The position numbers and the translations under genes are program-made. A DNA stretch of 64,000 nt from Ochotona curzoniae. Taxonomy: Eukaryota > Chordata > Mammalia > Lagomorpha > Ochotonidae. Below the pieces are notes generated by a model. That model was not told the DNA's origin and made no database searches. It was given only the letters and a program-made list of their open reading frames with translations. Below, one piece after another: positions 1-64,000 of the stretch (the first letter of the stretch is position 1; each line of letters opens with the position of its first letter). The DNA lies in contig NW_024467121.1 in the NCBI RefSeq assembly GCF_017591425.1, positions 20,286,707-20,350,706 on the forward strand. The letters are read 5' to 3'.

Positions 1-642
1 ATTCCTTTTGCTTACAAAGGCTTGTCAAAGGTTTACTCCAATGACAGGTGTGAAAACTTTATCAGGAAGAGCCATCTCAGGATAGCAGGAGCAAGGGGGT
101 AGGAAGGTGACAGTGGCTAGCAGGTGGTGTTCCCCCAGCCGGCCTTAGTGCCCCTGCTTAATGGTGAGAAAAGGCTTCCAAACAGGGAAGGAACCTCCAC
201 TCTTTGGAATAGGCCATCAAAGAGTGGAAGGGAAAGGGTGCTAACAGACCAGCTCATTCTTACTGGTCACTCTGACTTCATAAAATATTAACTTCTTAGC
301 AGTTCAGGGATGCATTATGGGCTCCTCAGCTAGTGATGGCAAACACCACTGTGGAGTGAGAAGCCACAGTCTGAGTCAGCCAGGTGGGACAGCATCCTTG
401 AGGCTCTCCCTGAGTGCATATGGCAGAGATGGTAACAGCCTGGAGGAGGCAGGTGAAATGACTCTCTACCACTAGAAACTGAAACAAGCATGGCAGTACC
501 TGGACTTCCACAGAACAGTTACAAGAGAAACCAAGGAAAACGGAGTCTGGTGCTCCCACAAGATTCAAGGTTAGAAGTAACATGTCAGGAACTGTTGCCC
601 AAACTTTGGACTTGAGCATTCATATTTGCTTTGTGGGTATAA
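1..642. other. Unique non-coding DNA
   Basis: No repeat family, coding frame or RNA gene is recognised here. The reading frames that are open (for example about 97 codons on the minus strand near 326-619) have no family resemblance and no splice or codon pattern to support them. The block ends at the target-site duplication of the next SINE. Confidence 0.5.
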
Positions 643-658
643 TTTTTCATGGTATTTT

Positions 659-989
659 AAAAAAAGATTTATTTATTTTTATTGGAAAGGAAGATATACA
701 GAAAGGAGGAGAGACAGAGAGGGAGATTTCCCACCTGCTGATTCCCTTCTCAAGTGGCTGCAAGGGCCAAAGCTGAGCTGATCCAAAGCCAGGAGCCAGA
801 AGCTTCTGCCACATCTCCCACATGGGCACAGGGTCCCAAGGCTTTGGGCTGCCCTTGACTGCTTTCTCAGGCCACAAGCAAGGAGCTGGATGGGAAGCTC
901 GGCCCTCAGGATTAGAACTGGCACCCATATGGGATCCCAGTGCATGCCAGATGGGGACTTTAGCCACTAGGCTACCACGTCGGACCCTT
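659..989 (-). mobile_element. CSINE (lagomorph C-repeat) with perfect 16-bp target-site duplication
   Basis: Reads in reverse as a C-repeat: the tRNA-like head is at the right (GTCGGACCC / GCCTAGTGG-like), followed leftwards by the body (CCATCCAGCTCC, GGGAAAGCAGTC counterparts) and the A-rich tail at 659-690. The direct repeat TTTTTCATGGTATTTT occurs at 643-658 and 990-1005, so both ends of the insertion are defined. This is an L1-mobilised pol III SINE with no coding capacity. The head is diverged from the youngest copies, so it is of middle age. The antisense frame of 191 codons overlapping it is a SINE shadow. Confidence 0.93.
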
Positions 990-1020
990 TTTTTCATGGT
1001 ATTTTTTTTTAAATGAGAAG

Positions 1021-1330
1021 GTGAAGCTGATGCCATGGCACAGTAGGCTAAGCCTCCTTCTACCATGCTGGTATCCCATGTGGACCCTGTTGTGTGCCCC
1101 ACCTGCTTCCAATCTAGCTCCCTGCTTTTATAGCCTGGAAAAGCAGCAGAGGATAGCTCAAAACCTTGGGCCCCTCCACCCATGTGGAAGACCCAGAGGA
1201 AGCTTATGGTTCCTAGGTTCATATTAGCTCAGCTTTGCCCATTTGGGGAGTGAACTAGCGGATGGATGACTTCTCTTTTTCTTCTTTGTAACTCTGTCTT
1301 ATAAACAAAAATAAATCTTAAAAAAAATAA
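1021..1330 (+). mobile_element. Old CSINE
   Basis: Diverged C-repeat in forward orientation: head CATGGCACAGTAGGCTAAGCC, body with CTAGCTCCCTGCTTTTATAGCCTGG and CCCATGTGGAAGACCC, then TTTGGGGAGTGAACTAGCGGATG and an AATAAATCTTAAAAAAAA tail. The 'CTGGTATCCCATGTGG' version of the head marks an older subfamily than the copies starting GGCCCGGC. Confidence 0.85.
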
Positions 1331-1758
1331 TTTTCACTAATTTTTCCCTATAATTCTCCTATCAGAATAAAGCTATCTGATGTCAAAACTAAGCCTGGTT
1401 CTGTTATTAGTGCTAGGCCCTGTTCTAAGGCTGAACTGCTCAGCGACATTAAACTGGGAACTGCCTGGGAGTCCCAACATGAAGCACAAAGAGGAAGGAG
1501 CAATAACACTCAGAGGGGTGGAGAAAGATGGTGAGTTTGTGAGGAAGGTAATAGGCTGGCAAAGCAGCAGTGAGGGGAGGAGGCAGACAGCCCCAGAATT
1601 CCAGGCACCAATGGCTGTGCCACCAAGATGCCCAGGGAGTTGTTTCAGCAAACTTACAGACACACAAGAACAACAGCTAGGCCTACACAACAGTCTTTGA
1701 TGAAAGAGAATTCACTTAAACATAGTAAACATATTAAATCCTCCTCTGAGCTACCTAT
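1331..1758. other. Unique non-coding DNA
   Basis: No feature recognised. Frames are open for about 105 codons on both strands over 1373-1700. Open frames on both strands at once point to a low stop-codon density by chance rather than coding. Confidence 0.4.
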
Positions 1759-1983
1759 GATTTTTTGTTTCTAATATCTACTTGTTTCTACATGAAAGGC
1801 AGAGAAGGAGAAGCAGAGAGAGATTTTTCACCTGTTGTTTCACTTCCCAAATGGTCACAATGGGTCTCCTAAAAGGGAAGGGAGCTGTGTTGGAAATGGA
1901 GCAGCCAGAACTCAATCCAGCACCCATTGAGGATGCTGGCACCATAGGCAGAAGCTTAGCCTATTATGCCATGCTCCCCATCT
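1759..1983 (-). mobile_element. Old CSINE, internally deleted
   Basis: Reverse-strand C-repeat: tail side TACATGAAAGGCAGAGAAGG, then TTCACTTCCCAAATGG, a short middle, GCAGCCAGAACTCAATCCAG and the head GGCTTAGCCTATTATGCCAT on the right. The usual middle block (the 'AAGCTTTGGGACCCTGCACC' region) is missing, leaving about 225 of the normal ~320 bp. Confidence 0.75.
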
Positions 1984-2228
1984 AGATATCTTTGAAGAAA
2001 GGTCCAAGAGCAGTTAAGATCACAGGTGGCAGAGGGCATGGAGTCCAGCAATGCTTTTCTCTAAGTAACCACATTCCATCTTCAGCTAATGATATATCCT
2101 TAGAAATTTACACAAATCATCCACTTCAATTGTAGCACCTTTCTAAAACTTCTCATAGTAAGCGTGAGTCAATTTTACACCCCTCAAAAGCCCTTACAAA
2201 AGCCAGCCCTTACAAAACTCTTGAATTT

Positions 2229-2559
2229 GGGGGTCTGGCATCATAGTGGCTCAGTGCGTAAATCCTCGCCTTGCAACTGCTGGGATCCCTTTTGGGCACC
2301 AGCTCATGCTCTGCTTCCCATCCAGCTCCCTGCTTGTGACCCGAGAAAGCAGTCGATGACAGCTCAAAGCCTTGGGACCCTGCAGCCACGTGAGAGACCT
2401 AGAAGAAGCTCCTGGCTCCTGGCTTCACATGGGTTCAGCTTTGGCCATTGTGATCCCTTGGGGAGTGAGCCAGCAGACAGAAGATCTTTCTGTCTCTCCT
2501 CTCTGTGTATCTGCCTTTCCAATGACTATAAACAAATGAATAAGTCTTAAAAAAAAAAC
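2229..2559 (+). mobile_element. CSINE
   Basis: Full-length forward C-repeat: head GGGGTCTGGCATCATAGTGG, body CCATCCAGCTCCCTGCTTGT, CTTGGGACCCTGCAGCCACG, CTTGGGGAGTGAGCCAGCAG and a short poly(A). CTTGAATTT repeats at 2220-2228 and 2560-2568 as a short target-site duplication. Confidence 0.9.
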
Positions 2560-2569
2560 CTTGAATTTT

Positions 2570-4080
2570 TATATGATAATTTTAGAAAAAATTAACCCCT
2601 AAACTCTTCTGATTGCCAGCACGAAGCCATCATGAATACCACCGGGTGTGGTAATGTTAATTGCTACCTGTACAATGTGCCCCACTAGGAGCTGTCTTGT
2701 GAGGTTTACTTAAGATAGCCTCCTCCTCCTGCAGCGCCTGTGAATTGATGGCTCTAGTCTTGGAGTCCTGCGGGCTTGGACCCTCAGTTACTCTCAGAAG
2801 GAAAGCTCAACACCTGCACTCTCATGTGCTCAAGGATGCACAGCAAGTATCAGGAGGATTAGGTCAAACTCCAAGAAAACATTATCTGTTATGCCTTTTG
2901 TGAAGCTGTACACAGTAGGCACTCAGTAACAGTTACTTCCCTATTTGTCTCCTTTGCATTCTGATAATAAAGATACTGTAACCACAGTTGGCACATCTGA
3001 CTGCCAGAACATCCAAGGCCTAATTTTACTTTCAATTAGAGCAGATATTATCATAGTTGGCATTACTACTTCCTTTGCTTTTTCTCAATTTTGTTTTTCC
3101 TTTTAATTCATGTTGTAACACTCTTATTTAGTAGGCCTTTTGTCAGAAAGCCATTTGAATTTTTTTTTTTTGCAAAGTGATGGGACATATGTTATTTTTT
3201 TAATATATCAACTGCTTTCAAATTTGACATACAGTAAAATATTTTACAGCTAATAAAATGGCAATTATAAAACTAGTTAGAAATATGGCAAATGGCTGAG
3301 ATATAATGTTCATTTGACTATAAAACACCACGTATTCTCTAATTGATGCCATGTAAATATCTGTATTTTAAACAGATAAAAGGAACTTCCACTTACAACC
3401 CAGAAGGAATAACAAGGATCAAACTCACCCTCTCAAAAGAAATTTTTTAAATGTATAAAATATGAGTCAAACTTTCTAAAACAATAGGTATCAAAGTAAC
3501 AAAGAAACTGTGAAAGACAAAAAACAAAGGAAACAGAAATCCCGCCTTGTTCTCAGGGCAGGTTCAGATGGACCCTGTAAGTCTAGGAGACAGAGCTGGC
3601 AGGAATGAGAAACTTTCTTCTGCCTTGGACCATTAAATTATTTACAACATCACTTGTTGGCAATACAAAAATTACCCACTTTAAAACAGGCTTGCTATAG
3701 AGTTGTTGAAGTTAGATTCCTGCCTGGGGTTGCCTTAGCAGTGCCAGAAATATGATGCTGTGGGTCTCTTGGGTCTCAGGGACAGGACACTAGCCATATT
3801 CATAGCTCACAGGGCAGAGCACTACAGACAAAGGTACAGAAGGAACATTGCAGACATCATCAAAATGTCTCCTTGAGCATTCACCTGGGGCACTGATCAC
3901 CCATGAACATGAGGAAGCCTGTTAAGGCTGGAAAAAGAACCGGGTCAAAGAACTAGAAAGAATGCTGAGCAGTGATCACACAGGACCAGAGTGGGGAATG
4001 CTTACATCCTCCGGACAACAAAACCACACAAATCCTGATGCATTACTGGACTATCCAGAAAACCCTCGTGTTTGGGCCAA
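2570..4080. other. Mostly unique AT-rich DNA; possible L2 trace
   Basis: A 3' L2-like motif (GTAGGCACTCAGTAACAG) lies near 2910-2930, the only repeat signal I see. The remainder has short A/T runs (3153-3175, 3190-3205) and no coding frame. An L2 remnant across 2830-2945 is possible but weak. Confidence 0.4.
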
Positions 4081-4084
4081 CGTT

Positions 4085-4345
4085 GTAACACAGCACTTGA
4101 AGCCATAGCCTGTGACATTAACATCCAATATGAGCGTTGGTTCCAGTGCCGCTGCTGGGGAAAAAAAAAAGCAGGGAGTGCTCCAGTGTGTGAGACCTAC
4201 TCACTCCTGTGGGAGCTTTGGATCAAGTATCTGACCCCTGACTACAGCCTGGCCCAGCCAGCCATTATAGCTATCAGGGGAGTACACCAGAGAATGAAGG
4301 TTGAGCTGTTTTCTCTCCCTCTAACTTCTCCCTGTGATGTTATGA
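4085..4345 (+). mobile_element. Old, decayed CSINE
   Basis: Recognisable C-repeat pieces in order: GAAGCCATAGCCTGTGACAT, AACATCCAATATGAGCG, GTTCCAGTGCCGCTGCTGG, a poly(A) run replacing part of the middle (4161-4170), TGACCCCTGACTACAGCCTGG and CTCTCCCTCTAACTTC. Strongly diverged; the end boundaries are approximate. Confidence 0.6.
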
Positions 4346-4369
4346 CACACTTAAACAGCAGAATGTTGG

Positions 4370-4526
4370 ACTTGTGATTGTTGCAAAGGGACAATATTAC
4401 TGTAATAACAGGGAGGGAAATAGTGGGAGGAAAGGATAGGGAGGCAGGAGGGCCAAAAAGGGGGAAACCCCTATACCTCTACAAAACCTTACCATGGAAA
4501 ATAATAATTTTAAGATGTATAATGAA
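4370..4526 (+). mobile_element. Lagomorph L1 3' untranslated region, short 5'-truncated copy
   Basis: A G-rich polypurine tract (GGGAGGGAAATAGTGGGAGG and following) leads to CTATACCTCTACAAAACC and an A-rich end. This arrangement, a purine tract about 100 bp before the poly(A), is typical of L1 3' UTRs and resembles the copies at 31869-32281 and 24829-25028. No clear target-site duplication on the left. Confidence 0.5.
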
Positions 4527-4539
4527 AAAAAGCTAATCT

Positions 4540-5060
4540 TGGGGCCTGGCATGGTAGCCTAGTGGCTAAAGTCTTCACCTTGCAAGCACCAACATCCCAT
4601 ATGGGCACCAATCTTTGGCTAATTATATTTGTTGCACATCTTCTAAACTATGACTTGGTTTTGAATATCTTCATGTTATTTGAAGATAACAAGGATAGGG
4701 CCTGGTACAATAGCCTAGCGGCTACAGTCCTCATCTTGAATGCGCCAGGATCCAATATGGGTACTGGTTCTAATCCCGGCAGCCCTGCTTCCCATCCAGC
4801 TCCCTGCTTGTGGCCTGGGAAAGCAGTCAAAGACAGCCCAAAGTCTTAGGACCCTGAACCCACATGGGAGACCCGGAGGAGGCTTCTTTGGCTCCTGGCT
4901 TTGGATTGGTTCGGCTCTGGCCATTGTGGCCACTTGGGGAGCAAATCAGCAGATGGAAGATCTTCCTCTCTGTTTATCTGACTTTGCAATAAAAATAAAT
5001 AAATCTTTTTTTTTTAATTCCTTTGCAATGATAATTGTGGAGGCTGGTGAAATACTTTTT
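4540..5060 (+). mobile_element. Chimeric SINE insertion: CSINE head + unrelated sequence + full CSINE, within one target-site duplication
   Basis: AAAAAGCTAATCT occurs at 4527-4539 and 5061-5073, framing the block as one insertion. Inside are a CSINE head of about 74 bp (4540-4613, GGGGCCTGGCATGGTAGCCT to CATATGGGCACC), about 78 bp of AT-rich sequence that is not SINE (4614-4691), a complete CSINE (4692-5014) and about 46 bp of non-SINE sequence ending in an A-rich stretch. A pol III transcript started at the first head could have read into flanking DNA; the second SINE could have been carried along or landed later. Confidence 0.65.
4692..5014 (+). mobile_element. CSINE, full length, inside the chimeric insertion
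   Basis: Head GGGCCTGGTACAATAGCCTA, B-box GGTTCTAATCC, then CCATCCAGCTCCCTGCTTGT, CTTGGGGAGCAAATCAGC and tail AATAAAAATAAATAAATC. No convincing duplication of its own flanks is visible, unlike most other full-length copies here. Confidence 0.9.
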
Positions 5061-5073
5061 AAAAAGCTAATCT

Positions 5074-5722
5074 GAAGAAATCAATAAAAAAACACTCCCA
5101 CCATTAATTAGTAACATTTGAAATTATATATTTATGACATAGGTATTACATCAGAAACATAAAACTCAATTAAAGAGCACAATAAAAATTAAAATGTACA
5201 AAAGTATTGAATACTACAAGAATTTACAATGACATGGAGGGCAAATTAACAAAAAATAGTGCTCAACATCTGTATCATAGTAAAATTAATATTATAATAG
5301 AATAACACAATAGACCTATTAGGTAGCCATTTTAAAAAATAGGACTATACCAAACATTAAGCAGCATGTGAAGAGCTGGCAGGAATTATATGACATACTC
5401 AAAACACTGATGAATCTCACACTAATTACACTGAGAGGAATAAACCTAACTTACCTTTCAGCAATTTCTTAAAAATTGAAAGACACATTATACTACCCAA
5501 ACATCTCAAAAGAAATTAAATCCTAGATCCATATATAAGTTTTATTTGCAACTATCTAAACTTGCAAATAATAGTAAATGCTCCCCCAAAGGCAAATAAA
5601 AAGATTCTATTTCCATTTAATGAAATCCTACTTAGCAATGAAAAGGAATGAAGGTCTGAAAACATGTTATAAAATGGATGATCAAGAATATTATGCTAAA
5701 CAAAGGAATCTTCATATAAAAA
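5074..5722 (+). pseudogene. Decayed L1 ORF2 3' end
   Basis: Forward-strand text matches, with many changes, the C-terminal ORF2 region of mammalian L1: a segment with TTAATGAAATCCTACTTAGC AATGAAAAGGAATGAAGG corresponds to the 'ATGCAGCCATAAAAAATGATG' block, and ATAAAATGGATGATCAAGAA to the 'GGATGAAATTGGAAACCATC' block. It is riddled with stops and encodes no protein. It is interrupted at its right end by the ~3 kb retroposon starting at 5733. Confidence 0.6.
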
Positions 5723-5732
5723 CTTTTCTACT

Positions 5733-8659
5733 GGGGGTTCAGGCCTTGGGGTGGGGGTGGGGTTGCAACTGCCGCTCCCTGCAGTGTGGTGACTGTGGGG
5801 GGTACCCCTGCTGGGTCAGACCCAATGCTGGGGCCTCATGCCAAGCCAAAGACACTGCCGCAAGGCAGTGAACGAGTCCTCAGCCTCCCCCAGGGCGGCC
5901 AGTGCACCAAGTGGTGCCAGGCTTTGTCTGCTGGCTACCCAGCAGGGCGAACTCTGGGGATTTTCAAGATATGTAGTTGCTGCCTGGGGTCACTCATGAC
6001 TAAAACTAGTTTGAGTGTAGGTGAGAAGTGAATTTTGGGGTATTCTCAGTGACAGGGTCATGAAAGATTTAAGCATGCATGGGGACCAAGACCTGGTAGT
6101 TTGGAGGGAAGTATCCAGAAGATAATTTGAGTTAGACAGATGTAACAGCTCAATTATGAATACACAGATGGGATATTAGTATAGAACATCACTGATCGCC
6201 ACACACTAGCCCACACCAAAGCTATGGACGGGGGCCTCTTTGGCAGTGTTAGGTACCATTACCCGACTGAGTGGTGGAGTTGTGGAGTGGTCACATTTGG
6301 CAGGATCAAGACACTATCCAGCACGCAAGAGAACTTGGTCTGGGGGTAGACTGTGGGGTTGTGTGGGCCCAACCCTATGGAATACAAGTCCCCATGGTTA
6401 GCTCGCAAGCAGGGGTTGCAATGGTCTAAGCTAGGTGTGACCACGCCACCTGCCATCACTCATGGGTAAAGGAACCCACAACAGTCAGGGTAGGTCAAGG
6501 CAGCAGCACCCAAATGTGCATCTTTACACAGGATGTGGGGTGGGCCGGGCTGCCACTGGAAGGGGGCAGAATGGGCAGGGCTGAACAAACCTTAACTCAC
6601 AAGAAACAACAGAAATCAGGTTGGAGCACAGCTCATGCCATGTAGGTCCCTGCACATACTCATCTGCATGAGGCAGAGGCACTAAGCCATAGCATCCAAG
6701 GGACCAGACAAGTGAGGGGCTCTACCAAGCGGAGACAGAACAACCACCGGCCTGCACCTAATCTGTGGCTGGGAACAGGCCCAGTTGGGGAAATAATGGG
6801 ACACCCTAGCTGGGTTGAGTTTCCCACCAAGGAGTTCATGGGATGGAACTGAGGCTGTATTCTGATCAGGATACGATTGTAATCTCACTTGGTGTAAGTG
6901 TGGACTGGGACTGGAAGCACCAAGCCAGGCCAGATTCCAACACCATTTGGTGCTCTGGAGGACCAGGAAGAGATGTGTGGCAGACTAGGCTAGGTCTCAG
7001 CCCTTACTGAACCTTGTGAGAGCTGTGGGGGGGGGGTATGGAAGAGCCGTGGCTGGGTTGAAATATCCAACAAGAACCAGCTTGGGTCGAAGGCCAGTCA
7101 GGAAAAGCCACTGTTCCTCCTAGGACAGGAGGTGAACTGAGTAGTGCTGGCTCATAGACCCACTGGTATGCGCAAAAACTGGCATTGGGAGAGGTTCTGA
7201 TGAAGGAGCCTGGGCAACTTCTCTGGCAGGACAGAGACCCTCCAGGTAAGTGCAAGAAGCACAATAGGGAACAACCCAGAACCAGCAATGGAAATTATCC
7301 CACTGGCATACACATGGCATGGGTTGGGGGCAGACCAGGCTGAACCTGTTCACATTATCTTCTGGTGAATCCGAGCACCAGAACAGAGTGTGGGTTGAGC
7401 CAGGTTCGGTTGCAACACATACCAGTACACAACAAGTAATGCCAAGGTGAGATGAGCCATACCAAATGTGGTTGCAGTGCCCAAACAGCACATGTGACAA
7501 TCGGGAAGGAGGCAAAGCCGACAGGGGAACATGAGCTCCCCTACTGGATAACTACTTCCATGGGAAAGGGTGAACTGGGATGGGAGCAGTTCAGACTAGG
7601 CAGGGCTATAGCACCGGTGGGCCTCACGGTGAGCTGACTGTTCCGACTGGTGCAAGTAAAAATTAGAGTGGGTTGAGGGGTGTTTGGCCTTAGCCACAGC
7701 ATTAGCTGGCAGAGGCTGGTACTGGGAGCTAATTCTGTCAAGTCAAATGCCAGAACCACCTGGAGACTGCATAATCTGGGAGTGGGTGTGGCCTAGTAGG
7801 GAAATAGTGGGCACCTCCCTCAGGGTTACCACCCTCACTGGACAGCATGAAAACCAGGATGGGGTAGGGGTGGCTAGACAGAAAGGCACCTGCCAGTAGC
7901 TGTATGGGCTGGATAACAGGTTGGTTGGGTTGAACTAGGCTTCAATCTCCATTGACATGTGCGAGAGCTAAATGGGATGTGGGACAGACTGGACAAGCCT
8001 GTGGTACATACTGGCAAGCATGGGAACCAGAGTAGGGGGCAGAACTGGTATGGGTTTTGGGGAGTCGCCCCAACTAGGCTGCAGCTCCAACTGGTTTGCA
8101 TGAAGACCGAGTATGAAGTGGGTACGATTGAGCTGGACTACAACAGCCGTTGGTTCATGAGGAAGACGGGGCTGGAAACCGAACGGACCCAGCAATCACA
8201 ACGACCAGCATATGCATAAGCTGATTGGTGTGACGAACAGTGTTGGAGTCTGTACTAGCAAACTCACGCAGGCATCAGATCTGGGATCATCTCAGATGAA
8301 GTCTCTTTGGATATCCCTCCAACTGAACTGCTGATCTTAGAGCCCCAACCATCAAGAGACTGTCAGCCAGTGGACTCTGAATAGGTTTCATTGCAGTTGG
8401 GTCGGTGAGATTGGCAGCAATCTAAAACTGATGAACTATCAAAACTGTTTGAGCAGGACCCTTGGAACGCGCCTCATGTTGGGGATCGGGGTTGGGTGGG
8501 AGGTTGGGTGAGGCTTTTCCCTTTGTTACTCCCCTAACCCCAGATATAAGGAAAAATGATTATATTAGTGTGAAAACAATATTACCCACTTTCACCCTGT
8601 AGCCCTTGACCCTTTGTATCCTAATCAACTAATATTATTAAAATTTTAAAAAAAAAAAG
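5733..8659 (+). mobile_element. ~2.9 kb non-coding composite retroposon, copy 1 (unrecognised family)
   Basis: GC-rich head (5733-5950, including CAGGGCGGCCAGTGCACC), a transitional stretch, then a body from about 6300 to 8230 of degenerate short repeats on the theme 'CATGAGAACCAGGATGGG ... GACCAGGCTGGGCTGCAAC ... CCACTGGTG', a unique 3' region (8230-8640) and a poly(A) tail. A target-site-duplication pair, CTTTTCTACT (5723-5732) and CTTTCTACT (8660-8668), brackets it. No ORF exceeds about 145 codons and none looks real. Collinear with 36353-39818. Probably mobilised by L1. I do not recognise the family; an L1-internal or satellite-derived origin is possible. Confidence 0.75.
7027..7036 (+). 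repeat. G10 homopolymer in the retroposon body
   Basis: Ten consecutive G residues; copy 2 has TATGTGGGTATGG at the matching place, so the run expanded in copy 1 only. Confidence 0.9.
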
Positions 8660-8669
8660 CTTTCTACTT

Positions 8670-9684
8670 CAGAACAGGCTCCACATACTTCTGGCTGCCC
8701 CTCTTTCCCACCCTTGCCGTGGTAAGGGCACCTGCCTTCTAGACTCTTGTTACGTGTCCTGCCCCTCATTCAGAGCCACACACACCCAGATCCCTTGGGG
8801 CCTAGAGGAAGCCAACTAGGGGATAATCAGCATCCCCCCCACACCCATTCTAGGCCCACATTGTGCCAAGATGTCCTGGCATTCCCTATTGTTTTTCCGT
8901 TCTGCACCACAGAGCCAGACCCAATCTGTCCATAGTCCAGGCATGGCCAAAACACCATTTGCTTGTGCTGAGGGAGAACTGTCCATGGTAGCTTCAGCTT
9001 GGCCTCTGCTGCAACTCATATAAGGGTTGCAGATGTCCATTACCAGCGCACTGAGCCCTTCCCAGCTCAGAGTCAGTATACAAACAGACTGAGGCATCCT
9101 CTGATATCTTGGATCATTCCAAGGCACCTGGCATATGCATCCTTTATCTGCCACATCCTTGTTGGTGCAGGTGGATCCACACAGCTGGGTTCTGCCTTTA
9201 TGGTCTATCAAAGTATCTGTTCCATCAGATTCAGACCCTGCCCACATATTCTAGATCATGTGGCTATGGTCCAGAACTTTTATAGAACTTCTGGCAGGAT
9301 GCTTCCTCACCCATTCAAGTTCTCTTTACCTGTCATCCAACCACACACCCTCATGTACTAATCACCATTTTAACATCAACAACTTGCCTTCAGGTAGCAT
9401 CACTTGATGGGCTCAAGCTCAGCCTGCCAACTCCTTCAAGACCTAGAGTCGTGAAGCTCAGATGCCTTCTACCAACACACAACTTGGGTCAACTTCCCCA
9501 GATCCATTGTCATAACACTCTGGCACCCACAGAACTAATGTGTCAGAAATACTTCATTCTTATGCACACCCCAGTTCCCAAACAAAATTAACACTGATTA
9601 GGGAAGTTAAAATGTAAAAAATGTGAAAATCAATCTAAGTCTCATAACACTCAAACATTTCTAGCTAATACATGACCATACGTA
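8670..9684. other. Unique, C-rich on the plus strand; no gene seen
   Basis: The first ~25 bp should be the continuation of the L1-derived target of the retroposon. The rest (many CCC/CAC words, a run of seven C at 8834) matches no repeat I know. Open frames of 120-143 codons exist on both strands between 8816 and 9361 but overlap each other and show no protein family. Confidence 0.4.
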
Positions 9685-10005
9685 GATTTTCTCATGCTTT
9701 AACTACTTATTTGAGAGGTAGAGGCACAAACAGGAAGAGGGTACAGCACTCCATCCCTTGGATCACACACACTCTCCCAAACGCCCACATGGGACAGGGC
9801 AGGACCAAGGCCAATGCTGGGAGCCAAGAAGGTAATATAAGTCTCCTACGCAGATGGCAGGAGCCCAACTATTTGAGCCACCACTGCTGCCTTGTTGGTT
9901 CAGCATTAGTGGAAACCTGAAGCCAAGAGCCACAGCCAGAAATTGAACCCAGGAGCTCTGTTGTTATGCAAGCATCTTAACTGAGAAATGAAATGCCCAT
10001 CCACT
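9685..10005 (-). mobile_element. Old lagomorph SINE (C-repeat relative)
   Basis: Reads in reverse like the older lagomorph SINE: TTATTTGAGAGGTAGAGGCA at the tail side, then CGCCCACATGGGACAGGG, CCCAACTATTTGAGCCACCA, GCCAGAAATTGAACCCAGGA and GCAAGCATCTTAACTGAGAA near the head. The 'GAACCCAGG ... CATCTTAAC' head separates it from the younger group. Confidence 0.85.
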
Positions 10006-10501
10006 GGATGTTTATTATTCCAATCAATGTTGACTTTCAAAATCTTATACATTTTCTAAACTACTCCACCTATACTCAACTATCTTTCTCAATGACATCC
10101 TACACCTTTATTCATTGAAAAACTTCTTCTTGTATTTCCATCTAACTACTAGTACCCCATTATTTTCCCTTATACTCCTTATGTGATTTTTTTTTCTAAT
10201 TTCCCAGCTCAAATGAAAAGAAAAATGGATCAAATTCACGTATCCGGTTATTGAACTATAGGCTGTTTCATCAGTCTCTGTTGAACATTTATTTAGTTCC
10301 CAGTAATTGCTATTACTCTTACAGGCAATGTAATTATAATACACATTCAGACAAGTAACACTTATCTGTTACAAAATATGGAAGGCAAAATCCCTGAGCC
10401 TACATTTCTAAGTACCATGAAAAAAAAGAGAATATTTTTAAAATAATATTTCAAGAAAACAATATTTTTAAGAACTTTTCCACAATGGATTTGCAAAACT
10501 A
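10006..10501. other. AT-rich unique DNA
   Basis: No repeat or coding signal recognised; frames on the minus strand are A/T-driven. Confidence 0.4.
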
Positions 10502-10516
10502 AAGCTATATACATTT

Positions 10517-10837
10517 TTTTAAGATTTATTTTATTTTTATTGGAAAAGTGGATATACAGAGAGGAGGAGAGACAGAGAGGAAGATCTTCCATCCGATAAT
10601 TCACTCCCCAAGTGAGCACAATGGCCAATGCTATGCCGATCTGAAGCCAGGAGCCTCTTCTGGGTATCCCACACGGGAGCAGGGTCCCAAAGCTTTGGGC
10701 CATCTTCGACTGCTTTCCCGGGCCACAGGCAGGGAGCTGGATGGGAAGCGGGGCTGCCAGGATTAGAACCGGTGCCCATATGGGATCCCAGGCGTGCAAG
10801 ATGAGGACCCCAACCACTGCACCATCGCGCCAGGCCC
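10517..10837 (-). mobile_element. Young CSINE with perfect 15-bp target-site duplication
   Basis: Reverse-strand full-length C-repeat: A-rich tail TTTTAAGATTTATTTTATTT at left, GAGGAAGATCTTCCATCCGA, CCCACACGGGAGCAGGGTCC, GGGCTGCCAGGATTAGAACC (B-box region) and CATCGCGCCAGGCCC head at right. AAGCTATATACATTT repeats at 10502-10516 and 10838-10852. Low divergence marks it as recent. The 162-codon antisense frame across it is a shadow of the SINE. Confidence 0.95.
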
Positions 10838-10852
10838 AAGCTATATACATTT

Positions 10853-13161
10853 AACACTGCCTAAAATAATGACAAACTAATCAATATTCAGAGATTAGTG
10901 GGTTATGAATGTCACTGCTACTACATGAGACCCCTTTCCTTTAAGATTCATCAGCATTTCACTGAAGCCCCAGGAGACTGACCTATGTAGGCTGGACATG
11001 GGTTCTGTGCTCTCTGCTTTCTGAGTGGGTGGGCTTTTTTAAAGGTAACGGCTTCAGCTCACTGCAGGGTACTCCAGGGCATTCTCTGAGTACCTCTCAA
11101 TCCTTCTCCCTTTGGATGCTTAGTCTGATCTCACTTCTCTATTACAAAACCTCGCTGTAATGGCCTCCCAACTGAGGGCCTCTCTATCACCATCAATTTC
11201 ATAACTTTTTTTCATCCGACAGTTATGACATCCATGGTTTGGATAAGATCAGATTTGTCACTGGATCCTTCCTTTTTATCTCTGAGAATCCAGTGGCACC
11301 CTTGAAGCCTGTTTATTCCCCGCTGACTAGCACAGAACTCATTTTAACTGCCCAGTCGGCACTTTGGTTACTGTTCACAGCAGAACAAGATTTCCCATCC
11401 CCTCCACCCCGCTCCAAGTGCCTGACTGCTCACACAATCCAGCAAACACTCTTAAATACCAAGTATCAGTGTATGGTTTCCCTGGTCTTTAAGAAATGAG
11501 AAGAGAGACTCACATGCTGAAAACAAAGGACATATTTTCCTGGACATATAAAGACAAACTCTCTCTTTCCTTAGCTCATTGTAATCGGTTCCTCTAAGCC
11601 CTCTAGGTCCCTAATCTGGAGCTTCATTCTTTGCCAGTTTAGCCAAGTTCTAGCAAGAATCCTGTTGGGTCAATTTGACAAAAATTCCCACTTGATATGT
11701 CACGAAGCTCCAGCCTTCTCTCTTGCCGCCTGGTCACTCTGGCTGGCCTTCAGAAAGAACACCATTGATTGGGTATGGCAAGAATCCTCCTGGGGCTGAG
11801 ATTTCATTTCAGCTCTGTTCCACCTACCAGTTCCCATCCTGATCCTTCCTTTGAGTCTCCGCTAGCCCTCATTTTATTTGGAGCCGGGTCCTATTTTTCT
11901 TCTCTGTTACAAGAACCCCATTGTAACCAGAACTTCTTGACATGCATAAAAGCTTCCTCACCACCTTGAAATTACTACCCCTTGAAATATCGCATCTATC
12001 TGCTGCAAAGACTGATATACAAAGTCAAAATAAACTCAGATTGAGGAATCAGCAAAACAATAGCCAGCATGACTGAACCAAGCACACCCTGTTGTGTAAC
12101 ATGCGTTTATCCTTGCCTTTTCTGGGACAAAATGTGAATTTGAGCCACTGCCAACAGCAAATGTGAGTTTAGCAAAGAGCCTAGGAAGGTCAGGGAGCCA
12201 TTTTCATCACAATTTGCTTTTTGGCAGAACCCAGAGCCAATAGGCACAGAGGTTTATGAAAACCCTTGAGCTTCTAACCTCCTGACAAAGCCATGCAAAT
12301 ACAGTCAGTGCAATTCACCTATCATCTTCACATTTGAAGAGAAAAGAAGAGATGAGAGATGGCATGGAGCACCATTTCATTCTCATGTTATTCCCAACTA
12401 GATCACATGGGCCACTGCCAGAACCTATCCTCACCTCACTGTGCTGGGGTTGTGTGGGAAGGTTTGAGCCCACTTGCCAGAGAGAGAGAGGATGTAGACC
12501 ACACATTACATATGTGTGACTGCTTGCTGACGCCAATTAGTAGCATATGTTGTTGATCCTTTTTCCTAAGTACCCAACAGTCAGCTACACTCAGGAGAGA
12601 GAACAGAGAGCTGATCAGAGGTAGATCAGAGGCAGAATACCATGTGGTAATGCCACTGCGCGACAGAGCTGCAGCCTACCCCAGGAATAAAACCATGAGA
12701 ATAAAAATGGTAGTGGAGGTGATGTGGTGTTTAGAGGTTTAGGAATGTCCTGTTGCTTCTAACATGTAGAACAAACAACTGATCAGTGATTCCGTAGTTT
12801 CATTTAGGGTTTAGGAAATAGCTACTATGGATTGCCAGAATGCTAACTACAGTGTTCTCAAAAAGAAGTGCCTGCTTCAAAGAGCTAAATCTCAAAATCC
12901 AAGACATTGCCAGGTGATGGGGGTGAAAGGTGGGCAGAACTTAACTACAACAAAAGAAACCATGGGGAGGCTGGAGAGGGAAGGACCTCTCTGGATTCAC
13001 TCACCTGGAAGACTCAATTCTTGTCAAAAGCCAAAGTAATGATACAGTATCCCCCCACTTTTGGCAAATGTCACAAGCTAGCTCACTCAACATGCATTCC
13101 ATCTGCTTCATGTGCCTTCCTGCATTGGTAAAACTCTAATGCAGAAATGACACCAATTCTC
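10853..13161. other. Unique DNA with possible L2 remnants
   Basis: At 11125-11500, L2-like wording appears (CTGTAATGGCCTCCCAACTG, CAGATTTGTCACTGG, CCAGTGGCACCC), suggesting an old forward L2 fragment. A second segment near 11890-11930 (TTCTCTGTTACAAGAACCCC) resembles 11140-11160 (TTCTCTATTACAAAACC). Nothing coding is supported. A short GA run lies at 12479-12491. Confidence 0.4.
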
Positions 13162-13178
13162 AGAATCTCCAGCATCTG

Positions 13179-13515
13179 GGCCCGGCGGCATGGCCTAGCG
13201 GCTAAAAGTCCTCACCTTGAATGCACCAGGATCCCATATGGGCGCCGGTTCTAATCCTGGCAGCTCCACTTTCCATCCAGCTCCCTGCCTGTGGCCTGGG
13301 AAAGCAACTGAGGACGGCCCAAAGCTTTGGGACCCTGCACCCATGTGGGATACCCAGAAGAAGTTCCTGGATCCTGGCTTCGGATCGGCATAGCATTGGC
13401 CATTGTGCTCACTTGGGGAGTGAATTATCGGATGGAAGATCTTCCTCTCTGTCTCTCCTCCTCTCTGTATATCTAACTTTGTGATAAAAAAAAAAATAAA
13501 TAAATCTTAAATAAA
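13179..13515 (+). mobile_element. Young CSINE with 17-bp target-site duplication
   Basis: GGCCCGGCGGCATGGCCTAG head, B-box GGTTCTAATCC, full body and AATAAATAAATCTTAAATAA tail. AGAATCTCCAGCATCTG (13162-13178) returns as AGAATCTCCGGCATCTG (13516-13532), one mismatch. A recent insertion. Confidence 0.95.
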
Positions 13516-13532
13516 AGAATCTCCGGCATCTG

Positions 13533-14425
13533 CAGTCCCCAGTACAATACTGATTCAGTCAGTTAGTGCATTCACGCTAGTCACAACTGCAGAAACAGCT
13601 TCAGGCAGAGACGGAAAGTTGCAGTGCATCCATCTTGCTAGTGAGACCATTCGAAGGCGGGACAGCTCTGGTTTTGAGCTCTCTGCTGCATATGCCTCCT
13701 GTGGCCACAGCAGAGCTCCCCATGCTCTGCAGAGGCTGTGTGACTCTGGGGGTTTACCAGGGTCTCCTCCTGCCAAATGTGTTTTGTAAACCAGCTAATA
13801 CCAAATTTATTTCTTCTTAAGTGGAATGGTTGTGTCCTGTAATAGAGTCCTAGTAAAAACAGGGAAACTTCAAAAGTTCAAGGACAAACAAAATAAGAAG
13901 ATAATCTTATTTTGGCTCATGAAGAAATTGAAACGAACATCGTTTTTCCACAATACGCATTTTCTATGAACTTTTGTAAGTTCATATAAACCCTTTGGCT
14001 GACAAAAAGGGTCAGAATGAGAGAGAGAGAGGCAGGAAGACAGAGAGCGGAGATAGGGGATCCTATGAGAGTCTCAGGATGTTTCACAATGCTACATAAA
14101 ACAAGAAGAAAATTCTTTTAAGTATCTTCATAAAGTGAAACTGGGTTCACAGTAAAAGGTAAATAAACAGCCAGATAAAGAGTGCCCCAGAAAAGTTCTT
14201 ATGCTCACTAAAGTTATCAATTAAATTGTCTGTATCTAGGAAGTGCAAAACTTCAGACATGAATCTATGCACTTAAAATCTCCCTTAACAAAACAGAAAA
14301 AGATACTTGTCCTCAGGACATTTTTCTGTGTCTTGAAACCAAGCCTTCTGTCAAAACCACATGGAAATTAGCATAGGACCAAAAAAGAAATGGGAGATGA
14401 GAAATGGCTCAAGTGCTCCAGGGCG
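13533..14425. other. Unique DNA with a short GA-rich tract
   Basis: GAGAGAGAGAGAGGCAGGAA around 14019-14038 is a minor simple repeat. No coding or repeat family otherwise seen. Confidence 0.4.
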
Positions 14426-14429
14426 TGCA

Positions 14430-15165
14430 GATGGTGTCTGTACTAGTTTCTGCAACAAAGTAGTACGGATCAGGCAGCTTAAAGCAACAGAAATACATTC
14501 TCACAGTTCAGGAAGCTGGTAGCCTCAAATCAAGCCCTCAGCAATTGGCTGTTTCTGGAAGCTCTGACCATCCTTGGCTCCCCCTACCCTCCTAAGGGCT
14601 GCCCTGCCAACACTTCTTGGATGATTCCAACTCCACTCACTGCCTCCAGTTTGAATGTCATGTTTATATTTCTGTGGCTCCTCTTTTTTAAGGATTTTTA
14701 AAAATTTTTATTTGAAAGGCAGAGTTAGAGAAAGAGAGAGAATCTTCCATCCACGGATTCACTCCCCAAAAATGGCCACAACTCCTGCAGCTAGGCCAGT
14801 CTGAAGACTGGAGATTCTTCTGAGTCTCCCATGTAGGTACAGAATCCTATGTACCTGGACCATCTTGCAACCATTCATGACCTGCTTTTTCAGGTCATGA
14901 GCAGGGAGCTGGAGCAGAAGGGGAGCAGCTGGAACTAGAAGCAGTGCCCACATGGGATACTGGCACTGCAGACCAAGGCTTAACCAAGTATGCCATGGCA
15001 TTGGCCCTGTCTTCTCTTCTTATAAAAATCAAACCCACAGTGGATTATGTCCCACTATATTCCAGTTTTTCATCGACCTGTACTCTACAAAGGACACGTT
15101 CCTAGGTAGCAAGATCTGGATGTCAGCTTATTTAGGGCACCTAATTTAAGTTATCCCAATCATTT
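14430..15165 (-). mobile_element. MLT1/MaLR LTR, reverse, split by a CSINE
   Basis: The left part (14430-14680) reads CTGTACTAGTTTCTGCAACA, GCAGCTTAAAGCAACAGAAA, CATTCTCACAGTTCAGGAAG, which is the reverse complement of the 3' part of ERVL-MaLR LTRs. After the SINE at 14688-15010 the element resumes with CTTATAAAAATCAAACCCAC and continues to about 15165. Ancient, shared by placental mammals; no retroviral genes remain. Confidence 0.75.
14688..15010 (-). mobile_element. Old CSINE inside an LTR
   Basis: Reverse C-repeat: ATTTGAAAGGCAGAGTTAGA tail side, TTCACTCCCCAAAAATGGCC, GCAGGGAGCTGGAGCAGAAG, CCCACATGGGATACTGGCAC, TATGCCATGGCATTGGCCCT head. It carries a perfect 10-bp inverted repeat (14875-14884 / 14891-14900, TCATGACCTG) not present in other copies. 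Confidence 0.85.
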
Positions 15166-15464
15166 CTCACAAGCTCACTCCATCATCTGACTACAGTTAC
15201 AGGTGTGTGACTTGGTACAGCTAACTGAATGAGCACTTAAACTTCAACTCAACAGGATGTATCTAATTTCTCCACTGAAACTTCTGGCACCTTTGAAACA
15301 TACTAGAGCTAAGGGCACCTTAATCTGCAATAAAAACTAAAAATTCATCCTTAAGAAAAATAATCTAAAGGAATCAAGGTGTAAATTAATGTTTATAGAG
15401 TGAAAGTTATGATATTATAAAATCTATAAAAGTGTCCCCTAATAAATTTAGAAATTTAATGTAA

Positions 15465-16310
15465 TTTCAGTGAGAAACACAGAAGCATTTTTTGACTTTT
15501 TGTTAATGTAGACACTGACCATTTGATCCTAAAAATTTTTTATGGTAATGCAAAGGTCAAGGAGGAGGAAAGGTAATCCTGAAAAAGAGCTGGAGAACTG
15601 CAGATTGCAAGCTGTATTGCAAGGGTAAGGTAACAGAAACCATAGTAGCAACAATCATAAGGATAGCAGAGACAAGAATGGACTGACTGACCAGTGGAAG
15701 AGAACAAGCTCAAGTCTTACTTGCACACTCACATGAAAACAACTACATGGCTTTTTCTCAAATAGGACACAAAAGCATTGAATTTAAAGGAAAAGTTGAC
15801 AAATTTAAGAAATCTATCCTACTCAGAGTTATCTCAATGAAAAAGGTAACTCACTGAATGTGAAAAGGTTTTTGCAGCACAAACATCTGACAAGTGACTC
15901 ATCAGAATATACTAAACTTCTACTAACCAATAAGAAAATAACTAGAAAAGTAACAAAACTGCACAAGAATGGAGTCAACGAAAGATTTCAAAACATCATC
16001 AGTAAACAAAAATATTAAGCACTGGTCATGAGGGAAATGTAAATGAAAGATTCAACATGATTAGCACTGCGCACCCATTAGAAACAAGTATTGGCGCAAA
16101 TTGGGAACAAGCAAAAACCTTACCTGCCACTGAAAAGGATTTCAACTGGTTCAAGCTTATAGAATATCAGTCCACCAATATCTGCTAACTCTGAACATAT
16201 ACAAACATTTCTGGGATGTCAGTATCTTGATCTATAGGTTCATCCCATGAGAACACTTGAGCTATATAATTTTCTGTTTATACTCTTCAATAAAAAATAA
16301 TACTTCCAGA
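15465..16310 (+). pseudogene. Decayed L1 ORF2, C-terminal half
   Basis: Follows the order of mammalian L1 ORF2 3' sequence on the plus strand: GCTGTATTGCAAGGGTAAGG (the 'CTATACTACAAGGCTACAGT' block), GACTGACCAGTGGAAGAGAA ('CAATGGAACAGAACAGAGCC' block), AAAAGTTGACAAATTTAAGA, CATCTGACAAGTGACTCATC ('CATCTGACAAAGGGCTAATA' block), GAGGGAAATGTAAATGAAAG ('AGAGAAATGCAAATCAAAAC' block). Many stops and indels; no function. An old insertion, distinct from the one on the minus strand at 17540-18600. Confidence 0.75.
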
Positions 16311-17535
16311 AAGTTTGCCTTATTTTTAATAGTTACCTGGGATATTGCTAAATAAAGGAAAATAAACTCGGAGGACTTATTTGGTCACAAGGATTTGGGA
16401 GCCTATAATTAACTCCAAGCATCACAATTTTTCTGTCTTCAGAAACAGACCCTTATGGATACTTAGGAAGAGAACTCAAGAAATAAATGCAACCATAGGG
16501 AAGTGAGACAAAGAAGGGAAATGAGGCCAGGTCCAGTGCCTTGGAGGAGGAGGGGGGTATTCACTTTCTGAAATCCATCTCACACTTCACTGTCTGCACC
16601 TACTAGATGGGCTGGTTGTGTAAAGCAAGACCTGGAGTTGTCAAGACAACCATGGTGAAGGGCATTTCTCTTCTGCTGCTTCTCTACCTAGACCTAGGCA
16701 ATGGAAGACTTCAGGTCATTCTCCCAGAATAGGACAGTATAATCACCTGTATACTCTCATTCAAGACACCTCTCTATCAGTCCAAACACATGGGTCCCCC
16801 CTCTGTCCTTCCTTAAGTTAATGATAATGAGAAAAATGTGGGGAAAACCTTTAAAACCTCAGGCAATTTACCCTAAAGCCAGTGTCCAGTTGGATACTCC
16901 ACTTTCCTACATCTTCTTAGGGCAGTTCTTTCCTGTCCCTTTGCTTCAAAAAAGATTGTTATGCTTGCACGTGCTTTCTGGCTTTCTATTCCTATCCTAA
17001 GCTGAGGAAAGAACCCACTGAACCTCACTGGTAATAGGAAAGAGGCAGGAAATGAATCACAATCAGGACAGTTGCCACTGAAGATGCAGTGCACAAAAAG
17101 CTTGTGTTTTCCTGTGTACACTCTCATTCTATGATGAATCCAGAAGCACTCCAGGGCCATTAAGTCTACAGCATTTCCAAGCCAGAATAAAGCTCCCATG
17201 CCAGAAAAATGTCTTCAAGCAGAGACATTTTCCCCAGTAAACAATCCTTGATGTACACAGTAACAGTCAAGGAGTTAAGTATGACACCAACTGAAATATA
17301 CTATCCCAACACATTAAGGCCACTATGTTCTTCCAGGTGGTAACCACCTGACATGTAAAATAAAAACAGCTTGCAGTGGAAGTGCTGGTGAGACAAACCA
17401 CAATGATTTTCCTGTGGCTCACATCAAAGACAACTGATGATCATTCCCCCACCATCACTAAAGATTCAAGGTCTACTCTAGTTTTTTACACTCTAATATA
17501 TTAGCTATGAGAAATCAGTGAAAACATTTGTCTTT
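16311..17535. other. Unique DNA
   Basis: No coding signal, RNA gene or repeat family identified. A 108-codon minus-strand frame at 16873-17199 has no recognisable family. A G-rich patch GGAGGAGGAGGGGGGTAT lies near 16543-16560. Confidence 0.4.
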
Positions 17536-17539
17536 CAGA

Positions 17540-18600
17540 GAGCAGCTTATTTCACTCAGCATAAAGGCTTTATATTTGGTTCATTTTTTGGTAAAAGACT
17601 GGGTTTTATTCTTTATAGCTGAGTAATTTTCCATCATATTTACATACCTTGTTTTCTTTAGCTATTAATCATTTGGTGAGTATCTAGTTTGATTCCAAAT
17701 CTTGTAAACTGAACTGCTGTGGACATAAGGGTACAAATAACTTCTGTATATATTCCATATGGTGATTTTATTTGCTTTAGATAAATTCCTAGGAGTAGGA
17801 TGTTTGAATAAAATGGTAGATGTTCCAACTTGCTAACTTCTACTTCACAGATTTCTGACGAAATCTCATAGCATCTTCCACAGTGTTTGTACTAGTTTAC
17901 ATTCTTACCTACAGTGTTTTAGAGTGACTTATTTCCTCACATCCTTGCCAGATTTTATTATTACTTCATTTTTATTTTTGGATGATAGCCATTGTAACTG
18001 GTGGTGATGTGAAACTTCACAGTGATTTTTATTGGCATTTTCTTGATGGCTAATGATACTGATTATATTTAAGTATCTATTTCCATTTGTATATCATCCT
18101 TTTCTTAACAGAACTGTTTGTATGTTGAGCTTCTTAAGCTCCCTATATCTTCTGAATATTAATTCAGTTGCATAGGTGGCTAATACTATGTCCCATCCTG
18201 TTGGATGCTTCTTTGCTTGTTGAGTGTTTCCTTTGCTGTGAAGAAGCTTTTTAGCTTGATGTACTTCCATTTGTTCATTTTATTTTACCTGCTTCTGTTT
18301 CTGGAGTCTTAGTCTCTGCCCGGGCCAATGTCTTGTGGTGTTTCCCCTATGTATTCCTCTCTAATTTGATGCTTTCAGATCTGAGTAGTGATTGTTGATC
18401 CATGTTCCTTTTTGTCTAAGGTGTAAGGGAGGGGTCTTGTTTCAGACTTCTGTACACAAAGATCCAATTTTCCCAACACCATCTGTTAAAAAGATATTGT
18501 TTCTTCTTGGAGATTTTAGATCATTTGTCAAAAATTAGTTGGCTGTATGTGAATGGATGCCTTATAGCACCTTAGTATTTGTGTGTAATCAAATACCCTA
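17540..18600 (-). pseudogene. Decayed L1 ORF2, reverse strand
   Basis: Plus-strand text is the reverse complement of ORF2: TAGCTGAGTAATTTTCCATC, GGTACAAATAACTTCTGTAT, TAGATAAATTCCTAGGAGTA, CTTCCACAGTGTTTGTACTA, GATAGCCATTGTAACTGGTG, TGCTGTGAAGAAGCTTTTTA, CAATTTTCCCAACACCATCT. The order matches L1 read from near the ORF2 stop backwards for about 1.05 kb. No intact reading frame. Together with 15465-16310 it places two unrelated old L1 pieces back to back within 3 kb. Confidence 0.88.
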
Positions 18601-20655
18601 TATTCTAAAACTCTGTGTACACTAAGCAGAGAACTCTAAATAAAAAGGCCTGGCTTGAGACCTTGACTTGAGATCCACAACTCAATATAGCCATTCCCAC
18701 CTGCTTTCCTTCTGAGCTACCCATACATGAAGGCTAAAAGTGAGCTTAGAACTATGCCTGTAGAATACATGAAACACGTTTCCTTTATACTAAAAATATG
18801 TTTAAATTAACTGTTTGCAATGCTACAACTCAGAGTTACGTGGGCGGGGGAGAATGTCAGAGGTCCCCAAGAAGTCAGAGGCTGAGATGTAGCTCCACAG
18901 GAAAGCCTGCCCCATTAGGATCATAGGTCTAGTTTACTGGCAGAGTGTTCCTCACCTTCCCAATCCAAACTCCAAGAAAAATAAGTGTTTCAAGTTCCAA
19001 TTCATTATGTCTGCACCTAAGAGATGAGCCATCCTCTTGGGCCAGATTAGCTAGATTTGTCTTTATTGCAATCATTACTAAGAGGTTATTGGATGCCAGA
19101 TAAATCAGCATGTTCCAACTTGCTAACTTTTACTTCTGGCTTAGAGCAGGTGTTTCAAAACCCAACTTTCTGAAACTACTTGCACTGAATCAATGGAACT
19201 TTTCCCCTGTAGTGCCGCTGTTGTACACTAGGGCAGTGAACAACAGAACAGGACTTGGAATCTGAAACAAGCCCAAAAGGATCATTTTCAAATTGGATTC
19301 ACCACAATCATGCTGTTGGCACTGAGTTTCCTGCTTGGATTTAGGTTGTAATGTACTTTTCAGGTAGCACGTTTACTTTGAAAGGGTAGATGGCTCTACC
19401 ATTAGTAGACTGGTTTCAAGGTCATCTGTGTCTCAGAGGGTCTCATCACAGCTGGTGGATTCTGAACTCTAAGCGATGTCAACATCATCTGCTGCATTTT
19501 CCTGACATTCACTTCAGCTTACTTTCTGTACCACTCTCAACTAATATAATGAGCAATAATTCTTTGTAACCGTCAAAGTATTTCACATTTCTATTTCCCC
19601 ATCTTCCACCAACATGTGAGCTCTACCATATAAAGGAACACTAGTTGTTAAAGGTATATAAACATACTCACTATGTGAACAACAAAAATACATTGCTCCT
19701 CTTAATCTAACATCTATTGAAACCTGACCCAGTTTCACATAGTCAGGGAATTTTTACTTCTGTCATTCTTATGCTTCCATCATGTGAAGTAGCAAGTGAA
19801 CAGTTACCTACACTGCCTCCCATTAATGCCTGCCGATTTCCTCACTTTCAGCAATGGCTTGTTCCTTGTTCACTTGTCTTCAGTTGAGTCCCATCCAGGA
19901 TGGGACTTGCCACAAGCCTGGCTGCAAGATAACAACTGTCACATTGCTACTGCTGCTGCTATTTTCACCATCATAATGGAAGAGCCATCATCCACCATTC
20001 ACAGATCTGTCATGCCCAGGAAAACACAGATGACATCACAAAAACACCTCATGAAAAATTTATGGTATGCGGCCACATTTCCAATTTTTTTTTCATCTCA
20101 GGATTTTCCATTACAGATACTAAAATTGAGAAATTTTAAAGAATTACTGAGCTAACAGAATCACAAAATCATTACATAGCCCAAATGGCCATAACCTTCA
20201 ATACAAAAATATCTCAGTGGGAAAAGTAAAAATTACTACATGTTGAATAGAAAATACCTGGATTCTCTCATTTGTCTCTACACTGAACTGGCTAAGAGAT
20301 CAGACATCAAATAGACTCTAGAAAATTCCACCGGACACTTATGGGGGAACAAGAAAGAGAAAGGCACTGACATTTTAGTATTACTGAACAGGATAATTTT
20401 GACCTTTCAGGGTCCCCTGAAACCAGACAGAACAGGTGTAGTTACAACTGCACAGACAGTAACTGAGAGCAACTGAATATTTTGGCTAAAATATCATACT
20501 GTGTTAGTTAAAAATGCTAGTCACCAATTGTTAGCAGCATAACACATTCCTCCCCTCTCGGATGTATGATGTGTGAGAGAGAGACATTTTATTTATTATT
20601 TCAGTAGCAAAATGTGTATCAAGAGCTCATTGTGGAACAGGTATAGTTATGAGTA
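18601..20655. other. Unique DNA
   Basis: No recognised repeat or gene. The 119-codon frame at 19796-20155 has no family resemblance and starts in ordinary-looking DNA, so it is left as chance. Homopolymer-poor, moderate GC. Confidence 0.4.
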
Positions 20656-20659
20656 TGCA

Positions 20660-20985
20660 TTTATGTCATCTCAAATTCATACATTGGAGTCTGACCTCCA
20701 ACACAACCAGATCAAGAGGTAAGGTTTCAGAATTACATCATGAAGATGGATGCCTCAGTCCCTTTATAAATGGACTATAGAGATCCGTTTTTGCTACGTG
20801 AGGTTACACAGAAGTCTCATACTTGGGGCAATATATCTATGGAGGAGAGAGCTATTCACAACCCCTCATTTGCATGATACTACAAAACAGTCACCTCCAG
20901 CCCAGAATGCGGCTTTAACCACAACCCAATCACTCAGGTCCCCTGCTCTAGCCTCCCTAACTTTGAGAATAAATCTAATGCTTTC
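20660..20985 (+). mobile_element. MLT1-type MaLR LTR
   Basis: AATTCATACATTGGAGTCTG, AAGAGGTAAGGTTTCAG (LTR 'AGGAGGTGGGGCCTTTGGG' zone), CCTTTATAAATGGACTATAG, TCTATGGAGGAGAGAGC (the 'CATCTATGAACCAGGAAG' zone) and CCTCCCTAACTTTGAGAATA AATC near the poly(A)-signal region follow the order of an MLT1 LTR. The AATAAA-type signal at 20968-20973 is part of the LTR. Ancient solo LTR or fragment. Confidence 0.75.
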
Positions 20986-22535
20986 AAGTCAGTACTCGCA
21001 TTTTGCTATATTAATCCAAATGGGCAAACACTACACAATGCTGATAGATCATGTTCTGATACAGCTGACATTTTAGAGGATGGATTAATAGCACCCTCAG
21101 ATCATTTTGAAGACTTATATATTTAATGCAAAGTGTTTCCTATATAGAAACGCTAGGTGTTATTCTTGCTTATGATAAACAAACAGAGAGAGGCGTTAAA
21201 TAATTTGTGAGTGACAGTGCTAGAAAGTGCCAAGCAAGAGATGAACTCAGGTCTTCTCCATACTGCATGTTTTCAGTCCCTGCTCTTTTTTCTGTCATCA
21301 AGTACAAGGACAAGCTAATGTGGAATGCTCTTCAGAAGAACCCCCTCCCTGCCACCTCCAAAGAGTAAATTGCAGCACCTGTTCAACTGTAACTAAGAGA
21401 ACATGATAGATGCTCAAATCTGCCTCCTCCCCAGTGTTCCTCGTAAACCTTGGAATTCTCAGGCTGCTCAAGATCTTAGATGTGGTCTCAACTCAACCAA
21501 ATGAACAGATCAGTGGAGGTTCACAGAAACTCCCTGTTTATATGCTTGTCCAATCCACCCACATATGGTAGGCTTCAAATGAGTGACCTAAAGAAAAAGT
21601 CAGTTATGCATACTTGCTAAATACCTGCTTCTCCTACAATGCTGATGTGTTAGCTAGAGGGCTACCAAGAACCCATCAGGGGTCACTGCCAGTTCTAACA
21701 CCCTTCACACATTTTGGCATACTGTGGTCATAGATGATTGGAAGCCTTCTCTGTGCAGCACCCACAGTTGGTACCCGCCCCATGCCCTCTTGAAATATCC
21801 TTCCCCTTAGGTTTCTCTCATCTTCCATCCTAGTAGCCCTCACCCTTGACTTTTCTGGTCTTTCTCTTTAGATTTTCTACAAGGATATCAAAGTTTTAGT
21901 TTTACCACTTATACTTCCAAGTCTCTATGTGTTGCCTTACTCCATGCGAGGTTCTGACAGGTATAGCGAATAGCTGCCACGTGGTTGCTCCTGGGCAGTC
22001 CCAATAAAACCACAACTGTGAACAAATCCCTCCAAAATTATTTAGTCATTATGGCACAGAAAATGAGATCAGTTCAACATCTCTTAAATCCACAGGCCTG
22101 AAATTATTCTCACATCCAGGACCTCCTCACTTTTACGAGCACAACAGCCACGGAACTGCTCCTGTTCCCATCACGTCTTTCTTGAAGGAACTCCTCATGA
22201 ATACCTACTGCATGTCAAGCATAAGGATCAGCAGACAAAAGCTGTCAATCCAGCCCCCTTTAAATTCCCTACTCACACTGCAAGCTGAGGTTTCCACTTA
22301 GGCCCTCTTCTGCATTAAATGAGCACAGGAAACTGAGGCAAAGCACATGGGCATAAGCACTCTGCTCTTCCCACTGACTAGTTGCACAACTAGTACAATT
22401 CTGGTACTTCGGCTTCTTCCCTTTTGAAATGGAAATGCCTCCTAACTCTAAGGTCACTTGCAGAATTAAACATATCTTTAAATTATTTGAACAACTACAC
22501 ATCCCCAGTAGCAGCTACTACTAAAATTTTTAAGG
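20986..22535. other. Unique DNA with two MIR-like remnants
   Basis: MIR-like text on the minus strand at about 21110-21280 (AAACAGAGAGAGGCGTTAAA ... GATGAACTCAGGTCTTC) and on the plus strand at about 22355-22500 (GACTAGTTGCACAACTAG ... TTCTTCCCTTTTGAAATGG). Neither has a sharp boundary. The rest is unassigned. Confidence 0.45.
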
Positions 22536-22840
22536 CGAGGGTCAACATTATGGTACATTAAGTTAAGCTACCACTTGCAACACCAGCATCCCAATCCCAG
22601 CTGCTCTGCTTCCAATTCAGCTTCCACTAGTGAACCTGGGGAGGCAGCAGAAGATCGTCTAAGTGCTTCAGCCCCTCCCATCCACATGGAAGACTCAGAG
22701 GACACTCCTGGCTTCTGGCTTCAGTCTGTACAGTCCTGGCTGCTGCAAACATTTGAAGACAGAGAAAGAGGATGGGTGATTTTTTTCTCTGCTCCCCCCC
22801 TCACTTCTAATACCACGTTTCAAAAAAAAAAAAAAAATAG
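22536..22840 (+). mobile_element. Old CSINE
   Basis: Forward decayed C-repeat: GAGGGTCAACATTATGGTAC, CAACACCAGCATCCCAATCC, TCCAATTCAGCTTCCACTAG, CATCCACATGGAAGACTCAG and a long poly(A) (22820-22836). Diverged head and body place it in an older subfamily. Confidence 0.8.
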
Positions 22841-24813
22841 GTGGGGTACTTAAAAGCCTTCCATCCACAGCATGCCATTGATAAAACAAAAAACAAACTA
22901 TGCCCCTTTCTCCAGTGTCATAGAATGGCATTCAAGGCTGCCCCAGCTATATACTTCATTCCATATCCTAAAGGAGTATTAGTCCCCACCCAGCTTCCTG
23001 GTGCTGAACAACTTGTCTTGAAATACTCATGACACCATTCTCACTGTGTGCTCTCTCCCAGGAAATCTGCTCTGTGCCCCACGTCAGCCAGAGGCTCCTG
23101 CCTGGTAATGTATGCAAGATACCTCTGCAATGAGGTGCAGTGATCCAAAGCACAGCATGCCTGCATATTCTGGTCATGAAAGCACTGCCACCCAGGTCTG
23201 CCACATTCTTCTACTCCACCACCCAGGTTCCCTTTCTCTTTCTGACCTTCTCAGTCCAAATGGGCTGTACAGTGTCAAGGAACATGACTACCCTGCAGAT
23301 AATTCTGGGACTCTAGCAGGCAAATGCCCAGTGCCCCTGGAAGCCCCCGAGGAAGTGACAATAGCTGTGGTCACTCCAGCTGTTTACCAATGATACACAG
23401 CTGACTGGCTAACATATGTTTGCACCACCATCCTATCCATAGCTCCTTACCTATGTCTCTAACCAATCACTTAACTTGCCACACTGAATGTAGCTGTGTT
23501 CAATTCATCTCAACTCACCCCACCCTAGTCACCACCCCCTGCACCATACCCAACCAGGTATATCCAAGATGCTGCTTGAAACACTGAATTAACAGCAGAT
23601 TGGCTGAGCTCTCCTCCTCAGTTCAGGTAACTGACAGTGGTGGATTTCAAAGGCAGATTTGGAAATGGGGCACTCAGCTATAGGGAGCTGCTGTTCATGC
23701 CAGCTTTTCACTGACCCCTGAAGACAAAACACCAATTCAGCAGGGCCTTCAGGAGGTGCCACTCACACAGAAACACCATGGATATGAACAAGCCTAGAAC
23801 CACCTCATTAACCCTAAATAGAAATAAAAGCAATAACCTGGCACAGTGCCCTATGCAATTTAAATAATATTTTCTCCAGGCTTTCTGTACACTCCATTTT
23901 AATAGCTCAGCATACTATTTTAGGTACCAATAGAGATGTCTGTTATTGCCAAATTAGCCTACAGTGCTCATCATTAAACCATCAATTTTTCCTTGCCAAA
24001 ATTTCTAAGCTTTAATGTTGAAATATTCCTGTTTCATTATCTCCAGTAAACAACTGGTTTTCTCCTAAAAGAAAATTGACATTCCCTTATCAAAACACAA
24101 TGGTATGCCCCATAGCCTCGCTGATCAGCACTAGAGCGCCTTGTCCCTCACCAAGACCCACATTCCCTCCCAGAGAAACATGACGGTATCAACTGCTGCC
24201 CCTGTGGAAAGCCACGGTGGTCAGTACGACATATGGAGACAGTGTGTTGGACAAGTTGCTTGCTATTCACCTGGTCTCTGCATAAGCACAGCAGAGGGCA
24301 AACGCACAACTTGGGCTACTCATACCCATCCCAGAGCTTTGAATGCGAACATTGAAGAAAAACCGTAGAATGTGCCTGTGACATACACAGCCTCAGCTCA
24401 ATTTAAGTCCCCTTCCAATTCCTTCTCTCTATAACAGTGGTATTCATCGATGTCTTATATTTTGTGAACAATTGAGAAGGAGAGAACTGGAAGGAAATGC
24501 ACTTGAGATTCTCTGGAACAAGTTGCCAAGTTTATAGGTGATGAAGATGAGTCCTAGAGAGCAGCTGTCTCCTAAAACGTAAGAATTTGTGACCTTGCCA
24601 ACACTTCCAGTTCTCTGCTTAAACAGTCAATTATCTCCCCACTAAGACTGAAAACTTTTCACATCCACCAGAAACACTCTGCTTAAACCCTCAACAGGGC
24701 AATTATGGTTGCACAGGACAAGCACTGCACAGTTAATGGATGCATTTATACCAACATTTAAGTGATGGCACCCCTGGAATTTCGGACCATGGATTCCTGG
24801 ATGTATCCACGAG
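22841..24813. other. Unique DNA with a possible MIR
   Basis: A MIR-like stretch on the minus strand near 24525-24640 (TAGGTGATGAAGATGAGTCC, TTGTGACCTTGCC) is the only repeat hint. A 93-codon frame at 23112-23393 has no family support. Confidence 0.4.
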
Positions 24814-24828
24814 GAGGACACATCTTCT

Positions 24829-25028
24829 TTTTTTTATGTTAAATATATTTATTCTTTTTTTAATTGTTATTAACATTGTATTATGTGATACAGTTTTATA
24901 GGCACTGGGGATACACCCCACCCCACCCACAACCCTCCCCTCATAGTGGATTCCTCCACCTTGATGCATAACCACAGTTCAATTTCAGTTGAGATTCCTT
25001 CATTGCAAGCATATACCTAGCATAAAGT
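24829..25028 (-). mobile_element. Young L1 3' end with perfect 15-bp target-site duplication
   Basis: T-rich left end (the poly(A) in reverse), then CATTGTATTATGTGATACAG and a C-rich tract CACCCCACCCCACCCAC, which is the reverse complement of the G-rich L1 3' UTR tract. It is the same sequence, reversed, as 32060-32281. GAGGACACATCTTCT occurs at 24814-24828 and 25029-25043. Only about 200 bp of the 3' UTR was copied. Low divergence from the other copy indicates recent L1 activity. Confidence 0.9.
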
Positions 25029-25218
25029 GAGGACACATCTTCTATCTTCCCGCAGAGGAACCAGCAAGAGGCACAGATGCTTCACACCCAACTGCCCACG
25101 TAGGGTCAGTGGTACTAAGGACAAATGATCATGACTCTGGCCTCAAGGATGAAGTGGAGATTCAGAGGCTTCAATAAAACCCCCAGCTTAACAAAGGGTC
25201 AAAACTATGATAACTTGT

Positions 25219-25700
25219 GTTATGGTTTGGATACACTTTGAGTGTGTCCCCTAAATGTTAATGTGCTAGAAGCTCAGCTCCCCACAAGATGGTACTGAGT
25301 GCGAAATGAGACTGAATTGGGACTGGCACCATGGCATAGTAGGCTGTCTCCACCTGCAGTACTGGCATCCCACAGTGGCACTGATTTATGTCCCAGCTTC
25401 TCCACTGCTGTCCAGCTCCCTGCTATGGCCTGGAAAAGCAATGGAGGGCGGCTCCACTTCCCATCCAGCTCCCTGCTTGTGGCCTGGGAAAGCAGTCGAG
25501 GATGGCCCAATGCTTTGGGACCCTGCACCCATGTGGGAGAACCAGAAGAGGTTCCTAGTTCCCAGCTTCAGATCGGCGCAGCACTGGCTGTTGCGGTCAC
25601 TTGGGGAGTGAATCATCAGACAGAAGATCTTCCTCTCTGTCTCTCCTCCTCTCTGTATATCTGACTTCGCAATAAAAATAAATAAATCTTAAAAAAAAAC
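25219..25700 (+). mobile_element. Composite insertion: LTR-like 5' part joined to a mosaic CSINE
   Basis: ATAACTTGTG (25209-25218) and ATAACTTCTG (25701-25710) bracket the block and match adjacent Tigger sequence, so it interrupts the transposon. It starts with MaLR/MST-like LTR text (TATGGTTTGGATACACT, GTGTCCCCTAAATGTTAATG; 25219-25316), followed by a SINE whose first ~130 bp is of the old subfamily (CACCATGGCATAGTAGGCTG, CTGGCATCCCACAG) and whose remainder from about 25452 is of the young one, with about 50 bp of the middle present twice (CAGCTCCCTGCTATGG, then CAGCTCCCTGCTTGTGG). Confidence 0.65.
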
Positions 25701-25926
25701 AATAACTTCTGAAAACAACATTGATGATTCTGTCATCGTACAAACATCACAAGTTGACTTACACAAACTCAAACTGCATAGCCTGACATATACCTCGGCT
25801 CTATGGCATATCCAACTAATCCTGTAGTACATGCCTATATGACATGTTACTGTACTGAGCACAGAAGGTGACTGTAATACAATGTTAAGTATTTGTGAAT
25901 ATTTCTACACACAGCAAAGTTACTCA

Positions 25927-26215
25927 AGGGCTAGTGCTGTGTTACAGCCACTAAGATGCCGTCAGTGAGGCCAGCATTCCATCTCAGAACAGTGGTTCCT
26001 AGTACCAGCTGCTCTACTTTCTATACGGGTTCCTGTTGATGTGCCTGAGAAGCAGCACAACACGACCCAACTACTTGGGACTTTGGCACCCATGTGTGAG
26101 TCCAGGATGGGGCTCCCACCTCCTGGCTTCAGTGTAAATGTTATAGCCATTTGGGGAGGGTCTGTCTCTTCCTCCTTCTCTACTGCTATTCCTTTTAAAT
26201 AAAAAATGAATTTAG
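25927..26215 (+). mobile_element. Old CSINE nested in the Tigger element
   Basis: GGGCTAGTGCTGTGTTACAG head, GGCCAGCATTCCATCTCAGA, ACTACTTGGGACTTTGGCAC, CATTTGGGGAGGGTCTG and an A-rich end TTTTAAATAAAAAATG. Decayed, consistent with an older lagomorph SINE wave. Confidence 0.85.
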
Positions 26216-27095
26216 GAGGTTGGGTAGAAGTATAATAAAATTACTATATAAAAATCACAGAATGGCACTACTCCTAACATGAATGGTGCCTGCAGGAATG
26301 GAAGCTTCTGAGTGAGCCACTAACCAAGTGATAAAAGAACATGAAGTCCAAAGACATGATGGCCTACTATAGTGGACTTTATAAACCCCACACAATTTTC
26401 ATACAGAAAATTTTTAAATGTATTTTCAATAATAAATTAACCTTAGCTTACTATAACTTTCTTACATTATAAACTTTTTATTTAAAAACTCTTTTGTCAA
26501 CATATAATTCAAAACAATACAGTTGTACAAAGATGTTTTCTTTTTTATCCTCATTTGTAAGCTTTTCTGTTCTAAAGTTTTTCCCTAAACTTTTTTTTTT
26601 CACAAAAACTAAGAAGTACATACATTAACCTAGCCCTATACAGAGTCAGGACCACCTTCCTAAGGGTCTTCCACCTGCACATGCTGTGGAGAAAAATCTT
26701 CAAGGGAAACAACATGAAGCTGCCCCCGCCCTACAGTCGCCTTCTTCTACAGACAGCTTCTGAAGCACCTGCTTGAAGCTGTCTTCTTAAACATTTTTCA
26801 GTAAACAGAAGGAATACACACTAAAAGAACTATAGCAACCACATAACGCAGTAACATATTTTTTATAATCATTACCAAGTATTAGTGTACCTAACTATAT
26901 ATGTACTGGTTTCATCTGACTGGCAAAAGAACTTGCCACAAGCTTCTGAGTAATATATTCAATTATGTTATGGTAACCACATCATGAGCCAGCAGGAATG
27001 TATCACCTCCATTATAATCTTAGAGGACTATCTTTGTATATACAGTTAATCATTGATTGAAACACGGTTTTACAATATGAAACAGTACTAGAAAC

Positions 27096-28140
27096 TAAAC
27101 TACCCAGAATAACACACAATTGGAATGTTTGAATCCAGATTAGTTACCATGCGCTACGTGGAACACCAAAGAAATCCTTGTGCTGACACTCTAGGTTATG
27201 AACATCTATCTTATATAAAAATCCTACTTGAGTCTCACTGCAGTATCCACCTCTGTCTTTCAGCTAGTTCAAGATGGCTGTTCGAGCTTTAGTCATTAAT
27301 TGCATTCCAACAGCAAGAAGGATACAGAAAAAAAGAAAGGTATGTCCTTCCTTCGATGGACATTTCCTGGAAGTTCACACAGCCACAATCATTTGTAAGG
27401 GATAGTGAGATATACATTCTTTAGTGCAAGAGGAAAAGATGAAGTAAACACAGATATTGGTGATGTTAGGAGCAACAACTTTCATAGAACATAAAGGGGC
27501 CTCCATGGTCTTGCCAGTTCTATCTTTGACAGTCTATCCATCACACACATCAATGCTCAACATTCCAGCCACACTTAAGCACACACATTTTATCCTAGCA
27601 TACAGAACTCTCCTTTACACTCTAGTCCTTTTTCTCTGAGCTTCTGTGCCTTCTTTTGCTTCTGACTCTGTCTATCCCTCTCTCTTCTGAGCCTCATTCT
27701 GCTGATGGCTGATTCATTGGCTTTCACCTCCTCACCCTCGCGGCTTGTTTCACCTCTAAGCTTCCAGAACCTTATGTTCTCTCACCAGTATTTACTGGTT
27801 CAATGTATTGCCCCTAGCAGTCCCTTACCAGTTTCTTCTGCTGGGCTAACAGTGGCCTCGGGGAAGGTCTGGAATCTTCTACATGTCTCCCTTTACAACC
27901 TCCTCTTGGCCCTGTCTAACACAGGCACTTGCCAAAAACTGTGTGATTATCCAAACTCTGCACCACTGTTGGGAGCTGAGCTGTGAGTGACTGGGGGGCT
28001 AAACACTATGGGTTGTGTTTTTCCTTTTTTTATGGGGGTAAGCACATTTACATGACCTGGATATCAAACTAATGAAGGGATGCACTGAGGGATATTACAT
28101 CCATGTCTCCATGTACTTCATTATTCTGGTTTTCCCCCCC
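27096..28140. other. Unique DNA
   Basis: No feature supported. A T/C-rich stretch 27600-27700 and an open frame of 93 codons at 27705-27986 (hydrophobic, Ser/Leu rich) have no further support. Confidence 0.4.
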
Positions 28141-28144
28141 AAAA

Positions 28145-28560
28145 AAACATTTTTATTAGTTTCTTTTTTATGTTCCAGCATTTATGCATATGAACACAGA
28201 CATGAATATGGGCTTATTTTCCTCCATTTCTTATGCAAAAGTTAGCACTGCTTAGCTTCTTTCATTGAGCAACATATCATAGCAACCTCACCCTGTCAGT
28301 ACAAAGAGCATCTTGTTCTTTTATAGTAGCACAGAATCCCAATATGTGGATATGGATATGGCACTGTTTTTCTAAGTGGTTCTCTTTGTCATTACAACAA
28401 TGCTATAGAGGTCATTTCATAGATAGGGATGTGAATCTACAAATAAATTCCAAAGTGAGATTTCTGTGAAATGGTAAATGCATTTGTCATTTTAGTAGAT
28501 GTTGTGGCATGGCATTCCTAAACTTTAAAAGGTTATCTCAAAGCCCTTTAAAAATGATCT
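28145..28560 (-). pseudogene. Old L1 (L1M-type) 3' ORF2 remnant, reverse
   Basis: Plus-strand text is the reverse complement of an old L1: ATAGTAGCACAGAATCCCAA ('GTATTCCATTGTGTGG' block), CATTACAACAATGCTATAGA ('CAAACAATGCTGCAATGAA' block), TACAAATAAATTCCAAAGTG ('GATAAATTCCTAGAAGTGG' block), GGTAAATGCATTTGTCATTT. Strongly diverged, with no coding capacity. Confidence 0.72.
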
Positions 28561-29063
28561 TTTCTAAACAAATAGACCATGGAGATATGGCACATTATTT
28601 CACTGTCATTGGGACATTTTGTCACATCCACAGTGGATTAGGGTTGGGCACTAGGTGGGAGAAACATTCTGGCTTAGCTGTCTTTTCAAACACTGTGCAT
28701 CTCAACCCAGTGATTTTTTTTTTCTTGGCATTTACAAAAAGGCCATTTCTGCCTGGGGTCTGTACCATTACAAAGCATTTAATGGAGTTACAGACAAAAT
28801 GACAAATTTCTCACACTGAAGGCATTTTCCTGGAAACATGCAATTTGGCTTTACATCCCACTCTAGGAGATTTGAAAACATTATAATATATCAAACCACT
28901 AGGCCATTCTGTGGTTTCCTAGCCACAGGAGGCAAGGAATGGCCAGGAGATAAATCTCCATACCTCAGCAAAGGTGCTAGGGTGGAGAAAGTTGCCTTGG
29001 ACCAGGTCATGAGGCTCCTTCTATGAACAAAAAGATACCCTTCTTTGATGTGAGTGTGTGTGT

Positions 29064-29101
<38 letters not shown>

Positions 29102-29600
29102 AACCAGAGCTGTCAAATGGTAAGTATTATGAGTAATTTTTTATTTTAGACCTGGATATATGGACACTGGTCTGCCGAGTTCAACTTCGCTTATTTTGAT
29201 ATCCTGCAAGATTATTCAATGCTCATCCAAGGCCTATATTGTCCAATGAGCTTACCAACTTCAGTGCCCTACTTGGATAATCCATTACTGTGAATGGTAC
29301 ACTTTGCACCAAGTGCTAATGCTTGGACATCAGCAGTAGTCCCTGATTCCTCAAGCCACATGTTAAATTTAACAGTAAGTCTTGTCAAGTCTACCTCAAG
29401 AAAAGTGCCCTCCATTGTCAATTCCTCTAAATTTACTGCTACCATCCTACCAATAGTATCCGGTGTGGATGACTGCCTCAGCCACTTGACTGGCATCCGT
29501 GCTTTGATTTTCACTCTTCTGCTCTCCAGGTCTATGCTGAAAACCTCCAAAGGAACCCAACTGCAGTGGAAGTAAAGTTAACATTCATGAGTTCACCCTG
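28561..29600. other. Unique DNA with a microsatellite and an unexplained open segment
   Basis: Contains the compound microsatellite at 29051-29101 and, at 29269-29575, a stretch open on both strands. The minus frame (about 100 codons, with motifs WLRQSSTPDTIGR and ALALGAKCTIHS) reads more like a protein than neighbouring frames; I could not match it to any family. It may be a decayed processed pseudogene or chance. Confidence 0.35.
29051..29101 (+). repeat. Compound microsatellite (GT)n(GA)n(GACA)n
   Basis: TGAGTGTGTGTGTGAGAGAG is followed by about seven ACAG/GACA units. The three motifs differ by one base step each, as expected when repeat types evolve from one another. Confidence 0.95.
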
Positions 29601-29990
29601 TGATCCAGAGTCAATGTGTTCAGTTTCTTCTTACTGATCTATTCTGGCTCAAGCCTGTCCTTCCCTCAGGTCTTCTTGCCCTTGTCTGGCAACTCTTCCA
29701 CTGGTTCGTCACTAAGGTAACATTAGCTCACCCTTCTGGGGCCATCCCCTTGTCACTTTATCACTAAGTCCTGCTCTGAACATCCTACCTGACATACTCA
29801 TGTTGCACTGTGAGTTCATTCTCTGCCCTTGCACTTACATTAATTCTCCTGTGTGTTTTATGTGTTCATTATCTCCTGCCTCCGTGAGATGTCGGTGTCA
29901 TCAGATCAGAAATCACTGCCATATCTCTAGTGCCCAGCATGATGTGTGCCACATAGCAACTGCTCAGTAGAGAGTTGCTGAATAAGTAGT
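29600..29990 (+). mobile_element. L2 3' region
   Basis: GGCTCAAGCCTGTCCTTCCC through GAGATGTCGGTGTCATCAG, AGTGCCCAGCATGATGTGTG and CTCAGTAGAGAGTTGCTGAA follow the L2 3' end order, ending in the diagnostic GTTGCTGAATAAGT. Ancient LINE, about 390 bp, no coding capacity. Confidence 0.75.
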
Positions 29991-30129
29991 GTCAGAAACC
30001 TGAAAAAGCCATGTCTTCTGTTCTTCACCTTTAATCTCTACTGTGGGTATTTTCTCATTGAGTTCTTTAAGTATCTCATAAAATTTTGTTTCATATTTGT
30101 GCTGTGAGGAGAGCCAGGCCAGTTTATTC

Positions 30130-30360
30130 CTGAGTGTACATTATTATACAGCTGTTAGCAATTATTAATCACACACCACCAAACACCCTTCACGGCCCCA
30201 GGCAACCTAACGGAGAACATCAGTCACACGATGGTGGGCATGCCCACTTAACAGACGAAGTGGAAACAGGAAATGAGGGTGGAATATTGCATCCAAGTCA
30301 AGTATATGGGGCAGACCAAGAGAAAATAACACTGAGATCTTCATTCTGACCTCAGAACCT
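30130..30360 (-). mobile_element. Possible MIR
   Basis: Sequence with ACTTAACAGACGAAGTGGAA and ATCTTCATTCTGACCTCA resembles the reverse complement of a MIR core ('CATTTTACAGATGAGGAAAC ... TCTGACTCC'). Weak. Confidence 0.4.
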
Positions 30361-30419
30361 GACAAGTGGCTCCTAGAGGTTCCCCAGGGATGTGGCCTTC
30401 ATCATCAGCATCTGCTTCC

Positions 30420-31160
30420 AGCTTTAGAGTTGGGACACTCTGCCTCTACCCCTCTCTTTGATCCTACTCTAGGTAAGGACATGGTTAGCCCCCTGTTTCC
30501 CTACAGCCACTCTTATCTATTTGGATGTGCTACCCCGGTTTGGATTCCCTCAAGCCTGCACTATGGCTATCACAATTGCCTCCCACCTGGTCTTTCTGCC
30601 TCTGGTGAGTACCTTGGCCACATGCATTCAGAATGACCTTCCTGAAGAACGAATAGCATCATTTAACTGACCTCAGCCCAGTGCAGCATTTTCCAAGCAA
30701 TGTCTTATAAGGAAGGGGACAGAGGCACAGAGACAGTGCCATCTTTGAAGGGTACTTTAATGGCTCCCACATAACCATAGGCCCTTCAACCTGACAAGCA
30801 CATTCTTCCGCAGGCTGCACCTGCTTCTTTTTCCTGCTTCATTTTCAGCCATTTTCCCTTCTGCAGCTTCCAGTGTAAGCATACATATCACCTGCAAATT
30901 GCAATGACTTCCTCCCCCATGCACCATTCTGAAGACTTGGCCCAAGCTTCATCTGGTTTCCCTGAATTTTTAAATCAAGAACAAGTGATACTTCTTTTCA
31001 GAGCTCGTTGTGTTGTTCACTGTGATTCACTGCGTTGTTCCTGACCACAATACTATAGTAAAGCTCTTTGCACTTTGCTTTCGGTTTCACATTTTGATTT
31101 AAATTGTTCAACTTCTTGTCTGCCTTTCAAATTAGGTTATGTGTTTTGAGGAAAATCTAT
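30420..31160 (+). mobile_element. L2 fragment(s)
   Basis: CACTATGGCTATCACAATTG CCTCCCACCTGGTCTTTCTG, then CAGAATGACCTTCCTGAAGA matches the L2 interior (the 'ACTGGTCTCCCTGCTTCC ... GAGTGATCTTCCTAAAA' zone), and CTTGTCTGCCTTTCAAATTA GGTTATGTG near 31115 fits its 3' zone. Boundaries and continuity are uncertain. Confidence 0.55.
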
Positions 31161-31868
31161 TTTATTAATCTTCCTATTCAGAACCTTCCTAGTACAAAGC
31201 AACAGTTCAACAACAAAAAATTCTGTCCAGTAAATTAGTAATAAGTCTATGAAATAAAGTCTGTGTTTACTTCCTTGAGGTAGGTTCCCCAGCTCAGTAT
31301 GGGATCCACTGAACTTTACGAGGTTCTGGCTCTGTGCCTGAGTAGAGATGACATCACTGCTCAAACCTCTGCTTCTCAATACATTCCCCTCGACTCCATC
31401 TTCAAGGTAAAAGACATGAGCTATTCTGGGATCACCAATTCTAATTCAAGTCAATCTGCCTGGTGCAGTGCACCTATATTCTAAAAACAAGCATGTTACA
31501 TCTGCAGGGACAAACATATCTAACAACAGATGGACTTTGCCGTAAACGTACCATGGACAACCATTCTACTCATCTCCCTTGCCTCCCCTTCCTCTCCTCC
31601 AGAGTGTCCTTGATCCCAGTGCAGCCAGCCTCCTGGCCCACCACTTTGCCTTGATAAGTCCGTTTCCCTGCAGAACGTGAGGGACAGTTAGCCATCCAGA
31701 TCATGATGTAGAAGAAGGGCAAGGAAGAGCAACACGGTTCTGCATAAGCCATGGGGACACATCTGAGAATATTTCCACACATCTTGTGGACATAAACACC
31801 TTAAAAAGCTCCATGAGGCAGGAGAGGACATGAACAGAGGAGAAAGGCTGGAGAAAATGGCAGCAACC

Positions 31869-32281
31869 CACCTCAATTGTTGAAATGTCAATGGAGTAGT
31901 CACAGGATATGGTTAAGAATTTGCATTATTTTAATATATTGTTTACTCAATACTATGTCAATTAATACCATAACATTGTATATTGTTGCTGATGTTATGT
32001 AGGGGCTTTTGATTGATCGGGTTTTTACTCTGTTGGCTCTACCTTCAGACCAGAGAAGGTCTCCCCAAGAAGCCGCTGAACTTATCTGGACAATAAGATG
32101 CTGGGCTCTATGCTTGGTATATGCTTACAATGAAGGAATCTCAACTGAACTTGAACTGGGGTCACGCAGCAAGGTAGAGGAATCCACCAAGGGGGAGGGT
32201 TATGGGAGGGGTGGGGGGAATTCCAGTACCTATAAAACTGTGTCACATAATACAATGTTATTAATAATAATGATAAAAAAA
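31869..32281 (+). mobile_element. Young L1 3' end with perfect 17-bp target-site duplication
   Basis: 5'-truncated copy of about 413 bp of L1 3' sequence with CAACTGAACTTGAACTGGGG, the G-rich tract GGGGGAGGGTTATGGGAGGG and the terminal AATACAATGTTATTAATAAT, then poly(A). AGAAAATGGCAGCAACC occurs at 31852-31868 and again at 32282-32298. Same family as 24829-25028 on the other strand. Confidence 0.92.
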
Positions 32282-32454
32282 AGAAAATGGCAGCAACCAA
32301 GATGCAGCAAATGAGCAATTTCTTTCAGGCAAGCCATGTTTCTTAAGATAGTTATCTTACTATTCCAATTGCCTCAGTCCACTTCCTTTCAATACAATAC
32401 ATACTGGGTACTTTTCAAAGAAAAGAAGCTAATTTAGCTGACCATTTAAGAAGA

Positions 32455-32812
32455 TGAAAGTCTAAAATCAGGGGGTCCATCTGTCTGGCCTGGGGTGAGG
32501 GCCTATTGGCAGATGGCATCATCACCGTGGGAACTGCAGAAAAGAACACATGGTGAGACAGGAAGTCAGAGGAAATCAGGTACCAGGCTAGCTCCTTTTA
32601 TAACCACCTGCCCCAGGGGAACTAACCAGAGTCCCAAGAGAGTTTACATTATTATTTCCCTAGGGTGATATCCCCAGAGACCTAATTACCTCCCACCAGG
32701 TTCTACCTCTCTGAGGTCTCATCACTTCTCAACATTTCCACCCTGGGGACCTAGCTTCCAGCACAGGAACCTCTGCAAGACACATTCAAACCATATCCAA
32801 ATCCTGCACCAA
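32455..32812 (-). mobile_element. MLT1/MST-type MaLR LTR, reverse
   Basis: GGTGAGGGCCTATTGGCAGA, CACATGGTGAGACAGGAAGT, TCCTTTTATAACCACCTGCC, GACCTAATTACCTCCCACCA, ACACATTCAAACCATATCC read as the reverse complement of a MaLR LTR from its 3' side to its 5' start (TGATATGGTTTGAATGTGTC class). About 360 bp, ancient, probably a solo LTR. Confidence 0.85.
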
Positions 32813-35475
32813 TCTCACACTGTGCATCTGCATTACACACTCAGCCCACAACAGGATCCCAAACACTCCAGCCAAGGTTCCTTGAGGCAGCAGTATGATG
32901 GGGGGAGGAAGGGGCGTACTGATGAGATGGACAGAGACAACCTTACTGCTGGTAACTTTGGGAAGGAAAACAGCAACCACAGGAAAGAAACGTAGTGAAA
33001 AGTTGTGAAGCCAGGTTCATTCTCTGAACCTTTTCTATACTGCATTTGTGAATGAGCAAAGACACTGCCTAGACAATCCTCAAGGTTTTCTGTTCAATAG
33101 CAATTATCAGTAGCAATAGAAGATTTCATTCTCATCTAGGAGAGCAAGGTCCCTTTGGCACAGAGAAGCAGCCTGGATTCCAGCCCACAGGTAGAGGCTC
33201 TGATAAGAGGTTTGGGGGGCACAACACTCTACATTTCCCTTAACCTGGCAGTTGCCACGGAAACAAGATCCTGAGTGAGTTTTCCAGCACAGTCTGATGT
33301 TAATTCTTTCATGGAAAGCCATGCTTTGCTTTGAGCTTATTCATACAATGCTTCATTTGAATTTTTGCTAATTCCCATCATTTCCCTAAGTCCTAGAATA
33401 ACCTCATGGCTTCTTTTGTTTGATGAGGCACTCTGTACTGCCACTGCAGCACCTATCTCTTCTGCTCACCAGGGAACAGACCCGACTCAGTGTGCTACAC
33501 AGAACCCAGACTCATCATTGCAGACACTGCAGGGAAACCAAGCCCTGAATGTACATCGGGATATTCTGATGGACTCCATCGTCAGGGATGGCTGAAGAGT
33601 TGTAAGAAATTGGATCTCTGCATTATCAAGAGGGTTTTAAAAAATATTTATCACTCTAATAAAGATGGCAAAGAGATATAGTAAATACAGTAAGATGCAA
33701 CTGGGATTTGGAGAGTTGAAAATTTGGGTGATAGTCCTAGCTCCCTCACCAGCAGGGTGCTAATACATAACCTACTGAAGCAGTCACCATCTTTATCCTG
33801 GACCAATGACAGAGTTCAATGAAATAGCACATATTCAATGCAAGTCGCATGCCTGTCATCTATAAAGAGACTTCAGAAGGTACATATTCTCTTGATTGCA
33901 TTTTTCCTTGGAAAATTGAGATTTACTCTCAAGTACTACTTAACACTGCAGATTGTAAAATGAATGGCAATGATTATGGACTAGAAACAATGATAAAAAT
34001 ATAAAATCACTATTACCAGCTCTATTGAGGTCATAGAATTTAGGTGATCTATAATGCTGCTTTCCTTTTGTTTCTGCATGTCTCTGTCTCTCCCTTCCTC
34101 CCTCCCTCTCTCTCACACATGTGTGCAGGTGAGTGTGCACACACATGCATGCATGCACACACACAGTCTTGCACACTACAGTACAGGAAAAGACTTTACC
34201 AAAGGATATAAACAAATGCTCTCTAGATTATGGTGAACAGCACTGCAATGACACTTTTTGACTCAACAACAGAGTTGTGTCCTGATAAGTCTGCTCTGAA
34301 TTCAAAAGGTCCTAAAACCAGAAATGCTCATCCATCTAACCTAATACACATCATAGCCAAGCAATACAGCACACGGTACAGCATGAGTTGTTAAGTGGGG
34401 CTGGCTGGCTGAAGACTGCTGCTTCTGCTCAGCACCTCAAAAGAGGACTATAAAGTGAGTATCATTAGACCAAGAAAAGGTCAAGGTCAAGCTTTAAGTA
34501 CAATTTCTAGAGTATCACTTCTAAATCCCTGCAAAATCAAACAATCCTTAAGGCAGCATCAGTCATGCACCCTGTATGCTGCTATTTTAAGAACCTTGAA
34601 AGAACCTGCTCCCTGACCTTAAAGGAGAGCACTATGGTCTGTGCGGTTCTTCCCACAAGAACCCAGACCATCATCAGCAACAGCAGGTGGAACATGGAAA
34701 TTCTGATTTTTGACCTCTCTCCAAACTTAATTAGAAACTCTGGGGTGTTCAGTGCTGCCCTGTATTCCATGTGACTCTGAAGCACTAAAGACAGAAAACC
34801 ACACCTTTTGGGAAAACAATCATGTGAAAGGAATATTAAGAGTGTAGAAAACCAGCAAAACTACGCAACGCTCTGTGAATTCTAATAGTGAGCCAAGGCT
34901 TTAATACATCAGCCCATGTACAACTGAAATAAGAACATCAGGATGGGATGAAGCAGCTCATTCTCTCAAAGAGTAATCCTACAGCTTCTCTTTCACTGAT
35001 CTTGTACTCCAATCTGGCTGTTCCTCTGGGCCTGGTCTGAAATGAATTATCAGCATCGTAAGCTTCTAAAGGGAACAGTGTATCCACCATGCTCACAGCA
35101 CCCAATATTACCACTTGCATTAATTGGTCTCTCTTTGTCAGACCCTTTATAAATCACAAAGACTAAACAGGCTCTGGAAACTGAATTACCCTTTACCTGC
35201 TCAGATCTGTCCTTGGTCCCAACCCTTCATCTTCACCCTATTTGAGCCCAGAAAATGGGTGACAGTGAACACTACAGGAGCAGCATAGAACTACAGGTCA
35301 TTCACAAGAGGAAAAAAAAAGAACTAAGGGCTTCTGACATAACAACACTTCATCTTTACCCAACACAAACAAAGGTACTTACGGTCATTGCTGCATTTAA
35401 CAGCTACACATTCTGCTACTAAACACGGGAGCCAGTGTGACTGAAGATTAGTTACACACTCAGAAAGAGGAATAA
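32813..35475. other. Unique DNA with a possible MIR and a simple-repeat patch
   Basis: A plus-strand MIR-like segment lies near 33690-33880 (GATAGTCCTAGCTCCCTCAC ... GCACATATTCAATGCAAG). The CT/CA patch at 34079-34170 is listed separately. Nothing coding is supported. Confidence 0.4.
34079..34170 (+). repeat. CT-rich then GT/CA/TGCA simple-repeat patch
   Basis: TCTCTGTCTCTCCCTTCCTC leads into CACACATGTGTGCAGGTGAG and GCATGCATGCACACACAC, an impure alternating purine-pyrimidine stretch that includes two 8-bp self-complementary words. Confidence 0.8.
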
Positions 35476-35479
35476 CTTT

Positions 35480-35585
35480 TATCTAAAATGTAAAATGGCT
35501 CATGTCATTCCCCTGCTTTATCTCACGATAAAATTCCAAATCCCTCAGCAACAGAAAGACCACAAAAGTTTTAACCAGCACAGGT
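35480..35585 (+). mobile_element. L2 fragment
   Basis: CATGTCATTCCCCTGCTTTA and GATAAAATTCCAAATCCCTC match the L2 'CATGTCACTCCCCTGCTTAA ... GATAAAATCCAAACTCCTTA' zone closely. Forward orientation; ends where the L1 remnant begins. Confidence 0.75.
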
Positions 35586-35589
35586 CTTG

Positions 35590-36335
35590 AGAGACATTTT
35601 TCCAAAAAAGACATACAAATAGCAAATAAACAAATAAGATATTCAACATTTCTACTCCCTAGAGAAATTCAAACTATAAGAACACACACAATGAGACACC
35701 ACTGCACACTCATTAGGATAGATGTTATTTTAAAATAACCCACAGAAAATTAAGAGCATTGGCAAAGATGTGAAGAAATTGGAATATCTATGAAATAGGA
35801 ACATGAAATGGACAGCCACTATGGAAAACAAAAGTTAAAAAAGTTGCATTGACTTTTCATAGACATAGTCCAACACTTCCATTTCAGTATGTATTCCAAA
35901 GAACTGAGAGCAGGAACTCAGATTTTGTACATTAGTGTTCACAAAAACACAATTTGCAAGAACCAAAAGGTATATACAACTCAAAACAACCATCTACTAA
36001 TGAATGAGTGTGCTACTAGCATGCAGCTACTGCATCACTTGGGGTTACAAAGGAAAATTTTAATGCCTGTTACTATACAGATTACATGGATAAAACTTAA
36101 GCACATACAAAATAAATCAAAATCAAATAGGAAAAAAAAATGTGTGATTCTTATGAGTGTCTAGAGAAGTGAAATCCAGAGAGACATAGTAACTGGAGAA
36201 GTGGAAATAAGGAGTTGATGTTTGATGGGAGGAGTTTCAGCTTTGATGATGAAAAGTTCTGAAGATAGCTAGTAGTAATGGCTGTAGAATAATGTGAGTA
36301 TACTTAGTGCCAGTGAAATGTATATTTCAAATAAT
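35590..36335 (+). pseudogene. Decayed L1 ORF2 3' end and 3' UTR, host of retroposon copy 2
   Basis: AAAAAAGACATACAAATAGC, AATTCAAACTATAAGAACAC, GAGACACCACTGCACACTCA, CCACTATGGAAAACAAAAG, GAATGAGTGTGCTACTAGCA and GATTACATGGATAAAACTT follow the L1 ORF2 end in order; 36170-36335 is 3' UTR-like. The L1 resumes after the retroposon at 39836-39865 with CATACACTTTACCATAATTA AAAAC. No intact frame. Confidence 0.78.
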
Positions 36336-36352
36336 GAAAAGGAGTAATTTAG

Positions 36353-39300
36353 TAGGTGCCAGGCTGGAATCGTCTCCATGCTCGGAGCCCCAATTCCAGC
36401 CACTGCGTCCACCAGGTGACCTTTCCCTGGGCAGCCAGTGCGCCATTCGGCGCAGGCTCTGCCTGATGGCCGCCCGGCAGCCTGCTCTGGGGTTTTGGGC
36501 TCTGAATTGTTGCTTAGGTATCTGCATGTCAAGCCCACTGTATTTCTGGGATGTCAATCAATCCTAAAGAATTCCAATGACAGAGTAACTTTTCCTTTGA
36601 AAGTTAGCAAGGGTAACAAGACGTAGTAGGTTGGAGGAGAGGGACCTGATGATTTTTATGGATAAGACTGATATACTAAACCCCTTTAAATACTGTGTAG
36701 TACTTGTAGTCACTGAACACCAGTCCATGCAAAAGCTAAGGCTCGGGGCTTGTCCAGCAGGATCATTTTATTACCTGACATGTTGATGGATCAGGAAACG
36801 GGTCATATTTGGCAGGGCCATGAAATTAAGTAGCACACAGATTTTGTGGGAGATGTGTGGGCCAAACCCTGTGGAAATACTAGTCCTACTGGTTAGCTCA
36901 AGAGTTGAAGGAATGATGGACTAAACTAGGTGTGACCAAGGAGCCTGCCATCACTCACAGGTAAAGGAACTGACAACAGTCTGGACTGGTCAAGGCAGCA
37001 CCCAAATGTGCATCCTGAATAGGGTGTGGGGTGGGCCGGGCTTCAACTTTTTCCAGCTCATACAAGGCCAATAGGAAGATAGAATATGCCGGACACTGGC
37101 CTAAAACCCAATGGAATGTATGAGAATTGGGTCCGGGAGTGGGTCAAGTAGAAGAACGTGGGAAACTCCCCTGGCGAGTCATAGCTCCTGCTGGTGAACA
37201 CACAGTCCAGATCTAGGGGTTGGACAAGCTAGGCAAAGTAGCTCCAATGGCTGGCTAATGTGTGGACTGGCAATGGAATAGGGTGTACCAGGCAGAACTG
37301 AGCAAACCTTAGCCCATAAGCAAAACTAGAAATCAGGATGGAGGGCCCAACACCGTGGCCTAGTGGCTAAAGTCCTTGCCTTGAAAGCGCCAGGATCCCA
37401 TGTGGGTGCCAGTTCTGGTCCTGGCAGCTCCACTTCCCATCCAGCTCCCTGCTTGTGGCCTGGGAAAACAGTCGAGGACGGCCCAAAGCTTTGGGACCCT
37501 GCACCCATGTGGGAGACCCAGAGGAGGTTCCTGGTTCCCGGCTTCGGATTGGCATAGCATCGCCGTTGTGCTCACTTGGGGAGTGAATCATCGGACGGAA
37601 GATCTTTCTCACCATCTCTCCTCCTCTCTCTTTATCTGACTTTCCAATAAAAATAAATCTTACAAAAAAAAAAAAAAAAGAAAAAGAAACCAGGATGGAG
37701 CACAGGTCATGCTGAGCTAGGCTCTTGCACCTAATGGTCTGCGGGAGCCAGGGACGCTAAGCCACAGTGTGTAAGGCAAGGGCCAGTACAGGTGAGGGGC
37801 TGAGCCAAGCTGAGTCAGAGCAACCACTGGCATTCATGTGATCTATGGCTGGGAACAGGCCTGGTTGGGGACCTAAGGGGACACCCTATCTGGGTGGAGG
37901 TTCCCACCGAGGAGCACAGGGCTAGAATGGGGGCTGCTTCTGATCAGGATATGGTTTAGTCTCACTTAGCACAAGTGTGGACTGGGACTGGACACACCAA
38001 GCCGGGCTAGATTCCAACACCCTCTGGTCCTGGAGGACCAGGGTAGATGTGGGACAGACATCTACTGAGTCATGTGTGAGCTGTATGTGGGTATGGACGA
38101 GCCGTGGCTGCGCTGAAACATCCAACAACAAGAACCAGTTTGGGTTGAAGGCCAGTCAGGAAAAGCCACTGTTCCTGCTAGGACAGGAGGTGAATTGAGT
38201 AGGACTGGCTCATGGATGTCCTGGTATGCTCAAAATCTGACATTGGGAAAGGTTCTGATAAAGAAGCCTGTGCAACACCTCTGGTAGGACACAGACCCGG
38301 CAGGCAAGCGCAAGAAGCATGATAGGAAACAGCCCAGAACAGGCCATGGAAAGTTTCACACTGGCATACATTTGGCATGGTTTGGGGCAGACCAGACTGA
38401 ACCAGGTCTCATCACCCACTGGTGAATCCGAACACCAGAACAGAGTGTGGATCAAGCCAGGTTCAGTTGCGACAAAAACAGTGCCCATTACAGAATGCCA
38501 AGGTGAGGCTGCCTGTACCAGAGGTGACTGCAGCACCCAACAGCACACATGAGAACCAGGAAGGGAGGGGGCAGAGCCAGCAGGGGGAACATGGGGGAGT
38601 TCCCCTGCTGGACAGCTACTCCCACTGGAGAGCGTGGGCTGGGATAGGAGCCGACCAGACTAAGCAGGGCTACAACACCTGTGGGCCTCATGTGCACTAG
38701 ATTAGGGAAAAGCCAGGCTGAGCTGACTCTTCCTACTGGTGCAAGCATAAATCAGAGTGGGTAAGGGTTGGTTGGGCTTTGCCACAGCATCAGCTGGCAG
38801 AAGCTGGCATTGGGGGCTTATTCTGTCAAGTTAAACTGCAGAACCACCTGGAGAGTGCATGACCCAGGAGTGGGAGTGGCCTAGAAGGGAAATAGTGGGA
38901 TCCTCCCTCTTGGGTTACCACTCCCACTGGAGGGCACGAAAACTAGGACAGGGACAAGGGTGGCTAGTCAGAAAGGCACCCAACAGCATGTGTGTGGGCT
39001 GGATAGTGGAGCTAGGTGGGTTGAACTAGGCTTCAATGCCCATTGACATGTATGAGAGCTGAATGGGATGTGGGACAAACTGGACTAGTCTGCTGCACAT
39101 AATGGCAAACCAGGATAGGGGGTGGGCCTGGTGAGATTATTGTGGGTCGCTCCAAGTAGGCTGCAGCTCCCATTGATTTGTGTGATGGCCGAGTGTGTGC
39201 TAGGCAGAACCAGGATGGATTGCAACGCCTGTGGAAGACAGAGCTGGAAACAGAACTGATCCAACAATTGCAACCACCAGCTGACTGGGGCAATGGACTG

Positions 39301-39818
39301 TGCCGGGTCCTGTACTTGTTAGTACTTACAAGAACCTGGTCTGGGAACACCTCAGACAAAGTTTCTTTAGGGATCCCCTCCATCGAACTGCCAGACTCAG
39401 AACCCTAACTATGAAAAGAGAGAGAATAGAACAAGTCAATCAACTACCCCAGCTATATGTTGGCAGTGAAAAACTAGGCAAATGGAGACTCTATGATGGA
39501 CTATGTCAATTAGTGGATTCTTCAATGACCTCATCATGCTTAGAATGGCGAGACTAGCAGCAATTTATAACTGTTGAACTATCAAAACCACTTGAGCAAG
39601 ACCCTCAGAGCATGCCCGACATCAGGGACCTGGGATTGGTGGGAAACTGGGTGGGGCTTCTCCCTTAAAATCCCCTCTTTACCTCAGATACATGAAGGAA
39701 GCAATGTGGAAATGATAGTCTTACCCATTTTCCTATAGCCCTTGAACCTTTTTGCCCTAATTAACTATGTAAAGATTGTCCAAAATATAATTTAAAAAAA
39801 TGGAAAAAGAAAAAAATA
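36353..39818 (+). mobile_element. ~3.1 kb composite retroposon, copy 2 (3.47 kb with nested CSINE)
   Basis: Collinear with copy 1 (5733-8659): head CTGGGCAGCCAGTGCGCC, then GTGTGGGCCAAACCCTGTGG, GGTGTGGGGTGGGCCGGGCT, GGACTGGGACTGGACACACC, GCACGAAAACTAGGACAGGG, GGATGTGGGACAAACTGGAC, GTTGAACTATCAAAACC and the 3' end TATAGCCCTTGAACCTTTTT, then an A-rich tail. GAAAAGGAGTAATTTAG (36336-36352) and GAAAAGGAGCAATTTGG (39819-39835) are its target-site duplication. About 250 bp after the head (36500-36780) does not align obviously with copy 1. No long ORF. Family not recognised. Confidence 0.82.
37344..37684 (+). mobile_element. Young CSINE nested in retroposon copy 2
   Basis: Full-length young C-repeat (head GGCCCAACACCGTGGCCTAG, GCCAGGATCCCATGTGGGTG, ATCGGACGGAAGATC, poly(A) to 37684). 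AGAAATCAGGATGGAG (37328-37343) is repeated as AGAAACCAGGATGGAG (37685-37700). Copy 1 of the retroposon has no SINE at the matching site (about 6610), so this insertion came after the retroposon landed. Confidence 0.95.
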
Positions 39819-39889
39819 GAAAAGGAGCAATTTGGTGTTGCATACACTTTACCATAATTAAAAACAAACAGAAATCCTGAACCCTGAGA

Positions 39890-40100
39890 TTATTTCAGCC
39901 TACTCATTTACTTTCTAGTCTCTTGCACTGCTTCATCCCTCATTCCCTACGTTTGGGCCACCCTGTTCCTATTTAAGTTCCTTAAAGATGCCAACTTCAT
40001 TCTTGCCTTAGGACCTCTCCACATATTTCCTGTCAAGAATATCTTTCCTATTTGCTTCACAGATATGCATCCTTTCAAGCCTTCAAATCAGTGGTAGACT
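39890..40100 (+). mobile_element. L2 fragment
   Basis: GTCTCTTGCACTGCTTCATC, TTAGGACCTCTCCACATATT TCCTG, AGAATATCTTTCC and ATGCATCCTTTCAAGCCTTC are the L2 'CAGGGCCTTTGCACTTGCTG ... GGAATGCTCTTCC ... TCATTCAGGTCTC' zone. Forward. Confidence 0.7.
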
Positions 40101-41764
40101 CTGTGGTAGTTACTAGCTAGATGTTCACCAGATTGTTTCCTCCTCTACCTGGGCATATTGACATCTCCAGGCACACCTAACCTATGGGTTGTATCTTCTC
40201 ATTTTCCCTTGCAGTTAGATGTGTGAAGTGGTGATGGAGAAAAAAAAATCCCAAGGATTACTTAAAAATTTGCTGTCTTTTCTGAAGAGAAAACCATGGT
40301 GCAAAAAATGATGATGACTGTCTTTCTGCATCTTTAGCTGCTAGAGCTGGCTCACATTTTGGAGGCTGGAGAATCCAACAGCCACTGCACCAGTGTCTAC
40401 TTGACAACTGCTGAGGGTTATTGTGCTGGATTCTGACAGGGCAGAGGGCACTGCATGTGAGACTGAGCAAAGCAGGTGCACTAGCTCAGATCTCTCCTCT
40501 TACAAAGCCACTAGGTGCCACCGGGACTTATCATCATGATTTCATCCAACATGATGACCTCCAGAAGGGCATACCAAATACTTTTCCTTTGGGGAGACAT
40601 AAATAACGACACTGACCACAGGATGGACTTGCTAAAACCTGAGGAACAGCAAGTTTAAAGGGGCTGAGGTCCAGGAAGCACTACATGGGAAATCATCAAC
40701 TGACAGGCAATATTCATTCTGGATTCTACATGAGAAGAAGACATTTATATATGTGAGGGTGTTCCCACTGTGATCAAAATAATTTGTCTTGTTCTAACTA
40801 AGCCAAACTTCACAGAGTATCTCTTTCCACCTATATCAAACTGTTGTTCTTGTCATTATTCCCCAACTTTCTTCATAATTTGTGATTTATTCATCCATGT
40901 TGATATACTAATACTCATGTATTTCATGTATTTCTTCCTATATAAGGCAACCTTCTTTGATATGCAAACTATATGTTGTGGTTTCACTGTATCCCATCCC
41001 TACCATGAGCTTAATATAAATTCAACAACCATTTCCATTTTAAAAAGTCTGAATTTTAGCCCAGTTAGTTATCAGAGGTGCTTGCCCATTTTGTTAGAGT
41101 CTTTCCCTGATGGTCTTAGAACTATCTGAAACCTGTAAATTATTATTGCTGACCTGTTTAACAATTGTTTTACAATGCTGCAGTGAATGATATAATTAAT
41201 GTCAGTGTCCTCCTAGACGGAATTTCTCCAGGGAATATTTGCAACCTAGCCTAGACCAGGTAGTAGATTACCCAAATAATGGATGGCTGGATGGGTCAAT
41301 CAATGAACAAGTGAGAGTATGTGTCAAGGAAAGGATCTGAGACTGATACTATTCAAATCCGAGTGCAGAGTGTGGCTCTGGCAAAGACTGCTCTGTTCTT
41401 CATCTCAACAAGTGTCATGAGTCACCACACTCCAGGGATATCATCCAGCTTGGAAAGCGTTCTGGTCAGGAAGCAGAGATGGACTCAACAGCTCATTAAG
41501 TCCCCAGAACACTGTGCACGCTACCAAGTGAACTTCTCAACCTCGACTCTCCAATGGAAAGAATATGGGATTTGGAGTAAACAAAACTAAAACACAATGT
41601 TGGCTTTATGTCATTTTTTTAAAGCTGGAAATAACAAATAGACAACATTGCTCAATATCTATGTTGTCTAAGTCCAATACCATTAGCCTGTCACATGCAA
41701 CTATGCAGAACTTGAATGGTGGCTCAATTAAATCTGGATGTGCCATAAATATTAAACATACATA
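40101..41764. other. Unique DNA; possible old L1 trace
   Basis: TACAATGCTGCAGTGAATGA near 41172 resembles old L1 in reverse, but neighbouring text does not confirm it. Nothing coding seen. Confidence 0.4.
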
Positions 41765-42060
41765 GAATGCAGGTTCTGTGGAAGAGCAAGTTAAGCCTCC
41801 ACTTGTAGCACCACCGTCCTTTGCGCACACTGGCTCTGATCCAGCTCTCTGCCAACATGCCTGGGAAAGCAGCAGATGATCCAAGTGCCTGGGCCCTTGT
41901 ACTCATGTAGGAGAGCTCGAAGCCCCTGGCTACAGCCTGGCTCAGCCCTGGCAGTTACAGCTATCACAGCAAGTCAACTGATGGAAGATCTGTCTCCCCA
42001 GTTCTGTAACTCTGCCTTTAATAAACCATCATACACACAGGACCTCAAAGACTTAATATA
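41765..42060 (+). mobile_element. Old CSINE
   Basis: AAGCCTCCACTTGTAGCACC, TGATCCAGCTCTCTGCCAAC, GGGCCCTTGTACTCATGTAG, TGGCTACAGCCTGGCTCAGC and CTGTAACTCTGCCTTTAATA AA in forward order. Older subfamily, directly followed by a young CSINE. Confidence 0.82.
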
Positions 42061-42087
42061 AAAAAGTACCTTTCGGGCCCGGCATGG

Positions 42088-42098
42088 TGGCCTAGTGG
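42088..42098 (+). promoter_or_regulatory. Pol III A box of the CSINE
   Basis: TGGCCTAGTGG fits the tRNA A-box consensus TRGCNNAGYGG. It is paired with the B box 55 bp downstream (start to start), as in tRNA genes. Confidence 0.8.
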
Positions 42099-42142
42099 CT
42101 AAAGTCCTCACCTCAAACCCACCAGGATCCCATATGGGCGCC

Positions 42143-42153
42143 GGTTCTAATCC
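42143..42153 (+). promoter_or_regulatory. Pol III B box of the CSINE
   Basis: GGTTCTAATCC differs from the GGTTCGAANCC consensus by G to T at position 6. The same TCTAATCC form recurs in the other young CSINEs here, so the subfamily carries this variant. Confidence 0.8.
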
Positions 42154-42465
42154 CGGCAGCTCCACTTCCCATCCAGCTCCCTGCTTGTGGCCATGGAAAG
42201 CAGCTGAGGATGGTTCAAAGCCTTGGGACCCTGCACCCACATGGGAGATCCAAAAGAGGCTCCAGGCTCCTGGCTTTGGATTGGCTCAGCTCCAGTCACT
42301 TGGGGAGTGAGTCATCAGACAAAAGATCTTCTTTTGTCTCTCCTCCTCTCTGTATATCTGACTTTCCAATTAAATACATACATACATCTTTTTAAAAAGT
42401 ATTTTTCAGATATATTAAATGAGATATATATTTTACTCATTTTCACCTTCTGAAAAATAGGGCTT

Positions 42466-42787
42466 TTTTAAAAAGACATTTTTATTGGATAGGCAGATCA
42501 GATTTATGGAGAGGAGAGCCAAGAAAAGGATCTTCCACTGCTGATTCACTCCCCAAATGGCTGCAATAGCCAGAGCCAAGCCGATTCAAAGCCTGGAGCC
42601 AGGAGCTTCTTCTGGGTCTTCCACACTGGCATAGGGTCCCAAGCCCGTGGGCCATCCCCTACTGCTTTCCCAGGCCACAATCAGGGAGCTGAATGGGAAG
42701 TGAAGCAGCTGTAACACAAACAAGTGCTCATATAGGATCCCAGCCCTTGCAAAGTGAGGGGTTTGTCACTAAGCCATCATGTTGGAC
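42466..42787 (-). mobile_element. CSINE with 16-bp target-site duplication
   Basis: Reverse: TTTTTAAAAAGACATTTTTA tail side, GAAAAGGATCTTCCACTGCT, GGGAGCTGAATGGGAAGTGA and AAGCCATCATGTTGGAC head. CTGAAAAATAGGGCTT (42450-42465) returns as CTGAAAAATATGGCTT (42788-42803). Confidence 0.93.
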
Positions 42788-42803
42788 CTGAAAAATATGG
42801 CTT

Positions 42804-44285
42804 ATCTTTTAATTGGTGACTTTCACAGTATATCACACCCTTTTATGTTATTATTAGTATAAAACAGCAACATCATCCAAACTCTAACACAAAAATCATT
42901 GATTCTAATTCCCTTTTTAAGTTATCCATAATCACTGTCAAATCCAAGTGTTTCACTAAAATGATTCTAATTATGATGAAGCTTCTCTATAAATGGGCAC
43001 TCATGTATACCTCACATAATTGTTTCATACTCAGTGTGCTTTAGGTCAGCTTGTGAGACAGAAAACAAGTCCACCAATTAAAAAAGCCAAAAGGTTGAAA
43101 TCATCTTGAGACCATGAAAGATGCAAGAATAAAGGATAGCTTCTCTGATTATTACGTAGCTGACTTGCTTCCCTAAGCTCCAGATGTAATATTTGCTTCC
43201 TGATCTGGGTTCCTTCCAGGCCAGACAGCATCCCTGGGGTGTGATGACTCATGACACATATCTAGATGAGAAACAAGACTAATCTTTGCCAGTGCCACAT
43301 TCTGCACTCCACCTCTGGCTTGGGATCAGATCGGCCTCAACTCCTTCCCCTGACAAACAGGCTCATTCACTTGTTCATTGATTCAGCCATTCAACTGTTA
43401 CCTACTGTATCTCTGAAGAGTAGACAGAATACATCTTCTCCACTTCACTTACTTCACAAATGACGAGCTGAAATGGAACCTGAAACCAGGCAGAATTACA
43501 GAAAGGAGATAGTGATGATAAAGAATAGTTAAAAATAAGCATCCCTTTTTGTTTTAAAGAAAACAAAGGAAAATCAAGGAAAAATCTTGCAGAAGTCTTG
43601 AAGAAACAATAGCACAAATGATTCATAAACTTGAAACAAATAGTTTCTTGGGTAATCCCAGGGAGTAAATATGTTGACACTTCCAACTAGAATTTTTCCT
43701 TTTCACAAAATGTTGGCAAAATGTCCATCCAAGTACAGCATTCCTACCAAGTAGACCTCAAAGTTTTTCTTGGTAAGGTCCCCTCCTCTAAATCAACTTT
43801 TCAATCTTTGTAGTTAAGGTGCTATCATCTGAAATAATGGAAATAGGAATTAAAAAGCCCATCACTCCCATCTTTAACTAATCTAGCCCTTCTCACCTTC
43901 CCAGGGATCTCATCATGTTTATAGAAAATGTTAATCTGTAGACCAATGAATCTAGCAATTTCCAGGTGAGGACATATGATATTCAGAAATAACCCTTTAG
44001 ACATTTTTTAGTTTCTTGGTTTTGAAACTCAAGCAAAGTAGAAGCAGATGAAAAATGTACCAGGCAGGTTTGTTTTTAAAAGTAAATAGCAGTGTTGTTG
44101 TTACTTTGGGAATCTTGTCATACATTTCATGCCAGTGGAATCAAACTATAATTGAGAAACAACACTTTTTATGATAAATACTATCCCCTCTGCAAAGCCA
44201 ATCTCAATATGGTTTCCCAGTTTTAATCTTTCACTTTGTACTTGGTAACACTGACCAAAATCAGAAATTACCTGTATATGCACAT
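42804..44285. other. Unique AT-rich DNA
   Basis: No gene, RNA or repeat family recognised. Confidence 0.4.
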
Positions 44286-44289
44286 GTCT

Positions 44290-44430
44290 ATGCTTAATAT
44301 TTATTCTTTCACTAGACCATGAGTTCCCTAGAGACAAATGCCTTGTCTTTCCACTTCCGTATCTCTTGAGCATGCCAGTGTGCTGCTTCATACTGAGCAC
44401 TCAGGAAATACTTACTAGAGGAATAAATAT
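44290..44430 (+). mobile_element. L2 3' end
   Basis: CTAGACCATGAGTTCCCTAG AGACAAATGCC and GAGCACTCAGGAAATACTTA match the L2 3' 'TAGACTGTGAGCTCCTTGAGG ... GGCGCTCAATAAATATTTG' zone. Forward. Confidence 0.8.
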
Positions 44431-44706
44431 TCAGAAAGGGTTCTATAACTGCAAGACGTAGCTGCAAAAACAACTAGGTATGTAGAAGCACTGTGGTTAA
44501 GACCAACAGATAGGCAACAGAAGGAGTCAGGGATCTGAAAGGCATGGCCTCACTTAATCCATATCAGTTCTCCACACAGGCTACTAAGTGTAGGAATCAG
44601 AATTAAGGCCAAAATTTTCCCCTGAAAACAAAGGAAAGGAAAGTCAACTTATAACCAGAAGAGGAGTTGACAGAAAAACCACAAAAGTTTAATTGCTTTT
44701 ATTAAA

Positions 44707-45020
44707 GGCCAGTGTTTTGTACCAACACTGGACACAGAAGTTTAAAACAACAGTTGTATGGCCAAAAAGGAATAAGGGTGCCAGTTCAAGTCCCAACTAC
44801 TCCACTTCCTATCTAGCTCCCTGATGATCCACCTGGAAAAGCAACAGAAAAAAGCAACAGAAGAAAGCCCAAGTACCAGGGCCCCTGTACTCATGTGGGA
44901 GACCTGGATGAAGTTACAGTTACAGTTACAACTGGGCAGTAAACCAACAGATGAAAGATCTTTCAATCTCTTCCCCTGCCCTTTCTAGATAATAACTCTG
45001 CCTTCCACATATTTTTTTTT
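44707..45020 (+). mobile_element. Old CSINE
   Basis: GGTGCCAGTTCAAGTCCCAA, TATCTAGCTCCCTGATGATC, CAGGGCCCCTGTACTCATGT, CAACAGATGAAAGATCTTTC. It carries two small local duplications: AAAGCAACAGAA twice (44838-44863) and GTTACA three times (44916-44933). Confidence 0.8.
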
Positions 45021-46695
45021 TGAAAGGCTAATGTTTCTGGTGATGAAGACAAGCTGATGAAATAGCCTGGTTACAAATGAATCTGCTAAGTTTTCCATAT
45101 GATCCCGTTTTCCACAATCAAGTGGACAACAACTCTTGCGATCAATTTTCAGCTTCCAGTGTTGCCAATTGTGCCTCCTACTGTATTTCTACTATCTCAC
45201 TCAAAAGGCACCAGAGTGAGCTTAAGACACACAGGAAACCTCCAGTAGTTTACGTATTTTCTCCAAGGATCTACAATCCTAATTGTTAGGCTGAAGACAT
45301 TAGCAGACCACTTCTCTTGACCTAAATAAATAAACAAGTTTTGCAGTAATGAACAGATGGAGGAAAATTACAAAGCAGTACGTGGGCGTTTCAGGCTGAA
45401 ATCCCATTAACAGATAACAGAATTTCTAACAGCAGCTCCCACACAAAGCTCTGGAAATTTTAAATTGGTGGTAATTTCCCCACCCTCTCCCTCAACTTAT
45501 CCTGCACTGTTTTCAGAATAATGATGTTCCTACATTTGGGTGAAACCACTTAAGTGCCCACATCACCAAAAAAGGAAGTGTGAGATAGTAACTCACAGGT
45601 GAGCAGCACCTGGCCGTGTCCTTCGCATTGTTCTTAGTTCTCCACTTCTTTCCCAGAGGAACTGTGACAGTCTCTGGAGGGAAGGGGGCTGGTAGTGATG
45701 TACTAGACCCTTGATTCAATGGCAATAGACCCCAAGAATGAGTACTTTCAGAAATCCGAAGCACATGAGAATCTCAACCCAACCCAAGTTAATCTCAGAA
45801 TTTTAAGAGGTACCCACTGGTACTGCAGCAGAAGCATCAACATAGGTGAGAAACCAGTGAGTAAAGCAGGGACAAAGGGAAAGTTAGAAAAGGACACTCA
45901 GTCACTCAGAAGAATGTGGACAGACTCTTTCAGAATTCCCAGGTGGGATAGATGGGAAGGATTTGTGGCTGGACACCAAGAAAACGCTGTTGACCAGAAA
46001 CCACTGTTGGTGAGACTCATATATTTGATTTTCCTCACAGTCTGATGGGGAATTTCAGATTACTCTAATTGTTGGTACCACATTAGAAACTAAAATCTTA
46101 GTAAGTTCACTGTCTATTCTGGAACCATTTTAATACTCATAGATACAACAAATAAAGTAAACATCCATTCCACAAAGTTGAAGAAAGTCTAGTTTACCCT
46201 CTTGAATCTGAACAGGGCACCAGCCTCATAGTTTCCTATATGTTCCAAGAAGAAACTGGCCTTCAGAGACAGTCAAATTAGTCGGCTTTATGATATTAAC
46301 TTCGACCACAACAGCCCAGTATCAGAGAGGGTTCCAGAAACATCCACAAATTCATCGACAATCCTTATCACATACTGGCAACGGTAATGTGTCCTATTCC
46401 AGCCTCAACTTCTCGGACAAAACCTCAGATACATTTCCCTGTTAAATACCCCCATGCACTTTCTTCTTCATAGCATTTCACCTACATATATTCAAGACTT
46501 CCCTGCTGGCCTGAGTTCTGGGACAGTGAAAACATGTCTTCTTTTTCCCACCATTTTGTTCATAGAGCTTAAAACGTTTACAGTGACTAACTCCAGACTA
46601 ATGTCCAAGAACAGTGCAGGTTTTATTTACTAAAGAACTGAATGCGTCAAAACTGACCAACAGTATCCAATGAAAGGGAGGATTTTGCAACTTTG
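45021..46695. other. Unique DNA
   Basis: No family or coding signal recognised. A 108-codon frame at 45719-46045 has no supporting features. Confidence 0.4.
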
Positions 46696-46710
46696 CCAAC
46701 TATAACTCTT

Positions 46711-47024
46711 TTTTTTTTTAAGATTTTATTTTTATTGGAAAGGCGGATATACAGAGAGGAGAGACAGAGAGGAAGATCTTCCGTCCGATTATTCACTCCC
46801 CAAGTGAGCGCAACGGCCGACACCATGCCGAAGCCAGGAGCCTCTTCCAGGTCTCCCACACGGGTGCAGGGTCCCAAGGCTTTGGGCCGTCCTCTGCTGC
46901 TCTCCCAGGCCACAGGCAGTGATCTGGATGGGAAGTGGGGCTGCCGGGATTAGAACCGGTGCCCATATGGGATCCTGGGCGTGCAAGGCGAGGACCTTAA
47001 CCACTGCGCCATCGCACCAGGCCC
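46711..47024 (-). mobile_element. Young CSINE with target-site duplication
   Basis: Reverse near-consensus copy: AAGATTTTATTTTTATTGGA, GAGGAAGATCTTCCGTCCGA, GGGGCTGCCGGGATTAGAAC, CATCGCACCAGGCC. CCAACTATAACTCTT (46696-46710) and CCAACTGTAATTCTT (47025-47039) flank it, 13 of 15 matching. The 'GGCACAGC' part of the right arm is deleted (around 46822-46826). Confidence 0.93.
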
Positions 47025-47039
47025 CCAACTGTAATTCTT

Positions 47040-49600
47040 TAACTAGCTTAACCTACAAAGTTTATTCTATTTCCAGGCTTGACTCCATCAAAGCCATTAG
47101 AGCTATCATTTTTCTAGTTTTAACCATGGCTATAATACAATTAAGTTTAGGACTTATTATTTTCACAGGGGCCAAACCATTTTTAAGTTAGGAAAACAAA
47201 GGAGACGTAGTAATACTAATAGTGCAGGCTAAAAGAACAGTTGATAGTTTTTATTTTTTAGTCTAGGTACAGGGTTGTATCTACCATTAATTAACCTTGC
47301 TCTTAGTGTGACTTTGAGGAGTGTCTTTGTGTTGTGTTCATAAAGCCAGGAAATCTGAGAAAGAGACTGAGCTTTTGGCAACAGTTCATGGCATATTTTG
47401 CTGTAGGGTAAAGCCAGAGGGAAAGAGAACATATGAAAACATATTACACATTTGTGTCTTACATTGAGAAAAATAAATATATAAATAAAGGTCCCTGGTG
47501 CTTATCATGTCAGTACCTTATGCTATATGCTGTGCTATTCCCTGGCTCTATGACAACAGAATTTAACCACTCACTTTCTATGGGATTCCCGGGCCTAGGG
47601 TAAATGTGTGAAGGCAGCCTTCTTCACCTCAACCTTTCTCACTACTGTCTTCTCTCATGATTCCTCATACCTGCAAGGTTTCCAGTGCTCTTTCTGCCTC
47701 TTTCAGAAAGCTCTAATCTCAAGAAGTGATCCGACAAACTCATGTACATTGAAGCATACAAGTCTAAGAACAAACTGGCTGCCCCTCCCAGGAGCATTTG
47801 ATATCAATCACACAACAGGCTTAAATCAAAAGCACAGCTTTCTGTTGCAAAGATGTCATGACCCATTTGAGTTAGTGGCTCTGGTGACCTTGACATCACA
47901 CCCCAGGAGACCCCATCCATACAACGTACCATACACCTGGTATCCATGCCCCTTACTATCTCTGCCCAGTGTTACTAGCTGTTGTTGCTTTGAAATTCCC
48001 ACTTAGATTCTTAAGACTCCATGTCCTGTGATAATCCTAACAACAGAGTATAAAAGTCAGCCTCAAAAGCTTCAGATTCTGATTTTAGCAAAATGAGTCA
48101 TGGAGAAACAGCTTCATTTTATCCCAGAAAAAAAAAAAATGGAGGGCACAGGCTTGGGGAAATGTCAAGTACACAAAATATGATTGTCATCTTAAAAGCC
48201 AGAAGCCAAAAGGATTAAGAAATGATGTGCAGTGTTGAAATATCAATCAACAAGACGATGATGAAAAATGGCCACTGCTCGCCACACGCAGCATGGTACA
48301 GCTTAAATCTTTCCCATCTGCTGGGCATCTCATCCTAATCAAAAGCTCATCAGTGCTTGGAAGACTACCACGAAGCTCAAGCAGCGACATGCCAGGGCTC
48401 ACAGCTGCACAGCAGAAAATGTCACGCAAGGGGCTTCTCTGCCTTCCTAGCTCTGAACACTGCATGGACAGGCAGAGCAAGGGCTGGTAGGGCAGGTCAG
48501 CAGGGCAGGCGAGCCAGCTGTGGTTAATGGCCCAGCTATGATGGGCCTCACCTTCCTTTTTCCTTGATCCATTAAGTTTCAGCTTTAAAAGAAATGAAAG
48601 CTACAATCCAATAAACAACGAAATCTAGCAGAGAAGAATTCACAGAGGACACAGGATAAAAGCTGGACTTAATTAGTTGGAGAAAAGAGGCAGGTAATCG
48701 CCATCTAGAAGAAGAGCGGGTGGTTTTAGGGAGGGATTCAAGCCAGTCTAGCTACAAAGCAACACTTGCCGGAAAATAATACAAAAAAGTTAACATGAAG
48801 TAAGATACCTTGAGTCAGACAGTCAAAGCTGGGAGTGTGGATTTCTCTTTACAGCAAACACAAAGTCACCATGTTTTTAGTAAGGGTAAGATCTATAAAA
48901 CCATTCCAAATCACTGAAAGCCTCATCTTCTCTAGGAAGTCCACAATCGCATGGACTATGAAATGAAAGTAAAAAGGGAAATGTACAAAACGCTTAGAAA
49001 TTTCCTTATGAAAACTAGCAAAGTGATGAGTGGCTGGGTAAACTGAGGAGGAGCAAACACCAAAGTTTGGTTATTAATCTGATCATACATCTGAGTCAAG
49101 AGGACTCAGATCAATGCTACCCTCCTTCCTAGTCTCAAATTCCATACAAAGTATCTGTCCTTGGCAAGTCAAATTAGCTCTAAGAAAAGGTTTTAGGAAA
49201 CGCCAATACTTCTTAAAGTCCCCATACTCTCCTTATTCCACTAAATTTCCCTTTAGCAACATCTCTTGACCCACTCGGTGGATGTAGGGAGAAGCCAAGA
49301 AATGCTGAGAGCTACAAACTGGAAGAAAAAAACGGATCCTTTCTAGAGTTTCAACAGCACTGACACAATGAGTTTGGACTTTCAAGCTCTCCAGCTGTGA
49401 GAGGATAAATTCCTACAAAGACCTCACCATCTCTGTGGTGAACTGTTGTCAACTCTTAGACACTAACACAACCGCCACCTTACAACTGCATGAAGCTGTC
49501 CACAAGCGATGAGAGGAGGACCCAGGAACCCATGGATGGTTCCATTCTTGGAAAAGCCATTCTGAGCAAATGTTGGGTAAATAATAAATACAAGCTACTT
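47040..49600. other. Repeat-poor unique DNA
   Basis: About 2.5 kb with no SINE, LINE or LTR I can name. A 132-codon frame at 47608-48006 is the longest non-repeat frame but has no recognisable domain, signal peptide or splice context. CpG is sparse except near 48278-48376. Candidate conserved non-coding DNA. Confidence 0.4.
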
Positions 49601-49604
49601 TGTA

Positions 49605-49740
49605 ACAAGATTATATTTACTGAGCCTTCACCAAGTGCTAGGCACAATTCTAATCATTTCATATTCTACTAACGCATTTAAATTTCCTGACCACCCAACA
49701 AGATCACTACACAGTGATTTACTCCCTTGAAAAGCTCTCA
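49605..49740 (-). mobile_element. MIR
   Basis: TTTACTGAGCCTTCACCAAG TGCTAGGCACAATTCTAATC ATTTCATATTC is the reverse complement of the MIR 3' part ('GTGCCTGGCACATAGTAAGC'). Ancient tRNA-derived SINE. Confidence 0.75.
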
Positions 49741-50754
49741 CAGAAACAGGCAGTAAGGCACCACTCAGCCACGTTGTTGCATTAATCATAAAATACAGAA
49801 GAGAGAATATTCACTCAGAGTCCAAGGGCCCAGTGCTAATCCCAGATGTCCTTGGGCAGGGTGCCAGCCTTCTCCAAGCTGGACCAATGTTCTGGCCCAT
49901 CTCCCCAACTCTGACATTCTAGGGACTCCAAAATCTCTTCTAAACCTGAAATGGTGTGACTTGCAAACCATGTTTTTCCTATTAACAATGATTTTCTTTT
50001 TCGTTTGCATAGCGTCCCCCTGCCAGACTCTAAACACCTGGTCTGTTTTGCCACTCCGCCAGGAAAAATAACCAGAAACACAACAGCATCAGCACATTCT
50101 CCGAGCCATACTGAGGGGCGGTGAGAAACGCACCTCATATTTTAAACTGTTCCCTTCCTTCTGCAGCCAGGCCTCTCAGACAAGGCAGGCCCATGTCTGC
50201 CAGAAAACCAAGCTGTGTGTCGCTCTTGCATTTAAATTTAATTTAACCATAGCGTTACCCTGCATGTCAACAGTTCAGGACAAATTGATGGATTCTAGTT
50301 TAACTATTTAGCTGTGCCAGTGGTAATATGTTCAATCATGCATTAAATTAAAAATGACACTTGGAAATATGTATATCCTGGACCTCAGTTCTGTACACCA
50401 AATAGGAAAAAGATTGAAAATGCTGTCTAGCAGAGGATTACCACTGAAGAAGCATGAATCTCATTACTGCAGCCTGCACAGAACACATTTGCAAAGCTCT
50501 GCTTAAAAGCTCTCTGACGGTAGCAGCCTGGTTATCTGGCTGGATAAACATGCCATTTCCTTCCCCAAAGAGAAATCCCCAGCTGCTGCCAGAGCAAAGA
50601 AATTGTCAGCGCCCCTGCCCTCACACCCACCTTGATTCCTGAGCACCCACCCACAGCCTGTGTCATCTACCTGACCTCTCAGACTCAGTTCCCACGCTCA
50701 CAGCTCCCCTCCACTGGCAGCAACACTCATTTGGAACCATAAAAACTAGAAAAT
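49741..50754. other. Unique DNA, possibly conserved
   Basis: 50220-50370 has the AT-rich, homeobox-motif-rich look of a conserved non-coding element (TAAATTTAATTTAACCATAG, CAATCATGCATTAAATTAAA). This is an impression only. Confidence 0.35.
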
Positions 50755-50990
50755 ACTAGCACCTACTTAGTAAGCACCTACTATGTGCTAGTCCCCCTAC
50801 TAAGCACTTCCTTTGATCTCTCAAGCAATAGCTCTATGGTACAATTAAAACTATCCTGTTTCAACATATTTAGAAATTCATACTCAAAAAGGGTAAGGAA
50901 GTTTTTTGAGGTCACACAGTAATAGCGGTCAGATCCCATGCCAGGCCTGTCTAATCCCTAAGCAAGGCTTCTTAAGCATGGGTACTACTG
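50755..50990 (-). mobile_element. MIR, nearly complete
   Basis: GTAAGCACCTACTATGTGCT AGTCCCCCTACTAAGC ... AGGTCACACAGTAATAGCGG TCAGATCCC spans the MIR from its 3' end to its conserved core in reverse, including the 'CAAGGTCACACAGCTAGTAAG' block. Confidence 0.88.
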
Positions 50991-52516
50991 CTACTTAAAC
51001 CATCATTCCTAAAAATCTCTTAACTTAGCTCCCATTCACATTGTGTTCCTATCCACACATCCACATGAGCATTGGATATATGTTTGGTATGAATTTGCAG
51101 AGCAAAGAGCATTATCTTGGAATTCTATCACTCACTATGCTATTACCTTTCACTCTGAGGTAGGCATAGAGCAGTCACCAAAAAATCTTTTGGGGGCAAG
51201 GATGAGACTCATGTCATATATCCAATGCTTAGCCTCAGAGTCAGACTACACCATGCGCACATGGCCATCTGGGCTACACTGAACTACTTGGGTACTGAGA
51301 GAGAAAAGGGAGAGAGGTAGGGGCCCTAGCAAGGATTGGAAGAGCTGACCACTGAAAGAATACACCTGTCAAACTACGTGAGTAGGAGACAAGTGTCACA
51401 GCATTCTCCTCCTCAGGCCAATAGAAACGCATGTTTCCTGAGTGGCTAAGTCACTATTACCATAAAGACAGTAGCCTTCCAATTATTTAAGTTCTGATCT
51501 AACAGTCAATTTTCTCAACTGTAATCACAAATTGGGCACCTGAAACAAAACTAAAGGCAAACAGAGAAGATAAATACCAATGATTCCAATCTCTGGTGCA
51601 GCTGCCTGGCAGGTGAAGGCACGGAAGGCTGTCCCCTGCTTCTCAGCACAGTCAGGCACTAAGCCACTACCAATATACAAACCAACTTTATTGTTTCAGG
51701 AAAAGTCCAATCACCAACCTAATTATGTTTACTGTTCTCAAAACAACTGCCCCTTCCAGGCAATGAACACAGGTTGAGTCTAAGCCACTTTCCCATTTAC
51801 CCGAGGTCTCCTCTGCACATTTGTCTCCTACCTTCTATGCTCTACCCCACTTCCATCTCCTAATGATAGGCTGGTGATGTCGCTTCTAAACAAACTACAC
51901 AGGCACACAGTTTTGCATTGATTTAGCATGTGTCCTACTGAGAAATGTCCATTAGTGGGAGTTTTACCATGACCTAACCTTGCAGAGTTCTAGGTAGAGT
52001 TGGCACAGGCTGTGAGAGGCCAGCAGCAAGATCCAACTGAAATTAGCCTAATTTCAGCAGTTGGCATCCGAATGGGTCTGCATCTGTTGTCCTAATGGAC
52101 TGTGAGAGCTGCCAGGTTGTTGGCCGGAACCTGCTGTCAAGGTCAAGGGATACAGGCAGGCGGCAGCTCAAGGGAGCCTGCAGCTTGGATGCTCGGCAGC
52201 CACTCTCAGTCACGCCACCGTCAGGCAGGTCTATCCGAAAACCTCTATTTTCTTAGTTTCTTTTTATTTTAAAACACAAAAGAACTGTGTGAGCCAGGTT
52301 TGTTCAATTCGAATAAAATTAAACATCTCTTTTGGTCTCATTTCCTGCAGAACATTTAGTGACGACAAGCTTTTTCCCATACAGAATTCCCCATTCCATA
52401 AGTCATGCAAAGCAGAAACCCCAAGAGCACTTGGCCACACTGCAGGGGTTTTTGCCTAGTCAAGCTGAAACTGCACAGCCTTGATCTTCTAAAGAAAAGC
52501 TGCAGCTGTTGCTATT

Positions 52517-52519
<3 letters not shown>
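50991..52519. other. Repeat-poor unique DNA with a palindrome
   Basis: No transposon recognised. Contains the 32-base inverted repeat listed separately and a GC-richer stretch (52075-52235) that breaks the AT-rich surroundings. Candidate regulatory DNA; not proven. Confidence 0.4.
52033..52064. repeat. Long inverted repeat (palindrome)
   Basis: The left arm CCAACTGAAATTAG (52033-52046) pairs with CTAATTTCAG...TTGG (52048-52064) around a single C. The only flaw is an extra CAG (a duplicated triplet) in the right arm. The inner 21 bases (52037-52057) form a perfect 10-bp palindrome holding two inverted ATTAG/CTAAT homeodomain-like words. Confidence 0.9.

Positions 52520-52561
<42 letters not shown>
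52520..52561 (+). repeat. (AC)21 microsatellite
   Basis: Forty-two bases of perfect AC dinucleotide repeat, likely length-polymorphic. Confidence 0.98.
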
Positions 52562-52562
<1 letters not shown>

Positions 52563-52614
52563 AGCTATTGTATACTGAATAAAACTGCCCAAGCTTTAAA
52601 TAACCCTATTATTG

Positions 52615-52740
52615 CCCCACCCCCATTGCAGATGAGAAGCCAAATCCTTGAAACTTGGGCAGGGTTACATGGTAAGGAAGAGAAGCCCAGGGCTGGAATT
52701 CAAACCCAAGCCACTGGATTTCACTGATTCATCCTCCATT
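52615..52740 (-). mobile_element. MIR
   Basis: CCCATTGCAGATGAGAAGCC AAATCC and GCTGGAATTCAAACCCAAGC are the reverse complement of the MIR core ('GGGTTCGAATCC ... CCTCATCTGTAAAATGGGG'). Confidence 0.75.
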
Positions 52741-54151
52741 GACAGGTTCCTGGAAGAACAGCTTCTCCTTCAGGATCCAAATGACACAGTGGAGAAGGTT
52801 TGCAGGGCTGAGAGCTATTCTGAGTCTTATTCTTTAGTTCCACTGACTTCCACCATTTTCTAGTATTAGAATACCTTTGTCCTTTAAAAAAAAAAACAGA
52901 TAATAATCAGCATGCTTTCAACATGCACTAAAAAAAGGCAAAAAGGTTACCAAAATGTAATGCTATTTTTAAGTATGTATCTCATTACAGTAAAACCTAT
53001 GAGCATTGCACATGTTTATAAATTATACTATCCATGCAACACAAAATGTTTAGAACACATAGGATTCTTCCATCCCTTTAATAAACCTGGCACCATTCCT
53101 GTTTTTACTTCTTGTCTCGTGAGTGCCCCAAATAGATGGGTAAGAATTCTAGCTTTCAAATAAAATAACCAGTATGACAAAACAATCACATTTAAGTGCC
53201 TAATTAGAGGGGGAATTTTAGGAAATACTAAACTTACTCATGTCAGCCTTTACTTCTTCTTAGGGTCGTGTATAATATCAGATTATAGGATTAAGGACAA
53301 TCTGCCTCGAAGAGAAAAGTATCAAAAGAGTTTCCATACCTTAAAGGATGAACCCAATGGATGAAGTTAACATTTACTCACATCAGAACAATACGAAAAG
53401 CACTCCCTACTAACCACCTGGGATGTCCTTTCCCTTCTTTCACCCACCCCTCCCTTGTCTTCTTTCTCTTCTCCTATGTTCTGCTTTATTGTTATTGTTG
53501 TTGTTGGAATATCAGGATCTTGCCAGCACACTTGGTAGGCCACCCTCACTGAACACGGCAGCAATCAAAACCTTCTTTTGGACCTCATCAGCCATAGATG
53601 AGCATCTTTCAAACGTATTATTCTCTTGATGGCATGTCTTCACATCCTGAGCTTCTCTGTCTCAGAAGGCTGCAGGGAAGTGAGGCTATCAGCTACACAT
53701 GACTGCCTGACCACAAGAACACAACCAGACCCGGAGGCCACTGTCAAATATTTTAGTTGTCATACTATTAAGAGAATGTTCCGAGTGATTCCTGGCATCC
53801 AAGCAGTCCTGAAATTATAGGGAAACTCACAGAGGAAGAAACAGCCCTCTGCTGGACGCTTGTTTATTATGATGTCAATACAGGTAACAGAGTTCACTAT
53901 GAATACATTTTATTAGAAGTCTAGAATTTAAATTCATAGCACTGCCATTTCCACTTACCCCAAGCAGAGAAAGCTAACAAGGAATTCATGTGTGCATGCG
54001 ATGACAGGCGACTCTGTAGGGTTTCACAATTCTTGCATCTGTATTTGAATAGGGTTTAACATACAGGGTCCAGGATTCTAGCTCACAAAGCATGGTATCA
54101 GGCATAACACTTCTGCTCACTGAACAAACACTAGGAAGAAAAGCCTTTTTA
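52741..54151. other. Unique DNA
   Basis: CT-rich patch at 53423-53515 with a GTT-type run (TTATTGTTATTGTTGTTGTT at 53487-53506). No gene or repeat family seen. Confidence 0.4.
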
Positions 54152-54166
54152 GAAATGGATCAAGAG

Positions 54167-54505
54167 GGTCTGGTGTGATAGCCTTGTGGCTAAATCCTCA
54201 TCTTGTATGCACCAGGATCCCATATGAGCACTAGCTCATGTCCCAATTGTTCCACTTCCCATCCAGCTCCCTGCTTGTGGCCTGAGAAAGCTGTCCAGGA
54301 TGGCCCAAAGCCTTGAGACACCGAACCTGCATAGGAGACCCAGAAGAAGCTCATGACTCCTGGCTTTGGATCAGCTCAGTTGTGGCCATTGTGGCTATGT
54401 GGGGACTAAACCAGCAGAAGGAATATCTTTCTGTCTTTTCCTTTTCCATGTGAATCTGCCTTTCCAATAAAAATAAACAAACCTTTAAAAAAATAAAGAA
54501 AAGAA
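54167..54505 (+). mobile_element. CSINE
   Basis: GGGTCTGGTGTGATAGCCTT, CACCAGGATCCCATATGAGC, CCATCCAGCTCCCTGCTTGT, GGAATATCTTTCTGTC and AATAAAAATAAACAAACC. Flanking GAAATGGATCAAGAGG (54152-54167) and CAAATGGATGAAGGAG (54510-54525) form an imperfect duplication. Confidence 0.92.
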
Positions 54506-54525
54506 AAACAAATGGATGAAGGAGT

Positions 54526-57335
54526 CAGAGCCTAAGTCAGCCTTGCTTTGGAGGCTGGAGGGCTATGGGCGGGCAGCTCAAGGTCACCTCGTGCACCGAG
54601 TCTCAGGTCTCCAGATCCGTCAACAGGATGGAACAAGTGGATCATGCTGATGCCAGAGACTAAAGACACTGCTCACAACACTTGGGACCAACTGGCTTCC
54701 TCCCACAATCATGGATTTAGCTGAAAAAGGAGCTCCTTCCTGTGTGGTCACTTGGCTTCAACAATCCTCAACAGCCCTGATTTTTCTGTGCAGTTGCAAG
54801 ACACTATGAAAAGAAATAATGGAATTGAAATTGTCACTCCTCAGACATGCAAGGCAAATCAGAAACCAAGTCCACACGATGCCTACTCAAGTTCTGCTTC
54901 TCTGGCTCTCCAACCTCACAGGACTTCCTCACTCCTGCACTCTAGTAATCAAATGCCCTCACCCAGACCCATCCTGATCCCGTCCCTGCCCCCAGCTCTC
55001 TCACTTTCCCATGCCATGTGGAATGTACGACGCAACACAATGCCTCTATTCTCTCCACCTATAAAGCATACATGCACAAATCTATTTTGTAAGAATCTGT
55101 TCTCATAGCTTACATCCTTTGTCCCTCTTCAAAACACAAGGCTGAGGAAGGGGCCCAAGCAAAGGGGCCAGGGAACTGTGAACTCTCACACATTAATAAT
55201 TTTTATACCATCTCATGGAATTAAAATACCAGGTTCTTTATTTTCCCAAGTCTTATCTGGATATATACAGTTTTGAAATTTCCCAAGAGTTTAAATAAAA
55301 CACTTTATATGGTCCATAAATCGTGATATTAGCCCATGGATGGCATGGGAAACACTCTAATTCTTACTTGGTCAACAAAATCATAACTAGCATCAACTGC
55401 CAACCCAGCACATTTTATAGCCCTCTATGGGTTCTTTTTCATTCCAATCCTTATTTATATTTTAACAGTCATTTGACCAAGGACTTCATGTTCTTTTAAA
55501 TTTAACTGAAAACATATTTTCTACTCTTGACATAGCCGTGTCGAATTTTCAAATGTCAGCCTATTTCTGTGGACTTATAAAATAAGGATCTGTTTTATTA
55601 AATATATTTTTACTATAAGGAATGCATGTGAAAAGTGTAAGAATCATAGGACGCTTAGGTTTACTAACACAACTATTCATTGTTGTGGGATAGAGCAGAA
55701 AAAAGTGAACTAAACAGAACTGCTGGAAGAAACTGCATTCTAGTAAGGAGGAAATTCAAAAACTTAACGCCTCAGTAAGAATTGATATTGCATTACTCTT
55801 TTTAAGTAACAGAATTAAAGGAAAGAAATGTCAATTTAGATCAGTTACAATCAGAATCCAAATTCTTACTTGGCTTCTTGATTCCTTTTGTTTCAGCCTA
55901 CAGGTAACTGCCCTGATTTTATCCTCAAGCCACCCCCTGTTCACCAAAGGAAAGGAACAAAGGAAACTTCACTCCCTGTCATTCACTCATCCATGACCCT
56001 CAGTACATCTGCCCTCCTGCAGGTGCCTCTGTTTTGCTTACCTCTTTAATTAATGTCCTCTCAAACAGTCTAACATTTTACTATGAGAATTACACTAATA
56101 TGGACACTAAAAAGGCACAAACACATAGTTACATTTTCAGCTATAATTTTTGCTTCTAATAAAACATTTTGCAGGAGATGTTCCTAAGCAGAACATCCAT
56201 TTGTCTAAGGACCTGTGATCAAGGAAGAAAGTTGCAGTTACTGCTTCCAACTGAGGTAAAGATGAAGATCACACCAAGATAGAGAGTGTATTATGCTAAA
56301 ATTCCTGGCATCAACTAAGAGTAGGAAGAGCAAGCAATTGACAAGTAGTCTCAGATGATAAGTCCCATGTTTGCTCCTGAATGAACGAATAGGCAACAGT
56401 GTGCAGCAGTGTCTCTCACTGAATTAGATCATCTTTAAGTATCAGTAATTTCCGTAATTCTCTTTTTTTTCACTACCATTTGGCCAAAATGTCACAATCA
56501 ACACACCTTACGCGGTGCCACCGTTAACAGGAAGGCTGCTGGAGATGACTGGAAATCAGGACAGATCCTGACAAGCAGGAGTCATTAGCCAACACAGAAT
56601 CATACAGTCACCATTCTGTGTCAGAATAACACAGATGTCCTTGGAAAGAGAAGCATAAAAAACAACCAAAGATCCTGAGTCATGGATTACACACAATTAA
56701 ATATTCTTCTTGTTTATTTGGATTCTAACTTTTCCTCACAAGACACATACTACCTGAATAGTAAGAAAATTGTAAATAAGGATGTAAAACATTTTATAAT
56801 ACCTCCATTTACTGGGTGATTGATTCTTCATGATTTTATCTTTTGCTATATATTCCTTAATATAAATCAATAACTTGTTAATAAACTACTACAGGTTTTG
56901 AATTCCTCAGAAATCCCACAGGTGCCTCTTTATGTACTCAAAGTATAGTCAGCTTGCACCAAGAGTTTTAAGACTTTGTTTCCCTTGCTATGACTTTAAA
57001 GGCATATGCTTGACATAAGTTTTGTTTGCAGCAATGATTTCAGCGATTCAGGTAGAGGCACAAATACAGGCAAGCAGCCGGCATGTAACGGCTTTTTTGG
57101 ATTCTTCTGAAACAACATGGCAGAAATAATGAGGCTTTTCTGTGATTCTATGCCCTTTCAGTGAGAAGATGCTGCTTGTAATTTTTAAACTGCTTTTTTT
57201 AAAAATCTTAGTTAAAATGATTCTATAGACAATGCACACTCACTGACTCAAACATATAAGAAATGGAATTTTACAGTGACTTAACATTATAAAGCTCATC
57301 GCTTTTGTTCTTGTCAGACTTCCGTACGTTTCATC
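54526..57335. other. Repeat-poor AT-rich unique DNA
   Basis: About 2.8 kb without a SINE, LINE or LTR I can name. A 118-codon frame at 54752-55108 has no supporting features. 55200-55620 and 56690-56900 are AT-rich. Confidence 0.4.
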
Positions 57336-57339
57336 AGTA

Positions 57340-57790
57340 GCATTAAGATTTAGACGCAGCTTTATTCACAGCAGACAAGACATGGAACAAACCCCAAGCA
57401 TCCACTGATGGGCAAAATATTTGGCCATTAAGAGTAATCTTGCCATTTGCGACAACCTGTACTAAACTGGAAACCACTATGTTAAATCAAAGGAGCAATA
57501 TAGGGAAGACAGAAATCGTATGATCCCACTTCAGAGTGGAATCTACAAATAAGAGTTACAGATAATGCAGCATAGAGTGATGGTAAACAGGGATGATGGT
57601 GGGAGGACTCTGAAAAACAATAGGCAGATGTTGATCAAAGGGTACAAAGTTACAGGTGTAAGATGAGTAAGTTCTGGATAGCTAGCTATACCAAGGTGCT
57701 ATGACTAGCAACACTGTACTGCAAGCTTCAAATTTGTTCAGAATACATCTTCAAATGTCCTCCAATAGATATAAAAGATGAGTAAACAAG
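57340..57790 (+). pseudogene. Old L1 3' ORF2/UTR remnant
   Basis: GCTTTATTCACAGCAGACAA GACATGGAACAAACCCCAAG CATCCACTGATGGGC is the L1 'GCACTATTCACAATAGCAAAGACTTGGAACCAACCC' block, followed by ACTAAACTGGAAACCACTAT and the 3' UTR. Forward; broken. Confidence 0.8.
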
Positions 57791-57889
57791 ATACTTCCAA
57801 AAGCTTTTGAAAAATGGAATTAAATGACTATTTCATTTTGGTGCCAAAAATTTCGAAATCCATATATACAGCAGATCTTCAAAAACAGT

Positions 57890-58120
57890 GTGGGGGAACA
57901 AGCATTTACCCTAACAGTTAAAGGAAATGAGCTAAGCTATCTGCAACCCACAGCAGGGTTCCTGGCTCCTTCCCATGATGCAGGCCCCGAGAGGCTGCAG
58001 TTACAGGTAAGGTCATTTGTTTCCTGCCACAAGAGAGACCCAGATTATCTTTCTAGTTCTTGGTTTCATCATGACCCAGACCTGGCTGTTGTGAGCACTT
58101 AGGCAGTAAATTCATTCTTG
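57890..58120 (+). mobile_element. Old CSINE, partial
   Basis: GTTCCTGGCTCCTTCCCATG, GAGAGACCCAGATTATC, GACCCAGACCTGGCTGTTGT, GGCAGTAAATTCATTC follow a decayed C-repeat in order. Ends are uncertain. Confidence 0.55.
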
Positions 58121-58204
58121 AGAGTACCGTCTCCCTAAGAAAATTTCTTGAAAGGCCATGAAAATCTGTACTACAGGTGGAGAAGAATGTGATACAAGGA
58201 CTGA

Positions 58205-58365
58205 ATCTTAGATTTGGCACTTTATATCCCAAACTCAATTCTTCTGTAAAATGAGGACAATACCTGTTGGTACAGTTGTTTTCAGTGTCTGAGGTAAAAT
58301 GTGTAGTGATTACAGCACAGTACTTGGCACATCACAAGCACTTTGCAGTTGACAGCATTAGCACT
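58205..58365 (+). mobile_element. MIR
   Basis: TTCTTCTGTAAAATGAGGAC AATACCTGTTGG, AGCACAGTACTTGGCACATC ACAAGCAC match the MIR 'CCTCATCTGTAAAATGGGGATAATA ... GTGCCTGGCACATAGTAAGC' core in forward order. Confidence 0.85.
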
Positions 58366-59580
58366 ATGATTTCTAAATCTAGAAATAGCACTGTTTCCCT
58401 GATCTCTGGCCTTGATCTTGCCAAGGAGAAGAGATGAGAGCAGGGCTCTGAACACCTTCCTGCTCTTCCCTTCGGGACAGAGCCAATGCAAACTTCCCTT
58501 GGAAATAGCTAACACTACAGGAACATGAAGTGTGTATGCTGACTGCACATTTCTTGTCTGCATCCTGGAAAAATTAGAATTACTTTGTGGAAAGCCCTTG
58601 GGTTATCAGTAGCTCCCTAACCACAACAACCTCATGTCACTCTAGTGAACATATCAAGACAAATACCTAAAGATTGGCACATGTTATCACATATTCCAAG
58701 AACCCTGTTACCACTAACACTAAACACAGAATAATAGGAAGTCTCATAAGGTAAATTATACTTAAGTGCCACTGTGAAGTTACTTTGTAAGAGTTGGTCA
58801 GACTACCTTGAGCAGGCTCCATCTGACTTAATTATCTGACTTCTGAATGATCAATGTTATTGACCATCCAGACACCCATAAACCCTTCCACCTAATGAAA
58901 CAGTGGCCTATTAGCCCACAAATTCAATAAACGAGCACTGAAGAGGAGCAGTCTCCATGGGGACAGCCAATGAAGCACACTCAGATTTCCCTGGCTTCAC
59001 CAGCAACCTCCAAAAGAGGATAAAAATTTCACTTTGGATCTATACATACCTTGGTTTGCATGAAGAAATTACTATGTGATTGGACTGTTACTTTGTTTCT
59101 CCATGTAGCAGTGCATTCCTGAAAATTTACCTTACCATGTTTTTACATGGATATGTAGGAGCATCTTCATCTTACAGACTACATATGCCAGCCATTTGCT
59201 ACATAGTATTAGAGAACGCTTTCGTGTGATGTGAGATTTGCTATTCCTGGAAAAATACACAGCACACTGGAAGGAAAGCTTTTTGTGGTTCAGTAATATT
59301 CAATCCATTGTGTAGAAAGTAGCTTCTTTGGGATGGTGAGCCAAGCATGAGCACAAGCTGCATGTGCCTAGTCCCTAGGAATTCACTGGATCTCACATCT
59401 GATGATACGTCACACCCTGGGACCATCCTCAGAAGGATTCATTTACCTTGGTGATTTTCTGCACTCCTACCCCTTCCATTACACTCTAACTTAGGAGCTC
59501 TAATTTGGAATACATACAGCCCAGCCAGATTTTAAGTCTCTTGCTGTCTCTGTTCAGATCATGAGTTTAGCTTTGTAGTG
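58366..59580. other. Unique DNA
   Basis: No gene or repeat family recognised. Confidence 0.4.
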
Positions 59581-59594
59581 CAAGAACACTTTTT

Positions 59595-59913
59595 TTTTTA
59601 AATTGTTCATTTTTATTGGGGAGTCAGATATACAGAGAGGTGGAGAGACAGAGAAGATCTTCCACCCATTGATTCACTCCCCAAGTGGCTGCAATAGCTG
59701 GAACTGAGCCCATCTGAAGTCAGGAGCCTTTTCTGGGTCTCCCACATGGGGGGGCAGAGTTCAAGGCTTTGGGCCATCCTCGACTGCCTTCCCAGGCCAC
59801 AAGCAGGGAGCTGGATGGGAAGCGGGGCTGCCAGGATTAGAAACTGTGCCCCTATGAGATCCCAGTGTATGCAAGATGAGGACTTGAACCACTAGGCTAT
59901 CATGCCGGGTGCG
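59595..59913 (-). mobile_element. CSINE
   Basis: Reverse: TTCATTTTTATTGGGGAGTC, GGTGGAGAGACAGAGAAGAT, GGGCTGCCAGGATTAGAAAC, TAGGCTATCATGCCGGGTGC head. CAAGAACACTTTTT (59581-59594) and CAAAACCACTTTT (59914-59926) flank it. Confidence 0.93.
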
Positions 59914-59926
59914 CAAAACCACTTTT

Positions 59927-60349
59927 AAAATCCCAATACTCTGACAGCCTTGACTGAAAATGATGCTTGAGACTTGCCCGCAAGCATGACAACAACATGC
60001 AAACAGCTGGCTCTCTCTCATTCAGTTTGTGGTCTTAAGAAAAACCTTATCAAATGACAAAATGAGAGCACTCTGTCACCCAGTATTCACCAGCTGTGCT
60101 GGGAAGTACTTCTACTATGTGAAGTATTCAGACCTCTCACGGCAGCCCTACATCTCCGTAACTCTCCTAAGGAGAGTTAGGGAGAAGCATGGAGGGATGC
60201 CGTTTCTGGCTGAAAGATCCTAGAGTTGGCCTGGATTATCCTACGGCTAGCCTGGTCCTTAGCCGGATCAGAAAGATCCCTTAAGCAGCATCGTTACCCA
60301 AGAAAACCAGTGCTTGAAAGTTATGGGAACATAAGAAACAATTGAAACT
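59927..60349. other. Unique DNA
   Basis: No feature recognised. Contains an 8-bp inverted repeat CTCTCCTA...AGGAGAG around 60161-60177. Confidence 0.4.
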
Positions 60350-60650
60350 TTTTATTTTTAAAAATTTATTTTTATTTGATGGCTAATTAACAGAGAAAAG
60401 TAGAGCAAGAGTGAGAGATATCTTCCACTCATGGGTTCACTCCCCAAATTGGTCAGAGACGAGCAGATCCAAAACCAGACATGGGTACAAGATTCCAAGG
60501 ACTTAACTCATCCTCCACTACTCTCGCACGCCATAAACAGGGAGTTGGATCAGAAGTGGAGCAGCCACGACACCAACCAGCACACATATGGGATTCTGGC
60601 ACCACAAGTGGAGGATTAGCCTATACACCACTGCACCAGCCATTTTTCTT
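60350..60650 (-). mobile_element. Old CSINE
   Basis: TTTATTTTTATTTGATGGCT, GTTCACTCCCCAAATTGGTC, CAGGGAGTTGGATCAGAAGT, CACATATGGGATTCTGGCAC, ACCACTGCACCAGCC head, all in reverse order of a C-repeat. Confidence 0.85.
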
Positions 60651-60869
60651 TTTTAAATTTTTCCTAAATATTTTGAAAAATATTTAGATAATTACTAGAC
60701 ACTCTTAACAAATTAATCCAACATTTCAAGGGCAACAATATTCATGCTTTAGCATAAATTATCATTTAAATGTATACTTTGTACTTCATTTTGGATAGTG
60801 CAGTATTGCATCATTACTCTATAGAAAAGATGAGAAATACAGGTAACACATCTTCAACATCATAAAGAA

Positions 60870-61165
60870 AAATATGGGCATGAGCATTTGATGCAACAGT
60901 AAAGATCCCATTTTGGGTATCCCACCTATATCCCCTACTAGAGTGCCTGGGTTCAAGTCTTGGTTCTGCTTCCAGTGCACACCCTGGGAAGGCACCAGGT
61001 GATGGCTCAAGTACTTGGGTCCCTGACACTCATGTGGAATACCTAGACTGAGTTTCAGGCTCTTGGTTCAGTGCTGTCAGCTCCAGCTGTTGTAAACATC
61101 TGAGGAGTGAAACAGGAAATGCAAAATCTATCTCTCTGCCTTTAATATAAATAAACTTTTAAAGC
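60870..61165 (+). mobile_element. Old lagomorph SINE
   Basis: GGGCATGAGCATTTGATGCA, GGGTATCCCACCTATATCCC, CCTGGGTTCAAGTCTTGGTT, GGGTCCCTGACACTCATGTG and CTCTGCCTTTAATATAAATA AAC; an old subfamily with a distinct head. Confidence 0.8.
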
Positions 61166-61204
61166 TTTTCTAACAGGGAGAAAACAAGAGCCTCTAGATT
61201 AGGA

Positions 61205-61465
61205 TATCCATATTGGCCATCAAAAGAAGTAAAGGGGCTGCTGTTGGTGGAGAAGATTATGTAGTCACTTACTGCACCAGTATCCCACATCAGAGTACCA
61301 GTGTGTATATCCCAGCTACTTTAATTCAGGTCCAGGCCCCTGCATCCCAGGAAGGCAGTGAAAGATGGGTCAAATACTTAAGCCCCTACTATCCATGTGG
61401 AAAACCAGAATAGAGTCCCTCTTTGTCTACTCTTCCCTACATTTTAATTAAAACTTACTTTTAAA
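61205..61465 (+). mobile_element. Old lagomorph SINE
   Basis: CACCAGTATCCCACATCAGA, TCCAGGCCCCTGCATCCCAG, CAGTGAAAGATGGGTCAAAT, CTACTATCCATGTGGAAAAC and an A-rich end; same old subfamily as the copy just upstream, decayed further and shortened. Confidence 0.75.
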
Positions 61466-62021
61466 AAAATCAAGGAAAGATCCCCAAAACTTCTTGAAAG
61501 TGGTATTTTTACATTTAGCTAACCAACACTCCCTATTTATTAGACCAAAAATGAAACCTGAAGTGACTGGTCTACTTAAAGGTTGCCGGCTTCAACTTGA
61601 TAATAATCAAGCAAATGAAAAATTGAAGACTGCCTCTTTAACAACTACTATAACATCCTGTATGGAAATGGTACACAGCCTACATATACAGAATGATCAG
61701 CTATGTGAGACAGCCTTTAAATAATGGCTGAAACACTCTTTCAGCTCCCCCGGAGGTCCACTAACATGACACATTGTCACAGCATTCATTACCAAAGATA
61801 TAGATAGCACTAGCACGGAAGTCCATGAGTTCATCTATGCCTTTCTTTTGACTACTAAGTCACACAGACGGACCTAGAAATTAATAATCCAACATGTTTA
61901 AATTTCAAAAATGTCACTTGCTTTTAAGCAAAAACCGAGAAAGGGGGTACTATAGTTTATAGCTGGTAACTGTCATTCAACCAGAAGGCAGAAACTCATC
62001 AAGGAGCATTAAAGTAAGTAG
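61466..62021. other. Unique DNA
   Basis: No gene or repeat family recognised. Confidence 0.4.
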
Positions 62022-62340
62022 CTGAGGGGTGAGCATTCTTCATAGCAGTTAAACACCACTTGGGACACCTATACCCCAAGTCAGAATGCCTAATTTGTGT
62101 CCCAACTCTGCTTCATGAATCCACCTTTCTGCTAACGTGGATCCTGGAAGGAAACAAGTGTGGCTCGAGTAGCTGAGTCCTGCCACTCACAGGGGAGACC
62201 TGGACTGAGTTCACGACCCTAATTATGACCTGTCTCAGCCCTGGCTGTCATACGCATTTAGGAAAATAAATCACTACTTGAAAGATCACTCTGGGTTTTT
62301 ATTTGCCTTTCAAACAATAAATTTTAACTTTAAAAAAACA
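62022..62340 (+). mobile_element. Old lagomorph SINE
   Basis: AGCATTCTTCATAGCAGTTA, CCAAGTCAGAATGCCTAATT, AGTAGCTGAGTCCTGCCACT, GGGGAGACCTGGACTGAGTT, CAGCCCTGGCTGTCATACG and tail CAAACAATAAATTTTAAC. Confidence 0.8.
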
Positions 62341-62934
62341 GATGAAAACTTGATGAGGAACAACATTTAAGTGTCATGATAGCTCTCAAATATGCTACTT
62401 ATGCAGAAAGGTAGCAAAAACAGTTCTTAAGGGGACAGAACTAACAGGCATTATCTTAATCACAGCTTCCATTGCCTATATTGGGAAAGAAGAACACAAC
62501 AACTTTTGTTATTTCTACCAAAAACTGAGTCAGAATCTGAACTTTCCAAAGATCTCAAAATTAAGATCAGCTATAGAAAATAATCTAGATTAAAAGAAAG
62601 CTAGCAGTGTGTGATCTTGGGTTGAATCATAAACTGGGAAATAAATGAGTTAGATACCATGACCCAGATTAAATACAGTATGTAGAACACTAAACTTCAT
62701 AATTTTTGATAATGACAAGATTGTGTTATAGAATATTGGTATTTGAGTATCTAGGGCTACAGGTCATGATTATCTCTAAACCACTCAGAAAATTAAATGC
62801 ATATACATGTTTATCTGTGTACACAAAAATAAGACTAACATATAAACAGATGGTAATTCTGAGTGCATAGGAGTTCTTTGTACAATTCTAGAATCTTTTC
62901 CGTAACGTTAAATGTTACCAAAATTATTTCACAA
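62341..62934. other. AT-rich unique DNA
   Basis: No gene or repeat family recognised. Confidence 0.4.
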
Positions 62935-63150
62935 GAGAGTGTGATAAAGCAGTTGGGATGCCCGTCTCCTTTATCAAAATGCCTGGCTTGAGGCCCACGT
63001 CTGTTTACAGTCATGATGGTGAGCACCCTAGGAGGCAGATGTCTTTGTTACTTGATTACCCCGTGGCAGACCTGGACGGAAGCTTACTGGCTTCAACCTG
63101 GCCTAGGTTGCCTACTAATGTGGGCACTCAGGGAATGAACCACTGAGTCA
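62935..63150 (+). mobile_element. Old lagomorph SINE, 3' shortened
   Basis: GATAAAGCAGTTGGGATGCC, TCAAAATGCCTGGCTTGAGG, GGCAGACCTGGACGGAAGC, CACTCAGGGAATGAACCACT follow the old SINE order. No poly(A) found. Confidence 0.65.
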
Positions 63151-63829
63151 AAGAACTTTGTCTCTCCACTCTATCTTCTTCAGAAGACATGCTTCCTCTA
63201 ACTGGAACAGATAGTCGTCATATACAAACAGAAAGACTCCAGTGGCCACTCCCAGCCATGTCAATGTAGGGAAAGGCCTTGCAGCATGCTTCCCCTGGAG
63301 GTCCAACAGAGACAAGGAGTACAATAAATAATTGATTGGGAGAGACAACCCACAAACTGTTCCAGTACGATCACAGAACACCAAGCATATATTTCAATAC
63401 ATCTGAAAGTCCTCTTAAAATAACAGGGCAGCACATATTTTTCACAATGTGAACTCTTGAAATGCTATCACAACATAACTTGTTAAATATCAGCCTTGAG
63501 TAAAATATCACTATAGTAGCATTTGTATTTTTGCAGGCATTTTTTTCCAGCACAGACGGATAGTTAAAGACCACTTTTCCAAAAGTAAAAAAGAGCAAAA
63601 CTGAGGCCCTTATCCTCCAAGTCATTCACTTACTCGATGGGAATCATACAACATCTGCTGGGCTTACTGCAGACAGTGGCTCCTGAGCTCCTCTGATGTT
63701 CCGTCTACTAGCCCTGGATAGTCATTTACTGACTCCCTGATAGGCAGGCACATCAGACCCCACACCCAGATCACACTCCTGATGGATCCAGATCCTCCCC
63801 TCCCAATCCTGCTGTTCCTCATTTTGTCT
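63151..63829. other. Unique DNA
   Basis: No gene or repeat family recognised, though L2 sequence may start earlier than 63830. Confidence 0.4.
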
Positions 63830-64000
63830 TCCTCATCTCAGTAAATAACAATTTCAAAACCTTGGAGACAGTCTCATCTCCTGTCTCACATCTAGCATTT
63901 AGTCTTAGAGCAAATTTTGCCTGTTGTACTCTTCAAAGGTTATTCCAAATCTGACCTTTTCTCACCACCTCTCAGAACAAAGCACCATGCGATCTCAGCT
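63830..64000 (+). mobile_element. L2 fragment, runs off the window
   Basis: TCTCAGTAAATAACAATTTC, TTGGAGACAGTCTCATCTC, TCTCACATCTAGCATTTAGT and CTCACCACCTCTCAGAACAA match the L2 interior ('CTCAGTAAATGGCACCACC ... CTGGGAGTCATCCTGGACTCC ... ATCCAATCCATCACCAAG') in forward order. It continues beyond 64000. Confidence 0.7.

Follow-up and report, generated by a model that had tools for sequence, protein, structure and literature searches.

Two segments lying 28 kb apart on the same strand of the 64-kb stretch of pika DNA analysed here (the window) are probably dead copies of one LINE-1-mobilised, non-autonomous and non-coding retroposon with a VNTR-like centre. Wherever we speak of a family below, the term refers to two copies, both in this window (Table 1). 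A literature search, which reached few subscription papers, brought up no description that we recognised as this element.

Homology and insertion marks of the two copies

The two segments, 5733-8658 (copy 1) and 36354-39818 (copy 2), are collinear homologues with 73.6% identity over the 2708 sites compared in a full head-to-tail alignment, the head, body and tail being 63%, 80% and 66% identical, respectively. BLAST aligned them in blocks at 6352-6557/36845-37048 (79%), 6608-8359/37682-39419 (74.7%) and 8404-8631/39547-39767 (70%), and direct comparison of head with head and tail with tail gave local scores of 169 and 193, where the maxima of 200 shuffles were 38 and 37. No third copy was found, as a two-copy profile search returned no other significant match in the 64-kb window. 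The initial annotation had described the two segments as collinear homologues, and the BLAST blocks, the full alignment and the scores of heads and tails above shuffles all agree with it; its boundaries were accurate to 1 base, except that copy 2 starts at 36354 and not at 36353.

Table 1. Coordinates of the two copies, their segments and their insertion marks
Feature	Position	Strand	Remark
Retroposon copy 1	5733..8648	+	collinear with copy 2
Copy 1 head	5733..6498	+	399/636 compared sites identical to copy 2; outside array
Copy 1 body, degenerate tandem array	6499..8216	+	1314/1650 sites identical to copy 2
Copy 1 tail, 3' segment	8217..8648	+	280/422 sites identical to copy 2
G-quadruplex-type motif, copy 1 tail	8481-8500	+	G4 scan
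A tail, copy 1	8649..8658	+	continues into right TSD; read in sequence
Left TSD, copy 1, AAAAACTTTTCTACT	5718..5732	+	13/15 bases match 8654-8668; ends exactly at element start
Right TSD, copy 1, AAAAAGCTTTCTACT	8654..8668	+	
Retroposon copy 2, SINE-interrupted	36354..39790	+	collinear with copy 1
Copy 2-only block, ~226 bp	37045..37270	+	alignment gap
Later SINE nested in copy 2	37344..37685 (about)	+	own TSD 37329-37343 / 37686-37700
G-quadruplex-type motif, copy 2 tail	39625..39651	+	aligned with 8481-8500
A-rich tail, copy 2	39791..39818	+	read in sequence
Left TSD, copy 2, GAAAAGGAGTAATTTAGT	36336..36353	+	16/18 bases match 39819-39836; ends exactly at 5' boundary
Right TSD, copy 2, GAAAAGGAGCAATTTGGT	39819..39836	+	

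Each copy is bracketed by a target-site duplication (TSD) and closes with an A-rich tail. Among 2000 random 30-mers of the window, 1.25% for copy 1 and 0.2% for copy 2 matched the right flank as well as the left TSD does, figures that are partly circular in that the boundaries were chosen with the TSDs in view. The target sites, read directly and without statistics, are AT/AAAA and AT/GAAA; both lie near the TT/AAAA-like consensus of the L1 endonuclease. When copy 2 was excised together with one copy of its target site, the joined flanks gave one alignment, running through the junction, with what we take to be the 3' end of an L1MA-type element, at a score of 165 (shuffle maximum 41); the left flank alone scored 136 and the right flank alone 32, barely above its shuffles (28). 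Judged from these alignments, copy 2 is a clean insertion into an L1MA-type 3' end, because the joined flanks restore that end uninterrupted. The joined flanks of copy 1 scored 24 against the same 3' end, and the independent proof of insertion is for copy 2 only.

Decayed L1 ORF2 remnants were detected by tblastn at 17527-18556 (minus strand) and 35577-35783 (plus strand), and the second of these has copy 2 inserted into its 3' end. Upstream of copy 1, 5172-5391 weakly matches the L1 region 35555-35787 and is probably an old L1 fragment that tblastn missed.

The flanks also bear on the idea that a single segmental duplication of one ancestral segment produced the pair, which we regard as highly improbable. 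It would suit the shared strand, the distance of 28 kb and a weak match between the left flanks (score 83; the best of 30 shuffles reached 79). However, that match stands ~340 bp from copy 1 but ~570 bp from copy 2, and near copy 2 it overlaps the L1 ORF2 remnant; for these reasons we take it to be a pair of old L1 fragments. Between the right flanks there is no match (48, shuffle maximum 54), and as a main explanation segmental duplication is refuted by the different TSDs and flanks. Given the different TSDs and flanks and the L1MA-type 3' end that copy 2 has split, the sequence identifies the two copies as separate insertions of the same element. Matching flanks, which the initial annotation had named as the observation that would speak for segmental duplication, were looked for and not seen. 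Its other claims about insertion, namely TSDs at both ends (15 bp with 13 matches and 18 bp with 16), A-rich tails (8649-8658 and 39791-39818) and a LINE-1-type signature around a non-coding sequence, are borne out by these marks and by the two independent insertions.

Head, array and tail

The beginning of the head is GC-rich, as claimed earlier, with 63% GC over the first 250 alignment columns, and is also richer in CpG, the ratio inferred for the ancestor being 0.72 in these columns and 0.30 in the body. At the other end, the tails carry aligned G-quadruplex-type motifs, and four of the five plus-strand motifs of this kind in the 64 kb fall within the two copies. The copy 1 tail also contains ATTAAA at 8637-8642 (read directly), and the sense strand of the copies has a purine excess of 0.56.

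In the body, units with a core of ~45 nt form a degenerate tandem array, all matches being on the sense strand. Profile iteration started from each 70-bp tile gathered up to 30 unit matches at E<=0.01, drawn from both copies, whereas 12 controls that kept the homology between the copies gave 5-10; the mean number of matches per seed was 16.5 versus 2.9-4.3 in the controls. The final model, which was trained on the bodies of these two copies, matched 14 units in copy 1 (6878-8159) and 17 in copy 2 at E<=0.5, or 8 and 10 at E<=0.01, and had no match elsewhere in the window at E<=0.5. In copy 1, unit starts are spaced 52-194 nt apart. The 226-bp block found only in copy 2 contains one strong unit (37099-37137, E 0.003) and weak ones at 37180-37216 (E 0.08) and 37251-37276 (E 0.48), a pattern with which expansion in copy 2 and deletion in copy 1 would agree equally.

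Other searches hardly register the array. For copy 1, Tandem Repeats Finder reported a single two-copy match of 22 bp, and for copy 2 nothing, a search for ungapped repeats turned up next to nothing, and a strict single-copy profile search from copy 1 recovered the seed itself and no repeats. In an offset test, copy 1 gave 84 windows, within the range of its shuffles (47 +/- 26, maximum 117), and copy 2 gave 81 (37 +/- 15, maximum 77). The profile test also looked strong against shuffles that break the homology between the copies, a control that is unfair. The short-repeat body proposed earlier is thus upheld by the two-copy profile, while Tandem Repeats Finder, the offset test and the single-copy search were negative or weak.

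Both copies are without recognisable coding sequence. The longest stop-to-stop frames are antisense and reach 143 and 149 codons, equal to the means of 500 shuffles (145 and 147), in line with the earlier statement that there is no long ORF, and across nine gap-free blocks the mismatches between the copies were not three-base periodic. In Pfam, the six frames of copy 1 had no match at E<=1, and nine translations of copy 2, with its head covered in the three plus frames only, had one sub-threshold match (E 0.13, 12.8 bits, cut-off 24.4). A search for proteins related to the antisense frame yielded 45 candidates, none of them at E<=0.001. A 34-residue stretch is 71% identical between the two antisense frames, which are no longer than expected by chance; as a trace of coding this likeness was rejected, as it follows from the homology of the DNA. 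Rfam yielded no structured RNA at gathering score in the window and none at E<=1 in 5733-8659.

The divergence between the copies is uneven: the K2P distance is 0.53 in the head, 0.24 in the body and 0.48 in the tail (chi-square 81 over the three segments). Decay of CpG was rejected as the sole cause, since transversions differ too (about 0.20 per site in the head, 0.08 in the body and 0.11 in the tail), and part of the head alignment may be wrong. Such unevenness is not predicted by simple decay of two copies from one source and counts against our reading. Even decay would be expected of copies made from a single master, so the sources probably differed already at their ends, or exchanged modules, or were constrained in the body.

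Age, mechanism and alternative explanations

Copy 2 was later interrupted by a SINE, whose own TSD is 15 bp long with 14 matching bases and whose empty site is kept in copy 1 at 6612-6626. With the nested SINE as query, BLAST gave 18 rows in the window, including the query itself. A tRNA-type SINE family of ~300 bp is spread across the window, for example at 13178-13494, 25447-25705 and 42075-42374, and ARAGORN called no tRNA in the window. The nested SINE and this family resemble what we take to be the lagomorph CSINE. CSINE3_OP is listed among young pika families, and CSINE2 is placed in pika and all Leporidae by a printed reviewer comment, both in the accessible part of one paper (PMC3183009).

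The K2P distance between copy 1 and copy 2 is 0.334 overall, and among 14 SINE copies of the window it has a median of 0.316 and a range of 0.092-0.578. Because the divergence of the copies is about that between SINEs, the element is, as far as these distances can tell, not young but roughly as old as the SINEs of the window. The suggestion that it might be pika-specific finds no support in these values. The best reading is that both copies are old and dead and that the element is extinct.

The window also contains two short retroposons that are ~85% alike and have a G-rich tract and an A tail, at 24848-25027 (minus sense; perfect 15-bp TSD GAGGACACATCTTCT) and 32106-32286 (plus sense). They look like strongly 5'-truncated ends of an L1 of the lineage. 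An inverted pair of ~190 bp, 72% alike, lies at 41288-41475 and 43393-43194.

The copies could belong to a lagomorph L1 derivative, made of a tandem-repeat 5' UTR and an L1 3' end with the ORFs deleted, or to a repeat already named in Repbase or Dfam, and we consider this unlikely. The GC-rich head, the G-rich tract before the A tail and the sense purine excess of 0.56 are L1-like traits, and a repeat frequent enough to occur twice in 64 kb would probably have been noticed by annotators, the pika annotation being called high by a reviewer quoted in the accessible part of PMC3183009. However, the frames scanned hold no L1 protein remnant, and tblastn with L1 ORF2 found no match inside the copies. 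The tails showed no likeness beyond chance to the L1-like 3' ends at 24848-25027 and 32106-32286, which represent one type of L1 3' end only: in the four comparisons 12.7-46.7% of 300 shuffles scored as high.

Quite unlikely, too, is an origin without any transposon family, in which the transcript of one repeat-rich lncRNA gene was copied at least twice by L1. Processed retrocopies of that kind would leave the same TSD, A tail and lack of an ORF, a source gene with a constrained middle could fit a body better conserved than the ends, and two copies with none further in the window fit as well. On the other hand, a low-copy pseudogene would hardly be expected to occur twice, at ~3 kb each, within 64 kb, although the window was picked for having two copies, and both copies are almost complete, their starts lying just ~73 columns apart. 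A collinear array common to both copies would probably be unusual among lncRNA retrocopies.

If, as we think probable, the copies descend from a non-autonomous retroposon, its source element would have begun at the 5' end with a GC-rich head, continued with a degenerate array and closed with a 3' end of its own that carried a G-rich tract and poly(A). Target-primed reverse transcription of the LINE-1 type would then have inserted copies of the source RNA at two separate A-rich sites, LINE-1 presumably being the enzyme responsible. The head may have carried the promoter, the array may have aided mobilisation as the LAVA central domain does, and further copies would be expected to exist. A narrower proposal, which we offer tentatively, is that the element was a VNTR composite retrotransposon of independent lagomorph origin that LINE-1 amplified in trans, its ends diverging between subfamilies while the array stayed alike.

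Comparison with known retroposons

If the family is real, an SVA-type design would not be a peculiarity of apes, and the element, with its conserved array between diverged ends, would offer a way to test whether non-autonomous retroposons exchange modules. If the element is an independent lagomorph composite, the SVA/LAVA design would have arisen on two or more occasions, and at a far earlier date in this case. With such an independent case to compare, one could ask which parts, the GC-rich head, the array or the G-rich 3' tract, are required for borrowing LINE-1, since features arising twice likely matter. That the SVA design originated twice is possible but unproven; if the element proves to be a lagomorph repeat that already has a name, or a piece of L1, the finding would become ordinary annotation.

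An LTR retrotransposon or ERV was rejected in view of TSDs of 15 and 18 bp, A tails, no terminal direct repeat in self-comparison and no Pfam domain. The 5' UTRs of mouse L1s consist of GC-rich tandem monomers and are non-coding, and the pika element is likewise GC-rich, tandem-repeated and without coding capacity. The difference from an L1 5' UTR is that a non-repeat head several hundred bp long precedes the array here, and that the element's own 3' end and A tail come after it with no intervening ORFs. HAL1 and other non-autonomous L1 derivatives share the L1-type insertion marks and a long body with the pika element, but HAL1 retains ORF1, whereas the pika copies have no Pfam domain. HAL1 names are given for guinea pig in the accessible part of PMC3183009.

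The closest likeness in layout is to SVA, LAVA, PVA and FVA, which the available part of one paper describes as non-autonomous VNTR composites mobilised by L1 in trans (PMC4432496). The pika element resembles them in being non-coding and in having a distinct 5' domain, a central array, a distinct 3' domain, an A tail and TSDs. The same part of that paper defines VNTR composites by a common CT-hexamer/Alu-like 5' region and as specific to hominoid primates (PMC4432496), and this region is missing from the pika element: no CT hexamers were seen by reading at 5733-5800 or 36354-36420, and Rfam matched nothing, SRP/Alu-type families included, either across the window at gathering score or within 5733-8659 at E<=1. 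The SVA array is described there as GC-rich repeats of 30-50 bp (PMC4432496), while the pika array, with its ~45-nt core and spacing of 52-194 nt in copy 1, is far more degenerate, and the 3' end of the pika element is, as far as known, unrelated to those of SVA, LAVA, PVA and FVA. The SVA/LAVA-like layout with a different sequence that the initial annotation had pointed to is therefore found again in the GC-rich head, the repeat body and the element's own 3' end. Because the CT-hexamer/Alu-like 5' domain is absent, the pika element resembles SVA and LAVA in layout and is not a member of that group.
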